NCBI GenBank assembly: GCA_036924085.1
Contig: JAVGWX010000018.1
Coordinates: 25,394,063-25,458,062 of the forward strand
DNA: 64,000 bases
DNA from: Ariolimax columbianus
Lineage: Eukaryota > Mollusca > Gastropoda > Stylommatophora > Arionidae
Reading direction: 5' to 3'
Below are positions 1 to 64,000 of the stretch, piece after piece. The notes under the pieces are model-generated. The model searched no databases and was not told the DNA's origin. It saw nothing but the letters and a program-made list of their open reading frames with translations. Made by a program: the position numbers and the translations under genes. Each line of letters opens with the position of its first letter. Within the stretch, counting starts at the first letter, position 1.

Positions 1-214
1 GTTTTGTTGTTTTGATTTGTTACTTGTTTTCGTATGCTTCATGTCCTTAACGAAGGTGTTGTAGCCTTAACCAAGGTATCGCTTTATTGTTGTCCTGGTG
101 CGGTCATTCAGCCATTACCCATGTGTGTTTGTATCGACTTTCAACATTCAGTAGTAGTGTGATTGCAGTACAATGTCAATGACTAGATAATTTACTTCAT
201 ATTTAGAACTATTT
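1..214. other. unassigned sequence
   Basis: No coding potential, repeat signature or motif that I recognise. It is the left flank of the insertion that follows; the last bases lead directly into its target-site duplication. Confidence 0.5.
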
Positions 215-226
215 AGATCTTTTTGA
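215..226. repeat. left 12-bp target-site duplication
   Basis: The 12 bases agatctttttga occur here and again, identically, at 1718-1729, exactly bracketing the rRNA-leader element between them. The first bases are ambiguous with the (GAA)n tail, so the true length is 10-12 bp. Confidence 0.75.
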
Positions 227-1717
227 ATTTGACTCAATACGCCAACACTGTAAAATGACTGACAGACTGAGAGCACTTTCGTTGGGTCTATAATAGGGAA
301 CGTGTGCTGGTATTAGACCCACGGAAGACAGGTCAGTTTTACCCTCTTAATGAAAGAGCGTCTGCTACGGTAATCCTGCTTAACCCTACAGAAATCGCAG
401 GTTCCAGACACTTGGTCATTGACTGGCTAAAAAGCCCTCTATTGATTTGTTGGGTCTAATAGGGAACGGGTGCTGGTATCAGATCCTCGGATGACAGGTC
501 AGTTTTACCCTACTAATAACAGGGCGTTGCTACGGTAGTCCTGCTGAACGCGAGAGAAATCGCAAATCGCAGACATTTGGTCCACGTGCTAGGCTGATAA
601 GCCAACGACGCGAGACTACCATAGGAGGGATTACGGCCGAACGCCTCTAAGCCAGAATCCCGCCCTAAATCTCAGCACCACTGCGATGGGAGGCTACGAT
701 AGGTTTGGGACCTGTAGCTCGTATCCCAGCCCGACCCGGTCGAGCCGCAGAAAGAGGTCTCTGCCGTCCGCCGATCAAAGCGGGCGAGAAGCTGCCCGAT
801 ATTCACCCCATACGGCGATGAGGTGTGAAACCACTAGTAGAAGACTTATTTCTCGGTCGGGGTGTCGTAAGCAGTAGAGCAGCCACCTCACTGCGAACTG
901 TTGAGACGCAATTCCTTGATCATGAGATATGTCCGCACACCAGGCGAACAACATCTCCGTGCCATTACCAGGCTTGTCCCCTGGTTAAATGCATTCCTTC
1001 GAGAGGAATCGCAGATCGCTGACATTTGGTCCACGTGCTCGGCTGATAAGCCAATGGTGCAAAGCTACCACCTGAGGGACTACGGCCGAACGCATCTAAC
1101 CAGAATCCCCCCCTAAATCTCGGCACCTCGTCTCAGCCCGGCCCGGTCGAGCCGCAGATATGCACCTGGCCAAATGCACTCCTGCCTCACTCTTTACCTC
1201 TGTCTGCTATCAGCCATCCCAATGGACGCAGAAGAGATGCAGTCCAGCGGACATTGCACCTCTGCCCTATTGTGACAACGTCCCAGGTGGCGGGGAATGC
1301 TAGGCGTGCCATCACTGCAGATGAGCTAAGAAAGTAAAAGGAGCAAAGAGATACCTCACTCACATGCATATGCTACGTTTCTGGCAGGACGTGACGATCC
1401 TGAGACACAGTCACACTGAACTGCCTCTCTTCCGGGATAGTACAAACTAGTACATAGTCCATCATATCATATCATTGCCAAACCCTATAGACACGAGTGG
1501 GGAAGACTCGTTAGTCCTGCAAGACAACTTACCTAAGAGAGACAACTCTGACCAAAAACAACTGCTGCCTTGCAGATAGGCTGGGGACAACCAAAGGCTA
1601 AGGAGGGCATCCCTACAGACACGCCTGTTGAAATCGGAAGCACTGAGCCACAGGCTTAACAAAATAAAACAGTGCAACGTAAATATCGCTGTAAACAGCG
1701 TACGATGAAGAAGAAGA
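227..1717 (+). mobile_element. ORF-less retroelement with chimeric 18S/28S rRNA leader
   Basis: Non-autonomous relative of the full element at 20281-27644. It opens inside an 18S-derived segment (226-280), continues with 28S 3'-terminal sequence in two overlapping modules (about 283-430 and 451-930, including the region around the sarcin-ricin loop), then a third 28S module (about 975-1180). It then follows the unique leader of the full element to about 1680. Instead of the long reading frame it ends after some 40 further bases in a (GAA)n tail. Perfect 12-bp flanking duplications show it was inserted as one piece by target-primed reverse transcription. The small reading frames inside it are not conserved between the two copies. 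It could be an internally deleted copy or a separate SINE-like lineage. Confidence 0.8.
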
Positions 1718-1729
1718 AGATCTTTTTGA
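1718..1729. repeat. right 12-bp target-site duplication
   Basis: Exact repeat of 215-226, following the (GAA)n tail of the element. Confidence 0.75.
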
Positions 1730-1734
1730 CCACG

Positions 1735-2080
1735 TCAAAGGCGATGGTAATATTCAAGCCCTATGCAGCAGTCTTGCTAACAGCTCTTCTGTACGCCTAT
1801 GAAATTCTGAACCGTGTACAGTAGACATACAAAGAAGCTTGACCCCCTCAATCTGGGCTGCCAACGGAAACTGCTGAACGTAAAATGGCAAGATAAGATC
1901 ACAGATGTAGAAGTTCTTTTGTGGGCTGGCACGACAAGCATCCACACAACTCTTTGCAAAATGCAGCTTCGATGGGACTGGCCATGTTGTCCCCATGTCA
2001 GATGAGCGGCTTCCAAAGAAAATATTCTATGGCGAGCTTGAGTCAGGCAAGTGAGCTCGCTGTGAATTCAAAGCCAGTCT
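1735..2080 (+). mobile_element. RTE-like LINE, 3' coding fragment
   Basis: The conceptual translation contains the C-terminal signature of RTE-like endonuclease-reverse transcriptases: KLLNVKWQDKITD followed by an LRW..H.V.M...RLPKK..YGEL-like block, with frameshifts. The endonuclease and polymerase domains are missing, so this is a 5'-truncated dead copy. It runs directly into the 59-bp satellite that follows. Confidence 0.7.
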
Positions 2081-2081
2081 C

Positions 2082-2495
2082 CGGTCTGACCATCAGAGGA
2101 CAGTGGCGTGACATGATCAGAAGAATACAACACCATTCTCCGGTCTGACCATCAGAGGACAGTGGCGTGACATGATCAGAAGAATACAACACCATTCTCC
2201 GGTCTGACCATCAGAGGACAGTGGCGTGACATGATCAGAAGAATACAACACCATTCTCCGGTCTGACCATCAGAGGACAGTGGCGTGACATGATCAGAAG
2301 AATACAACACCATTCTCCGGTCTGACCATCAGAGGACAGTGGCGTGACATGATCAGAAGAATACAACACCATTCTCCGGTCTGACCATCAGAGGACAGTG
2401 GCGTGAGATGATCAGAAGAATACAACACCATTCTCCGGTCTGACCATCAGAGGACAGTGGCGTGACATGATCATGAGATTCCAACACCAGTCTCT
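2082..2495 (+). repeat. 59-bp tandem repeat, about 7 copies
   Basis: Near-identical units containing the phrase gaccatcagaggacagtggc recur every 59 bases, then decay into divergent units to about 2590. The first unit is continuous with the 3' end of the RTE-like fragment, so the array looks like an expansion of the LINE 3' end. Confidence 0.9.
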
Positions 2496-2688
2496 GGACT
2501 GGCCAACAGATGACAGTGACTTGACAGGTGCCGAAAACTTCAACACCAGTTTCCGGACTGACTACCAGAAGACTGTTACTTGAGGTAAACATAATATTTC
2601 ACCAGTCTCCTGACTGACAAACCAACTGATAATAACCATTGCAGCGTCAATCTATGTATTTCTCATTACCTTGCTGTAATCACCACAG

Positions 2689-2858
2689 ACGAGACATATG
2701 CTGTCATATTTAACGATCCCATGGTCCGTGGATTCGATGGAAGCCACACGAAAATTCCTCTGATAAGCAAGTTTATGGCAGCTCACATTTCTACAACTAC
2801 GTGCACAGGAGCCACTCCAGATAATGTCACTACTGCTAATGGCATGTGTGATTTAAGG
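2689..2858 (+). CDS. possible internal exon of gene A
   Basis: An open segment between a plausible acceptor (pyrimidine-rich stretch ending caccacag) and a good donor (AGG/gtatgt). It encodes about 56 residues with two cysteines; the phrase NDPMVRGFDGSH faintly recalls the GDPH..TFDG start of von Willebrand type D domains. It ends in phase 0, whereas the next exon I can see (10899) needs a phase 1 or 2 partner. If both belong to one gene, at least one exon lies between. I do not recognise the protein. An unrelated gene or chance is possible. Confidence 0.35.
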
Positions 2859-2939
2859 GTATGTTTTATAACTTATTTCTCAAATTCAGTTTCATTTTAA
2901 ACTGTCTTGTTCATATCTGTTTGAACTGTATGTAAAGTA

Positions 2940-3290
2940 AAGGTGTGAGACCCAGTGGGACCAGGTAAGGTGTTCGCCTCGGGTACTGAGGTCGCAGGTT
3001 CAAATCACGGCGGAGACCGGGATTTTTTTACGTGGATCATCCGGTAAGTATTTCTCTTGATCTCTGAGTAGTGAAATCAGACACCCGTGTGCAATGGCGG
3101 GCAGGTGGAAAATCCTTTGGCAGTTGGAAATAGAAAAGAGTAGGTTTAACGGCCGCTTATCGGGCAAAATATACGTTAAAATGTTAAAACTCTACCGAAA
3201 TTATTCTAGGAATTCTCGCTCCACAGAGAATATGTCGCAAAACGGAGCCTGGGATTGTGTGACTATAACATCAAGCCTTGATTTTTATGA
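2940..3290 (+). mobile_element. tRNA-headed SINE, family D
   Basis: Begins with a tRNA-like promoter (B box ggttcaaatcac, 2999-3010) followed by a T-run and a body shared with copies at 32828-33205 and 52985-53315 (common words gggattttttt, cgcccgtgtg, taacggccgct). Confidence 0.65.
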
Positions 3291-3354
3291 AAACTTCTAA
3301 TTTGTTTTGGGACTAAAGGAGTGTAATTTTTTATGATTTTTATTTAATGATTTT

Positions 3355-3430
3355 TGGTTAGCGAAGCAGCATAGATGGTGCCTGAAAGGTTGCGGGTCTA
3401 CCTTGCTCTAATTTACCCCTCCACCCCCAC
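3355..3430 (+). mobile_element. fragment of SINE family H
   Basis: About 70 bp resembling the middle of the longer repeat at 18240-18595 (agcagc.tagatggtgcctg... tttgctcta). Confidence 0.4.
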
Positions 3431-3563
3431 CTGTCCCAAAAATAGGCGATCGCAAATTCCAGGGGCTACCAACCTTACGGTTGGCAACAGTTACTGGGAT
3501 TGACCTTTCAAGTCTCCAGCGGATTTTCGCCTGCCAAAAACATATGAAACAAGTGGACTGAAG

Positions 3564-3962
3564 ATAGATAGATAGTTTATTTGTCCATCACAAGTGATGA
3601 AGACCACTCTCTTTGTTCAGCCGTGTGGACAGTCGTATCTCTTGCTGTGTCCGCTGAAATGGGTGACTTGCGCGGAGATTTGGATTAAAGTGAGGAAGAA
3701 ACTGCGCCTTTTGTCAACCTCACTCACAGAGCCTAAGCTACCTTTTGCCAGTGGCAAGACATTCATCGAGACGACTGGAGATAGCATAGGATGCAGATTT
3801 TGCCTCAGGGTTACCACCGAAGCCTTTCCGTAAACATGAAACCCGCAGGGTAGAAAGGTGGGAAGGCATCTAACGCAGTTTGTTGTGCCTTTTCGATAAC
3901 CACAAGAGGTCGTATTGACAACACTCAGCGTGTGAGTGAGTCTGGATAGATAGATAGTAAAG
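3564..3962. other. unrecognised segment between GATA-rich direct repeats
   Basis: About 365 bp flanked on both sides by gatagatagatagt. It is open for 124 codons on the minus strand (3617-3991) and 79 on the plus. The minus frame has several cysteines but no motif I recognise. It may be an insertion with a target-site duplication in a microsatellite. Confidence 0.3.
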
Positions 3963-4019
3963 TAAATGTGTAGAATTTCTTCCAACATCAAATTTTGTTT
4001 CGGGACGTAGTGGAAACAG

Positions 4020-4440
4020 AGATATCAAGTAAACAAATATGGTCCGGACATGTAGTTCGCAACCTACAAGAACAAGAGGACATAGCTACAAATTAACTAA
4101 AAAAAGGACCAGATTAGATATTGAGAAATATTTGTTGTGTCAGAGAGTGGTGAATTATTGGAATACATTGCCACATGAAGTAGCGGAGGCAGGGACAATT
4201 AATGCATTTAAGAATAAATTTGATGCCCATAGCTTTTAGAGCAAGTTGATGTAAATGAAACTGGTTGTATACAGACTCTGCAGAGCCTTCTAAACCAGTA
4301 TAAAGATGTTACGTTAAATTTAAGGGGGACACGTAGAAGAACGTTTTAGTACCCCCTTGCCTGCACACGTCCATTGGGCCGCCACGTATGTGAAGAGGAC
4401 ATAGACTGACAAAAGACCTAAGTCTATATTGGTACATCAC
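4020..4440 (+). mobile_element. CR1-like LINE 3' end
   Basis: The translation RGHSYKLTKKRTRLDIEKY followed by RVVNYWNTLPHEV and an NAFKNKFD block is the standard C-terminus of CR1/L2-type reverse transcriptases. The 3'UTR (aaaccagtataaagatgtta) is shared with copies at 48650-49140 and 49610-49745. 5' truncated. Confidence 0.8.
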
Positions 4441-4604
4441 TGCAGAAGATCGAGGGGAGGGGAGAGTGAGGGGCATGCAGAATAGTGTTGTCTTCCTTGC
4501 CAGACTGTCGCAGAGGATGATGTGGTAATGGGGTGTGAAGTAGAGGTTTGTCCCATAGTAGTTACACTACTGTCGGGTAATGTAGTTGTGGGCGACTTCA
4601 CTAT

Positions 4605-4795
4605 GCTAAGCCACAGCTTGTATGAGGTAGTGTGGACAGTTACTTTCCTCGCTGCTTTTTAGTTCCCGAGTCGTGTGACAGGTACCCATTTGCAGCTGTG
4701 TCAACTGGAACGTACCGATATCTGGATTCATACCCTGTACCTCTGCAATGACATGCGAGTGCTCTACCACTATACTAGTCGTAAGCATTGTGTTG
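4605..4795 (-). mobile_element. tRNA-headed SINE, family C
   Basis: Contains the family hallmark ggtacccatttgcagctg and the flanking actttcctcgctgctttt seen in six other copies. The tRNA-like head is at the high-coordinate end. Confidence 0.6.
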
Positions 4796-4800
4796 TACGC

Positions 4801-5050
4801 GGTGACGCCGTGGGCTAATGGTTAAGTGACACGGCTCACAACTCGAAGTAGCTGGGTTCGCTCCCCAATCACAGCACAGGCCGTTATCCCGGGATAGTAA
4901 AACCTTAAAAAATGCAGGAGGAAGCAGACCCTTACATAAAATTCATGACAAAGTCGGATGCACTTGTCCGACATGACCAAAATAAAAACAATGCAAAGCA
5001 CACCGCCTTGGGGAATAGAGAATTTAAGGCGAATGAAAAAAAATATACGC
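4801..5050 (+). mobile_element. tRNA-headed SINE, family A
   Basis: tRNA-like head with A box (ggctaatggttaagtg) and B box (ggttcgctcccc), then a central domain (agtcggatgcactt..ccgaca) and an A-rich end. A diverged copy of the family at 63530-63794. Confidence 0.75.
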
Positions 5051-5229
5051 CTACGTGGATGAATTGCTAATCTTAACCCGATCTGGCCCACCAGCTGATG
5101 TTGTTGTAGAAACAACTAGCACTAATGTGATTCAGCTCTCGACCACGTTTCTTTGATGGCCAGTTACAGCTGCCTTATCACATCAAGAGGTGTACTTTAC
5201 AAGTGTGACTGTGGCACTCCTGGTTATAG

Positions 5230-5340
5230 TGTAATGCGAGGCTGCTCAGTAATATCACCTCTACGGGGAATTATAGTATCGATGTCCATCTCGTTGGCCA
5301 GTTTGCTGGGACACATACTCTTTCAAGGAAACCGGATACT
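5230..5340 (+). pseudogene. possible orphan exon or coding remnant
   Basis: Open from a possible acceptor (ctcctggttatag) for 37 codons. It includes NITSTGNYSIDVHLVGQFAG, which has protein-like composition. It could start in phase 0 and so follow the exon at 2689-2858, but no donor is visible: a 5'-truncated SINE B begins where the exon should end. Possibly a gene A exon destroyed by that insertion, possibly chance. Confidence 0.2.
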
Positions 5341-5620
5341 GCGCAAACCACAGCTGACCAAGATCCTGTTTCGTGGCCCTGGAAAACAGTCTGCACTATT
5401 CCAGTATGGTTGAGAGAATAGGAATTTTAGTGGAAAGACAGACAAACAAGCTAGCCAAAACGTCAGCTGAAATCGGATGTGTCGGGCTGATAAACGTAAT
5501 TATCGCATCCTCGCAGTAAACTAAGATACATCGCACAAACGTTTTTTTCAGAACGAATCCCGATGAAAAAATAACAAGAGGTATAAGAAGAATAAGAAGA
5601 AGAAAAAGAAGAAGAAATAG
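5340..5620 (+). mobile_element. SINE family B, 5' truncated
   Basis: Matches the family body (accacagctgaccaagat ... gctgaaatcggatgtg) and ends in an aagaagaaa-rich tail. Confidence 0.65.
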
Positions 5621-5884
5621 AAAACTTCTAATTTGTTTTGCGACTAAAGGAGTGTAATATATATGATTTTGATGTTTCTTTGGTGAATTGATGAACTCGT
5701 GTTTTTGCGTTTTTTGGCAGGTCATTCTAGAATCGTTCAAAATATGACAGACTAACTGTTAACAGTAACAGAGGCCGCCTACCAATTTTCGGCTTGAGCT
5801 TGGGAAGTTAAAATACGAAAAGTCCATTAAAAAGGACCAGCTCAAGTCAGGTTAAATAAAAACTTGTAAAAATGAACCGGATAT

Positions 5885-6220
5885 GGTCAAAATGTTCTGC
5901 CTAACATTTCATTCACGATGACCTTATCTGGTTTAAGACTATTAATCTTGTTTCACGCATCAATAGACGGTCAAAATGTCGTGCCTAACATTTCATTCAC
6001 GATGACCTTATCTGGTTTAAGACTATTGATCTTGTTTCACGCATCAATAGACGGTCAAAATGTCGTGCCTAACATTTCATTCACGATGACCTTATCTGGT
6101 TTAAGACTATTAATCTTGTTTCACGCATCAATAGACGGTCAAAATGTCGTGCCTAACATTTCATTCACGATGACCTTATCTGGTTTAAGACTATTGATCT
6201 TGTTTCACGCATCAATAGAT
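5885..6220 (+). repeat. 84-bp tandem repeat, 4 copies
   Basis: Units start ggtcaaaatgt and repeat exactly every 84 bases. Because 84 is a multiple of three and the unit lacks stops, a 159-codon repetitive frame stays open (5918-6397). It is not evidence of a protein. Confidence 0.95.
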
Positions 6221-6334
6221 TGCAATAGCACACAACTAATGTCTTTAATATTATCCTGCAAATGCTACTACAGTATAACATTCCCTTGCTGTGAAAATCC
6301 AGTGCCCTATCATTGCGCTAATGAGAGACTTACG

Positions 6335-6870
6335 AGTGATGCCCTTGAAGATCGTGTTGGCACCGTAAGGATAGGGGACAAAACAATTACCAACTGACGC
6401 TTGGCGGATGACATTGATGAGCTGATGTGGACGGAGATAGAACGTAGATAATTGGACCGAAGACTGGATGTAACAGCACATAGTTATTGCATGGAGATAC
6501 ACGATGAAAAGACAAAGTTGATGACACTGAAAAAAATCAACGCTTTGATCAAAGCAAACGGACAGAATATTGAAACAGCTCAACGTATCTGGGCTCAACA
6601 ATCAGTAAGGAGGGATCAAAACCAGAGATCCGGACCAGAATAGCACAAACAACAGCAGCTGGTGTACGATTGAAACATGCATGGAAAGATAAACGACTCT
6701 CCCTCGCCAAAAAGGTCAGACTAATGCGCTCACTGGCTCTTTCGATATTCTTCTACGCCTGCAAAACATGGACTATTACAGCATACATCCAGAGATGAAT
6801 CCAGGCCATAGAGATGAGATGTTTTCGAAGACTCATAAATATCACATGTTATGGCTTTTTTCGTATTGAC
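6335..6870 (+). mobile_element. RTE-like LINE fragment, RT region
   Basis: Conceptual translation IGDKTITN..LADDID followed by LDVTAHSYCMEIHDEKTKLM matches the catalytic (ADD) block and following helix of RTE-type RTs. Stops and frameshifts throughout; the fragment ends around the ..YACKTWTITA block. Confidence 0.75.
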
Positions 6871-7024
6871 AGACGGTCAGTAAGCTAGTCTGTTGCAGAG
6901 ATGGCGGTGGCAGCATCTGTCCTAGAGGGACATCGACTTTCGTGGCTGATTTTGCCGATTCTTGATTGACAGGGAGGACAGCAGTGTAAACAGAACAAGT
7001 TCGGTTGGAGTGGTGTAGGCTCTG

Positions 7025-7390
7025 TCTTTAGCGTCGCTTGTCTTCCATCTTTGTCATCAGAACTAGCTCTGATGCCTCCATACCCGTTCTCAAGGTCGCT
7101 CTCCATGTAGCTCTATCCTCTGCAATCTCCTTCCAGATATTTGGATTGATCGTAAAATCGTTCATGGATCTTTTGCAAATGTCCTTGTATCTTAATTTAG
7201 GCCTTCCTTGTGATCTGGTACACGATCTGAGTTCACCCAGGAGTAACTGCTTCGGAATGCGGGTATTTGACATTCGTTTCACGTGACCCAACCATCTCAA
7301 GCTCTTATTGCTCAGTCGAGAAGATGGCGCGTTTCTGTATTTCCGAGTTGATCACCTTGTCCTGCCACTTTATGTTCATTATACAAATAT
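7025..7390 (-). mobile_element. RTE-like LINE 3' coding fragment
   Basis: Minus-strand frame reads MRWLGHVKRMSNTRIPKQLL, then a GRPKLRYKDICKRS block, the usual RTE C-terminus. An NIKWQDKVIN block lies just upstream. The tail lies toward 6890. Confidence 0.8.
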
Positions 7391-7629
7391 CCCATACAAA
7401 TACCGTATCACTAACCATGAAGTACAACATAGAATCGAGAATACAAGTAGACTGTACGATGACCTCCTCACACCGATCAAAAGGTGAACGCTGACTTGGT
7501 TTGGCCATGTCTCGAGGTCTAAAAGTAAGTCAAGTGGAAATTCAGCAGAATTAACCGCTGGTTGGAAATTGAGTTTTTGAAAACTCCATTGGACTGAGTC
7601 GCAGCCTGTGGGAGATAGGTAGGCCAATG

Positions 7630-7832
7630 CTCTTTCTTGCTGTTTTTACTTTCCCTAACTCATGCGTTAGGTACCCATTTACAACTGGGTTGACCGGAGA
7701 AGCGGTCCCCGATTAAAATCACGATCCGGATTTTTTTTAGTCTCCGAACGCGATTCGAACCGAAGCACGCTGTTACCACAGAAAATAGCGAATTGCTCTC
7801 CATTAACTGAGCTAACGCACTCCTCCTCGAGG
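7630..7832 (-). mobile_element. tRNA-headed SINE, family C
   Basis: On the minus strand: A box gttagctcagttaatgg, B box ggttcgaatcgc, a run of A residues, then the family body with gggtacctaac. The best-preserved tRNA-like head of this family here. Confidence 0.75.
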
Positions 7833-7834
7833 TC

Positions 7835-8034
7835 CAATGGACTTGCAAATATCTACCGTACTACAGGGCACAGTACAAGGCAAGCAAAGGCGGGGACATC
7901 CGAGGAAACAATGGGAAGATCAAATCCATGAATGGACTAACCTACGACCCAAGGATGCACAAACAGCAGCCGCAGACAGAGAGGGATGGCGCAGAGCAAG
8001 GGTACCCCAACGATCTCAAGAGGTCACTAGATGA
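7835..8034 (+). mobile_element. RTE-like LINE 3' end
   Basis: Open for 65 codons with the typical RTE C-terminal GTVQGKQRRGHPRKQWEDQI block and a TAAADREGWRR end. It leads straight into the 65-bp satellite, whose first unit overlaps the stop codon. Confidence 0.8.
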
Positions 8035-8414
8035 ACTGGACTGAATGACAGACTGGTATAACTGCACTGATGTAAACATGTTCGTAATGGACTAGATGAA
8101 CTGGACTGAATGACAGACTTGTATAATTGCACTGATGTAAACATGTACGCAATGGACTAGATGAACTGGACTGAATGACAGACTTGTATAATTGCACTGA
8201 TGTAAACATGTACGCAATGGACTAGATGAACTGGACTGAATGACAGACTTGTATAATTGCACTGATGTAAACATGTACGCAATAGACTAGATGAACTGGA
8301 CTGAATGACAGACTTGTATAATTGTACTGATGTAAACATGTACGCAATGGACTAGATGAACTGGACTGAATGACAGACTTGTATAATTGTACTGATGTAA
8401 ACATGTACGTAATG
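8028..8414 (+). repeat. 65-bp tandem repeat, 6 copies
   Basis: Unit begins tagatgaactggactgaatg; period exactly 65. The array starts at the stop codon of the RTE fragment, so it is a 3'UTR expansion. Confidence 0.95.
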
Positions 8415-8659
8415 GCTTTATTTTCAAGCACCTTTCTGAATTTCAGTTCTTTGCTTGGGGTAAAAGAAAATCGGGGAAAACTTTCGTCAGAGGCATCGAG
8501 GTGGTTTTCCTGGTGTGGTTGGGTAATCAAAGCTACCACCATACGTCTCGAGTGGAAGTGGAGGCTTTCAATGGACAACACATAGTAAGTTGTCCGCTCC
8601 AGTCAGTCATCAACCAGTGACGTCATCGCTCTCATCATTTTATTTTCTACTTCTTCGTG

Positions 8660-8921
8660 TTCTTCTTTTAATTGTTCTTGTTGTTGTTGTTGTTGGTGTT
8701 GTTGTTGTGGTTGCTGTTGTTGTTGTTATTGCTGCTGTTGTTGTTTCTGCTGTTGTTGTTCTAATTTTTGCTGTTGCTGTTGTTATTGTTGTTGCTGCTG
8801 ATGTTGTTGTTGCTGTTGTTGTTCTTGTTGCTATTGTGGCTGTTCTTGTTGCTGCTGCTGTTGTTGTTGTTGTTCTTATTTCTGTTGTTGTTGTTGCTGC
8901 TGCTATTGTTGTGGTTGATGT

Positions 8922-8966
<45 letters not shown>

Positions 8967-9104
8967 GGTTGATGTTGTTTTTGCTGCTGTTGCTGTTGTT
9001 GTTGTTATTGTTGTTCTTGTTGCTGTTATTCCTGTTCTTGTTGTTGCTGCTGTTGTTGTTGCTAATGTTGCTGTTGTTATTGTTATTGCTGTTGTTTATG
9101 AACA

Positions 9105-9136
<32 letters not shown>

Positions 9137-9550
9137 TTGTTGTCTTGTTTTTGTTGTTGTTCTTCTTCTTATTTTGTTTCTTCTTCTCTGGTTCCTGTTC
9201 TTGTTCTTCTTCCTCGTCTCCTTCTTCTGCTTCACCATTTTCTTTTTCTTCATCTTCTTTGTATTCTTCTTCTGATTATTTCTTGTTATTATTGCTCTTG
9301 TTTCTGTTGTTGTTGTTGTTCTTCTTCTTCTTTTTCTTCTTCTTCTTCTTCTTCTTTCTCTTCTTCTTCTTTTTCTTCTTCTTATTTTTCTTCTTCTTCT
9401 TCCTCTTCTTCTTCTTCTTCCTCTTTTTCTTCTTTTTCTTCTTCTTCTTCTTCTTCTTCTGTTTTCACGTTCTTGTTCTTCTTGTTCTTCTCGTTCTTAT
9501 TCTTGCCTGTTCTTATTCTTCTTTGTCTTTTTCTTCATCCTCATTTTTCG
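8660..9550. repeat. compound (TTG/CTG)n then (TTC)n microsatellite
   Basis: About 500 bp of interrupted TTG/CTG/TTA triplets followed by about 330 bp of TTC/TTCTT. Strong purine/pyrimidine strand bias. Long Val/Leu/Ser/Phe frames on + and Asn-rich frames on - are artefacts of triplet repeats. Confidence 0.95.
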
Positions 9551-9800
9551 CCTTTTGTCCTGAAAAGAACATGTGACGTCTCGCCTGTCGAGCCGACACG
9601 TTCGGTTTCAACACGGCATTTTTGAGACCTGGTTTCCTTTCCCTCTTCTCTATTCTCTTTGCCAGACTACACGTGGATAGCCAATATCCAGGGTCGCCGT
9701 TGGTCTTGGTCAGCAATTGTTCGCTGGTTAATGCAAGCAGCCAGGCTATGAGAAGCTGGCTGCTGTCAGCTCATTCACTGTTGCATCTTTGTCTCTCTTT
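9545..9800 (-). mobile_element. SINE family B
   Basis: Minus-strand copy: the family head appears as the reverse complement (gcaagcagccaggctatgag) and the other end contains the tcctgaaaagaac segment next to a TTC-rich run, which is the (GAA)n tail read backwards. Confidence 0.6.
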
Positions 9801-9941
9801 TCCCGTTCGATGCCATGAGAATATAGACCTGAACGGTCAATATCTATTTTTACCCTTGCCTTTGTCTACCTTGGTCATCACATTGACGCACTAATGGACA
9901 GGGAAAGAAGACTATGTCATTCTGTAGCCAGTGACAGAAGG

Positions 9942-9967
9942 GTGGGGGGGGGGGGGGGGGGGGGGGC
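9942..9967. repeat. poly-G tract
   Basis: Uninterrupted run of about 24 G residues with G-quadruplex potential. Confidence 0.9.
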
Positions 9968-10017
9968 TATATTTGCAAACGGCTAATGACAGGATATAGT
10001 ACAAATACACATCATCA

Positions 10018-10720
10018 TCACCATATGGTTTGTCAGCCCTCAGACTGGTTGTCTCAGTATGTTTCTCAATTTGGCCCTATTCTCTCGTTGATCAGTCCTG
10101 AGACTGGTTGTAAAGTTGCAATAGCGTGTCTCCCTATTTGACCCTATTCTCTGGTTGATCCGTCCTGAGACTTGTTGTAAAGTTGTCTAAGCATGTCTCT
10201 CCATTTGACCCCATCCTCTGGTTGGTCAGTCCTAAGACTGGTTGTAAGGTCGCCCGAGTCTTGCCCTCCAGTATCTTTTGTAGAAAACTTCCATGTCTCA
10301 TATTGTGGTCCAGCCAAATTAATTTTCGTTTTTGTATCATTTTCAATATTTGTTTTTGTGCGCCTACCTTACTGAGTACATTGTTATCAGATCTTCCTTA
10401 TGTGCCACTCACTTGTTTTATTTAACGATAGCCCCCCATTTCAAACGCCTACAAGCTTTTCTTCTTTCTTTGCCAGATTCAACATTTCAGCCCCATGCAA
10501 AGTAATTATGAGTAGTAATTATAATTTTTTAATTTTTATCCTGATATTCTTGGTGCTAGCAGTTTTCTTTTTTTCTCTGAAGGCCTTTTAAGCAATGCAA
10601 CTCTTGGCCTAATTTCTATCTCTTGGCGTACATCTTCATTTATGGTTTGCTCTAAATATGACACCTTCTGTACTTGTTCGATTATTTATCCATTGATGAT
10701 TGTATTAATGTCGTATGTTG
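10018..10720 (-). mobile_element. RTE-like LINE, 3' part
   Basis: Minus strand encodes degraded IIEQVQKVSYLEQTINED and later LIWLDHNMRHGSFLQKILEG, matching the better copy at 58480-59300 on the + strand. The 3' end (10027-10290) consists of four tandem units. Confidence 0.7.
10027..10290 (-). repeat. 64-67-bp tandem repeat at RTE 3' end, 4 copies
   Basis: Units contain cctgagactggttgtaaag. The repeated segment is the end of the RTE reading frame (DQPENRVK in translation). The same unit is duplicated twice at 59162-59286. Confidence 0.85.
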
Positions 10721-10898
10721 CTTCTCTGTTAACACAAACAAATTAACTTATTTATTCAAAAGAAAGCAAAGAAGAAAAGTAAGTGGAAATAATAATTGTT
10801 ATTGACTTGATTAAACCATCGATGTTTTTAAACTTAATATATGTTGCTTCTGATTAATATTTTCCGTTATGCAACCCAACGATTAATCTAGTATTCAG

Positions 10899-11052
10899 AA
10901 GACTGCAGTACAAACCATTTTGGGGCGGCACCTTTTGGCAACCCAGTGACAACTGTCATCCCTGGTCTTGGCAGCATTCACACATTTTATGATCCCGTGG
11001 ACAACTTTGCCAGAATTGTTGCAGAACCGTGCGGTCTTGAGGTTGGAATACG
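10899..11052 (+). CDS. gene A exon (n)
   Basis: Acceptor tagtattcag before 10899 (ctgcag before 10909 is an alternative) and donor ATACG/gtgcgc after 11052. The frame encodes about 50 residues beginning DCSTNHFGAAPFGNP and ending CGLEVGIR, with codon use and composition unlike the surrounding debris. It ends in phase 2; joining to 16233 restores an Arg codon and keeps the frame. The domain is unknown to me. This is the first of four exons whose phases chain correctly. Confidence 0.6.
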
Positions 11053-11149
11053 GTGCGCCTCTCTGTTGTTGTATTGATTAGCTTCATGAGGGATTCGTTT
11101 TTGGGAGTCTAAATATTAATGTACTATCACTACTTTTGTTCATTGCATA

Positions 11150-12000
11150 CATGAATCGAATAACTACTGGAAACTACCATAATGAACCTGCTCCTTTTTG
11201 CAGATGATCAGAGTCTCTTTCATTTCGATGAACATAACTTTCAAGAACATCTGAATTCCCTTGACAATGCCTCCGATAGGTATAATATGAAGATTAGTAC
11301 AGCAAAGACTGAGACAATGAAAATTGGCAGAATAGAGAAAACACTAAATATTCAGGTGAAACACACATAACTTAAAGAGGTCAGAGAATGCAAATACTGG
11401 GGCACCATATTCACAACCGATGGGCGGTTAAATAGAGAGGTGGAATCAAGAACACAGAAAGCTAATGCGGTTTTCTATCAGCTCTCACCATTACTGAAAC
11501 ACAAATACGTTCAAAGGAAATCAAAGAAACAGCTGATAAATAGTATTCTTAAACGAGTTCTTTGATACCAGTGTCAGACATGAACTCTCACAAAGACAAA
11601 ATAAAGAAAAATCATGGTATGCGAAATGAGGGTTTTTGGGAAAGGCTGTCGGGGTCACAAGGCTAGACAGAGTACGAAACAAAGATAGCAGACAGAAAGT
11701 GGGTGCAACACACTGCATGGATTACATAGAAAGGCAGAGAATAAAATTATTCGGACACATGACAAGAATGCAACCAAAGTTTCGAGCTGCACGTATCTAA
11801 AATACCAGAGATTAGGGTTGCAGAGCAAGGGGTAGACTAAGAAAAATATGAATAGACGGTGTCAGTGTGACACTGAAGAAACACGGAATGGCACAACAAA
11901 TCTAACACTCAAAAGAAAACAACACTTCTACATGGCGCCTAACGACACAGGTGGATATAAGACGACAACGATGATGATGATGAGGATGAGACATTAATGT
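11150..12000 (+). mobile_element. RTE-like LINE 3' portion with (ATG)n tail
   Basis: Translation LLLFADDQSLF, an MKISTAKTETMKIG helix, then VRECKYWGTIFTTDGRLNRE are RT motifs of the RTE/CR1 side. The frame breaks repeatedly downstream. Ends in (gat)n around 11970-11990. Confidence 0.75.
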
Positions 12001-12340
12001 TGGTCGGTCGAGGCTTCCCTTCACAAACCGGGCAGAAACCAGAAATCATCTGGCGCTTTCCGGATCACAGGGAGAGCGCATACACCCTATCGTGTTGCAA
12101 TGTCGAATGTGCAGAGATAACAATTATGAGACGCCCTGGTAGGCCCCACCAAATCCACCCCCAATATGCGGGGTCCAGATTGAGTACTGCATCCGCTAAT
12201 TTCTCCTTTAGCTCATCTTTGCAATGGGGCGTGAGACACACTAGCGATGAGACATGCCATTCTTTGTAAGAGTGATGTGCCTTGATCCAGTCATTTAGCA
12301 ATTATTTACTGTCTCCGCAGGCGGACTGACAGTTTCTTGA
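12001..12340. other. unassigned; coding-like minus frame
   Basis: A 78-codon minus-strand frame (12301-12065) is rich in Trp and His, with the phrase LDPAYWGWIWWGLPGRL, and continues past a stop with GFCPVCEGKPRP. It has a protein-like composition, but I do not recognise the family. Confidence 0.3.
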
Positions 12341-12414
12341 AATGGATACACACTCTCTGTCTCTATCTCTATCTCTCTCTATTTATTTCCCTCTGTTCTG
12401 TCTCTGTCTCTTTG

Positions 12415-12468
<54 letters not shown>

Positions 12469-12702
12469 ACTTCTTGTATTTCTCTGTCTTTCTTAATCTT
12501 TCTCTGTCTGTTTCTCTCTGTCTATCTATGTTTGTATCTGTCAAACTGTTTTTCTGTCTTTCTCTGTCTCTTTCCTTGTTTCTCTCTCTGTCAATTTCTG
12601 TTTATTTAGGTTTTCTCTATAATTCCGTCTCTTTCTGTGTCCATCTCTGTTTCTATATGTCTCTCTATGTCAATACCTCTCTCTCTCTTTCTCTCTCTCT
12701 AA

Positions 12703-12780
<78 letters not shown>

Positions 12781-12800
12781 TTGTATATGTATAAAGGAAG
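12341..12800. repeat. (CT)n-rich tract followed by (AT)n
   Basis: About 360 bp of imperfect TCTC/TGTC repeats then about 85 bp of AT repeats. Ser/Leu-rich translations here are meaningless. Confidence 0.95.
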
Positions 12801-13330
12801 TAAGAAGACGATTGACTATGGCAATGTAGAAGGAAAAGAATATGCAGAACCTATGGCATAATACAAACAAAGAACTAAAACTAAAGATTCTAAGAACAAG
12901 CATTTTTCCTGTGGTAACCTATTGTTGTCAAACACGGACGGTTACAAAAGCACTAAGAGCGAAGATCCGTGATTTTGAGATACAGAACTACAGAAGACTT
13001 TGGAAAATCACTTGGACAAAGAAAGAAAGAAACAAATTCATCCGGCAAGACTTGAATGTGGAGGGGAATTGACTCATAAATGATGTAATGACCCGAAAAC
13101 TTAGGTATTTTGGACACGTCAAACGGCACACCGGACTGGAGAGAGTGGTTATCGAGGTCATGGTCACTGGGAAGAGAAGCAGGGGCTGACGTAGAAGACA
13201 ATGGACTCAGGACATCAAGGAGACGTTGGATATGACCTTGGAGCAGATCGAAAGACTAGCGGAAGAAAGAGTTTCCTACAAACAGGCTGTCATGACAGCG
13301 ACGTTCTGTAAAGAATACGCTACATGATAA
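12800..13330 (+). mobile_element. RTE-1 family LINE, 3' end
   Basis: Frames give LRTSIFPVVTYCCQTRTVTK, a YRRLWKITWTKKERN block, RKLRYFGHVKRHTGLERVV and a final ATFCKEYAT. Same family as the next copy. Truncated at its 5' side by the AT repeat. Confidence 0.8.
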
Positions 13331-14272
13331 TGTATCTGGGCAAACATCAGTTTGGTTCACAGCGCAAAAGGGAGTAAGACAGGGATGTATCCTCTCACAT
13401 TATCTATACAATATCTATGTGGAATGTATAATGAGAAATGTTAGAGAAGACGAGAACACTGACAGTTTTGATACATTTACTATTGGCGGGTACGAGATTC
13501 CAGAGTTATGATATGCAGACAACACAGTGATACTATCAAGAAGTGCGGAAGGGCTAGAGCAGCTAATTTCAGCCGTAAATGGACACAGTAAAGATCAAAC
13601 CCTGTTTATAAACATAAACAAAACAAAGATACTGACCACCGACAAAACACAGTCAACATAAGTTTACAGTAGATGGTGAGGGAATCGATCAGTTCACGCA
13701 TTTTGAATATCTGGACTCCAAAATTGACAAGAATGACGAGAGAAATCAGAAGAAAAATAGCCATGACGATGCAGATACTGAACAGCCTGAAGAAATTATG
13801 GCAGAGCACCAACAAAACAATAAAAGTAAAAGTCTTGAGAGCCTGTGTTTTTCCTGTGACGACTTATCGCTGCGAATCATGGCCGATTACCAAAACTTCA
13901 AGACAAAGAATCAAATCCTTCGAATCAAAATGTTACAGAAAGATCCTCAGAATACCCTGGACAGAGAAAAAGACAAATGTAGACATTCTGCAAGAGTTGA
14001 GCATAGATGAGAACTGGTTTATCAATTCTATTTTGGCTAGAAAATGTATATACTTTGGTCACATCAAGAGACACAACGGTCTTGAGAGAACGGTGATGGA
14101 AGGTATGGTGCGAGGCAAAAGAGGAAGGGGTAAACCAAGAAGACGATGGCACCAAAATATCCAGGAATGCCTGAGTATGACTGTGGCGGAGGCTGGAGTT
14201 TCGGCAAGAGAAAGAGTTTCTTTCAGACAGACTGTGATGGGAGCGACGTTCTATAAAGCACATGTTACGTGA

Positions 14273-14275
<3 letters not shown>
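13331..14275 (+). mobile_element. RTE-1 family LINE, RT palm to 3' end
   Basis: Starts inside the RT (KGVRQGCILSHYLYNIYVE, then YADNTVILSRSAEG) and runs, with a frameshift near 13660, into a 199-codon open frame (13673-14272). That frame carries the connection domain, the YFGHIKRHNGLERTVMEGMV block and a KRGRGKPRRRWHQ block. Tail is tgatgat then a long AT run. Head-to-tail with the preceding copy. Confidence 0.85.
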
Positions 14276-14355
<80 letters not shown>

Positions 14356-14358
14356 TCT
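14275..14358. repeat. (AT)n tail/microsatellite
   Basis: Alternating AT following the 3' end of the RTE-1 copy, probably grown from its tail. Confidence 0.95.
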
Positions 14359-14579
14359 CTATCTCGCCCTAATGATTTTGTGATAGTTTTTAATAAATAC
14401 TTATTTGACATACCGGGCAATGTGCAGAATTGTGTTCATGGTATGATCACGTATGCCAGTCGACCCAGCAGTATACCTAACGAAATAATGGGAAAATGTC
14501 GGAGCCACGGATTTAGTGCTCTGATAGCAATGAAAGGGACCACAAATATGAGCTATTTCACATTTCATTTGTTCCTTAT

Positions 14580-14830
14580 ACCTTCTGAAAAAAGATAGTT
14601 ACAATGATTTAACTAGAGAACAGCAAATCATTATCTTCAGACTGAAAACTGGGCATAACAGATTCAAGGGTCATCTTTACAACAAGATGAGGATTTAGAC
14701 AGATAACAGGTGAGGAACACATTATACCCGTGAAACACTTCTTACAAAGCTGCATGCTGACGCAGGGACAGAGAGAGAGAACAATACTGCACTCGCGGAT
14801 AGATATGAGACAAAAAAGATGGATGGGGAT
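14580..14830 (+). mobile_element. RNase H-type LINE, C-terminal fragment
   Basis: Translation REQQIIIFRLKTGHNRFKGH with a YNKMRI continuation matches the post-RNase H region of the full element at 23709-27617 (EQVVVFRLRTGHNRLRYHLF). Frameshifted. Confidence 0.65.
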
Positions 14831-15715
14831 ACATTTATTCATAGGCGGCTCAGTCTTTGCAGACCATGCGCGTGGCACCCTGTGAGTAGCCTCTCAGAGC
14901 GCACGCCTGGAGCTGAATATGGAGACCCTGGGATGCCCAAACTGCAGGATCCGCCTCTCGGCCTCGCTGGTGTAATCCAACGGAATGCAAAGCATGACAA
15001 TTTGGCACCAGCTCAGCTGCAGGAGCTACAGGAATGAGCTCACAATTTTGAAACCATCCGCTTTAAGTGCTACTACTCCGGATCTGCTGTCTGGGTTTAC
15101 TCACGTAGCCCTACCCTCTCCCTAGGTTTCCACAAGGCAGTGGAGTCGTTGCCCGCAGATGCTAGTTACTCGAGACATCCGATAATACTCTCATCGTCCT
15201 AAGACTAGCCAGCACTCTCTGGGACGTAGGGGTTTAAAATCAGAGGGGACGTAGGGGTTTAAAATCAGAGTTCCTCCTCTCCTAAGAGAACTGCCTGAAC
15301 AGGCTAACCAGCTTCGTCTACCCGGGTTTGAGTCAGAGTTAACCTTCTTTTAGATTGACTGCCAACCAAGACTAATGAGTCCAATCTGCCCGCATAGTTT
15401 TACCGCCACGTACTCGCTCGTGCCCCACAGCAGACTCTGTAAGAAACAGGAGGCCCCTCACAAAGTGCTGCTGGGGACACAATCATGTAGGAGAAGCCAT
15501 TGGCATGGAAACTCCTGAACTGCAACCCGACCAGTGAGTCCAGCGGCGTTCTCTACACATGGAAATGAGAGGCTATATCAGACGCTTCACTTTCCTTTAA
15601 CCAGCGGGACATCCAGTCCAGACCTCGCCCTTTGTAAGAGAAACTGGGCCATTGATCTGAGGATGAACTAAGAAAGAGAAGAACAAGAAGAAAAAGAAGA
15701 AAAAAGAAGAAGAAT
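14831..15715 (+). mobile_element. probable non-autonomous element with (GAA)n tail
   Basis: Non-coding. It contains a 24-bp direct duplication (gggacgtaggggtttaaaat, 15218-15266) and ends cattgatctgaggatgaact then an (AAG/GAA)-rich tail. The same terminal phrase ends the LINE fragment at 28490-29125, so it shares a 3' end with an RNase H-type LINE. Confidence 0.45.
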
Positions 15716-15919
15716 CATAAATGTATGGGCACACGAAGGATTTGCTACCCGTTTGCCAAAGTATTTTAGTCCCCTCTTAGGGCATGCCTGGCAGGTTACA
15801 GTGTTACTAGTTTCTGCTCCACATTCGGATAACCTGGTGATACAGATTTGTATTTTTATTAATGGTTTTTTGGTAAAACTGCCGTATTGGATGAAGTGTT
15901 AGAGATTTCATTGTTCTAG

Positions 15920-16060
15920 ATTACAGCTTGTGAGAGATGGTTGGCAGTTCCCTTCCTCGCTGCTTTTTTTTCCTTATGTAGATCAGGTACCTATTTACAA
16001 ATGAACTGCCTATGCAGCTGGGTCTACTGAAGCGTGTCGGTAGATGAAGTTTAACCTCGT
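15920..16060 (-). mobile_element. SINE family C fragment
   Basis: Family words ttccttcctcgctgctttt and ggtacctatttaca in the order seen at 4605-4795. Confidence 0.5.
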
Positions 16061-16232
16061 ATATGTAATATTTAATACGGCTAGTTTTTCATACACGGTG
16101 TTCATTCACTAATGTATCCACCCAAATATGTCCGTGAGGCTATAGTTAAATGTTTACCTATCACACGGTGCAAAGTTTGCAAAGAGGACACGCCATATTA
16201 GTGGAGTTATACGTTTTGCTTCTTACCATCAG

Positions 16233-16303
16233 AGGTGTTGAACAAGTTGCGGATTCCCTGCTGCTTCCTGCTGGAATGTACATTAAAGTTCTTGAAGCGT
16301 GCG
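16233..16303 (+). CDS. gene A exon (n+1)
   Basis: A textbook small exon of 71 bp: acceptor ttttgcttcttaccatcag and donor GCG/gtacgt. Entering in phase 2 from 11052 it encodes GVEQVADSLLLPAGMYIKVL followed by EAC, and leaves in phase 1. The donor runs straight into the start of a CA/AT microsatellite. No family recognised. Confidence 0.65.
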
Positions 16304-16319
16304 GTACGTTTTTGGTTGT

Positions 16320-16768
16320 TAAAACACACATACACACACACTCACACACACACGCACGCACCCCCGCACGCATGCACGCACGCACGCCCACACACACACA
16401 CATACACAAACCAACATACATGCATACATACATACATACATACATATATACAAACGTACGTACGTTCATACAACCATACAAACATACATACACACATACA
16501 TACGTAGATGCGTAAATACTTTTATGTACATATGCACCCACATGCATGCACGCACGCACGCAAACATACATACACGCATAAAGGTACATATATACATGCA
16601 TACATGCATATATAAATACATATTACTTATATACACACATACATAAACATATATACATGCACACCTTTACACCTTTACACGTATACATGCATACATACAT
16701 ACATATATACATAGATACATACATACATACACTCATACATATATACATACATATACACATACATAACC

Positions 16769-16831
<63 letters not shown>

Positions 16832-16875
16832 TGTATCCATATACACGTATTCACGCACATTCACATACACACATA

Positions 16876-16933
<58 letters not shown>

Positions 16934-17035
16934 CACACACGTACGTGCACTCACACACCCATACATGTACATACACACACGCACACATATATAGACCTAT
17001 ACACATGTACACACATGTCAAACAAAGTGTGTGTG

Positions 17036-17105
<70 letters not shown>

Positions 17106-17110
17106 GTGAC
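16320..17110. repeat. compound (CA)n/(CATA)n/(AT)n microsatellite
   Basis: About 800 bp of ACAC, ACGC, ACAT and three long AT runs immediately after the donor of the small exon. His/Thr/Tyr/Ile-rich translations are artefacts. Confidence 0.95.
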
Positions 17111-17955
17111 TAATTAACCGAATTCCATTTGCAGGGTTCGAATCCAGAGTTCTAAAAAGTTCACCTTCCTATCAGGTGTTTGGTCTTACCTTTTCAATAT
17201 TTAAATTGTATATGTTTTTGCGACTATTATCACAATATTTTTGTGACCAAGTAAAACCAAGATAATGAGCACGGACAAGACAAAAACCAAACCTAAATTT
17301 ATTCAAGAACAACAGGAGATTGCAAACAAAATAGGTTTGTTTTGTTGCTCATCCATCACAGTACTACTCTCTCTGTTGATCCATTTGGAATAAGTTCGTC
17401 CGGTTGATGAGCTGGAGAACGTAAGAGGAGCGTCCAAGTAGATTGTAATTGACAATCGAGTGTTTCCTGAAAATGACTTTTCAATCCACCAAAATCCTTT
17501 CACCACAGAAGCACGAACGATAATAAAACAGCCCGCACGCTGATTTCAATTAAAATCGAAGAACTCTTAGCACTAGACCCAAATCTGCCCAAAGCTTCTG
17601 GAAACAGTAACAATTGATGACATGTTGAAGAGAAACGTCAAGACAATCTACATGGTTGAACATTGGAAATATGAAAGTCTTTTGTAGTGCCCAGGACAGG
17701 GGAAATAAATAAGTAAATTAATAAGTTAGTAATTAGGTCAGTAAGTAAGTAATTAAGTAATTATGCCAGTAAGTAAGTAAGTCGGTGGGGGGCTCGTAGG
17801 TAACTGAGGAGCCCCGTGAGGATCTGAAAAAATAACTGCGGTAAGTGTGGGAATGAAATATTTGTCTCATGCAATGGTTTCATTTCCCTGGCTTTTCTAG
17901 CCCACCCTCCACTGTTTAACTACTACTTGTATTGATGCCTCGCATGACGCTGCAG
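17111..17955. other. intronic sequence of gene A, mostly unique
   Basis: Nothing coding seen. Holds an (AAGT)n-like patch (17695-17790). The final 50 bp lead into the acceptor of the next exon. Confidence 0.4.
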
Positions 17956-18068
17956 CAACACAAAAAGATGTCCGCCAAGCGGTTCAGACTTGCACAGCAA
18001 CTTCCAAAGTGTCGAAGGCTTTTTTATTGAAGATTAAGGGTGTCTTTGAAGCGTTTCTTTTGAACACG
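17956..18068 (+). CDS. gene A exon (n+2)
   Basis: Acceptor acgctgcag before 17956 and donor AACACG/gtgaga after 18068. Entering in phase 1 from 16303 it completes an Ala codon, then encodes TQKDVRQAVQTCTATSKVSK and continues AFLLKIKGVFEAFLLNT. It leaves in phase 0, which fits the exon at 32275. The pyrimidine tract is weak, so the acceptor could lie further upstream, but this is the position that satisfies the phase on both sides. Confidence 0.55.
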
Positions 18069-18239
18069 GTGAGAGCCCTTTCTCTTCTGCAATTCACAAT
18101 AAAGAACATTTTTGTAGCCGATGGTCTTGCATCTGGACTACATGATCTGCTCAGAAAATATGTGACTACATCCGAACAGCATTGATGCTAAAGATACAAC
18201 ATCAAGTGGTCTGCTGGGGTCGTTGTGTATAACAAGGAC

Positions 18240-18595
18240 AAGAATAGCACCACTGTCTCACAGACAGCATGTCGTAAGAGGCGACTAATTGTGTGACATG
18301 GCATACCACCGGCATGGTGGTTTGTTTAGAGCAGCTTAGATGGCGTCTAACAGGCTGCATGTCTTCTTTGCTCTAGTGTTTAAGTCTATTAAGATGGACT
18401 CGTACATCGGTTAACCACACTCCTTTAGCACTTGTTCCAACGCAGCGGAGTATTAAACTGCTAAAGCCTGGTCCACTCAGAAAGAAACCCTTCTCCCGGT
18501 TACATCCAGCTCATACCAGAGCTGGGACATGCGCAATGGCATATGTCCCTGTAGAAGTACAGGACGACTAAGACTAAGACTAACCTCTGACAAGA
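18240..18595 (+). mobile_element. SINE-like repeat, family H
   Basis: Starts tgtctcacagacagcatgtc, contains gtaagaggcgactaa, and ends in a (gacta)n-type tail. A fragment recurs at 3355-3430. Confidence 0.5.
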
Positions 18596-19144
18596 ATGTC
18601 GGTAACCGGATTTCTGTCTTGTGGCGCAACAGTAATTTAGAAGTATAAATTACATTAAATTTAATCTAACAGAGCCCTCTTACTTATCCAATGACAACGC
18701 CATCTTCTCACCACCACCTGGCCATGGAGTATCGTTGGCAGAACAAACCAGGATCATATCGGAGACGATCAATTTGCCCGTGACCTCGTTCTTTGTAACT
18801 GTGTACAAGGCGCTTACAGGACAGCACATGCAGGATTAGTGAGTGTACATTATGTATCGGCACGGCCGTGGATTAAAAAAACTGATGGCGTAGTCGTGTG
18901 TGTGTGTGTGGGGAGAGGGTGGGAGGTGAGGGTGGGGAGATAGGACGGGTGGTGGGGGGCGGAATGGAGATGGGTTAGAGCAGGGTTAGTCAACCTTTTT
19001 ATACCTGGTGCTCACTTATATAACTTTCGTGAGGGTAAATTTTCCTTACCAACCACAAAATGAACATTTTTTTAAAAATTAACCGAACGTCCACTGAGTC
19101 TGTGTATTTTTGATGTTTTTAATCATCATCTAGCATGCCATTTG
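18596..19144. other. intronic sequence of gene A
   Basis: No gene seen. A short GT/GGGT-rich patch lies at 18896-18960. Confidence 0.4.
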
Positions 19145-19500
19145 CAGAATGTCGCTCCTAATACAGCCTATCTGAAAGAAACTCGATCTCTTGGCAAATC
19201 TACAGCCTGCTCCAGTCATGCCCAAGCATTCTTTGACATCTTGGTGCCATCGCCTTCTTGGTCTGCCTGTGCCTTCTCTTTGCACAGGACCATACCTTCC
19301 TATACCGTTCTCTCAAGACCATTGTGTCTGTTGATGTGGTCAAAGTATTTCAATTTTCTTTTCATGATGAAATTAATGAACGAGTTCCCGTCTATGCCCA
19401 ACTCTTATCAAATGTCTGCATACTTCTTTTGTTTCGGTCCATGGAATTCTGAGGGCCTTTCTATAACATTTCGGCCCAATGAACTCGAGGCTTAGGTAAC
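19145..19500 (-). mobile_element. RTE-1 family LINE 3' end
   Basis: Minus-strand homologue of 13925-14263 (same peptide order: bait for KYFDHINRHNGLERTV and the SILARK-like block), strongly decayed. Confidence 0.65.
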
Positions 19501-19749
19501 TGTTCATTTTCACAGTCGTACCCTACCACAGGAAAAACACAGGTTTTTAAAATTAGCCCTGTTCAGGGCTTATTAGTCTGAGATTGAGAATGGACGCATA
19601 AGATGGAGAAGAAACTGGCAGATATACCAGCGGTATTCCCCCTAAATTAAAAGGTCAAGGTAAAAGGAAGTTCAATGGAAGACACTGTTCTGGCAAGGAT
19701 GAAGTGTTAGATACGTCATTGTACAAGGCTACGGCCCTATTGTGAAGTG

Positions 19750-19835
19750 TAGTGGCCAGTTCCTTTCCTATCTACCTTCCCTCGCTAAAAGTCAGCTAGG
19801 CACCTATTTACATTTGGGTCGACTGGAGCTTTAGC
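19750..19835 (-). mobile_element. SINE family C fragment
   Basis: cagttcctttcctatctacc and ggcacctatttacatttggg in family order. Confidence 0.45.
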
Positions 19836-19849
19836 AAACGGGAATAAAA

Positions 19850-20075
19850 CTCAGTATTGCATACTATGTAGATCAACGTGATTCCCGTAGTAGTAAGCGT
19901 CACGCAGATGAAGCCAAGCATAGCACAACTCTCTGGCAGACTACAGTCCACCTTCATCAGGACACTCGGGATGTGAGGAAAGCTGATACAGACCGCCACT
20001 TGACGATCTTTTCAGAACGCACAAACATACTCATTTATGGACAATAAACAACAACAATAGCAACAAAAACGACTG
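19850..20075 (+). mobile_element. AAC-tailed repeat, family F
   Basis: Carries the family phrases cagatgaagccaagcatagc and catcaggacactcgggatg, and a terminal (aac)n tail (about 20047-20075). Copies occur on both strands in this window. Confidence 0.6.
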
Positions 20076-20154
20076 TCTATTATTTAATTGCATGCATGAC
20101 GTTCCTGCTTTTGATCTGACGCACCATTTCTCACTCTGTCTCTTCTGGTGACTC

Positions 20155-20280
20155 TTGATAAAGCTTGTTATTATATAGCGACTCTAGTTAAATAACTTGT
20201 TATATATAGTGACTCTTGTTAAATAGCCAGTTATTATATAGTGACTCTTGTTAAATAGTCAGTTATTATATGGTAGACTC
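20155..20280 (+). repeat. minisatellite, left half
   Basis: About 33-bp units (gtgactcttgttaaatagcc agttattatata) repeated nearly four times. The array stops abruptly at 20280 and resumes at 27645, so it was one array split by the 7.36-kb insertion. Confidence 0.9.
20268..20280. repeat. left 13-bp target-site duplication
   Basis: atatggtagactc, identical to 27645-27657. Other units of the array read tagtgactc or tagtagactc at this place, so a perfect match is more than unit similarity. Confidence 0.75.
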
Positions 20281-20915
20281 ATCTGGGGTAGTTGTCTCGC
20301 TGCGGCGACTCAATTTCAACCAGTGTTCGTAAAGCGATCTCAGTCCCGCCAGGCGGAGCGATAGCGCGGGCTTGCGGAAAACGCTCGCCTGCCTTTCCCC
20401 GTAGTGCGAATTGGGTGCGGTTTGTGGTAGTGGCTCCTCCACCGAGGTGCGCTAGTCTGGTCCGTATCAGGAAACGTGGTCCGTCCGTGGTGATTTATCT
20501 AAGGCTTATAGCAGAGCTCGACAGTACGTCTCGCTGGTGGTCCGACTCTCGCAAAGAGCTTGTGACCGGCAAATGGAAAGCAGGAATCGTTGCCTCGAGG
20601 CCCTGCGTTCTCCCTACGGAGAAGAAGGGCCGGCAGGCCAAATTGTGTCTCTAGTGCCAGTGAAATTCGTCGCCGAGGTCGTTGGGATCCGTTCTGCACA
20701 GAGCGCTGCCATCCCTCCTCGAGCGAGCCCGGTCGGTCGGTCGTCTGGTGCGTGTGGGAGGCCCCTGTCAGGCGGTCCTAGGTCGACGGAGTGAGGGACG
20801 GGTGGAACAACCGTCCGTCCGTCCCGTCAGTCGGTCCCTGCGGCCGTCCCAGTGAGGCTTTTTACACACCCTTCCTCCGCCGACCGGTGTGCGCAGTACG
20901 TACGTCGCCGACAGA
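20281..20915 (+). other. 5'ETS-like GC-rich leader
   Basis: About 635 bp of GC-rich sequence, unlike the surrounding AT-rich intron, directly abutting base 1 of 18S. By position it should be the external transcribed spacer of pre-rRNA. That its first base coincides with the element boundary suggests the template RNA began at the Pol I start site. Identification rests on position and composition; ETS sequences are not conserved enough for me to recognise. A 120-codon frame within it is a GC artefact. Confidence 0.6.
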
Positions 20916-22081
20916 TATCTGGTTGATCCTGCCAGTAGTCATATGCTTGTCTCAAAGATTAAGCCATGCATGTCTAAGTTCACACTGTCTCACGGTGAAA
21001 CCGCGAATGGCTCATTAAATCAGTCGAGGTTCCTTAGATGACACGATCCTACTTGGATAACTGTGGCAATTCTAGAGCTAATACATGCTTACCAAGCTCC
21101 GACCCTCGCGGAAAGAGCGCTTTTATTAGTTCAAAACCAATCGTCGTTTCCCCTCGCGGGGTTGCGGCGTCCCCACTGGTGACTCTGGATAACTTTGTGC
21201 TGATCGCATGGCCTCATGTGCCGGCGACGCATCTTTCAAATGTCTGCCCTATCAAATGTCGATGGTACGTGACATGCCTACCATGTTTGTAACGGGTAAC
21301 GGGGAATCAGGGTTCGATTCCGGAGAGGGAGCATGAGAAACGGCTACCACATCCAAGGAAGGCAGCAGGCGCGCAACTTACCCACTCCCGGCACGGGGAG
21401 GTAGTGACGAAAAATAACAATACGGGACTCTTTCGAGGCCCCGTAATTGGAATGAGTACACTTTAAACCCTTTAACGAGGATCTATTGGAGGGCAAGTCT
21501 GGTGCCAGCAGCCGCGGTAATTCCAGCTCCAATAGCGTATATTAAAGTTGTTGCAGTTAAAAAGCTCGTAGTTGGATCTCAGGCGCAGGCGGGCGGTCCG
21601 GCTCGCGCCGGTTCACTGCCCGTTGTCTCCTGCCCTACCGTCTGCCGGCTCTCTCCCACGGGTGCTCTTCGCTGAGCGTCCTGGGTGGCCGGCGCGTTTA
21701 CTTTGAAAAATTAGAGTGTTCAAAGCACGCCTCGGCTGCCTGAATAATGGTGCATGGAATAATGGAATAGGACCTCGGTTCTATTTTGTTGGTTTTCGGA
21801 ACTGGAGGTAATGATTAACAGGGACAAACGGGGGCATTCGTATTGCGGCGTTAGAGGTGAAATTCTTGGATCGCCGCAAGACGAGCTACTGCGAAAGCAT
21901 TTGTCAAGAATGTTTTCATTAATCAAGAACGAAAGTCAGAGGCGCGAAGACGATCAGATACCGTCGTAGTTCTGACCATAAACGATGCCGACTAGCGATC
22001 CGCAGGAGTTGCTTCGATGACTCTGCGGGCAGCTTCCGGGAAACCAAAGTGTTTGGGTTCCGGGGGAAGTATGGTTGCAAA

Positions 22082-22130
<49 letters not shown>

Positions 22131-22155
22131 GCGGCTTAATTTGACTCAACACGGG
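20916..22155 (+). rRNA. 18S rRNA, 5' two-thirds (retrotransposed, partial)
   Basis: Begins tatctggttgatcctgccag (the canonical 18S start with one change) and follows eukaryotic 18S without obvious gaps through gccagcagccgcggtaattc, the V4 region with a mollusc-like GC-rich helix, and aaggaattgacggaagggca, to gactcaacacggg at 22155, where similarity changes. The 3' third, ITS and 5.8S are absent, so it cannot make a ribosome. It is carried as the 5' part of a retrotransposon. Very few substitutions are visible against universal positions, which implies recent derivation from an active rDNA unit. Confidence 0.93.
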
Positions 22156-22714
22156 CAACACTGAAATGATTGACATGCCGAGACCACTCTTCTGGAGTCT
22201 AATATGGAACTGGTGCTGGACTTAGACCCCCAGAAATCTGGGGTTATGTCCCCTGTGGCTCGGTTTTGTCTGCATCCAGTGTTTGATAAAGGAATTGACG
22301 GAAGAGCACTATCAGGAGTGGAGCCTGAGACCTAAGTTAACTTACCACGCCAATACTGCAGAATGACTATCAAAAAGTACACCTTAGTGGGGTCTAATAG
22401 AGAACATGTGCTGGAATTAGACCCTCGAAAATCTTTGGGGCTACCCTTTAAGAAACTTGATTGTCTCGCTAAGGGAATTGACGGAAGGGCACCACCAGGT
22501 GTGGAACCTGCGGCTTAATTTGACTGAACACGCCAATACTGTAGAACAACTGACAAATTGAGAGCACTGCCGTTTGGGTCTAATAATGAACGTACGCTGG
22601 TATTAGACTCACGGACGACAAGTCAGCTCAAATGAAAGAACGCTACGGAAATCGTGTTTAACTCTGCAGATTTCAAATACCTGGTCATTGACAAACAAAA
22701 GCCCTCAATAAATT
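22093..22714 (+). repeat. three degenerate 18S-28S fusion modules
   Basis: The 18S phrase aaggaattgacggaaggg starts at 22093 (in the intact 18S), 22288 and 22472. Each time it runs to the gactcaacac/attgacagattgagagc region and is then joined to a 28S phrase (tctaatagggaacgggtgct-like at about 22197, 22382 and 22575). Modules two and three are more diverged than the intact 18S, so they are an old, heritable part of the element leader rather than damage to this copy. The third module extends through the 28S segment around the sarcin-ricin loop to about 22690. Confidence 0.85.
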
Positions 22715-23190
22715 CGTCTGACAAAATAGTGAACGGGTGCTGGAAATAGATCTGAAGACAGGTCAGTTTTACCCTACAAATGACAGGGCGTTGCTACGGA
22801 AAACCAGCTCAAATCGAGAGGAGCCGCAGACACTTTGGTTCACGTACCAGGCTGATAAGCCAAGGGCGCGAGGCTACCATGTGGGGGATTACGGCCGAAC
22901 CCTTGAAAGCCGCAATCCCGCCCAAAATCTCAGCACCACTGCAATGGGAGGCTCCTACATGCTCGGGACCTGGGGCTTGCGCCCCAGCCCTATCAGGTAG
23001 AGCCACAGTAAGAGGTCCTTGCCGCCCGCAAATCAAAGCGGGCGGAAAACTGCTTGATACTCACCCTATACGGCGATGGGGTGCGAAAAACACCAACCAA
23101 AGACTTAGAACCTGGTCGGGGTGTCGAAAACAGTAGAGCAGCCACCACACTGTGAACTGTCAAGACTCAACCACTGACCATGAGAGTTGT
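22715..23190 (+). rRNA. 28S rRNA 3'-terminal segment (diverged, within element)
   Basis: Follows the 28S 3' end in order: tagtgaacgggtgctgg, acaggtcagttttaccctac, a cgagaggagccgcag segment equivalent to the sarcin-ricin loop, gctgataagccaagggcgcg, ggattacggccgaac, gcaatcccgccc, and finally ggtcggggtgtcg..agtagagcagcc and the terminal atgagagttgtc. Several substitutions and length changes, more than in the 18S part. The same segment is present at 451-930. Confidence 0.85.
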
Positions 23191-23756
23191 CCGCACACCA
23201 GGCGATCAACATCTCTGTGACATTACCAGGCTTGTCCTCTGGCTAAATGCACTCCGGTTACGATATCTACCTCTGTACGTTATCAGCCATAACTATCATG
23301 CTGGACGCAGAAGAGATGCAGACCAGCGGACATTGCACACCTGCCCCACTGTGTCAACACCCCAGGTGGCGGGGAATGCTAGGCGTACCATCCCTGCATA
23401 GAAGCCAAGAAAATAAAGGGAAAAAGAGATACCCCACTCACATGCAAATGCTACGTTTCTGGCAGGACGTGACGATCCTGGGATACAGACACACTGGACT
23501 GCCTCTCTTCCGGGTAAACCAGTCCATCTCATATATCACATACCATCATTGCACCCTATAGACACGAGTAGTGAAGACTCGATAGTCTGGTAAGACAACT
23601 TCCATAGGAGAGAAAACTCTGATCGTAAACAACTGCTGCCTTGCAGATAGGCTGGGGACAGCCAAAGGCTAAGGAGGGCATCCCTACAGAAACGCCTGTT
23701 GAAATCGGATGCACGGGGCCGCAAGCCTAACAAAACAGTGCAACGTAAATCACAGT
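23191..23756 (+). other. unique leader of the retrotransposon with SINE-like domain
   Basis: About 560 bp after the 28S end, also present (with an extra 28S module) at 931-1680. It may derive from 3'ETS plus the element's own 5'UTR. The last 60 bp (tgttgaaatcggatgcacgg ... acagtgcaacg) match the central domain of SINE family A (tgctgaagtcggatgcactt ... acagtgcaacg), placing a SINE-type domain directly before the ORF start. Confidence 0.65.
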
Positions 23757-26700
23757 ATGATGGCAGCACAACCTATTCGAAAAACGTATGGCGCTCATCC
23801 TGAGGAGACCCGCCAGGCAGCGATAGCGCCGGGCCCCACGCCTCGAAGGGGCCCACCCTTGGCTACTGGTGGTCACCCACCCATGTGTCGTGGAGTCAAG
23901 GCACATGGCTATGGGGAAACGACTATTGGCCAAAACTTCAAGACCCTCAGAATATTACAGTGGAATGCGGAGGGAGTCATTAACAAAAAACTTTCCCTAA
24001 CACATCACCTGCATGAAGGTAAGATTGACGTGGCATGTATCCAGGAAACGCACCTCAACAATAACCATAAATTCTCAATCAGAGGATACCAGACTTTCCG
24101 TCTAGATAGAGAAGGCCACAAAGGAGGGGTCCTGATACTGACCAGAAACAGCATACCGAGTAGCGCGGTACCTGTCAATCACACCGGACAAGCAGAAATT
24201 GTAGGAGTTGACATAATGGCTCAAGAGACGAAGCTCCGCATTTTCAATCTGTACGGACCACCAAACAGAGACCTATCGCTCTCGAGTATGGAGGTCAGAG
24301 ACTCCAACTGCATAGTGGTTGGAGATTTCAACAGCCACTCGGAGAGATGGGGATACTCTGACACAGACAGCAGAGGTGACGAAGTGGAAGATTGGGAGAT
24401 AGATGCAAATCTCTCCCTAATCAATAGGCCGGAGGATAGCCCTAGCTTCTATTCAAGAACATGGCATACCACCTCGACTCCAGATTTGGCCTTCTCCACA
24501 CAGGACATACACTATAAAATAGACCGCCAGGTGCTAAACCAACTGGCAGGTAGCGACCACAGGCCGATCAGGCTAACCATTGACATGGAAGTAGGCCCAC
24601 AGGAAACAAAACCGCTCCCACGTTGGAATTACAAACGAGCCGACTGGGACAGATTTGCAATCCTGACAGATGGGCTGTGTGAAACCATCAACACACGAAA
24701 CACCAAAATGAAGCCCATGGTAGAGAGCCTAAGCAAGGCAATAATGCAAGCCGCCACTGAAACCATCCCAAGAGGAGCTAGGAAAAACTATAAGCCCTAC
24801 TGGAATGATGAGTTACAGAAAGTGGAAGATGCAGTAACAAATGCTAGAAACATGGCAGAACGAGAAAAATCCGTGGAGGCAAACATCGCCCTCAAAGCCG
24901 CCGCGGCGAAGTACAAACACACTCTCAAGCAAACAGCAAGAGAAAGTTGGAAAAATAAAACGGAAAGTTTAAACCTGGACAAAGAAGGGAACAAGCTATG
25001 GAAGCTAGTCAGAGCCATGAACGACGAAACCCCGTCAAATAAACAAATTACTATCAAGCAAGGCGAGAACTTGATCACAGGTAAGAAAGCCGCAAACGCC
25101 TTTGTCGATCACTATGCCAGAGCAAACCACATCGAGGTCCCTGCAGATAAGCATACAGACATTAGCGAAGAGCTAAAGGGGCACGAAAACAAAAATACGG
25201 CTCCTGAAGAGCACATGATGGCCAAACTAACAATGCGCGAAATGGAAGAGGCTATGAGAACACTAAAGAGAAGGAAATCTCCCGGAAAAGACGGGATAAC
25301 AAACGAAATGCTGATGGGGCTGGGCCAAACAGCGAAGGAAAAACTACTGTCAGTCCTGAACCAAAGCTGGAAAAGGGGTATTGTACCCCAGGCATGGAAA
25401 GATGCAATACTGGTACCAGTACCAAAAACAGGAAAGGACAAAACAGATCCGAATGGATACAGGCCCATAAGCCTACTGAGCTGTGTCGGCAAGCTGATGG
25501 AACGGATGATAAACACCAGACTGATGTGGCATCTGGAAGAAAAACGAATACTAATTCCACAGCAAGCCGGCTTTAGACAGCACAGATCCACTGAGGACCA
25601 GGTCATCCTCATAGCCCAGGAGATAGAAGATGCCTACCAGGCACAGAAACACACAGTAGCTGTTTGGGTGGATCTGGAAAAGGCATTTGACAAAGTCTGG
25701 AAGGATGGACTTAGAGTCAAGCTAAGAAGAAGTGATGTTTGTGGGAAGATGTACAAGTGGATCAACCACTACCTCAAACAAAGAACGGCCAGAGTCCAAG
25801 TACAAGGGCAGATGAGCAAAAAGGTGACACTCGAGCAGGGAGTACCCCAAGGGGGAGTACTGTCACCCACACTCTTCCTGGTATATATAAACGATATTAC
25901 AGAGAATATACCAAGAAGAGTCCATAGCTCAATGTTTGCAGACGATCTGGCTATGTGGACCTCTGAAAAGAATCTCACCATAGCAAGAAATCGGATGCAA
26001 ACGGCCCTAACATCGCTGGAAGAGTGGGCGAACTCATGGCTGGTCAAAATAAACGAGGAGAAAACCACGTGCACAATATTCTCGCTCTCATTAAAACCCC
26101 AAAGTACCAAACTAAGCCTAAATGGCAAAATCCTGCAGCCAAACGACAACCCAACCTATCTGGGAGTCACATTTGATCGGCGCATGACATGGAAAAGTCA
26201 GATTGAGAGAAACCGAATGAAAGCCAGAGAAAGAATGGCGATCATGAGGAAACTTGCTGGCACAAGCTGGGGAGCAGACGAAGGCATACTAAAGAAACTG
26301 TACACTGGAAGAGTGAGACCAGTTCTCGAGTATGGCATCGCGGCTTGGACAACAGCAGCGAAGGCGAACTTCGATAAAGTTAACAAACTTCAAAACCAAG
26401 CTATGAGAATCATAACTGGTGGCATGAAGTCAACGCCAATTGTAGAACTTGAAAAGATTACAAAACTGCAATCCATGACCGACAGAAGAGACTGCAGAGC
26501 CCAGCTGCAGTCAGAGAAACTCCGAAGACTGACGGACCATCCAATGTACCAGAGGCTAAACAATTTGGGAACTGGGAAACTAAAGCGGAGAAACTTTGCA
26601 GAAATAGCCAAAGCAAAGATGCACGAAGATCCCATAAACGCACTAACAACACCAAAACCCATCACTACTGTACGAAAACCTACTTGGAGGCAGGATATAT

Positions 26701-27617
26701 TTCCAGAGGTGGTAGAAAATATACCAGGTATTGCAAACAAAAACTGCCAGACCGAAAAAGAAAGGAGAGATACTACCCTAAGCTTCATAACGAAAAGCTA
26801 CCCAAGCATGGACTGGACCCATGCATACACCGACGGCTCTGTAACAAACACTACACAGAACGGAGGGGCAGGAGCATTCCTGAACCTACCAAATGGCAGA
26901 AAAATAACACTGTCATTCGCTACTGGTAAGTACACGAGCAATTTCAGAGCAGAGGCAGAGGCACTGAGGGCGGCAGTGGAAGAAATGGTAACACACAGTG
27001 AAAATGAGAGCCATATAGTCCTGCTGACAGATGCTCTCGAAGTAGTCACAGCGCTAAAAAGCCAGAAAAACACTGAGCTTAATGACTTAAGAGCAGCACT
27101 CTGCAAACTGTGCCAACAGTCCGCACCAAAAAGGGTAGTGGTACAGTGGGTTCCGTCACACTGCAACATCCAAGGCAACGAGGAGGCAGACAGACTGGCA
27201 AAAGAAGGTGCAAGGCTACCACAAATAGATACCAGTATGACGTACGAAGAGTCAAAACGGCTTATCAAAGCCAGGTACATGTCCAAATGGGAAACCGAAC
27301 ATACTGGTTACACCAAAAACGATGCCTATTACCAGTTGAACCGAAGAGAGCAGGTCGTTGTCTTCAGACTTCGCACTGGCCACAACAGACTGAGGTACCA
27401 CCTCTTCAACAAATTGAAGATAGGGTGTACCGACGAATGCCCGTGCGGTACTGGTAAAATGACCACTGAACATCTGCTGCAGAACTGCCCGACATACGAA
27501 GATCAGAGAGAGCAGATGTGGCCATTGCCAGTGGAACTGCAAGACAAGCTCTATGGTAGTGGCGAGAGTCTCAGGATGACCGCCGCTTTTTTCGAGAAAA
27601 TAATGGTTACTGTCTGA
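23709..27617 (+). CDS. non-LTR retrotransposon polyprotein: APE endonuclease, RT, RNase H, CCHC
   Basis: Single ORF of 1302 codons without interruption. Domains (numbered from Met1 at 23709): APE-type endonuclease about 78-295 with LQWNAEG (N86), QETH (E113), GDFNSH (D206, N208) and SDHRPI (D283, H284); reverse transcriptase about 505-860 with KSPGKDGI, NGYRPISLL, DLEKAFD (D655), GVPQGGVLSP and FADD (D745, D746); RNase H about 1036-1170 with YTDGS (D1042), E1082, LLTDA (D1108), PSHCN (H1151) and GNEEAD (D1161); and a CPCG..TEHLLQNC zinc knuckle (C1244, C1246, H1255, C1260). Every catalytic residue I can check is present. It copies element RNA at a nicked chromosomal target; the RNase H degrades the RNA strand. 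Domain order fits the I/R1-like LINE group. The first 16 codons lie in the conserved leader, so the paired ATGs at 23757/23760 are the likelier start (1286 aa). No upstream gag-like ORF1 is visible, which is unusual for this group. Confidence 0.95.
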   Translation: MHGAASLTKQCNVNHSMMAAQPIRKTYGAHPEETRQAAIAPGPTPRRGPPLATGGHPPMCRGVKAHGYGETTIGQNFKTLRILQWNAEGVINKKLSLTHHLHEGKIDVACIQETHLNNNHKFSIRGYQTFRLDREGHKGGVLILTRNSIPSSAVPVNHTGQAEIVGVDIMAQETKLRIFNLYGPPNRDLSLSSMEVRDSNCIVVGDFNSHSERWGYSDTDSRGDEVEDWEIDANLSLINRPEDSPSFYSRTWHTTSTPDLAFSTQDIHYKIDRQVLNQLAGSDHRPIRLTIDMEVGPQETKPLPRWNYKRADWDRFAILTDGLCETINTRNTKMKPMVESLSKAIMQAATETIPRGARKNYKPYWNDELQKVEDAVTNARNMAEREKSVEANIALKAAAAKYKHTLKQTARESWKNKTESLNLDKEGNKLWKLVRAMNDETPSNKQITIKQGENLITGKKAANAFVDHYARANHIEVPADKHTDISEELKGHENKNTAPEEHMMAKLTMREMEEAMRTLKRRKSPGKDGITNEMLMGLGQTAKEKLLSVLNQSWKRGIVPQAWKDAILVPVPKTGKDKTDPNGYRPISLLSCVGKLMERMINTRLMWHLEEKRILIPQQAGFRQHRSTEDQVILIAQEIEDAYQAQKHTVAVWVDLEKAFDKVWKDGLRVKLRRSDVCGKMYKWINHYLKQRTARVQVQGQMSKKVTLEQGVPQGGVLSPTLFLVYINDITENIPRRVHSSMFADDLAMWTSEKNLTIARNRMQTALTSLEEWANSWLVKINEEKTTCTIFSLSLKPQSTKLSLNGKILQPNDNPTYLGVTFDRRMTWKSQIERNRMKARERMAIMRKLAGTSWGADEGILKKLYTGRVRPVLEYGIAAWTTAAKANFDKVNKLQNQAMRIITGGMKSTPIVELEKITKLQSMTDRRDCRAQLQSEKLRRLTDHPMYQRLNNLGTGKLKRRNFAEIAKAKMHEDPINALTTPKPITTVRKPTWRQDIFPEVVENIPGIANKNCQTEKERRDTTLSFITKSYPSMDWTHAYTDGSVTNTTQNGGAGAFLNLPNGRKITLSFATGKYTSNFRAEAEALRAAVEEMVTHSENESHIVLLTDALEVVTALKSQKNTELNDLRAALCKLCQQSAPKRVVVQWVPSHCNIQGNEEADRLAKEGARLPQIDTSMTYEESKRLIKARYMSKWETEHTGYTKNDAYYQLNRREQVVVFRLRTGHNRLRYHLFNKLKIGCTDECPCGTGKMTTEHLLQNCPTYEDQREQMWPLPVELQDKLYGSGESLRMTAAFFEKIMVTV

Positions 27618-27644
27618 CTGTGTACGCAGAAGAAGAAGAAGAAG
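27618..27644 (+). other. 3'UTR and (GAA)n tail of the retrotransposon
   Basis: Only 27 bases separate the stop codon from the target-site duplication: a ctgtgtacgca stub and (gaa)n. The other rRNA-leader element and several I/R1-type LINE fragments and SINE B copies here also end in GAA repeats. Confidence 0.8.
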
Positions 27645-27657
27645 ATATGGTAGACTC
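27645..27657. repeat. right 13-bp target-site duplication
   Basis: atatggtagactc, identical to 20268-20280. Rejoining the flanks restores a continuous minisatellite. Confidence 0.75.
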
Positions 27658-27775
27658 CTGTTAAATAACCAGCTGTTATATAGTGACGCTTGTTAAATAA
27701 CTTGTTTAAACTGAGAGACTTGTTAAACAGCCAATTATTATGTAGTAGACTCTTGGTAAATAGTTAATTATGAAT
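27645..27775 (+). repeat. minisatellite, right half
   Basis: Continuation of the units at 20155-20280 (cttgttaaataac, ccagctgttatatagtgac), decaying toward 27775. Confidence 0.85.
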
Positions 27776-28024
27776 ATCCCCTTTATATCCAAGTCCAAAT
27801 GCATCGGTAGAAGTTCAAATACTGGCGGATACAGTTCAAGAATGTGACGTGTTTAAAGCCTACGTGGGAGAATTCTTTTGCATGTTCGTGGTACACATTT
27901 CCAAGTTTTTTCGCTGCTTTGACAAAACTAGCGATGGGCACGAGGCAAGTGTGAATGTTGTGTAATACTGGCCAGAAAGCTAGATTATTCTAAATTCTTT
28001 CTAAATTCCTATGTATCCCTCCTA

Positions 28025-28345
28025 GGCTGAGCAGCGCATGAGCTGCAGTGGTCAGCGACCCATAGCTGATTGCTAGCGTCAGGGCCAGAGAACCAGAGCT
28101 GCCAAGACCCTTTTACACCTCCACGCGGTGATCCTGGATAACAGGCTGCAGTAGGGCAGACTGGCTAAAGAGAAGGGATCGAAGAGGGAATGCTAACCCG
28201 GTACTTAAAAAATGATTGCTGAAGTCGGATGTGTTGGACTGACAGGTGCAAATATCACAGTCAAGCTGTAAACTACGACACAACGCATTCTGTTTTCTGG
28301 ACTACATTCTGCTACTTAAGCCTTTTCAGGGTTTGGTAGCGGGAG
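28025..28345 (+). mobile_element. SINE family B
   Basis: Full-length-looking copy: gtcagcgacccatagctgat head, ccagagctgccaagacc, then gctgaagtcggatgtgttgg central domain. Carries the variant segment gatcctggataacaggctgc also seen at 52110-52430. Confidence 0.7.
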
Positions 28346-28489
28346 ATTGAGAACGAACGAAGTCAAGCCAAGCTCTATCTCATTTCTACATAAACCTAAT
28401 ATTTTTCATGTTTTGCGATCAGCAGGCGCAAATAACCTGGACCCTGACAAAGAAAACGGAGAAACTACTCCTTCTTCTTCTGCGTTCGT

Positions 28490-29125
28490 TCTCAAGATAA
28501 AGATATCCACCAAGAAAACATAGTATTCCTGACTGATTCCGCGTCAGTATTAGCAGCGCTAAAACAACACAAAGATGAAGCTCTTGAGCAATGTATGGTC
28601 TCCCTCACACAGCTCTCAGCAGAACACCCAAGGTTGGTCATACAGTGGATCCCATCCCACTGCAATACTGGAGCCAATGAAGCTGCAGAGAAACTAGCAA
28701 CGTGTGGAGGAGCATCTACAAAAACAAACCTGAGCATTACATATAATGCCAAGACCGTAACTAAAGTCCCGTTCTGAAGGAAATGAATTGGTTATCACCC
28801 AGACTTCCGAAATAAAGACAGCTATTTGAGACGAGCAAGTCATCATCTTCAGACTGAGAACTGGGCATAACTGATTCATGGGTCAACTTTACAAAAAATT
28901 AAGGAGTGTGACAGATGACAGGTGTCTGTACATGTGGGAAGAATAATATGACATACAACGCTGCATGATTCCACAGGAAAAGAGAGAACAATACTTGCCT
29001 CTCAAGACAGGAAAGAGACAAAAGCTGTATGGAGGCAAAACATTCTTGAAAACAACCGTGTCCTTTGTCGGAGAAGTCAGGAACTTGATCTGAGGATGAA
29101 CAAAGAAGAAGAAGATATATAGTTT
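28490..29125 (+). mobile_element. RNase H-type LINE, C-terminal fragment with (GAA)n tail
   Basis: 60 codons open for the RNase H core (VFLTDSASVLAALKQHKDEA upstream, then LVIQWIPSHCNTGANEAAEK), followed by a frameshifted FRLRTGHN-like region and the terminal phrase ttgatctgaggatgaacaaa(gaa)n. Related to, but clearly different from, the ORF at 23709-27617. Confidence 0.8.
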
Positions 29126-29269
29126 ATTTGTTTTATAGTTTTCTTTTTACAGGCCGGAATTGAAGATGCAATTTAACAAACATGTCTCTCTTGTTTCCCA
29201 AATAAAAGTATAATGAGTTACATGCCTTACTAAATAACACTACTTAATTAACTAATTAGTTATACAAGC

Positions 29270-29745
29270 ATTCCATTGTCACACAAATACACCTGGCAGT
29301 GACAAGGCAGACAGACTGGCTAAGAAGGAATAAAGTCAAGAACAACAATACACACCAACAACTCTACATACATTCAAACAATTACTGAAGACTGAACAAA
29401 AAGGTCTGGCTGTATAGACGGGCAATGGAAAATACTGAGATAGAAATCTACAAATATATGGCCATTCCAAATCCCAAAGACAACATCAATCTCTTGAAAA
29501 GGAGAGTCAAAGGCACCATTTTCCGACTTCGCACTTAACACATTCAACTTAACAGCCGCTTCAACAGAATCAAATCAGAACATACTCCAGAGTGCCGGCT
29601 GTGCACACATCCCTACGAACATAGTCTTTTCGGTTGTCCAGCGCTTGCAGTTATAAAAACTTGCAGATACCACTATATGGCATTGGGCCAAAGGGCAGGA
29701 GCCAACCAATCAACATTAATTAAAATCCTAAAACGCTGATAAAAC
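29270..29745 (+). mobile_element. RNase H-type LINE, 3' remnant
   Basis: Broken frames give GSDKADRLAKKE (end of RNase H), VKGTIFRLRT and CRLCTHPYEHSLFGCPAL (CCHC knuckle). Older than the preceding fragment. Confidence 0.7.
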
Positions 29746-30185
29746 ACATGTCGTTCAATGTGCATTTAGCAATATTGGCGTTCTTCTGATGTCAGAGGTC
29801 TCATGGAGGAGTGATAGGAATGTTCTTTCTGCTTTTAGAAGGCTAAACGCCAGAAGAATACTCTACGCACATAAATCTTTTGACTTGTGACGGGATGTGC
29901 TAAAGTCGCAAGGTAGAATCGCCTAACATAGAATAGTTTAAATGTTTTTAAAAGTTTTAGAAAAACAACGGCAGTAGTCGAGGACAAACGTCTACCGATT
30001 GACGCCTTTATCAAGTTAACGAGCGAAAGGAAATCTTTACAGAAATACAATCTAACTAAGGTATTGAAAATGGCTCACAGAAACTACTTCATTGGCCCTG
30101 ATGGTCCACATATGTGCTTAGTCCTTTTCATGCTGAAAGCGTCAACAACGCAGCACCAACTCCCCAGCTCCCGCGGCGTAATTGA
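29746..30185. other. unassigned intronic sequence
   Basis: No gene or repeat recognised in this part of the gene A intron. Confidence 0.35.
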
Positions 30186-30365
30186 ATTTGTCCTTGCCTT
30201 CGCCGGGTACCCATTTACAGCTAGGATGACTGAGATCATCGCTTCGATCCTTATCGTTAAGAAAAAAAAACCACGTCCTGACTTTTCTGTCAAACGAGTG
30301 TAACGTGATTTGAACCTGGTACGCTGAGTTTGTAAACCAAACACACAGCCCCTTGACCACAGTTC
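30186..30365 (-). mobile_element. SINE family C
   Basis: gggtacccatttacagctag, an A-rich stretch equivalent to the T-run, and a minus-strand B box (aggttcaaatcacg) near 30305-30318. Confidence 0.6.
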
Positions 30366-30549
30366 CTTAGCTAAGTACTCATACAATGAAAACACTAGAA
30401 TGAACTTAAAAGCCGCTGCAATTAATTCAACATAGTCCCGCAGATTAGGCGGAGTCCCCATGCTTCCTTGCAGATTAAAGGAATCTCTGAAGATTTTTAT
30501 AAAGCCATCTCTGGTATTTCTACAGTATTTCATTATTTAATATTATTCG

Positions 30550-30800
30550 GGGTCGAAGATAGAGCACAGTGGTTGGGTTCTAGTGGCTAGTAACTCATAG
30601 TTGCTTGCATCAGGATCAGCTAACCAGACCTGACCAAGACACTGTCCCCTCTTCAAGCGGCGGCCCTGCAAACAGGCTGCACTAGTGTAGTCTGAATAAG
30701 AGAATATGGATTTCAGTGGGAAGGCAAACCTGGTGCCAAAAAAATTCCAGCTGAAATCGAATATGTTGGGCCGAAAGGCTCAGATGTGGTAGCCTCACTG
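30550..30800 (+). mobile_element. SINE family B
   Basis: gttgcttgcatcaggatcag, accagacctgaccaagac, gctgaaatcgaatatgttgg in family order. Confidence 0.7.
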
Positions 30801-31170
30801 TTTATGTTGTTGTTTCGAATGCCCATAATGAGTAGGTTACTCTTATGTGCGCCCTGAAAAGGGCGTTAAGTGACGGGTTGCAGTAGCTTTAGTGACATCC
30901 CGAGCGTGATGATGAAGGTGGGCCGGGGCCCTCCAGGCGGTTGTGCTGTGCTTGGCTTTATCTGCGTGTCGCTCACTACTACGGAGATCACGTCGAACCT
31001 CACCTTATCAGTCAGACTGTTATCCTCGACAACATCCCGTTTCCAGGACGACCAACGAGGAGTTCAGGTCAGGGTCTTGGCCAGTATATTCCTTCTGACC
31101 CTGACTAACATTATATGACCAGTGTGTTCTGCCTGACCAGACGTTAGCATCATCGTCCATAGCCTCGCTC
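30800..31170 (-). mobile_element. AAC-tailed repeat, family F
   Basis: Reverse-oriented copy: gttgttgtttcgaatgccca (tail) at the low-coordinate end, then gaccctgactaacattatat. Contains single units of the 37-bp motif that is amplified at 60108-60405. Confidence 0.65.
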
Positions 31171-31270
31171 TAAACTACCACATAACATTGCAACATCCTT
31201 TTCAGGACAAACGCCAAAGAAGACGAACAGAAAAAAGAAGAAGAAGAAGAAGAAGAAGAAGAAGACAGGA
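31170..31270 (+). mobile_element. SINE B 3' piece with (GAA)n tail
   Basis: cctcgctctaaactaccaca and a run of eight GAA triplets (31236-31264). Confidence 0.5.
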
Positions 31271-31294
31271 TGAACGACGGAGCACGTTGGAGCA

Positions 31295-31645
31295 CGTCTG
31301 GTAACCTGCAGACTTTCCATGGGATTGTCCCACTTGACAGAGCTTGTGTTCAGCTGAAACCAGTTGATGTGGTTTCGGAGGTTAAAGTTTTGATCAGTGA
31401 ATATTCTACGGATTATGATGCTATTATCTACACAGACTGATCCGTCATCCGTGTGTTGAGAAGTGCATGGGCCTTCACGGCTCAGAGGGTGATCCGTCAT
31501 CCGTGTGTTGAGAAGTGCATGGGCCTTCACGGCTCAGAGGGTGATCCGTCATCCGTGTGTTGAGAAGTGCATGGGCCTTCACGGCTCAGAGGGTGATCCG
31601 TCATCCGTGTGTTGAGAAGTGCATGGGCCTTCACGGCTCAGAGGG
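31295..31645 (+). mobile_element. RNase H-type LINE fragment with 52-bp tandem duplication
   Basis: Translation DYDAIIYTD then a stop, SVIRVLRSAWAFTAQRG: the first strand of RNase H with the catalytic Asp. The segment from gatccgtcatccgtgtgttg onward is repeated four times with period 52 (31438-31645). Confidence 0.65.
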
Positions 31646-31654
31646 GTGGGAAAA

Positions 31655-32135
31655 CGACAGATTTCTTCCTGTCTATCTCCAACTTGTCGGAGTTCTTTCT
31701 GTCTATCTCCAACACCTTTTATCAGATTAATTTCTGTCTATCCCCAACAAGTGACGTCTTATCAGAGTTCTTCCTTTCTATCTCCAACCAATGACGTCTT
31801 GTCAGATTTCTTCCTGTCTATCTCCAACATGTGACGCCTTGTCAGAGTTCTTCCTGTCTAATCCAACCAATGACGTCTTGTCTTGTCAGCTTTCTTCCTA
31901 TCTCCAACCAATGACGTCTTGTGAGATTTCTTCTTTTCTATCTCCTACATGTGACTTCTTGTCAGATTTCTTCCTGTCTATCTGCAACATGTGACGTCTT
32001 GTCAGATTTCTTCCTGTCTCCAACATATGACGACTTGTCAGATTTCTTCCTGTCTATCTCCAACATATGACTTTTTGTCCGATTGCTTTCTTTCTATCTG
32101 CAACATGTGACGTCTTGTCAGATTTTGCCCTGTCT
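31655..32135 (+). repeat. about 40-bp minisatellite, about 12 degenerate copies
   Basis: Units of gacgtcttgtcagatttctt cctgtctatctccaacatgt. Directly follows the RNase H segment array. Confidence 0.9.
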
Positions 32136-32274
32136 ATCTCCTTCTATTCTAAAGATAGTCACTCGTTTTTTCGCAAGCAGCTTATTTCTAATGTCGTGCT
32201 CTTCCGTTCTTGACAGACACATTCATACGTAAAGTGCATAAATAAATATGTTTTACCTTCTTTTCTTTCTACAG

Positions 32275-32436
32275 GCTGTTGGATTGCTTGGCGAGTGTAT
32301 ATTCTCCATTTGTGACTCCAATGCCTTTGCGTGCCACAACGTACAGCGGATAATCACGGAGTCCGGCTGTCATTCCAAGATTAGACCAGGACAATTGTCG
32401 ATCTTAGATTTTAACTGCGACTCTTTATCATCTTAA
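32275..32436 (+). CDS. gene A terminal exon
   Basis: Excellent acceptor (accttcttttctttctacag) and 53 codons to a TAA at 32434-32436. Enters in phase 0, as required by the exon ending at 18068. Encodes AVGLLGECIFSICDSNAFAC and onward, with five cysteines (nine over the last four exons), ending DFNCDSLSS. The spacing of cysteines suggests an extracellular or secreted protein, but I do not recognise a family. The 14.2-kb intron before it contains the rRNA-led retrotransposon. Confidence 0.65.
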   Translation, partial: AVGLLGECIFSICDSNAFACHNVQRIITESGCHSKIRPGQLSILDFNCDSLSS

Positions 32437-32580
32437 CAAAGAGACAGATAACCCTGGCTATGCATTTACAGATCTTCACTCAAGAAATAGTCAGGCCCGC
32501 GACTTTCTGTAAGTCGCTTCCCCTTTAATAAACGTGTTATACACTTGCGGTTATAAATAAAGAGCATTGAACTTTACTAG
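32437..32580 (+). terminator. gene A 3'UTR with poly(A) signals
   Basis: AATAAA hexamers at 32527-32532 and 32556-32561, the second about 15-25 bases before the expected cleavage zone. Confidence 0.55.
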
Positions 32581-32599
32581 ATTTGCTTCTATTTAAACA

Positions 32600-33300
32600 G
32601 TGTTAGTTGTTTTCGTTCGTTCTCTGTCCCTGATGAAAGTAATGTGGTCGAAACGCAGGTTGGTTCAATCTGAATGAGTCGCTTGAGTGGATGTCAGCTG
32701 TAGAAGTATCAAACCTGGAGGAGATGGTGTGGATCTACTGTTCTGGTCATGGTGAGGTACAGGGCAACGAAAGAGCGGACATCCTGACTTCACAAGCACC
32801 AATAACAAGTACACTAGATATGTAGACTGAGTGGGTCGAGGTAAGACGGTGCTGGAGGTCGCGGGTTCAAATCACGGTGGAGACTGGGATTTTTTTTTGC
32901 ACGTGTACTTTCTGGGATTTCCCCCGGATATCTGGGTAGTAGAGATCGGACGCCCGTGTGTAGTGTCGCACACGCTAAAAATCTCTAAGCAGTTAGAAAT
33001 CAAAAAGGGTTGGCGTAACAGCCGCTGCCCAGGCAACTGTCAAAATTATGTTAAAAATCGACCCAATCTATAACGGGAACCTCGCCGGAGCTACGGTGTT
33101 CGTGCGTTGTGCCGAGATTATCCAAACAAATGAAGAAGAACAGAGCACTTGTGGATTAAATCGTGTGCAACGACGTTGATTTTTCGACTAAACTAAACTA
33201 AACTAAACAAGGAGTGATATTTAGAAGTCTGTCAATGATCGCCTGCTAGATAATGACACAACACTATAGATGAATCAGCAACTGACAGACTGCAGATCTG
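32600..33300 (+). mobile_element. RNase H-type LINE fragment interrupted by SINE D
   Basis: 32640-32825 encodes LEWMSAVEVSNLEEMVWIYC, then SGHGEVQGNERADILTSQAP (RNase H end). The continuation (gtctgtcaatgatcgcctgc ... atagatgaatcag) resumes after the SINE at about 33206, as shown by the collinear copy at 47440-47890. Confidence 0.7.
32828..33205 (+). mobile_element. tRNA-headed SINE, family D
   Basis: B box gggttcaaatcacg, T-run, body, and a tail of actaaactaaactaaac. Inserted into the LINE fragment around it. Confidence 0.75.
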
Positions 33301-33394
33301 TAACTGGTTCACTCCGTAACGCCGATGTATCGGCTCAATGTTTTCCTACGATACCATAAAGCTGATACATTGGCTCAGACAATTGTCATACATA

Positions 33395-34070
33395 GACTGC
33401 CATCCCGTAACCAGAGAGGTCGTTGAGGCACACATGATTACATCATCACAGTCCTCCGTCACTCTTCTCTGTCAGGGGACGCTGCCTGTGTATCCTCTGG
33501 TCGGAGTTGGTCCGTTATTTTATGTTGTCCTCCCACCTCTCTTTGGGACGACCTCTTGGTCGTCCGCTTTGCACCGCTCCATTCAGGATCGTATTTGTTA
33601 TTATGTAGCCTCACTAAGCGAGATTTCGCCTTTTGACCGATGCCAACAGGTCTTCAAAAGGCTGTATTAAATTATATCTCGTTTGTAACTCGATCTTTGT
33701 ATGTGACGTTCAGAAGTCTTACGAAACATCTCATCTCCAATGCCTGTATCTTTCGCTGCAGTTCAGCTGTAACTTGCCATGTCTCACAAGCATAGAGGAA
33801 TATTGACAGGACCAATGTACGCATTAATCTGATATTCGTGCAATTGGCTAATCGTTTGTCTTGTCAGATTTTGTTAAGCCATACAAGCGCCGGTATTGTC
33901 TGTGCTGTTCTGGCCAACAGCTCACATTTTGATCCCTCATCACTGACAATCGAACCCAGATATTTAAAACGGTCAACCACTTAGAGTTCCTGGCCATTAA
34001 CATTTATCCTCGCTGTTGAAGCCCTCAGAGTTGTTGCAGATAGAGCTTTCTCTAAATCGTTTTCTTAAAT
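33395..34070 (-). mobile_element. RTE-like LINE, 3' half
   Basis: Minus strand reads YLGSIVSDEGSKCELLARTA, RTLVLSIFLYACETW, then ALEMRCFVRLLNVTYKDRVT. Same family as 42755-43231. Confidence 0.8.
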
Positions 34071-34289
34071 TAATAAATGTGCCAGTTCTTCTCAGTAGCA
34101 GTTTACAATGCAAGAATAAATGTCTCCAGAGGTCCAACATATTCTGGAAGGAGAGAGTTAAGCAATAAACAACAATAATCTAACTGTTTCACGTGCTTAG
34201 GGATCTTGTTATCAGCAGACAGAAGAATTAAAGCTGAAATTAAATAAAGATCCAATAACGCAAATCATATCGTTGGACAGTTAACTTCA

Positions 34290-34800
34290 ATGCTTAATTG
34301 CAAGCGCGCGACAATAACTACTAAAAGAGCTTTATACGAGACGATTATCGTCCTGACACTATGCTATCAATGTCAAAACTGGTCAACACTAACATCAAAT
34401 GAAAAATGGACAAATCGTAACAGCATAAATCGTATACCTGCGAACATTATTGGGTGTAACAAGGAGAAACATGATCCAGAAACGATGACATCAGAAGACA
34501 GTGAAAACAACACAAATAATAGACTACATGAAAAGACAGCAACTAAAATGATTTGACCAAATAACAAGCTACCACCACACCGCACCCCCCCCCCCCTTCT
34601 CCCCTCCCCAAACCATCAATGCTATTTAGATATAACGGATTCAATGCCAAAGGCAGACCACGTAAAAGGTGGCTTACAGAAATATCGGAGGCGCTGAATG
34701 CCACTGTGCATGAGGCATACAGTCGGGCTCGTTCAAAACATCCCTTCACATCGTGACGCTGAAAGACAAAACAGGATAAGATAAAAGATGAGGAAGTAGT
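34290..34800 (+). mobile_element. RTE-like LINE, family G
   Basis: TIIVLTLCYQCQNWSTLTSN, RPRKRWLTEISEALNATVHE and final KTKQDK. A run of C residues at 34586-34599 interrupts it. Copies at 49370-49610 (-) and 62640-63120 (+). Confidence 0.7.
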
Positions 34801-34949
34801 AGATAGATAGTCCAAGTGGGGACATTTACATTCTGTTTGTTTCTGTTGAAGGTTCGCTTCTCTGTATTCTACTGGCAGAGGCACGCACTTTCCACCCCGA
34901 ACCGTAGTACTTTAATTTAAGCGGTTTCAGGAGGTATTAACCAGTGCTT

Positions 34950-35395
34950 GGATGCTTGTGTGCGTCTGTATGTACCTATACTAATGTTTCAGTGATGCCT
35001 GTGTGCGTCTGTATGTACCTATACTAATGTTTCAGTGGTGCGTGTGTGCGTCTGTATGTACCTATACTAATGTTTCATTGATGCTTGTGTGCTTCTGTAT
35101 GTACCTATACTAATGTTTCAGTGATGCATGTGTGCGTCTGTATGTACCTATACTAATGTTTCAGTGATGCTTGTGTGCGTCTGTATGTACCTATACTAAT
35201 GTTTCAGTGATGCTTGTGTGCGTCTGTATGCACTTATACTAATGTTTCAGTGATGCGTGTGTTCGTCTGTATGTACCTATACTAATGTTTCAGTGATGCT
35301 TGTGTGCGTCTGTATGTACCTATACTAATGTTTCAGCGATGCTTGTGTGCGTCTGTGTGTACCTGTTCTAATGTTTCAGTGATGCAAGATGTTTC
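34950..35395 (+). repeat. 43-bp tandem repeat, about 10 copies
   Basis: Unit tgatgcttgtgtgcgtctgt atgtacctatactaatgtttcag. Few substitutions between units. Confidence 0.95.
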
Positions 35396-35451
35396 TGTGT
35401 TATTCAAACCAAACACAATGTTCTTGCTCACGGAAGCATGGTCCCTAAATG

Positions 35452-35662
35452 TTGTGTGTGTGTGTATGTGTGTGTGTGTATGTGTGTGTATGTGTGTGTG
35501 TATGTGTGTGTGTGTATGTGTGTGTATGTGTATGTGTGTATGTGTGTATGTGTGTGTGTATTTGTGTGTGCGTGTGTGTGTATGTGTGTATGTGTGTGTG
35601 TGTTTATGTGTGTGTGTATATGGGTGTGTGTGTGTGTACGTGTGTGTATGTATGTGAGTGAT
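35452..35662. repeat. (GT)n/(GTGTAT)n microsatellite
   Basis: About 210 bp of alternating TG with regular TA interruptions. Translations are artefacts. Confidence 0.95.
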
Positions 35663-36055
35663 TCCGTGTAAGTAGCCGATGTTAAGCGATATCCAAATAA
35701 CGTGGATATTTTCATTGAAAACGTTTCTCATTCTTACCATTATAGCCTCATTGGTATTGTTAAGCAGCACTAAACAGCACACAATGTAAGTATTACAATT
35801 TCGTCATGTACACACAATTGATGCAGGTGTATCTACATTCGAATGCACAAATTCAATAAATGTTTTGGAACAAGGTTAAATAATGCGCATATAAATCGAT
35901 GGCATGTACGTGTTTAGTTCTAGGGTAGAGAGGGCAGACAAACAGTGGAGTGGTTGAAGAAAGACAACACACATCATAAAATAAAAAAAGCAATGCAAAA
36001 AGCATATTTATTTGTTCATAGCATAGTAACGAAAAACATTAAAGAAAACACATGA
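35663..36055. other. unassigned sequence
   Basis: AT-rich; no gene or repeat family recognised. Confidence 0.35.
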
Positions 36056-36445
36056 TAGCATTACAAGACAGTCTCTGTTCTGGAGTCCCCAAGGCATGAG
36101 CCGTAGAGGCAGGCGTAAACACTCATTGAGAAGAGAGGTGTGACACACATAAATACGTTCAGCATGGAAGACCTGTGCAGAGACAGAAATGATGGCGCAG
36201 GATAGGAAGACTTGGTCCAGAGCCTCACCTCGCTTCCATGCAGTTTTCTCTTGAAAAAGGTTGTTTTCATTGCAACGAGGGGAGGATTCGTTGCTGCCCC
36301 CGTAGCAGTAAGCGACACGCAGATGAAGCCAATCATAGCACAACTACCTGGAGGACCCGGTTCACCTTAATCAGCACCTCTTGGGATGTGAGGAAAGCTG
36401 CCGCAACCCGTCAGTTAACGTTATTTTCAAGGCGCACATTAAACT
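36056..36445 (+). mobile_element. AAC-tailed repeat, family F
   Basis: cgacacgcagatgaagccaa, catcagcac..gggatgtgagg, gccgcaacccgtcagttaac. Tail mostly lost. Confidence 0.65.
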
Positions 36446-36449
36446 TACC

Positions 36450-36830
36450 CATTGTGCGTATGTCTATCTATCTTCAACCCACGAGAAGGAAGACTTAACG
36501 TCTGTGCAGGTAAAATATACTGATCAGAGATGTTAGGGTCAGGCAAAATATACTTTCCAAGACTCTCACCTCGGCTTCCTAGTAGTCCTTCCTGGAAATG
36601 GGCTGTTTTCATGGCAGCCTGTCTAACGAACTTAGGGATCGACGTGATCCCCGTAGTAATGAGTGATACGTAGATGAAGCCAAGCATAGCACAGCCGCAT
36701 GGAAGACCCCTGTCCACCTTCGTCAGCACGTTCAGGATGTGAGGAAAGCTACTCCAACCCGCCACAACGTCCTATTCAGGGCCGGCTAAAGAGTAACGTT
36801 TTCATTGTTGGCAGTCGCAAACAACATCTT
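36450..36830 (+). mobile_element. AAC-tailed repeat, family F
   Basis: Second copy in direct orientation: tgatcagagatgttagggtc, gatgaagccaagcatagcac, gtcagcacgttcaggatgtg. Begins where the previous copy ends. Confidence 0.65.
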
Positions 36831-37167
36831 CAACCCACGTATGTCGTTAGACGTCGTGGTGTCACCTCCTTTGTTTCATATTTTTCGGCAGACAAAAAGC
36901 CGCTGGTGACTTGCCAGGTCAATCCCAGTATGTTTCCAACCGTTAGGTTGGAAGCCCTTGAAATATACAATAGACTATTTTTGGGACTGGGGGTAACGGA
37001 AGTGTACATTAGAGCAAAGTAGACCCACAGCCTGTCAGGCGCCATCTATTTTGCTCCACTAACCACGTAACAAAGACCTGGTGTTATAGGCACACTATTC
37101 CCTTTTTGCGACATATTCTCTGAGGGGAGAGAATCTCTAGAATAATTTTAGCAGAATTTTGTATACA
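36831..37167. other. unassigned sequence
   Basis: No gene seen. Confidence 0.35.
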
Positions 37168-37235
37168 TCATCAATAATAATAATAACAACAACAACAACA
37201 ACAATAATAACAACAACACCAACAACAATCTACAA
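37168..37235. repeat. (AAT/AAC)n microsatellite
   Basis: Interrupted AAT and AAC triplets. Resembles the tail of family F, without a recognisable body next to it. Confidence 0.85.
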
Positions 37236-37474
37236 AACTTGCAGAAGAAAACTTCTGACATAATTGTCTAATCCACAATCAACTTTATTCTCGATCGATT
37301 GGTCGATATCTCTACAGTCAATATAATCGATACCTTTTGAAAATATAAATTATTCCAGTTCATTTTCGATCAGCCGTGTTCTACAGACCGAATGTATTTT
37401 CTGGACGTGAGGATTGGGTGAACGCTTCAAACAGTTTCATGTCATTCCTTCAGTTAAAGTATGATCAGTGTAGA

Positions 37475-37830
37475 AGTTGTTATTGTTGTTGTTTAATGCC
37501 CACAAAAGGAAAGGTTACTCTTATGTTCCCCCTGAAAATGGCGTTAAGTGACAGGTTGCAGTAGCTTTCCACACATCCCGAGCATGCTGATGAAGGTAGA
37601 CCGTTGTCCTCCAGGCGGTTGTGCTATGCTTGGCTTCATCTGAGTGGCGCTCACTATTACGGGGATTACAACGATCCACATCTTGTTAGTCAACCTGCCT
37701 TGAAAACAGTCTGTTTCCAGGGAACGCTACAGGGAAGAGATCGTGGTCTTCGTCAGTGTGTTGTGTCTGACCTTGACATGACTTCCTGGTCGGTATGTGT
37801 GCCTGACTGGACTAGCGTTTTAGTTCACAA
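37475..37830 (-). mobile_element. AAC-tailed repeat, family F
   Basis: gttattgttgttgtttaatg (tail read backwards), then cctccaggcggttgtgctat and gttgtgtctgaccttgacat. Confidence 0.65.
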
Positions 37831-38035
37831 TCAGTGGAGATAGACATTACTATACATGGATGGATGAATTGATAGATTGAGGTATGGACTGACACAAAAG
37901 ACAGGTAGACAGACAACGGTGTGTAGAGAGGAATAGCGTAGGATGTTTCTAGATAGCTAGCTTGATATGCAAACATACAGATAAATAGACAAGAGAGACA
38001 GACCGACAGATAGACAAAAAACATAAACATACAGA

Positions 38036-38292
<257 letters not shown>

Positions 38293-38754
38293 AACATGGA
38301 TAAATGGATATATATATATCCTCATCATCATCATCAGTCCCATAACCTAGAAAGGTAGTTGTTTTCAGCTAGGGCGAAGGTCGCCAAGCTCGTGAAATTT
38401 AGCCGCGTGAACTAAATCGTGAAATATGACATGTTTAAGTGTACTGCTATTTATATAGCCGATATCCATTCCAGGATAATCGAACGGAAGAAAATACACA
38501 AAACGAACGAATTAACCAGTCCAAATGGAAAACAACAACACATTTCCGTGAATACAAGTGTAAGTCGTCGACTAGTGTGAATTCCCGGAAAATCCATGGT
38601 TTGGCGGCATTTAAAATGAACTAAAGCAGAAGAGTAATGTAGACCCGCAGTTAGTTATGGCGCCATCTTTGCTGCTCATTCATATAAATATATTATTTTA
38701 GATAGATTTAGAGAAATATAGATAAATAAATAGAAATATAAAATATATTAGATA
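38293..38754. other. unassigned sequence
   Basis: No gene seen. Short matches between 37020-37050 and 38640-38670 (gtagaccc.cag ... ggcgccatcttt) hint at an old dispersed repeat. Confidence 0.35.
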
Positions 38755-38804
38755 GATAGAGAGATAGATAGATAGATAGATAGAGAGATAGCTAGATAGA
38801 AAGA

Positions 38805-38851
<47 letters not shown>

Positions 38852-38881
38852 GCAGGCAGGCAGGCAGGCAGACAGACAGAC

Positions 38882-38923
<42 letters not shown>
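38755..38923. repeat. GATA-GACA-GGCA-GACA-GATA array
   Basis: A mirror-like order of tetramer blocks: GATA outside, GACA inside, GGCA at the centre (38850-38870). Confidence 0.95.
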
Positions 38924-38924
<1 letters not shown>

Positions 38925-39049
38925 GTGATGGGTTAGTTTATTAATGCGAATAACGGTAAATGGATTATAAAGTGGAGAATGGTTTGAACGTATGCATAAG
39001 TTAATGGAGAACTTTATAGCTGGGGGATAAGAAAGAGGAGTACATTTAT

Positions 39050-41230
39050 ATCAGCTGGAATCAGTAATTGAGAACAATGTGGATTGGGGATTCATCATTC
39101 GATGTTCTATGCGCGCCAAATACTGCGCATAAGCCAGAAACAAATGATTTCCAGCTGGAACCGTGTGACGCCACTGCGGTTGTTGTTCATTCTAAGGACA
39201 TGTCTGATGTACGTCCATCGTTTTTTCAGGAAGATAGTCGACACGTATAGTTGGTTTGTCTTTGTTCTTATCGAGTCATTAGTTATGAACTGGTCCCAGA
39301 GTATATCCTATCATTTTCTTAAACATTTATTTTCAAAGATATTGAGTTTGTTTTCCCGCGCTTTTGTTGTCTACTTTCACATCCATATGTCAGGACTGAT
39401 ACTACGATTGAGTTGAATAGTCTGATCCAATACCCTGGACAGAGAAAAGAACAAATGTAGACATTTGGCAAGAGTTGAGCATAGAGGAGAACTAGTTTAT
39501 CAATTCTATTTTGGCTAGAAAATGCAAATACTTTGGTCACATCAAGAGACACAACGGTCTTGAGAGGACGGTGATGGAAGGTATGGTGCCAGGCAAAAGA
39601 GGAAGGGGTAGACCAAGAAGACGATGGCACCAAGATATCCAGGAGTGCCTGAGTATGACAGTGGCGGAAGCTGGTGTTTTGGCAAGGGAACGAGTTTCTT
39701 TCAGACAGACTGTGATGGGAGCGACGTTCTACAAAGGACATGTTACATGATGAGGAGTCTGAGCTTGGTATGTTTGCTCAGTGTCGTTGATTTACAGATG
39801 TTGGTGAGCTGATTAAAGGTGCACCAGACCAAAGCAATTCTAGCTGCAATTTCTTTCGTGACACCTCCATCTTGTGCCATTTTGCTTCCCAGATATGTGA
39901 AGTGTTGAACATTTTGTAGAGATGTCCCCTGTAGCTTGATATCAACCGTTGTGGTTGTTGGAAGCCATGAATTTTGTATTTGAGTCCTGTCTATTTTGAC
40001 CATTGGCATAGTCTACCTATATTTTCTTGTATTTTTTCATTAGTTATACTTAGTAGATCTATGTCGTCTGCAAAATCAAGATCTTCGAAGGTCTTGTTAT
40101 CTGTCCATTCTATGCCCAAATGCTTATCATCGGTATATTGTTTCATAATCCAATCTAAAGCTATGCCAAATAGTAGAGGGGAAAAAATACATCCCTGTTT
40201 TACTCCTGTTTTTATGTTAAACCATTCAGTGTTGCCTTCGGCTGTTCGAACACATCATCGTGAATTATTATATAAAGCCTTGATAATATTTATATATTGT
40301 GAGAGTAAGCCATAGTTCTTTTGAGAATTGTCCATAATGTTGGATGGTGTAGACTATCAAAGGCCTTCTGGAAGTCAAAGAAGTTTATGATTAGTAGGGA
40401 TTGCATTTCTACTGATTCTTCTATGATAGTTCTGAGTGTACAAATTTGATAAATGCAAGAACGGTTTGGTCTAAAGCCAGTCTGTTCTTCTCCTATGATG
40501 ACATCTACCTGTTCCATGAATCCTTCTAATATTATGTTGCAGATTACTTACCCAGGCACTGACAGGAGTGTTATTCCACGCCAGCTATTACAATAAGATG
40601 TCTCATTTCTTTGATATTTTTACAATAATACCATCTTTCCACTGTTGTGGTGGTTTTTCCTCTTTCCACACATTATTTATGATGGATAGGAGACGAGTGA
40701 GGGTGGTATCATCTGCTGATTTTAATATTTCACCAGTTATCTATCATCCCCTGCTGCCTTGAAATTCTTTAGTCTGTGGATGATTCTTTTGATTTCTGCG
40801 AGTGTCAATTCTGCATAGGACACTGGTAAGAGGAGCATGTCTGTTTCGTTTTCAAAATTAAAGGATGTTGTGGGATGTGGTCTATTCAAAATCTCTGTAA
40901 AATGTTCTGCCCAACGTTTCATCTGTTCTTTGTCTGTAGTAAGAAGGTTGCCACGTTTATCTCTGATTAGTGTATTTGTAGTAGGTGGTTTATTGCATAA
41001 CTGTCTAATGATCTGGTGAAGGTATCTGCTGTTGCCCACTTTTGCTGCACTTTCAGCTGTTGCGGCCAGTTCATTGAGGAACTGCCTCTTGTCTTTGCGA
41101 GCGTTTTATTTAACCATTTTGTTAAGTGAGTCATACGCCTTTTTGCAATTCTCATTTGCAATAGCTGCTGTTGCTGCAACGAGATTTTATTTAGCTGTCT
41201 TTCTTTCTTCAGGTGACATCACTCAGCCAC
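39050..41230 (-). mobile_element. RTE-2 LINE copy, about 2 kb, with nested insertion
   Basis: On the minus strand, in order: a pre-RT segment (SRYLHQIIRQLCNKPPTTNT), RT fingers (EIKRIIHRLKNFKAAGDD), a GFRPNRSCIYQI block, FFDFQKAFDSLHHPTLW (catalytic Asp), a damaged FADD region, HFTYLGSKMAQDGGVTKEIA, RLFNSIVVSVLTYGCES and KKRWTYIRHVLRMN. Multiple stops and frameshifts; the most complete RTE copy here. A plus-strand RTE-1 3' end (39428-39750) interrupts it. Confidence 0.85.
39428..39750 (+). mobile_element. RTE-1 3' end nested in RTE-2
   Basis: Open for 79 codons (39511-39750) with KYFGHIKRHNGLERTVMEGM and GRPRRRWHQD, nearly identical to 14040-14272. The RTE-2 reading on the other strand stops at one side and resumes at the other; agtctga flanks both sides, an approximate short target-site duplication. 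Confidence 0.8.
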
Positions 41231-41342
41231 TTTTTCTTTTTGTGTTGGAATTATCCAACTGTCGTTACAACTGCGTCTTCCAATGTTGTAGTAGCACTAA
41301 ACTTTTCTCATATGTTATCAATCGTGCTAATAGTTGTGTTAT

Positions 41343-41695
41343 CAGTTAATAAATGGAGAACAGTATATATGGTGGATTAATTAATGGAGAACATTATATA
41401 TGGTGGATTAATTAATGGAGAACATTATATATGGTGGATTAATTAATGGAGAACATTATATATGGTGGATTAATTAATGGAGAACATTATATATGGTGGA
41501 TTAATTAATGGAGAACATTATATATGGTGGATTAATTAATGGAGAACATTATATATGGTGGATTAATTAATGGAGAACATTATATATGGTGGATTAATTA
41601 ATGGAGAACATTATGTGCAATGGATTAACTAATTGAGAACGTTATGGAAGGTGTACTAATTAACGTGTGAACATTATTTACAGTGGATTAATTAG
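41343..41695 (+). repeat. 31-bp minisatellite, part 1
   Basis: Units of tggtggattaattaatggag aacattatata, about 9 clean copies then degenerate ones. Continues at 42702-42754 and 43232-43370 after two insertions. Confidence 0.95.
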
Positions 41696-41712
41696 TCATC
41701 ATCATCACCACA

Positions 41713-42030
41713 TGTAGACAGCAAATATCAGCAAATATATCACAGCAGCCAACAACTATCAGCAAATATATCACAGCAGCATGCAAATATCAGCAAATAT
41801 ATCACTGCCAGTAAATATCAGCAAATATATCACTGCCAGTAAATATCAGCAAATATATCACTTCCAGTAAATATCAGCAAATATATCACTGCCAGTAAAT
41901 ATCAGCAAATATATCACTGCCAGTAAATATCAGCAAATATATCACTGCCAGTAAATATTAGCAAATATATCACTGCCAGTAAATATCAGCAAATATATCA
42001 CTGCCAGTAAATATCAGCAAATATATCACA
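41713..42030 (-). repeat. 28-bp tandem repeat at RTE 3' end, about 11 copies
   Basis: Unit agtaaatatcagcaaatata tcactgcc. On the minus strand it begins within the last codons of the RTE frame, so it is an expansion of the LINE 3' end. Confidence 0.9.
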
Positions 42031-42287
42031 GCCAGCAAATATGAATCTCGGTCTGCAGTCAATATTCCCGCCTGCTCCATGTTCATGTTTAGAGTATTCT
42101 TGATATCTTGTATCCACTTTCGCCTTGGTCGACCCCTGCGTCGCCTTCCATGACCTGTCTTTCCAGTTCGTAATGACGTTTGACGTAAATACAAAAAATC
42201 TATTTCCTAGACATAACATTGTTTATGAACCAGTTTTCTTCAACATTCAGGCCTTCTCGGGTGGTTTCATTTGTCACTTTCAGGGGA

Positions 42288-42535
42288 CGGCGTGGCCTAG
42301 TGGTTAAGTGGCACGGCTCACAATCCGAAGGTGCTGGGTTCGATCCCCATCACAGCACCGGCCGTTACCCCGGAGAAGCAAACCCTTAGAAAATGACGGA
42401 GGAAGCAGACCCTTACATAAATGCATGCTGAAGTCGGATGCACTTGGCCGACAGGCGCAAAATAAAAACCACAGTGCAACGCACACCGCCTTGGGGATTA
42501 GAGAAATAAGGCGAACGCAAAAATAAAATAAAAAT
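42288..42535 (+). mobile_element. SINE family A
   Basis: ggcgtggcctagtggttaag (A box), ggttcgatccccatc (B box), central domain tgctgaagtcggatgcactt, A-rich end. Splits the RTE-1-like copy around it. Confidence 0.85.
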
Positions 42536-42701
42536 TAATTTTTTTTTTTTTTACTTTCTTTATTCATGTAATTTAAAGGATTTTTCTGTAACATTTTGTT
42601 TCGAACGCTCTAATTTTCTTTCTTGCTGCTTGTGTCATAGCCCATGTCTCGGACCCGCACATACCCACAGGAAATGCGCATATTCTCAGGATCTTCAGTT
42701 T

Positions 42702-42754
42702 TAATTAGTGGAGAACATTTATTTCAGTGGATTAATTAAAGGAGAACATTATGT
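42702..42754 (+). repeat. 31-bp minisatellite, part 2
   Basis: About 1.5 degenerate units (gtggattaattaaaggagaa) between two RTE insertions. Confidence 0.85.
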
Positions 42755-43231
42755 CAGGTCAGGTCAGGTCATCCCGTAACCGGTGAGGTCGTTGGGGCAC
42801 ACATGAAGACATCCTCACAATGCCACGCCATCCATCTCTGTCAGATGCCGCTCCTTGTGACTCTTCTGGTCGGAGATGTTTCCATTCTTTTATGTTGTCC
42901 TCCCATCTCTTTTTGGACCGGCCTCTTCGTCGTCTGCCATGCACCTTTCCGTGGAGGATCGTATTTGCAAGACCATTTGATCCCGTACCAAGCGAGTTTC
43001 CTTCTTTTGACAGTTGCCATGAGGTCTTCGAAAGGCCCTATTGCTGTTGTAATTCTATCTCGTATTTCCTCATTTGTAACTCGATCTTTGTACGTGACGT
43101 TTAACAGTCTTTGGAAACATCTCATCTCCAAAGCCTGTATCCTTCATTGAAGGTCAGCTGTAACTGTCCATGTCTCACAAGCATAGAGGAATATTGACAG
43201 GACCAGTGTACGCATTAATCTGATTTTCGTG
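42755..43231 (-). mobile_element. RTE-like LINE 3' end with 8-bp target-site duplication
   Basis: A 96-codon minus frame: MEMRCFQRLLNVTYKDRVTN, TTAIGPFEDLMATVKRRKLA, then a frameshift near the WYGH block. Tail is (tgacc)n. Flanked by cattatgt at 42747-42754 and 43232-43239. Confidence 0.85.
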
Positions 43232-43370
43232 CATTATGTATAGTTGATTAATTAATGAATAACTTTATGGACGGTGGATTAATTAATGGAGAACGTTACG
43301 GGCGTGAGTTAATTAATGGTTAACATTGTTTACAGTGGATTAATTAATGACAATTAGTAAGGACGGGGGA
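43232..43370 (+). repeat. 31-bp minisatellite, part 3
   Basis: Degenerate units (gtggattaattaatggagaa) resuming after the RTE insertion. Confidence 0.85.
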
Positions 43371-44122
43371 CAGGCATGAATAATTTATATTTTTCCCCAC
43401 CTAAAACCGATAATCAACTCGCCAATCAACCACGTGATGCCAAATTGCCGCACGAGCGTAGTTTCTCCCTCGCAGCCCGTTCACTGTCTGTCGTTGAGCA
43501 GGTATATATAATGGTCCAGTAATCTTTGCTTCTACTGGGTCCCTAGAAATGGCCACTATACGGGAATAGATTTGAAACATGCAATCGGTAACTCCTGTTA
43601 TTATTTAGAAATGTGTTGGTTGTACAATTTGAACAATACACTTTTCCAGCTGCTGTGTTTAGTACACACCACTCATTTTTTTAAACATAATCGGTTTGAA
43701 GCATTAGTTCTTGAAAGTGTTTTACAATCGTTTTCATTACGGCGTTGTCAACACAAATGTATTGCCATTCCTTTACTTTAGTTGCAGGCTTTTTTATTAC
43801 CGAATTCCCACTATTACAAAGGTGAAAGCTAAGTTATTAATGAAAATTATATTGAATCAGTGACTCAAGATGTGCGCTTAATTTGATTAAGCCTAAGAAA
43901 GCTAGTGAGTGCAGACTTGAATCACTTGCAGTACAGTGCTACGGTTGATAGTCGTTTCGCCTTCCTATTTGCTTGTGAACTTCTTATTATAAATGTGTAG
44001 GAAAGCCCAGTTGTTTGATAAGCTACACAAACGTAAGATTATCTGTCGGTAAGTGATGGATACGTTCATTTGGATGTTTTGAAACGTGTGTTCTATTGTT
44101 ACGATCAATTTATAAATTTTCT
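43371..44122. other. unassigned; unique-looking sequence
   Basis: No repeat recognised over about 750 bp, unusual for this window. Contains a TATA-like box at 43503 but no convincing coding exon. Confidence 0.35.
43503..43512 (+). promoter_or_regulatory. possible TATA box
   Basis: tatatataat lies in a repeat-free stretch with a GC-richer upstream zone. About 30 bp downstream a pyrimidine-rich tttgcttctactggg could be an initiator, and atcg/gtaact (about 43587) could be a donor. It might start gene B, whose first coding exon follows an acceptor at 51695. Speculative. Confidence 0.2.
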
Positions 44123-44214
44123 CAGATCTATCTATCTATCTATCTATCTATCTGTCTGTCTGTCTGTCTGTCTGCCTGCCTGCCTGCCTGTCTGTCTGTC
44201 TGTCTGTCCATCCA
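44123..44214. repeat. (CTAT)n-(CTGT)n-(CTGC)n-(CTGT)n array
   Basis: Reverse-complement version of the GATA-GACA-GGCA-GACA order at 38755-38923. Confidence 0.95.
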
Positions 44215-44424
44215 ACCGCTCATCCATCCGTTCGCCAGTCGCCCGCTAGGCCAGACCATCTATCTACGCTCTTTGAACGTCAAACACGGATCAAAAGGAA
44301 GAAAGACGAGCTCTCCAGTTTGAACGATGTGACACAACCTTTCTAAGTTCTTGTATGTTGTTCAGAGCCATAGTTGAGCCTTCTCTGATGATCGTTCTGC
44401 GAAGTCTCATTGGACCTTTCTGTC

Positions 44425-44585
44425 TGCACAAACCTAGCATAGGTGCATACAGACGCACACATTCATCCAAACACTGATTTATGCGTCCTGATATCGCCCA
44501 ATGGACTACGGTCTGGGGTGGAAAATGGCGCGCCTCCGCCAGTAGAAACTAGTGAGGCAAACATCTAAGCAACAACAACAACATT
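44425..44585 (+). mobile_element. dispersed repeat, family I
   Basis: cacaaacctagcataggtgc, ggactacggtctggggtgg, cagtagaaactagtgaggca. Copies at 46505-46600 (partial) and 50680-50835. Ends in (aac)n. Confidence 0.55.
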
Positions 44586-44589
44586 CTGC

Positions 44590-44830
44590 TTCCATCATGT
44601 ACCCACATAATTACCTGCAATGGAAGTATGTTGCTGTTTATTCTAAACACATGCCCGGTGTATGTCCGCTGTTTTTTTCCTTGTCATGGTAGAACCATTT
44701 TACTGATTGGTGTTTTCTCTTATTAGCATATTGGTCTTGAATTCTTCCCAGCCAATGATCAATAGTTTTGTAAGTCATTTATTTTCTAATGTCTTGGTCG
44801 TTTTCCAACTTTCGTATTCCATGTGTTTGT
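44590..44830 (-). mobile_element. RTE-like LINE fragment
   Basis: Minus strand: KTIDHWLGRIQDQYANKRKH..VKWFYHDKEK, collinear with 39050-39330. Confidence 0.5.
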
Positions 44831-44879
44831 AAAGTAACCCATAGCCTTACTGCCGTAGGGGTGTGAGGTGTTAGCAATC

Positions 44880-45005
44880 TCACATTTCAAAGGCTCGGTT
44901 TTATGAGGGCGGTAGCCATCTCCTCTCCCTCGCCGCTTTTACTTCCCTTTTACTGAACCGGTACCCATTTAAGGCTGGGTCGACCCGGGAGCCATTGCAG
45001 TCTGA
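44880..45005 (-). mobile_element. SINE family C fragment
   Basis: cgccgcttttacttcccttt and ggtacccatttaaggctggg. Confidence 0.55.
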
Positions 45006-45224
45006 AAAAACACTACCGCCTCAACAATATGTTTGTACTGATGAAGTTAATTAGCCTGAGCTGTGCGTGTTTGCTCATTTATTTCGATTTCCAAATGTTT
45101 GTTAGTTGGTTAAAAACACATGAGACCAAAGCAGTTGTATCTCAGATGCAGCACATTCAAAGTGCATCTAAAAGCACAATGCACAAAACACTACAATATA
45201 CCATATATACCAATATATAGGAAA

Positions 45225-45550
45225 TACAAGAGAGAATTACAACATCAGCAGGGCCTTTTGAAGAACTCTTAGCAACTATCAAAAGAAGGAAACTAGCTTG
45301 GTGCGAGCACATATCTAGATCAAATAGTCTTGAAAATGCAACACTGAACGGACAGGAGCAAGGCAGATGAAGAAGTAGTCCCTAAAAGAGGCTGGAGGAC
45401 AACATAAAAGATTGGACCAATCTCCGATCAGAGGCGGCACAGGCAGCGGCCGCCGAGAGAGAGGGATGGCGAGAGACTGTAGGGATGTCTTCATGTGTGC
45501 CTCAACGACCTCCCCTTTTACGGGATGACCTATCCTGGCACTACCAATCT
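45225..45550 (+). mobile_element. RTE-like LINE 3' end
   Basis: GPFEELLATIKRRKLAW, then GWRTT..DWTNLRSEAAQAA and EREGWRETVGMSSCVPQRPP, the plus-strand equivalent of 42755-43231. Confidence 0.75.
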
Positions 45551-45611
45551 CTACCATAAGATTATTTTCATTAATGAAATTGTGATAAAAATGTTAACAA
45601 ATTAATGAAAT

Positions 45612-45790
45612 GTTCGTGGTGTAGGGTTATGAATCGAGCGCAAGATTGGTTTACAATCCCAACATACTGGGTTCGAAACCACTTCGTGTCCAGTTTGAGT
45701 GAACATGTCGGGAATTTTTCTCGGTATGACAACTTTTCCCGTACAGAAAAGATTGGCAAAACTACTGTAGTGGTAAACATTGCCAAGAGA
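45612..45790 (+). mobile_element. tRNA-headed SINE, unnamed family
   Basis: gtggtgtagggttatgaatc (A-box like) and gggttcgaaaccac (B box), then a non-coding body that merges into the following satellite. Confidence 0.5.
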
Positions 45791-45799
45791 TACAAACAC

Positions 45800-46505
45800 G
45801 CATCCATACACACTGACCAATACGTCCACATTACAGATACAAACTGGTCAATACGTCCACATTACAGATACACACTGGTCAATACGTCCACATTACAGAT
45901 ACACACTGGTCAATACGTCGACATTACAGATACACACTGGTCAATACGTCCATATTACAGACACAAACTGGTCAATACGTCCACATTACAGATACACACT
46001 GGTCAATACGTCCATATTACAGATACACACTGGTCAATACGTCCACATTACAGATACACACTGGTCAATACGTCCACATTACAAATACACACTGGGCAAT
46101 ACGTCCACATTACAGATACACACTGGTCAATACGTCCATATTACAGATACAAACTGGTCAATACGTCGACATTACAGATACGCAATGGTTAATACGTCCA
46201 TATTACAGATACAAACTGGTCAATACATCCACATTACAGATACACACTGGTCAATACGTCCATATTACAGATACAAACTGGTCAATACGTCGACATTACA
46301 GATACACACTGGTCAATACGTCCACATTACAGATACACACTGGTCAATACGTCCACATTACAGATACACAATGGTCAATACGTCTACATTACAGATACAC
46401 AATTGTCAATACGTGCACATTACAGATACACACTTTTCAATACGTCCACATTACAGATACACACTGGCTAATACGTCCACATTACAGATACACACTAGCT
46501 AATAC
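45800..46505 (+). repeat. 31-bp tandem repeat, about 23 copies
   Basis: Unit ggtcaatacgtccacattac agatacacact. Stop-free in two frames, giving spurious 195- and 240-codon frames. Confidence 0.95.
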
Positions 46506-46600
46506 GTACTGATATCCCCCAAAGGACTACGGTCTGGGGTGGAAAAGGGCATGGTATCGCCAGTGAGTTCAGAAAGGTAAACCTATAAATGAAATTAAAA
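46505..46600 (+). mobile_element. family I repeat, partial
   Basis: ggactacggtctggggtgga as at 44425-44585. Confidence 0.5.
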
Positions 46601-46914
46601 AATAAATAAGAATGCATAGCTGGTCATACACAGAAATGTCTACAATGAAATTGCTGTGCATTGTTTTGATACACTTAGTGGACTTACAGGGCTGACTCCC
46701 AAGTATCATTTTTCTGTTGCCGGCTTGTGTTGTTGGTAGTCTGTTTTCCCCGTGCCACATCACGTTATTGAACCTACAACCTTCTGTGTGTCGCTCCTGT
46801 GACTTGTCGATTATGCCAACACGAGAAAAGCATGCTAACAATTCAGCTGTTTATCCACTGTCTTTCATTGCTTTTGTTCTTGCCTGTCCTTCTTAGCCTT
46901 ATTACTTCAGGGGG
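46601..46914. other. unassigned sequence
   Basis: A minus frame of 90 codons (46841-46569) shows no recognisable motif. Confidence 0.3.
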
Positions 46915-47250
46915 AGGGGGGTCGCTGTAGTCAAGAGGTTAAGGCTCTCGCCTGCCACAGTGATGAACGGAAACGGTGGGCGATCGAATCCTGCAAGTTT
47001 CAAGTGACCCCTTGTCTCACGGGACCAGAGTGCCTGCATCCCAAGTTACCTCCAGTCGTCTGGACCAATAGTCTTGCCACTTATCCAAGATATCTCGGGA
47101 AAAGAGTGAGATTAATGACCAGCGCAGCCTTTCCCTCCAAATAATCTAAATATAGCTCACATCACATGATTAAGACAAAGCCGTCTGATGTTGTGGCCAT
47201 CATCGCTTGCGATGGGCAATAACTAATATTGCTTCAGCTGATCGTATACA
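46915..47250 (+). mobile_element. tRNA-headed SINE, family E
   Basis: gtagtcaagaggttaaggct (A box) and ggcgatcgaatcctgcaag (B-box region), ending tcgcttgcgatgggcaataa. Confidence 0.6.
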
Positions 47251-47439
47251 CTAAGCCTCTTGTAACTTTTTCAACAGCTTAGACTTTGGCTATGATCCCC
47301 CGTTGTCTCACCGCTGTAACCAAGTTACCACGTTTGACTATTTTGAAAGGATACTGCTCATCTATTCTATGAGGGCCAGTCATTAAGTAACAGCGATTTT
47401 ATTATACAGTGCACGTACAGGGGGGCATCTTATTTCAGG

Positions 47440-48620
47440 ACACAAAATGGCGCTTTAGCAATACTTCATGTAAGGATCTATCTGTATGCACATGCGCAAT
47501 AGAGAGAATGGACATGGAAGATGTGGCTGCAGCCATGAGATGGCTATCTATCACCTTTTTAACAGGTGCAGTCAACGTTGTTGACTCCCAATCCTTGCTT
47601 AAGAAGGTACAGATGGGCTATCTAAGGCATGAGTGGATGGAAGCTCTAGAGGCATCAAAGCTGGAGAAGCTAATGTGAATCTACCGCGCTGATCATTCTG
47701 GGGTTCAGGGCAACGAAAGAGCCGACATCCTGGCTTAACAGGCACCATTTAGGGTACACTATATATGGATAGAAGTGACATCATAGAGTATATCAATGAT
47801 CACCTGTTCGATGACGTCACCGCTATAGATGAATCAGTCAAGTCATAAACTGCAGATATTTAAGACTGAACGAGATTAGATAATAAAGATGCAGCACTGA
47901 ATAAAGCTGGGAACAGTCAGCGATTCATAGCTGGCTGCTTGCATCTAGGTTAGTAAACCACAGCTAACCAAAACTCTATTCCTTCTCCAAGAGACCACCT
48001 TGGAAACAGGCTGCACCAGTCACTAGTGTACTCCGACCAAATATGGGTGTTGTAGTGGAAAGACTTGCCGTGTATCCTTCTCCCCCACACGCGCCTAAGA
48101 AAAGCCACATGAAATCGGATGTATTAGGCCGAAAGGTGTAGATATCGCTGTTAACGCAAAGTCACAGTCATTTTCACGACGAGCGATGAAGAAATAACGA
48201 GGCTTGAGCGGACTGGTGCTCAAGACAGAACGGAGGAAACAGCAGTGTGCACAACCAACGAGCTGCAGGAACCATCAGTATCCACACTCTTCAATAATTA
48301 CTGAGAGAAACTCAGCACCTATGGGTTTGTCCAGAGTGCAGTTATATCTATTCTAAGAAACAGAACGGAACATAAATTGCAGACTAAATGTACACATGCA
48401 TAAAATGAAACCAGCACAGACTGCACATGTCAGAGAGGACCCCAGACTCCAGAACACATCCTGCACACATGTCCTCTGCATCAAGACTCCTGTGAGAAGG
48501 CCTGGCTTGAGGAAAGAAACACAAGACAAACTGTGGGGAACCAATGAGGACCTCCGACTGACGTGTCACTTCATGGAGGCATAAAACGAGCATACGAAAC
48601 CGAACGCAAAGAAGAAGAAG
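47440..48620 (+). mobile_element. RNase H-type LINE 3' part with nested SINE B
   Basis: 47500-47730 reads as RNase H (VNVVDSQSLLKKVQMGYLRH, then HSGVQGNERADILA). After a SINE B (47905-48200) it resumes with the CCHC region (TPEHILHTCPLHQ at 48446-48490) and ends gcaaagaagaagaagg. The termination in GAA repeats matches the LINE tail type seen elsewhere. Confidence 0.75.
47905..48200 (+). mobile_element. SINE family B nested in LINE
   Basis: gctggctgcttgcatctagg, ggaaacaggctgcaccagtc, catgaaatcggatgtattag, then gatgaagaaataa. Confidence 0.65.
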
Positions 48621-48649
48621 GAACAGAACAGAACCGAACAGAACAGAAC

Positions 48650-49140
48650 AGGAGACATATGTCGTAGAGGAGACATAACCATGCTGGAAATAATTTTTTT
48701 TTTAAAGCGACAAAACTGTTTGTGGGGTTCCAGAGTTACAGTTAGGAGGAAAGACTCAGAAAAACCGGCCTACAGTGTCTAGAAAAGAGAAGAATTCGAG
48801 GGGACTTAATACAGGTTTATGAGATAATTACAGGAAAGGTAAAATTAGACAATAACAATTTTTTTTTCAAAATACAACCACCAACGCGAACAAGAGGGAA
48901 TAGATACAAATTAACTACAGAAAGGTTCAGATTTGATATTAGGACAACTTTTTTTAGTCAGAGAGTGGTGAATGCTTAGAATGCATTACCCCAGAAGGTG
49001 GTGGCGGCAGAGACAGTAAATGCATTTAATAATAGATTGGATATGCATAGTTTTTAGAGCAGGGTAATGCAGATGTGACTGGTTGTCTTCAAATTCTGAT
49101 CAGTCTTCTAAACCAGTATAAAAACGTTAAGTTAAGGACA
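48650..49140 (+). mobile_element. CR1-like LINE 3' end
   Basis: RRGDITMLEIIF..., broken RGNRYKLTTERFRFDIRT..FFSQRVVNA.NALPQKV, and the 3'UTR phrase aaaccagtataaaaacgtta. Confidence 0.75.
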
Positions 49141-49369
49141 GAAAAAAGTCCCCCCCAAATGCCCGCACAGTGTAGCACCGACATTGAACCACAGGCTACA
49201 CACTCTTGTTTGTGTAGAAATGTTTGTCATTGATGCCTATTTTCTTAGCGTGTGATTATTAGGCGTGTTTCCGCTAAAGCTTGCTGACCGATCGGACTAT
49301 CTTTTTTAACAACTACGCTGTAAGTAAACTACCCGTGTTTTCTTCTCTTTTAGGGATACTGTCTTCTTC

Positions 49370-49610
49370 TTCTCTTCGCTCTGCATATTGTGTCTTACAG
49401 TGTCAGGTTATGAACGAGCTCGACTACGTGCCCCATGCACAGTGGCATTCATCGCCTCAGATATTTCTGTTATCCATCTGTTTCGTGGTCGACCTTTGGC
49501 TTTGAATCCGTTTAATCTAAATAACATTACTTGTTTAGGTTGGGGTGTGGGGATGTGTGGTGGTATTCTTGTTACGTGGCTTAACCATTTTAATTGTGTT
49601 TTTTAATAAT
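49370..49610 (-). mobile_element. RTE-like LINE, family G
   Basis: Reverse complement of the 34560-34740 segment (frames for NGFKAKGRPRKQMDNRNI and MNATVHGAR). Confidence 0.6.
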
Positions 49611-49745
49611 GTAGTCAGGGTCAGTTAATGCATTCAATAGATTGGATGCACGAAGTTATTTTAAAATCAGTTGGAATAGAAGAAACTGGTTGTATACAGA
49701 CTGCAGGGTCTTCTAAGCCAGTATAATGAAGTTAAGTTAGGTTAA
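49610..49745 (+). mobile_element. CR1-like LINE 3' tail
   Basis: actggttgtatacagactgc and taagccagtataatgaagtt, the CR1-like 3'UTR alone. Confidence 0.6.
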
Positions 49746-49904
49746 GAAGAAAGTCTCTGGGAGTCAAGCACCGTTTTACTTTTTCATCTCTGTGAATGTC
49801 TTCATTAGGCGAAATGCGTTTACTGTGTTCCCACCCCCACCCTATGTGCCCAGGTTATCCGTAGCGTCTGGTCAGGTAAAACAAACTCATCGGGCAACTT
49901 TAGT

Positions 49905-50200
49905 CAGGGTCAGGAGAACAATACTGACACGGACCTCCACCTCTCTTTATGCAGTTCTCCCTGGAAACGTTTCATGTCAGCCCGGCTAATGACAAGGAAG
50001 ATCGACGTGATCCCCATTGTAGTACGCGTCTCGCAGATGAAGCCAAGAATAACGCAACTGCATGGACCCAAATCCACTGTCATTAGCACGCTCGAGATGG
50101 AAGGACAACTATTGCAACCGGCCATCTAACGCCCTTTTCAGGGCCCACAAAAGAGTAAACTTACTCATTGTGGACATTCAATAACAACAATAACAAATTC
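49905..50200 (+). mobile_element. AAC-tailed repeat, family F
   Basis: gatgaagccaagaataacgc, cattagcacgctcgagatgg, and tail aataacaacaataac. Confidence 0.65.
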
Positions 50201-50342
50201 GTTTTAACACGTATTGTGTTCATGACGGGGTGGAGGTGGGGTAGGGGAGGGGTTTGTTGAGGATGGCTCCCTGCCCTTTGGCTGTCCTTAGTCTACCTAC
50301 AAGGCAGCAGTTTATTTGATGTCGTAGTTTTGTCTCCTATTA

Positions 50343-50625
50343 AAGTAGTTGACTCTGTCAAACAATCACACTCTGGCTTCATTTGACTCTGTCAAACAAT
50401 CACACTCTGGCTTCATTTGACTCTGTCATACAATCACACTCTGGCTTCATTTGACTCTGTCCAACAATCACACTCTGGCTTCATTTGACTCTGTCCAACA
50501 ATCACACTCTGGCTTCATTTGACTATGTCCAACAATCACACTCTGGCTTCATTTGACTCTGTCAAACAATCACACTCTGGCTTCATTTGACTCTGTCAAA
50601 CAATCACACTCTTGCACCACTTTCA
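50343..50625 (+). repeat. 34-bp tandem repeat, 8 copies
   Basis: Unit tttgactctgtcaaacaatc acactctggcttca. Confidence 0.95.
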
Positions 50626-50679
50626 CACGCGCCTTCAGGGTGAGGCCCTTTCATTGCACTCTGGTTGGGCTGGCTTCTG

Positions 50680-50835
50680 AGAGCGCACAAACCTAGCATA
50701 GGTAAATACAGACGCACACATGCATCAAAGCACTAGTTTATGCGTCTTAATATCGCTCAATTGACTACGGTATGGGGTGGAATAGGCGCGCCCCAGCCAG
50801 TAGAAACTAGTGAGGCAACGACGTAAAATTTTTTA
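50680..50835 (+). mobile_element. family I repeat
   Basis: gcacaaacctagcataggta, gactacggtatggggtgga, gtagaaactagtgaggcaac. Confidence 0.55.
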
Positions 50836-50939
50836 AAAATTACAAAGTATAAACCATCCTCCAACAAACATGGTGTGGGACCCATAATGCATCAGTGATT
50901 GATCTGAGGACAGTTGATGACTCAAAGCGGACTGTTTGT

Positions 50940-51200
50940 GTAATGACCAAGAAGATATGCACTAAGCAGGAACATATTTCGTCTCAAAGTTGCGGCACTG
51001 GGAACAGACTGCACCCGTACAGCCTGGCTAAAGGAATGGGGATTGAAGAGGGAAGGCAAACCTGGACCCAAAAAATATCGTGCTTAAGCCGGAAGTGTTG
51101 AGCCGAAAGGCGCAGAATCGCTGCTTATACATAAGCTAAGACTTGTGACACCAACCTCCTTTTCGTGGCGAACGCAAAAGAAGAAGACACAGAGAAAGAA
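50940..51200 (+). mobile_element. SINE family B, 5' diverged
   Basis: gaacagactgcacccgtaca, gggattgaagagggaaggca, gccggaagtgttgagccgaa, gcgaacgcaaaagaagaaga. Confidence 0.6.
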
Positions 51201-51696
51201 GAAAATTAGGAGAAACAGGATGTGGTCAGTATGGTAAACGAAATGGGAAAAGGCACTGTGCCCCCCCCCCTTCCCCTGCCCATTCATAGTGGTGAGCTGC
51301 TGAAAAGCCTAGCATTGCACAATATTTTTCTTTAAAACCAGGCCACAATTTTTGTCGGTACGCCCCTGGATTAGTAGAGAGCCAGTGCATTCCGGCTTCC
51401 AAAGAAAGGTCACCAAGAGTGACGTCATCGATGGAGAGGGTTGTAAGACAGCATTGCAGCATTACATAATCTTTCTTACTCTTTTGCCCTTCTGTCAGTG
51501 CAGCTGGAGCATAGGACAACCACTACAGTTTGTGGGCTTTTGCAGTTGAGTTACACAACTCATTGTATCGTCTTTTACCCCATGCATGGAGGTGCAGTGG
51601 TCCTACTATTTACTCGCAGCAAGCGGCCCTGGCATCCACTTGGGGAAATCCCTTCTATATTTGGGCTAAATAAAAACTATCTTTTCTTCACCAGTG
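51201..51696. other. upstream region of gene B
   Basis: Includes a C-run (51261-51272). A pyrimidine tract and cttttcttcaccag just before 51697 look like a splice acceptor, so the first transcribed exon of gene B would lie further upstream. Confidence 0.4.
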
Positions 51697-51736
51697 AATG
51701 CCACCACTACTGCAGCGGAGATGCCAAGGTGCCAGG

Positions 51737-52048
51737 ATGAAAAGCAAGAAAACTGGGGTCGTCTTCCTTCTGTTAATGTCAAGCTTATCTTTGTTGATTC
51801 AGCTAAATGTGTTGGATTACGGCAGCGGTGAGTACCAAGTTAGCTGTGTACATAATCGTGATTATGACTTTCAACGCACATGTAAACTCGATATTTGTTC
51901 TAGTTCGGAGGTGTGTCGGACACCATACGAATTAACAAGCGTGTCGCAGGCGTTAGTGATCGGCTGTCAGCGCATAATTTTGATTTTGAAGTGGTATGGT
52001 AACGCCATTAATATCGATATGTGGTGCAGGGTTAACAACTGTCGATGA
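51737..52048 (+). CDS. gene B: putative secreted Cys-rich, SUEL-lectin-like protein (5' part)
   Basis: From ATG 51737 the frame encodes a clear signal peptide: MKSKKTG, then a hydrophobic core VVFLLLMSSLSLLIQL. After it come 75 codons with seven cysteines. The end of the frame (LVIGCQRIILILKWYGNA and onward to DMWCRVNNC) resembles the L.ISC..I.I..A.YGR....C core of SUEL/D-galactoside-rhamnose-binding lectins, which bind sugars outside the cell. A strong donor (AGCG/gtgagt) sits at 51827, so the true exon may be only the signal peptide; the open, Cys-rich continuation argues the other way. An in-frame ATG at 51698 is possible but would put 13 polar residues before the signal peptide. No poly(A) signal seen nearby. 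Confidence 0.4.
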   Translation: MKSKKTGVVFLLLMSSLSLLIQLNVLDYGSGEYQVSCVHNRDYDFQRTCKLDICSSSEVCRTPYELTSVSQALVIGCQRIILILKWYGNAINIDMWCRVNNCR

Positions 52049-52109
52049 AGAAAAGACAATATGGATGGATAGGTCAGAACTTGGAGAGGGATACTGGAAC
52101 TATTACTCG

Positions 52110-52430
52110 ACTGGAACTCCAATCAGAGTCAGAGCCAGAGATACAGAGCTACCAAAACTCTTCTCCAACTCCACGTGGTGATCCTGGATAGCAGACTACA
52201 GCAAGGCAGACTGGTTAAGGAGAAGGGATCGAAGAGAAAAGGCTAACCTGCCACCCAAAAATGTCATGCTGAAGTCGGATGTCGGACCGAAAGGTGCAAA
52301 TGTCGCAGTCAAGCTGTAAACTACAACACAATGCATTCCGTTCTTCGGACTACATCCTGCTATATGCAAAGTCCTTTTCAGGGCTTGGTAGCGGGATTTT
52401 GAATACGAATGACGAAGACAACAAAGAAGA
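52110..52430 (+). mobile_element. SINE family B, variant
   Basis: cagagccagagatacagagc, gatcctggatagcagactac, atgctgaagtcggatgtcgg, ending gacaacaaagaagaagatac. Same variant as 28025-28345. Confidence 0.7.
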
Positions 52431-52755
52431 AGATACGTAATTGTAACGGCGACATTAACCATATGTTCATCACTTCGTATCCCTATACACAATATGTGTT
52501 TATATCACGCTTCCTTATAACTAGAAGATCTCAGATTGGGCCATCCTGAAGGCCGCAATTAGAACTTGCACGGTTTGCACCACTGTGTAACATCTCTCAC
52601 AGATAATCACATAAACAAGTATGGCCATGTGACTGTCTGCGACAAATAGAGAAACAAAAACACTGAAATTATATGAAATATACAGCAGTTGAAACTAAAT
52701 CATCATCATGTTGCGTGTTGTTTGCAGTGCGTCGCGATCATCATAGCTGCTCTGT
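52431..52755. other. unassigned sequence
   Basis: No gene seen between gene B and the next SINE. Confidence 0.35.
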
Positions 52756-52890
52756 AAGATTCGATCCTTGGCAAATGCCGAGTTCAACTCTGCTACTGAT
52801 AGTCTTCGGTCGAAGCAGCTTTAATGGATACCTGGCTTACAATTAGGGAAAGAAAGAAAGGAAGCAAGAAAGAGAACTGGCCACCCCAGT
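52756..52890 (+). mobile_element. SINE family C
   Basis: cctggcttacaattagggaa and the aaagaaagaaaggaagcaag purine stretch, the reverse complement of the usual arrangement. Confidence 0.4.
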
Positions 52891-52984
52891 ACATAAAATC
52901 GGTGGTTTAGATTCCTAAAGTATCTAATACTTCACTACTAACCAGAGGTTAAGTCTACTGTCGGGTTCCATTTGTCATTATCTC

Positions 52985-53315
52985 TGTATAAAACATTAGC
53001 CTCGTGTGCTGGAGGTCACGTGTTCAAATTCTGATGGAGGCCGACATTTTTTTCACGTTGACTTCTGGTTTTTCCCTGAGTCTCTGGGTAGCAGAGATCA
53101 AACGCAGTTTGGAATCGGAAAGAGAAGGTTTAACGGCCGGTGCTGGGCCAAAATAAAAATAAAAATAATTTACAATCTACTCAATCTTTTACGGGATCCT
53201 CGCCAGTGCTACATAGGTCGTGCATTGTGCGGAGAATCTCCAAACACATGGAGAAGAACAGAGCAGTTATGGGTTAAACCGTGTCCATTGATGTTGATTC
53301 TTCGACTAAACTAAG
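52985..53315 (+). mobile_element. tRNA-headed SINE, family D
   Basis: ctggaggtcacgtgttcaaa (B box), T-run, tttaacggccggtgctgggc, tail cttcgactaaactaag. Confidence 0.7.
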
Positions 53316-53334
53316 TATTTATATCTGGCTAGTT

Positions 53335-53870
53335 GGCGCCGGAGAGATGCAGCAGTGAATGGCTGACAACAGCCAGCGAGTTATAGCTGACTGCTTGCAT
53401 CAGGGTCAGCGGACCACAGCTGACTGCTTGCATCAGGGTCAGCGGACCACAGCTGACTGCTTGCATCAAGGTCAGCGGACCACAGCTGACTGCTTGCATC
53501 AGGGCCAGTGGACCACAGCTGACTGCTTGCATCGGGGTCAGCGGACCACAGCTGACTGCTTGCATCAGGATCAGCAGACTACAGCTGACTGCTTGCATCA
53601 TGGTCAGCGGACCACAGCTGACTGCTTGCATCAGGGTCAGCGGACCACAGCTGACCAAGATGCTATTCCACCTCTAAGCGGCGGCTCTGGGAACAGGCTG
53701 CACTAGTGTAGTCTGACTAAAAGAATAGAGATTGCAGTGGGAAGACAAACCTGCCTCCCCTCCAACAGCTGAAACCGGATGTGTTGGGCCGAAAGGCGCA
53801 GATTTGGCAGCCTCGCTGTAAACTACGCACAACGTCACAACACTGAAGAAGACAAAGAAATCTGGCCAGC
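53335..53870 (+). mobile_element. SINE family B with internal 33-bp expansion
   Basis: The head unit ctgactgcttgcatcagggt cagcggaccacag is repeated about 8 times (53388-53657). Body then continues as in other copies (accaagatgctattccacct ... gctgaaaccggatgtgttgg). Confidence 0.85.
53388..53657 (+). repeat. 33-bp tandem repeat, 8 copies, inside SINE B
   Basis: Exact 33-bp period. Because it is a multiple of 3, frames stay open on both strands (109-115 codons), with no coding meaning. Confidence 0.95.
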
Positions 53871-54163
53871 TACAGCTCAAGTTGCGTGTTTATGAAGCGA
53901 ATAAAGAGAATGCTTTCATTAACTACATGATTTCCCAATCTGTGTGCCAGGTATCCTAGTAATAGTATCGACGTCTTAATTTTAAAAAAAACGATTGTAC
54001 ATTACAAAGGCTGCACTACGTCGTGTATTGTGGGCTAATGTAAAATTAATGTAGTTTGGTCATTAGAAATATAACAGCTATTTGGTTGACCGTTCTGACA
54101 TACAAATGTTGTGTGCATTTTTTAAGAACTGCAAATATCACTAAACGGCTGTCTGTTCCCCAG

Positions 54164-54247
54164 TGTCATGTTACCGTTTTAAGACTGTGGATATATGGGA
54201 AAGCAAAGCGTTCTGGCTGTGAGAGCCATAATTACAGAAATTATTAA
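54164..54247 (+). CDS. possible SUEL-like exon or relic
   Basis: Acceptor ggctgtctgttccccag followed by 27 codons CHVTVLRLWIYGKAKRSGCE and on to a stop. The pattern C..T.L.L..YG.A....C resembles the end of the gene B frame. It could be a terminal exon or a decayed lectin domain. Phase 0 entry does not match the gene B donor at 51827 (phase 1). Confidence 0.2.
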   Translation, partial: CHVTVLRLWIYGKAKRSGCESHNYRNY

Positions 54248-54299
54248 ACAAATTTTAAAAATCGTTAAAGGCGTCAATTTTGTTTTCATTATTCGTCCT

Positions 54300-55285
54300 T
54301 TATTTAGTTGTATGACTCCTTCATGTATTTTTCTTTCTCTCTTGTAGCCCAGTGGCGTGGTATTTTTAAAAAAATGTTTTTTGCGTTTTCCTTATTTCTC
54401 TAATCCCCAAGACGGTGTGCGTTGCACTGTGGTTTTTATTTACGCCTGTCGGCCCAGTGCATCCGACTTCAGCACGCATTTTATGTAAGGGTCTGCTTCC
54501 TCCTGCATTTTCTAAGCGTTTGCTTCCCCGGGGTAACGGCCAGTGCTGTGAAGGGGATCGAACCCAGCACCTTTTAATTGTGAGCCGTGCCACTTAAAGT
54601 GGCGTGGTATGTATTTGTCTTTCGCATCTCTTGTGACCCCAGTAAAATGTTTCCCCATTTTACAGCAAGTCTCGTTTACGTTGTCTATCCACCTTTTCCT
54701 TGGTCTACCTCTCTCCCTTCTTCCTGATGTTCTCCTGTAGAAGGTTGCTTGAACAGTATGGTCTGGTTGCTTTCTTTCAATGTGGTCAAACCAATTCATT
54801 CTCTGTTGCTCGATGTACTGTAGGCAGGGAATTGTTCCAACCATCTCCCGAATACTCATATTTGTGTTCCTGTCTCTTTTGGTGTTGTTAGTGACCTTTC
54901 GTAGGCCCAGCGTTCCGCAGGTGGCTAATTTTCATTCCTGTGCTTTATTCAACGTCCATGTCTGACACTAGTAGCACAGGATTATGATGAAGATACTATT
55001 TATATTCTGCTTTTTTGCTTGGAGGGAAATCTTGGGGTATTTTAATATTGGTGACAGCTGGTAAGTGAAAACGTTTGCCCTCTGAACTCTCGTCTCGATC
55101 TCTCTATCGAGTCAGTTATCCTCGGTAAAAACAGTTCCCAAATACCTACATTATTCTAACTGCTTAATGTTTATTTCCCTCACATGAATATCAAGTGTGG
55201 TGTGCATTCTACCTATATTCATTGTCTCTGTTTTTGATGTGTTGATATTCATATCGTACTTTTGACAGTTTATTTCATTTGGTGT
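54300..55285 (-). mobile_element. RTE-like LINE 3' part with nested SINE A
   Basis: Minus strand: REINIKQLE*CRYLGTVFTE, TYQLSPILKYP, QQRMNWFDHIERKQPDHTVQ, RERGRPRKRWIDNVNETC, then KDKYIPRH interrupted by a SINE and continuing beyond it. Confidence 0.8.
54364..54597 (-). mobile_element. SINE family A with 13-bp target-site duplication
   Basis: Minus-oriented copy missing the first bases of the tRNA head. agtggcgtggtat flanks it at 54351-54363 and 54598-54610. Removing it restores the LINE frame (IPRHWATREKEKYMKE). Confidence 0.9.
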
Positions 55286-55440
55286 TTGTTAAAATATATG
55301 ACTGCTAGAAATGGAATTTGCGCAAAATAAGTTCGAAAAAGCTCCAAGTTACTGATATGGACCAGACATTCAAAATTTGTCTTAATTGATCGAATAAGAA
55401 ATACCGAAATACAGTCACATATCTCATTAAATGAAATGAA

Positions 55441-55605
55441 AGGTACTGGGTTCGATCCCAATCACAGCACATGTCGTTACCCCGGGCAAGTAAACCCTTA
55501 GACAATGCACGAGGCCGACAGACGCAAAATAAAAACCCCAGTGCAACGCACACCGCATTGGGGAATACAGAAAAAAGGCGAAAGCAACAAACAAACAAAC
55601 AAACA
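55441..55605 (+). mobile_element. SINE family A, internally deleted
   Basis: B box gggttcgatcccaatcacag, a deletion joining the head to gaggccgacagacgcaaaat, and an (aaac)n tail. Confidence 0.75.
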
Positions 55606-55945
55606 CAAAAATCTTAGTTACTTTAAATTGATGTCAAATAGACATTGCCACCAGAGAGAAAACCTGGATTTAAAATCGTTTAACCTGCAAAAGGTATGGT
55701 GAAAAAGAACTTTGCAAGCGAGAAGGGACTACGTGCTTGGGCAGCCCAGATGGAATCAGAAAAGCCAATGCAACGAGAATACCAGAAGTAGCTACAGGTT
55801 ACCGGTCGTGTCAATAAGACTGTCTGCGCTCGGAATGACTGGATCTGTCACAAGCACTCCCACAGACTCAAGGATGCAGTATGGCATGGAATGATGTTGG
55901 GGTCCTCATCGACGACCATATATAAATTATTATTAATATTGTTAT
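55606..55945. other. unassigned sequence
   Basis: No gene seen. Confidence 0.35.
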
Positions 55946-56125
55946 TATTATGGCTTGGCTTGGGCTTCGTTCGTTCTCAATCTCCCGCTTCCAAATCCTG
56001 AAAGGGCTTAAGTAGCAGAATGTAGTCCAGAGAACGGAATGCGTTGTGTCGTAGTTTACAGCTTGACTGCGATATTTGCACCTTTCGGTCCAACACATCC
56101 GACTTTAGCAAGCATTTTTTTAGTA
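55946..56125 (-). mobile_element. SINE family B, variant, 3' part
   Basis: Reverse complement of 28200-28385 (aatgcgttgtgtcgtagttt, cacctttcggtccaacacat). Confidence 0.65.
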
Positions 56126-56227
56126 CAGGACGGCATGTGTCAGCAGGTGGGAAACGGGAAGTGACGTTATGGAAGCCTTAGTAATTCTGTTGACCGTCAT
56201 CACCAAGTGATTTATCGATGTCTTATT

Positions 56228-56312
56228 ATGTTTCTTCTTCTTCTTCTTTTTCTTCTTCTTCTTCTTCTTTTTTCTTCTTCTTCTTCTTCTTCTTCTTCTT
56301 CTTCTTTTGTGT
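56228..56312. repeat. (TTC)n microsatellite
   Basis: Reverse-read (GAA)n tail of the adjacent minus-strand SINE B. Confidence 0.9.
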
Positions 56313-56740
56313 TCTTCCTGAAAAGGACTTTGTGTTTTGTAGTTTGGAGGGAGAATGCGATATCTGCGTTTTTCGGTCCGACACATCATGCTCCAGCTAA
56401 CCTTTGAGGGGGAGGCGAGTTTGCGTCCCCATTGAGATCGATATTCCCTTAGCCAGACTACACTTACGCAGCCTGTTTCTCGGGCGCGACATGGGCACTG
56501 AATAGGATGTTGGTTAGCTATGGTTCACTGACCCTGATGCAAGCAGCCAGCTATGAGTCACTGACCCTGATGCAAGCAGCCAGCTATGAGTCATTAACTC
56601 TGATGCAAGCAGCCGGCTATGAGTCACTGACCCTGATGCAAGCAGCCAGCTATGAGTCACTGACCCTGATGCAAGCAGCCGGCTATGAGTCACTGACCCT
56701 GATGCAAGCAGCCGGCTATGATTCTATGTGCTCATTCACT
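56312..56740 (-). mobile_element. SINE family B with internal 33-bp expansion
   Basis: Minus-strand copy whose head unit (ctatgagtcactgaccctga tgcaagcagccgg) is repeated about 6 times (56512-56720): the same part of the SINE that is amplified at 53388-53657. Confidence 0.85.
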
Positions 56741-56865
56741 TTTTCAGACGTACATAACTATACCAGAGACGTAGATAACTATACAATACAAATAGAAAAC
56801 TATACCACAAACGTAGAGAAGTATACCATACAAATAGATAATTATACTATCAGTTGATGGGAAGG
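56741..56865 (+). repeat. short degenerate tandem repeat
   Basis: About 42-bp units with acgtagataactatacaata and aaatagaaaactataccaca. Confidence 0.7.
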
Positions 56866-56879
56866 AAGACTAATGTCTG

Positions 56880-57240
56880 GTCAAGCAATCATACTGATCA
56901 GTCATGTTAGTTAGGTTTAGGTAAAAACATACTGGATACAACCCTCACCTTGGCTTCCTCGTATCCCTTCTTGGATACGGGCTGATTTCATGGCAGCTTG
57001 GCTAACAGTGTGAGGTATCGGTGTGATCCCCATAGTAGTCAGCGACACGTAGATGAAGCCAAGCATAGCACAACCGCCTGGAGGACCACGGTCCACCTTC
57101 ATCAGCACGCTCAGGGTGTGAGGAAAGCTGGGACAACCCACCACTTAACGTCCGTTTTAGGGCGATCAAAAGCGTAATCCTACTCACTGTGGGTATAAAA
57201 TAACAACAACAACAATAACAACAACAACAACAACTATCAG
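56880..57240 (+). mobile_element. AAC-tailed repeat, family F
   Basis: tgatcagtcatgttagttag, gatgaagccaagcatagcac, cttcatcagcacgctcaggg, tail aataacaacaacaataac. Confidence 0.7.
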
Positions 57241-57524
57241 TTGAAGAAGACGTTGGCCACAACACAAACGAATTCCCTACATGTCTTCATCTTGGTTGCT
57301 CATTCATTGACACAAATGGACATTTCATTTATTTCTGTGAGATATCTGGAGACTAAAAATAGGATTTGTTCTCGGACGAAAAAAGATCATTTTTAGTCTA
57401 TGAAGGTTGCAGATTGTATCAGATTTGTTATCTTTATAAACTTTTCCCTCCATTTAGACATATACTGATCTGTGAGTTGTTGTCCTTTTTTGTTACTGTT
57501 ATTCCAGCCTTTCTCCTGGGTTAC

Positions 57525-57800
57525 CTGTGTACAGGTGTGGAGTCTTTATCGTAGAAGGGATATAACCATGCTAGAAAGGATACAAAGACGAGCAACAAAA
57601 CTGATGGTGGGATTCCAGAATTATAGTTATGAGGAAAGACTCTGGTCCCACTATCAGTTTTGCTGCTATCCATTGTATCCTCTTGAGCATGTTTATATTA
57701 TATCTATGATTAGGACTCCACACCTGAACACAGTACTTCAGTTTAGGTCTCACCAATGCATTATGCATTGTTATTATCACTTACTCGCTAATATATGTAA
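57525..57800. mobile_element. CR1-like LINE fragments in inverted arrangement
   Basis: Plus strand 57535-57650: RRDITMLERIQRRATKLMVG. Minus strand 57780-57655: HNALVRPKLKYCVQVWSPNH, then MLKRIQWIAAKLIVG. Two overlapping pieces of the same LINE face each other, giving a hairpin-capable inverted repeat. Confidence 0.75.
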
Positions 57801-57964
57801 TGTTTATTTTTTATCCTATTTATCTTCTGTGCCTTGGATGAGAACCAAGTTTGATATTAATAGTACAACGTGGGTTTAGTATACAATTTGACAGTTGTTG
57901 CTTTATGACAAGCTCATGTTTGAGTGTTTAAGTTTGGTTGGTCGGTTATTGATCCAGCATCCAA

Positions 57965-58180
57965 TGGGTCACTTTCTTTTGACCCAATGCCATGTAGTGG
58001 TATCTGCATTTGTCTGTGGGCTGTTGTTCAGTACCGTACAGAGAGTTCTATTTTTTTTGCCATCGGAAGAAAAAAAAAGCTCTTTACTAACATCATCAAG
58101 CGCCGGACACTCAGAAACACTGTGTTCAACAGTTGTGCAGGGATATGTGCACAACCGGTACTCTGGGGTCATGTGGTTGG
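57965..58180 (-). mobile_element. LINE C-terminal zinc-knuckle fragment
   Basis: Minus frame PEYRLCTYPCTTVEHSVSEC, the C..C..TVEH...CP pattern that follows RNase H in I/R1-like LINEs. Confidence 0.5.
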
Positions 58181-58199
58181 ATTCTGTTTAAGTAACTGT

Positions 58200-58470
58200 T
58201 AAGTTATATATGTTAAGTGCGACCTGGATAATCGTGCTTTGATCTCTCCTTTTCATGAGGTTGATGTTTTGGGGATTAGCGATGGCCATATTTTTGTAGG
58301 GTGTTTTAGTGATGGTGACAGCTGATGGCCATATTTTTGTAGGGTGTTTTAGTGATGGTGACAGCTGATAACTCACAATAGTGGTATTTTAACATCGATA
58401 CAATTTCTCTATCAAACCTTTCATCTTCAGTAAAGATACTTCCAATGTATTTGAACTCATGGGCTTGCTT
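58200..58470 (-). mobile_element. RTE-like LINE fragment with about 50-bp duplication
   Basis: Minus strand FKYIGSIFTEDERFDREIVS then LSAVTITKTPYKNMA twice, from a direct repeat of gatggccatatttttgtagg. Confidence 0.6.
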
Positions 58471-58479
58471 GTGTTTGTT

Positions 58480-59300
58480 GTTTGCAAATAAGTTTGCAGA
58501 TACTGCTAGAAAAAATTAATAGTACAGCCAAAGAGTTTGGCATGAAAATAAACACATCGAATACAAAGACTTTGTAATATCCAAGCAACGTAGACAAATT
58601 AAGGTGATAATCAATGGGGTAATAATCGAACAAGTTCAGAAGTTCACATATTTGGGGCAAACCATAACAGAAGATGCCCGAAATGAGACAGAAATCAAGA
58701 CAAGGATTGCAATGGCAAAAAAGGGGTTTCAGATAAAAACAGAAATTGTTAACCTCAAAAAGTATCAGGATTGAACTGAGGAAAAGAATAATCACCACTC
58801 ATATATGGCCAATTGCACTGTAGGGGGCTGAAACATGGACTCTAGCAAAGAAGGATGAAAAAAGTTTGGAGGCGTTTGAAATGTGGTGCTACCGTAGAAT
58901 GGAAAGAATGAGTTGCACAGAACAAAGATCTAATGACAATGTACTATCTGAAGTAGGCGCACAAATACAAATATTGAATATGATACACAAACATCGGTTG
59001 AGTTGGCTGGGTCACAATATGAGGCATGAAAGTGTTTTACAAAAGATACAAGAGGGCAAGATTCGAGGGAAGAGAGGACCAGGGCGTCCAAGATTCACCT
59101 TTACATCACAGGCATGCATTCTCATTAATGTACGAACTTATGCTGAAACGAAGAGAGCTGCAGAGGATAGGGTCAAATGGAGAGACATACTCAGACAACC
59201 TTACAACCAGTCTCTGTGAGCAACCAGAGGATAGGGTCAAATGGAGAGCCATACTCAGACAACCTTACAACCAGTCTCAGGACTGAGCAACCAAATGAAT
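58480..59300 (+). mobile_element. RTE-like LINE 3' part
   Basis: VIINGVIIEQVQKFTYLGQT, LEAFEMWCYRRMERMSCTEQ, LSWLGHNMRHESVLQKIQEG and GKRGPGRPRF. The final part of the frame is duplicated (59162-59286), as in the minus-strand relative at 10018-10720. Confidence 0.85.
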
Positions 59301-59356
59301 GAATGAGGAATGTAAAGTGAATCGGGTGTTCTGATAATATTCTTAATGTCCATCAT

Positions 59357-59391
59357 GTTTCTTCTTCTTCTACTTCTTCTTCTTCTTCTTC

Positions 59392-59423
<32 letters not shown>

Positions 59424-59447
59424 CTTCTTCTTCTTCTTCTTCTTCGG
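59357..59447. repeat. (TTC)n microsatellite
   Basis: Reverse-read (GAA)n tail of the adjacent minus-strand SINE B. Confidence 0.9.
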
Positions 59448-59640
59448 TGTTTGTCCTAAAAAAGGCTCGGTTTCTTTCCCATTGCGATCCCTATTCACTT
59501 AGCGAGACATTTTAAATGTGGCCACTTGAAGGCAGAATATTGTCTTGGTCATCGCTGATTCGCTGACCCTGATCGTAGCAGCTAGATATGAGAAGGTGAC
59601 CGCTGTCAGCTCATTCACTGTACTGCATCTGCGACCTTAA
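59448..59640 (-). mobile_element. SINE family B
   Basis: Reverse complement of head and body (ctgaccctgatcgtagcagc). Confidence 0.55.
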
Positions 59641-59689
59641 TTTTCGCCTTTAGCGTTATAATCTTCACAGTTTAAATTTCACAGACTGT

Positions 59690-59880
59690 GCCTTGATTAT
59701 ACATTATATTTCGTCCTTGTATATTAGATCTTGGTCATCTGCGAATAGTAGTTCATATAATGAGTTGGGTTCTTCGCTTCTTATGTTGGATTCCACGTTC
59801 CATGTTGCAATTTCTCTTGTTTTTGTTGTTATTTGATTCAAGTAAATGTTGAACAGCAATGGCTGCTCTTTTATTGTTTC
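59690..59880 (-). mobile_element. RTE-like LINE, RT catalytic fragment
   Basis: Minus frame LLFNIYLNQITTKTREIATW ... LYELLFADDQDLIYKDE with the ADD catalytic pair. Confidence 0.7.
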
Positions 59881-60430
59881 GAATGCCCACATTGAGAAGG
59901 TTTACTCTTTTGTGCGACCTGAAAAGGGCGTTAAGTAGCGGGTTGTTGAAGCTTTCCTCACATCCTGTTCTACGATTGGTTTCATTTGCGAGTCGCTCAC
60001 TACTACGGGAATCACGTCGATCCCTCACCCCGTTAGCAAGGCTGCCATGAGAATAGCCCGTTTTTAGGGAGTGCCACGAGGAAGTCGAGGTAAGGGTCTT
60101 GGCCAGTATATTTTGCCTGACGCTGACTAACATGTCTGATCAGTATATGTTGCCTGACACTGACTAACATGTATGATCAGTATATTTTGCCTGACGCTGA
60201 CTCACATGTCTGATCAGTATATTTTGCCTGACGCTGACTAACATGTATGATCAGTATATTTTGCCTGACGCTGACTAACATGTCTGATCAGTATATTTTG
60301 CCTGAGCTGACTAACATGTCTGATCAGTATATTTTGCCTGACGCTGACTAACATGTCTGATCAGTATATTTTGCCTGACGCTGACTAACATGTCTGATCA
60401 GTATGTTGTACCTGACTAGACGTTAGTCTT
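59860..60430 (-). mobile_element. AAC-tailed repeat, family F, with 37-bp expansion
   Basis: Reverse-oriented copy. Its 5' part is a 37-bp unit (tgacgctgactaacatgtct gatcagtatattttgcc) repeated about 8 times at 60108-60405. Confidence 0.75.
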
Positions 60431-60594
60431 CCTAACCAACAGCAATTGTGAAAACACAAATAGCTACTACTCTAGCTATTTCTAAAACGTGTGTGACTCT
60501 TATAGTTGTTCCTGTGACATTATTATTTATATGCTACAATTCTTTAACATTATCTTATAGTTGTCCTTGTACTCCTTAGCTTTCTAGTATTATA

Positions 60595-61313
60595 CGAGTC
60601 ATGTTCAAATGAAGCCGGACCTAACTGTACCAAGTGAACATACGTTCGATGCGCATCACTTCTGGTGTAAACAACACATACCAACCGTCAAGTTTGCAAA
60701 ATTTCATTATCCTCCGTTTTATAGTTTTCTCAGCAGACCGTTGAAAACATGGCGGGTGTGATACGGAATCCGTCCAGAGTTGATCAGCGAGCGGTGATTC
60801 AGTTTCAAACAGCTGAAATATGTCGACCAGTTGACACTCGGGTAGTGTATAGCGACAAAAGTGTGTCGAACACAACAGCGAAGAAACGATGTTTAAAGAA
60901 GGACGCGTGTTAACGAATGATCTTCAGAGAACAGGTCATGCGCATATTGTTGCGTCAGAAGATACCATCACCAAAATGTATGCAGCAACTGGGGTGGACC
61001 GTCGCCAGAGCTTACGTTCGCCTTTCTTTTGTCAGCATACACTATCTGCATTCTGCGGCGAATGTCAACTGATCGACATCCTTCAGCTGTTAGAAAACCG
61101 AATCACCGCTCGCTGAATAACTCTGGACCGATTCCGTATCACACCCACCATGTTTTCTACTGTCTGCTGAAGAAACTATAAATCAGAGGATAATGAAATT
61201 GTGCAGACTTGACAATTGGTATGTGTTGTTTACATCTGAAGTGTCGTCATCATTTGCATTGTACGTATGTTCGCTTGTTGTAGTTTGGTCCGGCTTCATT
61301 TGAACACGCCTCG
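60595..61313. mobile_element. mariner-like fold-back element
   Basis: Long inverted arms (about 60595-60880 and 61010-61313): gttcaaatgaagccggacc starts one and its reverse complement ends the other. Both arms also carry the same transposase N-terminal coding stretch (GVIRNPSRVDQRAVIQF in the left arm, its homologue reversed in the right). Between them lies a remnant reading KEGRVLTND..RTGHAHIVA, then EDTITKMYAATGVDRR, as in mariner/SETMAR-type transposases. No catalytic DDD region remains. A TA flanks the left end; the right flank is not a clean TA. Confidence 0.7.
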
Positions 61314-61432
61314 ATCATAATCTATTGCTGTCAACTCTATCAAAATCTTTCTCCTGATCTATAAATTAAATGTTTAATGCATTGTGTTGTCCTTTCACTT
61401 TATTGTCTTAAGAGCGCAACACCTTATTTCCT

Positions 61433-61492
61433 TCTTCTTCTTCTTCTTCTTCTTCTTCTTCTTCTTCTTCTTCTTCTTCTTCTTCTTTTTCA
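61433..61492. repeat. (CTT)n microsatellite
   Basis: About 20 CTT triplets at the 3' end of a minus-strand LINE, so a (GAA)n tail read backwards. Confidence 0.9.
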
Positions 61493-62155
61493 TCGTATGT
61501 CCTACTGGACTTGCCATACGGCGTCGCAGATAGGCGGGATGCGCAGATTCTTGCTATTGCAAAGTGGGAGGTTCGTGCTGTCGTTAGGTGTTACTTCTGA
61601 GAGAGACAACCCAGTCGTGGTCTGCCTCTCACTCGTGGACCGAAGACCTGCATATGATATACTCTTGATACAGGCTAGTCATAATACATTCTAACTAAAT
61701 GACCAAACCACCTGATTTGTTGGGAGTCAATCCAGACACCAACTGGGTTTGCCGCAGCTTGGTGTTGAGGATTTTGTCACGGATTGTCTTTCCGGTTAAA
61801 CGTCTCTTACAACGCATCTCACAGCCATGAATCTTACTCTTATGTGTTGCTAGTAAGAAATAAGATTGACATTGGTAACACAATGTAGAAATAAATAGTG
61901 TATTTATCAGCCGTCTCTAAGTTGACAGAAACGCTCTAGGGTGTTTCAAAAATTGGTGCAATATGATAGATGACACTGTCTGAATTATATTTGCAATTTC
62001 TCTGTCCACTCTGACGTCATCAGTGAACCATCTACCTAGATATTTAAACTTCTTATTAAACATTGAAATTCTCTTAAAGAATCCAAATGAAACCTCTCTC
62101 GTGGGAGGTTCAACAATTGTTCTTGTTATTTTTTTCAAGTGTTATCCCATGCTTA
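61493..62155 (-). mobile_element. RTE-like LINE 3' part
   Basis: Minus strand: TREVSFGFFKRISMFNKKFK, YLGRWFTDDVRVDREIANII, LINTLFISTLCYQCQSYF and GCEMRCKRRLTGKTIRDKIL. Confidence 0.75.
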
Positions 62156-62640
62156 TCGTATGACTTAGTAGTGACATACCTCTTTATATGTTACAGTTTC
62201 CTTTACTACTTTATGCTTTATAAATGTGTATTACTGTAGCTTATAATACACGTCATCTGGTACTCTTTTTTTCTTTTCATGTTCTCATTTAGATCTGTTC
62301 TACTCACATGACCCCTGTATTTCATCAAGCTTGAATTGCTTGTAGTTTTACCGCCCATGCCTGGAGACTTGTTTCTAGAGCTATTCTTAAAGCCCTTTCC
62401 AGTTCTCCAATCGATAATTCAGATTTCAGGTGATCTGTGTATTTTGGAGATACATATTGTTACACTACATAGTATGTATGTCAACATTCATCGGATTTGT
62501 GTTGCTGTTTAGTAACTACTGGAAGATAGCATACACACCTCATTCATGCCTATGAGATCAGTTATAATCGCTAGATCATACGCCAGCTGTAATAGATCTT
62601 TACTCAATTCTATTTTTAGCCTTACTCGATCATTGGACAA
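62156..62640. other. unassigned sequence
   Basis: No gene or known repeat seen. Confidence 0.35.
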
Positions 62641-63120
62641 TTAATTAACACCAATACTCAATTACAAGGACGTGACAATAACTACGAACAGAGCTTTTTT
62701 AACACGATTGTCGTCCCGATACTGGGCTATCAATGTCAAAACTGGACAATAGCATCATATGAAAAACGACAATTCGTAACAGCAGAAATGAATGTAACAA
62801 GGTGAGACATGATCAGAAATGACGACATCAAAACAAGAGACGTGGGAACAACACCAATATTAGACTACATTAAAAGACAGCAACTAAAATGGTTTGGCCA
62901 CGTAACAAGCCTACCACCACACAGAAACTTCCCGACCTACAAGTAATCCTATTTAGATACAACGGATTTAAAGCCAAACGCAGACCACGAAAAAGGTGGC
63001 TTTACAGAAATATCTGAAGCGGTAAATGATTATGTCTACATGAGGAACACAGACGGACTCAGTCTAGAGATCTCTTCATAACCTGACGCTGAAAGACAAA
63101 ACAGGACAAGAGAAAAGAAA
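62640..63120 (+). mobile_element. RTE-like LINE, family G
   Basis: TIVVPILGYQCQNWTIASYE, DYIKRQQLKWFGHVTSLPPH, then a frameshift, RPRKRW region and KTKQDKRK. Confidence 0.8.
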
Positions 63121-63515
63121 TAAGTAGAACAAGCCTTGGAGGAATTCTCCATGGATTTTTCTACAAATCCCTTGATAGTGGCCTCTTATTTTATGACGCT
63201 GTCCTCCACCCACACTTTCTTTTTCATCCATTATGCTTTTAAGGAAAGTGTTATGTCTTTTTATATGGCAAATATAATTCAATTGTCTGACATTGATTTT
63301 TCAATATCAATGTCTTTTCGTCCCTAACTTCTTTAAAACCTCCTTATTTGTTTGATGTTCCTTCCACACCAGGCAGGCTATCTAAACACGACTTAAGATA
63401 AATTAGAAAGCTGCAGAGTTTATTGATCACGTTGTCAATCGAATTTCAAGCTGTATTGATCCCTCTGCCTGCAGCAGTGGTTCTCAATCTTTGCTTTCTC
63501 TGGGTCGCGTTAATT
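63121..63515. other. unassigned sequence
   Basis: No gene seen. tgcagcagtggttctcaatctttg (63470-63493) recalls a dispersed-repeat edge found near 18980. Confidence 0.3.
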
Positions 63516-63529
63516 AAATAACAATTTGC

Positions 63530-63794
63530 GGGGATGGCGTGGCCTAGTGGTTAAGTGGCACGGCTCACAACCAGAAGGTGCTGGGTTCGATCCCCATCAC
63601 AGCACCGGCCGTTACCCCGGGGAAGCAAACCCTTAGAAAATGCAGGAGGAAGCAGACCCTTACATAAAATGCATGCTGAAGTCGGATGCACTGGGCCGAC
63701 AGGCGCAAAATAAAAACCACAGTGTAACGCACATACGCCTTGGGGAATAGATAAATAAGGCGAACGCAAAAAAAAAAAATACAAAAAAATAAAT
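63530..63794 (+). mobile_element. SINE family A, full length, with 14-bp target-site duplication
   Basis: ggcgtggcctagtggttaag (A box) and gggttcgatccccatc (B box), central domain tgctgaagtcggatgcactg, tail of A with TA interruptions. aaataacaatttgc flanks it at 63516-63529 and 63795-63808. The best reference copy of the family here. Confidence 0.93.
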
Positions 63795-64000
63795 AAATAA
63801 CAATTTGCTATTTCCACACTACTTTTATTGGTCGAAACGAAATAGACAATTATTGTTATTGTGATTCCATCGTCTAATCCCATTGCTGAGACCAGCGGTG
63901 GAGTGGTGGAGATTTAGAGGAATTCATGTATCTTCTTGCCCTTGCAACCGCTATTGAGTGCAAATACTAGTTCAACTGTGTTTATCTTTACCTAAGAAAA

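Follow-up and report, generated by a model that had tools for sequence, protein, structure and literature searches.

Non-LTR retrotransposons that reside in rRNA genes are the closest described systems to the element analyzed here. According to published accounts, R2 lives in rRNA genes, is transcribed with the pre-rRNA without a promoter of its own, and has its 5′ end cut free by an HDV-like ribozyme (PMC12203849, PMC3414825, PMC3542110). One of these sources describes nonautonomous R2 partners, termed SIDEs (PMC3414825), and R8 of Hydra is described as sitting in 18S (PMC5035012). For Magnaporthe, 33 bipartite MINE/WEIRD-MGL elements are reported, whose parts are joined at random points (PMC2104539). 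These belong with the template-switch chimeras of mammals (U6-L1 and similar), in which cellular RNA precedes a 5′-truncated LINE part and the whole is flanked by target site duplications (TSDs). In rRNA-derived SINEs (SINE28 and 5S-derived elements), rRNA sequence heads a retroposon; such SINEs are short, and the 5S-derived ones use polymerase III.

Structure of the element

The window is the whole 64,000-nucleotide stretch of the Ariolimax columbianus assembly that was analyzed. Positions 20281 to 27644 hold a complete 7.4-kb LINE in forward orientation, as are all features below, with an intact EN-RT-RNase H open reading frame (ORF). An earlier sequence-only reading had noted a perfect 13-bp duplication bracketing this block, and the two TSD copies, atatggtagactc, were found at 20268 to 20280 and 27645 to 27657 by the TSD rule and a control of mismatched pairs. 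The head begins with the complete host 5′ETS from its first base (20281 to 20916; rDNA +1 to +636, by comparison with rDNA units L099 to L114). The same reading had called this leader 5′ETS-like and suggested the alignment, which gave 2 substitutions and no gaps against rDNA unit L099; all 16 sampled array units carry the leader, which rules out a chance likeness. The second part of the head (20917 to 22155) is host 18S rRNA from nucleotide (nt) 1, as had been read, to nt ∼1239, ending at a junction designated J1. Rfam matched the SSU model at 20919 to 22062 (939.8 bits), and comparison with rDNA identified 1 substitution in 1,233 compared sites.

The sequence beyond nt ∼1239 had been taken for shuffled 18S and 28S. 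It is the LINE's own 5′ untranslated region (UTR), with three ∼190-bp repeats (22091 to 22620, starting at 22091, 22287, and 22470), each opened by a ∼73-bp 18S-like segment in self-comparison, and then a diverged copy of the 28S rRNA 3′ end (22785 to 23188; Rfam LSU positions 3005 to 3399 of 3401, 66.9 bits). The first repeat, from 22091, falls inside the 18S head, and the diverged 28S segment is an older rRNA capture. The ORF at 23709 to 27617 encodes 1302 amino acids with no internal stop and, as anticipated, all three domains: an APE-type endonuclease (Pfam EN), a reverse transcriptase (RVT_1), and RNase H (RNase_H), followed by a C-terminal Cys-rich motif. The motif strings sought were present and are presumably the catalytic ones. 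A short 3′UTR (27618 to 27644) ends in GTGTACGCAG(AAG)n, the 3′ tail shared by the family.

Among relatives of solved structure, the best was L1 ORF2, matching from residue 92-93 on, and R2 matched in the reverse transcriptase only. R2 lacks an APE-type endonuclease. The N-terminal APE-type endonuclease and the retained leader rule out an R2-type element, and a gathering-threshold Rfam search of the window identified no ribozyme. Among 7,999 candidates that were scored, 1,683 were relatives of the protein; the 120 best, which were listed, came from Littorina saxatilis, Batillaria, and, for the rest, metagenome sources. Three stretches of viral contigs matched the search pattern, none encoding a relative.

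A young, dispersed family

The element belongs to a family. Exact element 5′ ends number 2,559 assembly-wide, against 122 rDNA promoter sites. Roughly 2,400 dispersed copies outside rDNA bear the head. In a first search, the match began at query base 1 in 37 of 40 scored places, while two began at base 3 and one at base 14; 20 further copies share the window's start base or begin within 2 bp of it. The ETS ran into 18S in 30/30 fetched places. In 28 of these, colinearity with the window continued into the LINE as far as the fetched piece extended; the other two, L013 and L027, are a nonautonomous relative. J1 was common to all 28 LINE copies examined, and the same 3′ tail was present at 20/20 fetched 3′ ends. 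TSDs were identified for 19 of 21 copies, including that in the window; 18 adjoined the start exactly and one, L012, was off by 1 nt (L009 and L012 are situated in tandem repeats). L016 and L020 had no TSD by the rule used, and in the control 0 of 420 mismatched flank pairs reached 7 nt.

The same structure recurs at dozens of independent loci, each with TSDs of its own, which rules out a one-off fusion or an assembly join at 20281 or 22155. LINE and rRNA parts carrying separate TSDs, which the sequence-only reading had named as evidence against a single unit, occurred in none of the 21 copies for which both ends were examined. With endonuclease and reverse transcriptase in one ORF, TSDs, and a constant 3′ end, the rRNA-led copies are a real, young, and high-copy LINE family. 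Its youth follows from 24 of 40 scored body matches being identical to the window over 1,501 bp. No description of an rRNA-led LINE family was found in the open-licence literature searched, in keeping with the earlier impression of novelty.

Of 37 copies picked by body similarity, 34 contained rRNA sequence and three lacked the head, being 5′ truncations at scattered points (element positions 1878, 2043, and 2078). A second, nonautonomous family of ∼3.5 kb (L013 and L027) bears the same rRNA head. Residence in rRNA genes and cotranscription, as proposed below, would be features shared with R2, R1, R7, R8, and R9, and the nonautonomous partner recalls the SIDEs of R2. Unlike R2, the present LINE keeps the whole leader, has an APE-type endonuclease and RNase H, and has spread its leader-bearing copies outside rDNA. 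Elements of the R1 clade (R1, R6, and R7) have a strict rDNA target; here strict specificity is lacking, because dispersed insertions show a TT|RNA target preference only, with 18S nt 1395 as a favored site. Template-switch chimeras arise by random joins, each its own event, whereas here one junction, found in all LINE copies examined, dominates thousands of copies, the ORF is full, and a constant 18S end coincides with a target site. rRNA-derived SINEs differ in size and autonomy: here a 7.4-kb autonomous LINE with its ORF, as in the window, and the ∼3.5-kb partner both open with 1.87 kb of sequence counted from the pre-rRNA start.

Host origin of the head

In all 16 sampled rDNA array units, element base 1 directly follows an identical 90-bp promoter-like block ending TGTATATT. 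The block together with the start occurred 122 times in the assembly; of 100 occurrences listed, 98 were in array contigs, mostly at ∼12-kb spacing. The upstream block was absent from the dispersed copies examined. The head of L002 showed no substitutions relative to unit L099 in either the ETS (636 nt) or 18S (1,233 nt), and 16 of 30 heads had no 18S substitutions, all 30 rows having one gap column at the end of the 18S alignment. By these sequence matches, the head is host pre-rRNA. CCGCAG, the commonest dispersed start, is found in six array units (five on contig C86 and one on C236); a CCGCGG start behind a TATATT block was not found, which counts against the model proposed below.

Separate histories of head and body

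The 18S sequences of 30 copies contained 31 variants, all singletons. Among the 28 LINE copies, shared variants numbered 47 in the body (1,416 sites), 13 in the ETS (623 sites), and 0 in 18S (1,239 sites). These 30 copies were picked by head similarity, which lowers head variation, and singletons were also rarer in 18S (31/1,239) than in the body (119/1,416). Also counting against the model proposed below, most of the 30 had an ETS 4 to 11 substitutions from the nearest of 16 aligned units. The nonautonomous L013 differed from the window at 1 of 1,239 positions in 18S and at 206 of 988 in the 5′UTR body. Copies whose bodies match the window without a difference for 1,501 bp nevertheless differed in their heads: that of L068 is nearest to rDNA type A1, and that of L058 is nearest to type A2, with its 26-bp deletion, at 1 substitution. 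As judged from these comparisons, heads are renewed from rDNA and are not inherited along with the LINE body.

The head could instead be fixed and simply passed down vertically in a very young family, in which case differences among ETS sequences would be old polymorphism in the LINE population. This reading would suit the many bodies identical over 1,501 bp. It is already disfavored and has very little chance of being correct, given 47 shared variants in the body and none in 18S, the unequal divergence of L013, and head types that match rDNA unit types down to the 26-bp deletion.

18S nt 1395 and proposed residence in rDNA

In 11 of 26 examined places, 18S ended exactly at nt 1395; these ends were joined to nine different element points, three of the ends to element base 1. 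This nucleotide lies 12 nt past TATT|AAATAG, a site in the top 0.18% of 1,700 rDNA positions when these were scored by the target profile of the LINE itself and its modal TSD length. The predicted 18S target has the motif TATTAAAT, within 18S 1370 to 1410, with a predicted nick at TATT|AAAT. A 3′-junction search made after this prediction returned one match, tail-AAATAGTTCGCC-18S with a 12-nt TSD, and none in the control; the locus is one retrocopy in the order LINE-TSD-18S-ITS1-LINE with its own 15-nt TSD. On this sequence evidence, 18S nt 1395 is a favored LINE target. Places with a base other than G after nt 1395 number 57, an upper bound for junctions. Of 12 fetched among these, nine join the element and L162 joins a 28S piece; in L077 and L166, 18S runs on past nt 1395 with a changed base and there is no junction. 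L169 and L176 are junctions lying outside the count of 57.

A single rDNA unit was seen in which a LINE follows an intact rDNA promoter. On array contig C67 (90300 to 99300), promoter, ETS, 18S, and LINE are colinear over 6.57 kb (98.95% identity), with the ORF open to a run of N and a 3′ junction that reads N; this resident may be an assembler join across the 1.9-kb identical head. C67 belongs to a contig set resembling scaffolding debris. The J1 position reads N in 15 of 18 array units, where the unit with J1 was chosen for its odd spacing and two are intact, and in 16/16 further units. No match was returned when the LINE tail was sought joined to the part of 18S lying downstream of J1, and J1 ranks as a target in the top 5.4% only. 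Seven of eight other single 18S junctions score in the top 13 to 87% range, so not all junctions are insertion sites. L159 carries a double head, with two starts 1,927 bp apart; L076 was rejected as a complete double head, its first head being cut at rDNA +1042 beside a minisatellite.

These odd junctions and the double head of L159 would fit template jumping, in which reverse transcriptase leaves a separate LINE RNA, switches to a 5′ fragment of the plentiful pre-rRNA, and copies it to its first base, adding heads anew. An 18S end that stays constant while the LINE truncation varies would also fit, and known LINE chimeras place full-length cellular RNA before a randomly 5′-truncated LINE with TSDs (PMC2104539). 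We nevertheless regard it as unlikely. One junction is common to thousands of copies, and starts do not accumulate at a native 5′ end of the LINE, the three headless copies among 37 with near-identical bodies starting at three different points. Template jumping also leaves unexplained why the constant 18S end coincides with a target site 12 nt behind TT|AAA, and why a 3′ junction with an exactly matching TSD exists.

Alternatively, the head could have been captured once and inherited, its 5′ part being refreshed by reverse transcriptase strand transfer from headed LINE RNA to pre-rRNA within the 1.24 kb of 18S, for which homology of >1 kb should be ideal. This would account for the reassortment and the invariant 18S and would need no rDNA residents. 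However, dispersed copies, which lack the upstream block, would need a promoter, and the evidence for insertion at 18S nt 1395 and the C67 unit are left unexplained; we consider this route quite improbable.

Model for propagation

We instead consider it probable that promoterless daughters are seeded by LINE copies that reside in rDNA and whose transcription begins where that of the pre-rRNA does. The family would lead a two-compartment life, with parents inside rDNA units and daughters genome-wide. Parents would favor 18S nt 1395, the dominant lineage being joined to 18S at nt ∼1239, and, having no promoter of their own in rDNA, would depend on transcription that sets out at the pre-rRNA start, with RNA polymerase I as the presumed enzyme; 2,559 copies start at one base beside a TATATT block, an indirect sign of this. 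The uncut RNA, 5′ETS-18S(1..n)-LINE, would serve as mRNA and retrotransposition template, which presumes nuclear export and translation. At TT|RNA sites throughout the genome, target-primed reverse transcription would then yield daughters with the whole pre-rRNA leader and no upstream promoter, and rDNA residents would be their main source. Because parents would be housed in rDNA units and take part in the concerted evolution of these, each daughter would receive a fresh copy of the rDNA of the time as its head, and its body would keep the LINE genealogy.

The sequence-only reading had proposed a read-through or fusion RNA, copied from the pre-rRNA start through the LINE and integrated outside rDNA. 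The start, the path, and the site hold up; a single fusion event does not, because the head is borne by roughly 2,400 dispersed copies and a nonautonomous family and is renewed from rDNA.

Implications

Known rDNA elements either remain in rDNA or trim the rRNA off; the present LINE would keep the entire pre-rRNA front and spread. We are evenly divided on the fullest version of the model, a protein-coding family living by RNA polymerase I, with rDNA arrays as its nursery, an uncut pre-rRNA-LINE RNA as mRNA and template, and daughters in the thousands that lack a promoter and preserve in their heads dated samples of earlier rDNA. The textbook example of proteins encoded by polymerase I transcripts is the trypanosome VSG genes, and the LINE, if the model holds, would be a natural instance beyond the known exceptions, having to export and translate such a transcript with a 3.4-kb rRNA-rich leader. 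The family also explains how 18S pseudogenes can come to exist by the thousands, which may mislead 18S barcoding, the mapping of rRNA, and rDNA assembly. Each daughter would record the pre-rRNA start site and archive ETS evolution; as dated fossils of both ETS and 18S, the dispersed heads would make the tempo of rDNA concerted evolution directly measurable, and the split between head and body would offer a direct test of where the active copies of a LINE reside.

Structure and Distribution of the rRNA-Headed LINE

The sequence-only reading placed a single block inside a 13-bp duplication, and this was borne out, as positions 20281 to 27644 of the window (C18:25394063-25458062) are one insertion. 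The element opens with 636 nt of 5'ETS and 18S nt 1 to ~1239. Next comes the LINE 5'UTR, about 1.55 kb long, which contains 18S-like repeats as well as a diverged copy of the 28S 3' end. The ORF (1302 aa) encodes endonuclease, reverse transcriptase, and RNase H domains, and the element closes with a short tail that has AAG repeats at its end. Elsewhere, a 199-aa ORF (window 13673-14272) looks, by eye, like the end of a reverse transcriptase from another LINE.

The rRNA-headed LINE is a family, and the arrangement first noticed in one copy recurs. A head search of the assembly (2.29 Gb, 401 contigs) gave 2,418 first-look candidates, 40 of which were scored; 37 started at base 1 (the pre-rRNA start base) and the other three at base 3 (two) or base 14 (one). 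Colinear continuation into the LINE was found in 28 of 30 fetched head matches, and the exact 33-base 5' end occurred 2,559 times assembly-wide. All 20 copies with a fetched 3' end had the same 3' tail. Of 21 copies checked at both ends (these 20 and the window element), 19 had TSDs of 11 to 16 nt and two (L016 and L020) had none; in a control, 0 of 420 mismatched flank pairs reached 7 nt. Five copies (L004, L005, L008, L011, and L027) were inserted in older copies of the same family, L004 and L005 sharing one insertion point within the older 5'UTR.

The Head Is Host Pre-rRNA

The rDNA arrays were located through an 18S 3' motif (an exact 33-mer, tried first, gave 0 matches). Of twenty pieces retrieved, 16 were array units; the others were L115 to L117, where the ETS was absent from the fetched piece, and L118, a dispersed copy without the 90-bp block described here. 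In all 16 array units, element base 1 lay directly 3' of one same 90-bp block ending TGTATATT. The head of L002 matched array unit L099 without substitution or gap across 636 nt of ETS and without substitution across 1,233 nt of 18S. The remaining 29 heads had 0 to 13 substitutions in the ETS and 0 to 5 in the 18S; in the 18S comparison every row has a single gap column where the 18S ends. The head is the host's pre-rRNA, in agreement with the earlier identification of the leader as 5'ETS-like.

A promoter-plus-start pattern gave 122 matches at ≤1 mismatch; among the 100 listed, 98 were in small array contigs and two on chromosomes (C10 and C12), both old copies. In L141 (C10:58993200-58995300), an old LINE copy, the rDNA part begins about 17 bp before the position at which heads usually start. 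In L142 (C12:62836600-62838700), likewise old, rDNA sequence of about 89% identity extends at least 296 bp upstream from the start.

Histories of Heads and Bodies

Heads and bodies differ in history. All 31 variable sites in the 18S part of 30 copies were singletons. Among the 28 LINE copies, shared variants occupied 0 of 1,239 sites in the 18S, 13 of 623 in the ETS, and 47 of the 1,416 body sites (Fisher contrasts, 6e-7 and 1e-13); the 18S was also poorer in singletons (31, against 28 in the ETS and 119 in the body). This sample was picked by head similarity, which biases it toward uniform heads. A body-picked sample avoids that bias: scores were obtained for 40 of 2,083 candidates, and 24 of the 40 matched the window over 1,501 bp without a difference. 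The 5' side was inspected in all 24 and in 13 of the other 16. Sequence of rRNA, partly truncated or internally deleted, was present in 34 of these 37; three began in the body (element coordinates 1878, 2043, and 2078). The full ETS start was comparable in ten. L068 lay one substitution from rDNA type A1 and L058 one from type A2, including the 26-bp deletion of A2; the others lay 0 to 10 substitutions and 0 to 2 gaps from rDNA types.

Three ETS types, with 7, 8, and 1 members, were found among the 16 rDNA units. Among the 5'-end matches listed, CCGCAG was by eye the commonest start. It was not in these 16 units; behind a TATATT block it occurred in six array units (five on C86, one on C236) and two chromosomal places, and CCGCGG behind that block was not found. 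ETS type and body subfamily combine freely, types T..(21) and C/T(170) each being paired with both body subfamilies; type 39T was found with one only (8 copies).

Probable Insertions within rDNA

A pattern search for 18S extending past the usual junction identified 188 places, of which 26 were examined (6 in five pieces, 20 in a second set). In 11 of the 26, the 18S ended at nt 1395 (L169 among them, where one base is shared), and the element is entered from there at nine different points, at base 1 in three cases. One 18S end with nine element points is the pattern that insertions sharing a single site but differing in 5' truncation leave behind. A target profile was built from 17 clean dispersed sites (TT|RNA; TSDs of 11 to 13 nt, 12 most frequent). 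TATT|AAATAG, 12 nt upstream of the nt 1395 end, scored in the top 0.18% of 1,700 rDNA positions, and the head-LINE junction at nt ~1239 (J1) in the top 5.4%. The profile was also applied to eight other single junctions. One scored in the top 3%; the remaining seven (top 13 to 87%) are not target-like and are especially open to template jumping or strand transfer, each a possible source of part of the data. The template-switch chimeras described in PMC2104539 likewise have RNA before a LINE, but without the single dominant junction that this family has.

If 18S nt 1395 was an insertion site, a LINE tail followed by AAATAGTTCGCC and then 18S would be expected. The search returned exactly one match, with the 12-nt sequence exact (control, 0). 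The match is part of a chromosome C17 retrocopy comprising a LINE 3' part, the TSD, 18S to its end, ITS1, a second LINE 3' part, and a tail. The retrocopy has its own 15-nt TSD, its 18S equals rDNA at 413/413 bases compared, and it may be read as the fossil of a transcript through an rDNA unit bearing two LINE insertions. Genome-wide, 57 places at nt 1395 give an upper bound for such junctions; the 12 fetched comprised nine element junctions, one junction to a 28S piece, and two non-junctions.

Other composite arrangements were seen. L162 (C1:110879550-110880950), with the 18S end, ITS1, 5.8S start, 18S 1395 segment, a 28S piece, and LINE body in order, is a rearranged rDNA transcript or unit. 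In double heads (C1:27730268 and 27732195, L172, L173, and L076), an 18S piece that stops at nt 1292 or 1395 stands directly in front of a second pre-rRNA start; the first head of L076 is cut at +1042. In L164, 18S to about +2431 precedes a head truncated at element coordinate 1542, placing 18S before 18S in one element.

At J1, 18 array units were inspected: in one (L119) the promoter and 18S are followed by the LINE, another two are intact, and the other 15 read N, as did all 16 further units. The L119 unit, one of several selected for unusual spacing (18.55 kb versus ~12.15 kb), aligns colinearly with the window element for 6.57 kb at 98.95% and then reads N, with the ORF open to that point. 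A search for the matching 3' junction (LINE tail, then 18S) gave 0 matches. On array contigs such as C50, C67, C86, and C190, the sequence of most units is N beyond about 18S nt 1200, and the C67 promoter at 137186 is on the strand opposite to the other 17 listed on that contig.

A Non-autonomous Partner

L013 and L027 carry the family head and a 5'UTR-like body followed by the tail CAGCGTACG(ATG)(AAG)n, with no ORF; this type is a non-autonomous partner of the LINE. Between L013 and the window element there was 1 difference in 1,239 sites of 18S; beyond the 18S there were 206 differences in 988 aligned sites, and 484 further columns held gaps. L027, within its older LINE copy, has a TSD; none was seen by eye for L013. 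An old headless partner copy occupies window 227-1717. TSDs (AGATCTTTTTGA) flank it at 215-226 and 1718-1729, and the copy begins within an 18S-like segment.

Probable Transcription from the Pre-rRNA Start

For elements resident in rDNA, polymerase I would begin transcription at the pre-rRNA start, and the uncut transcript would serve as the retrotransposition template. We consider this mechanism likely, stopping short of greater confidence because template jumping and strand transfer may explain part of the data and rDNA assembly is weak ground.

R2 is cotranscribed with rRNA and releases itself by a ribozyme (PMC12203849, PMC3414825); R8 is located in 18S (PMC5035012). The family is not R2, since it has an APE endonuclease with RNase H and retains its rRNA leader. 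Cotranscription with rRNA, as proposed here, would be shared with R2, and in its place of transcription the family would work like an R element.
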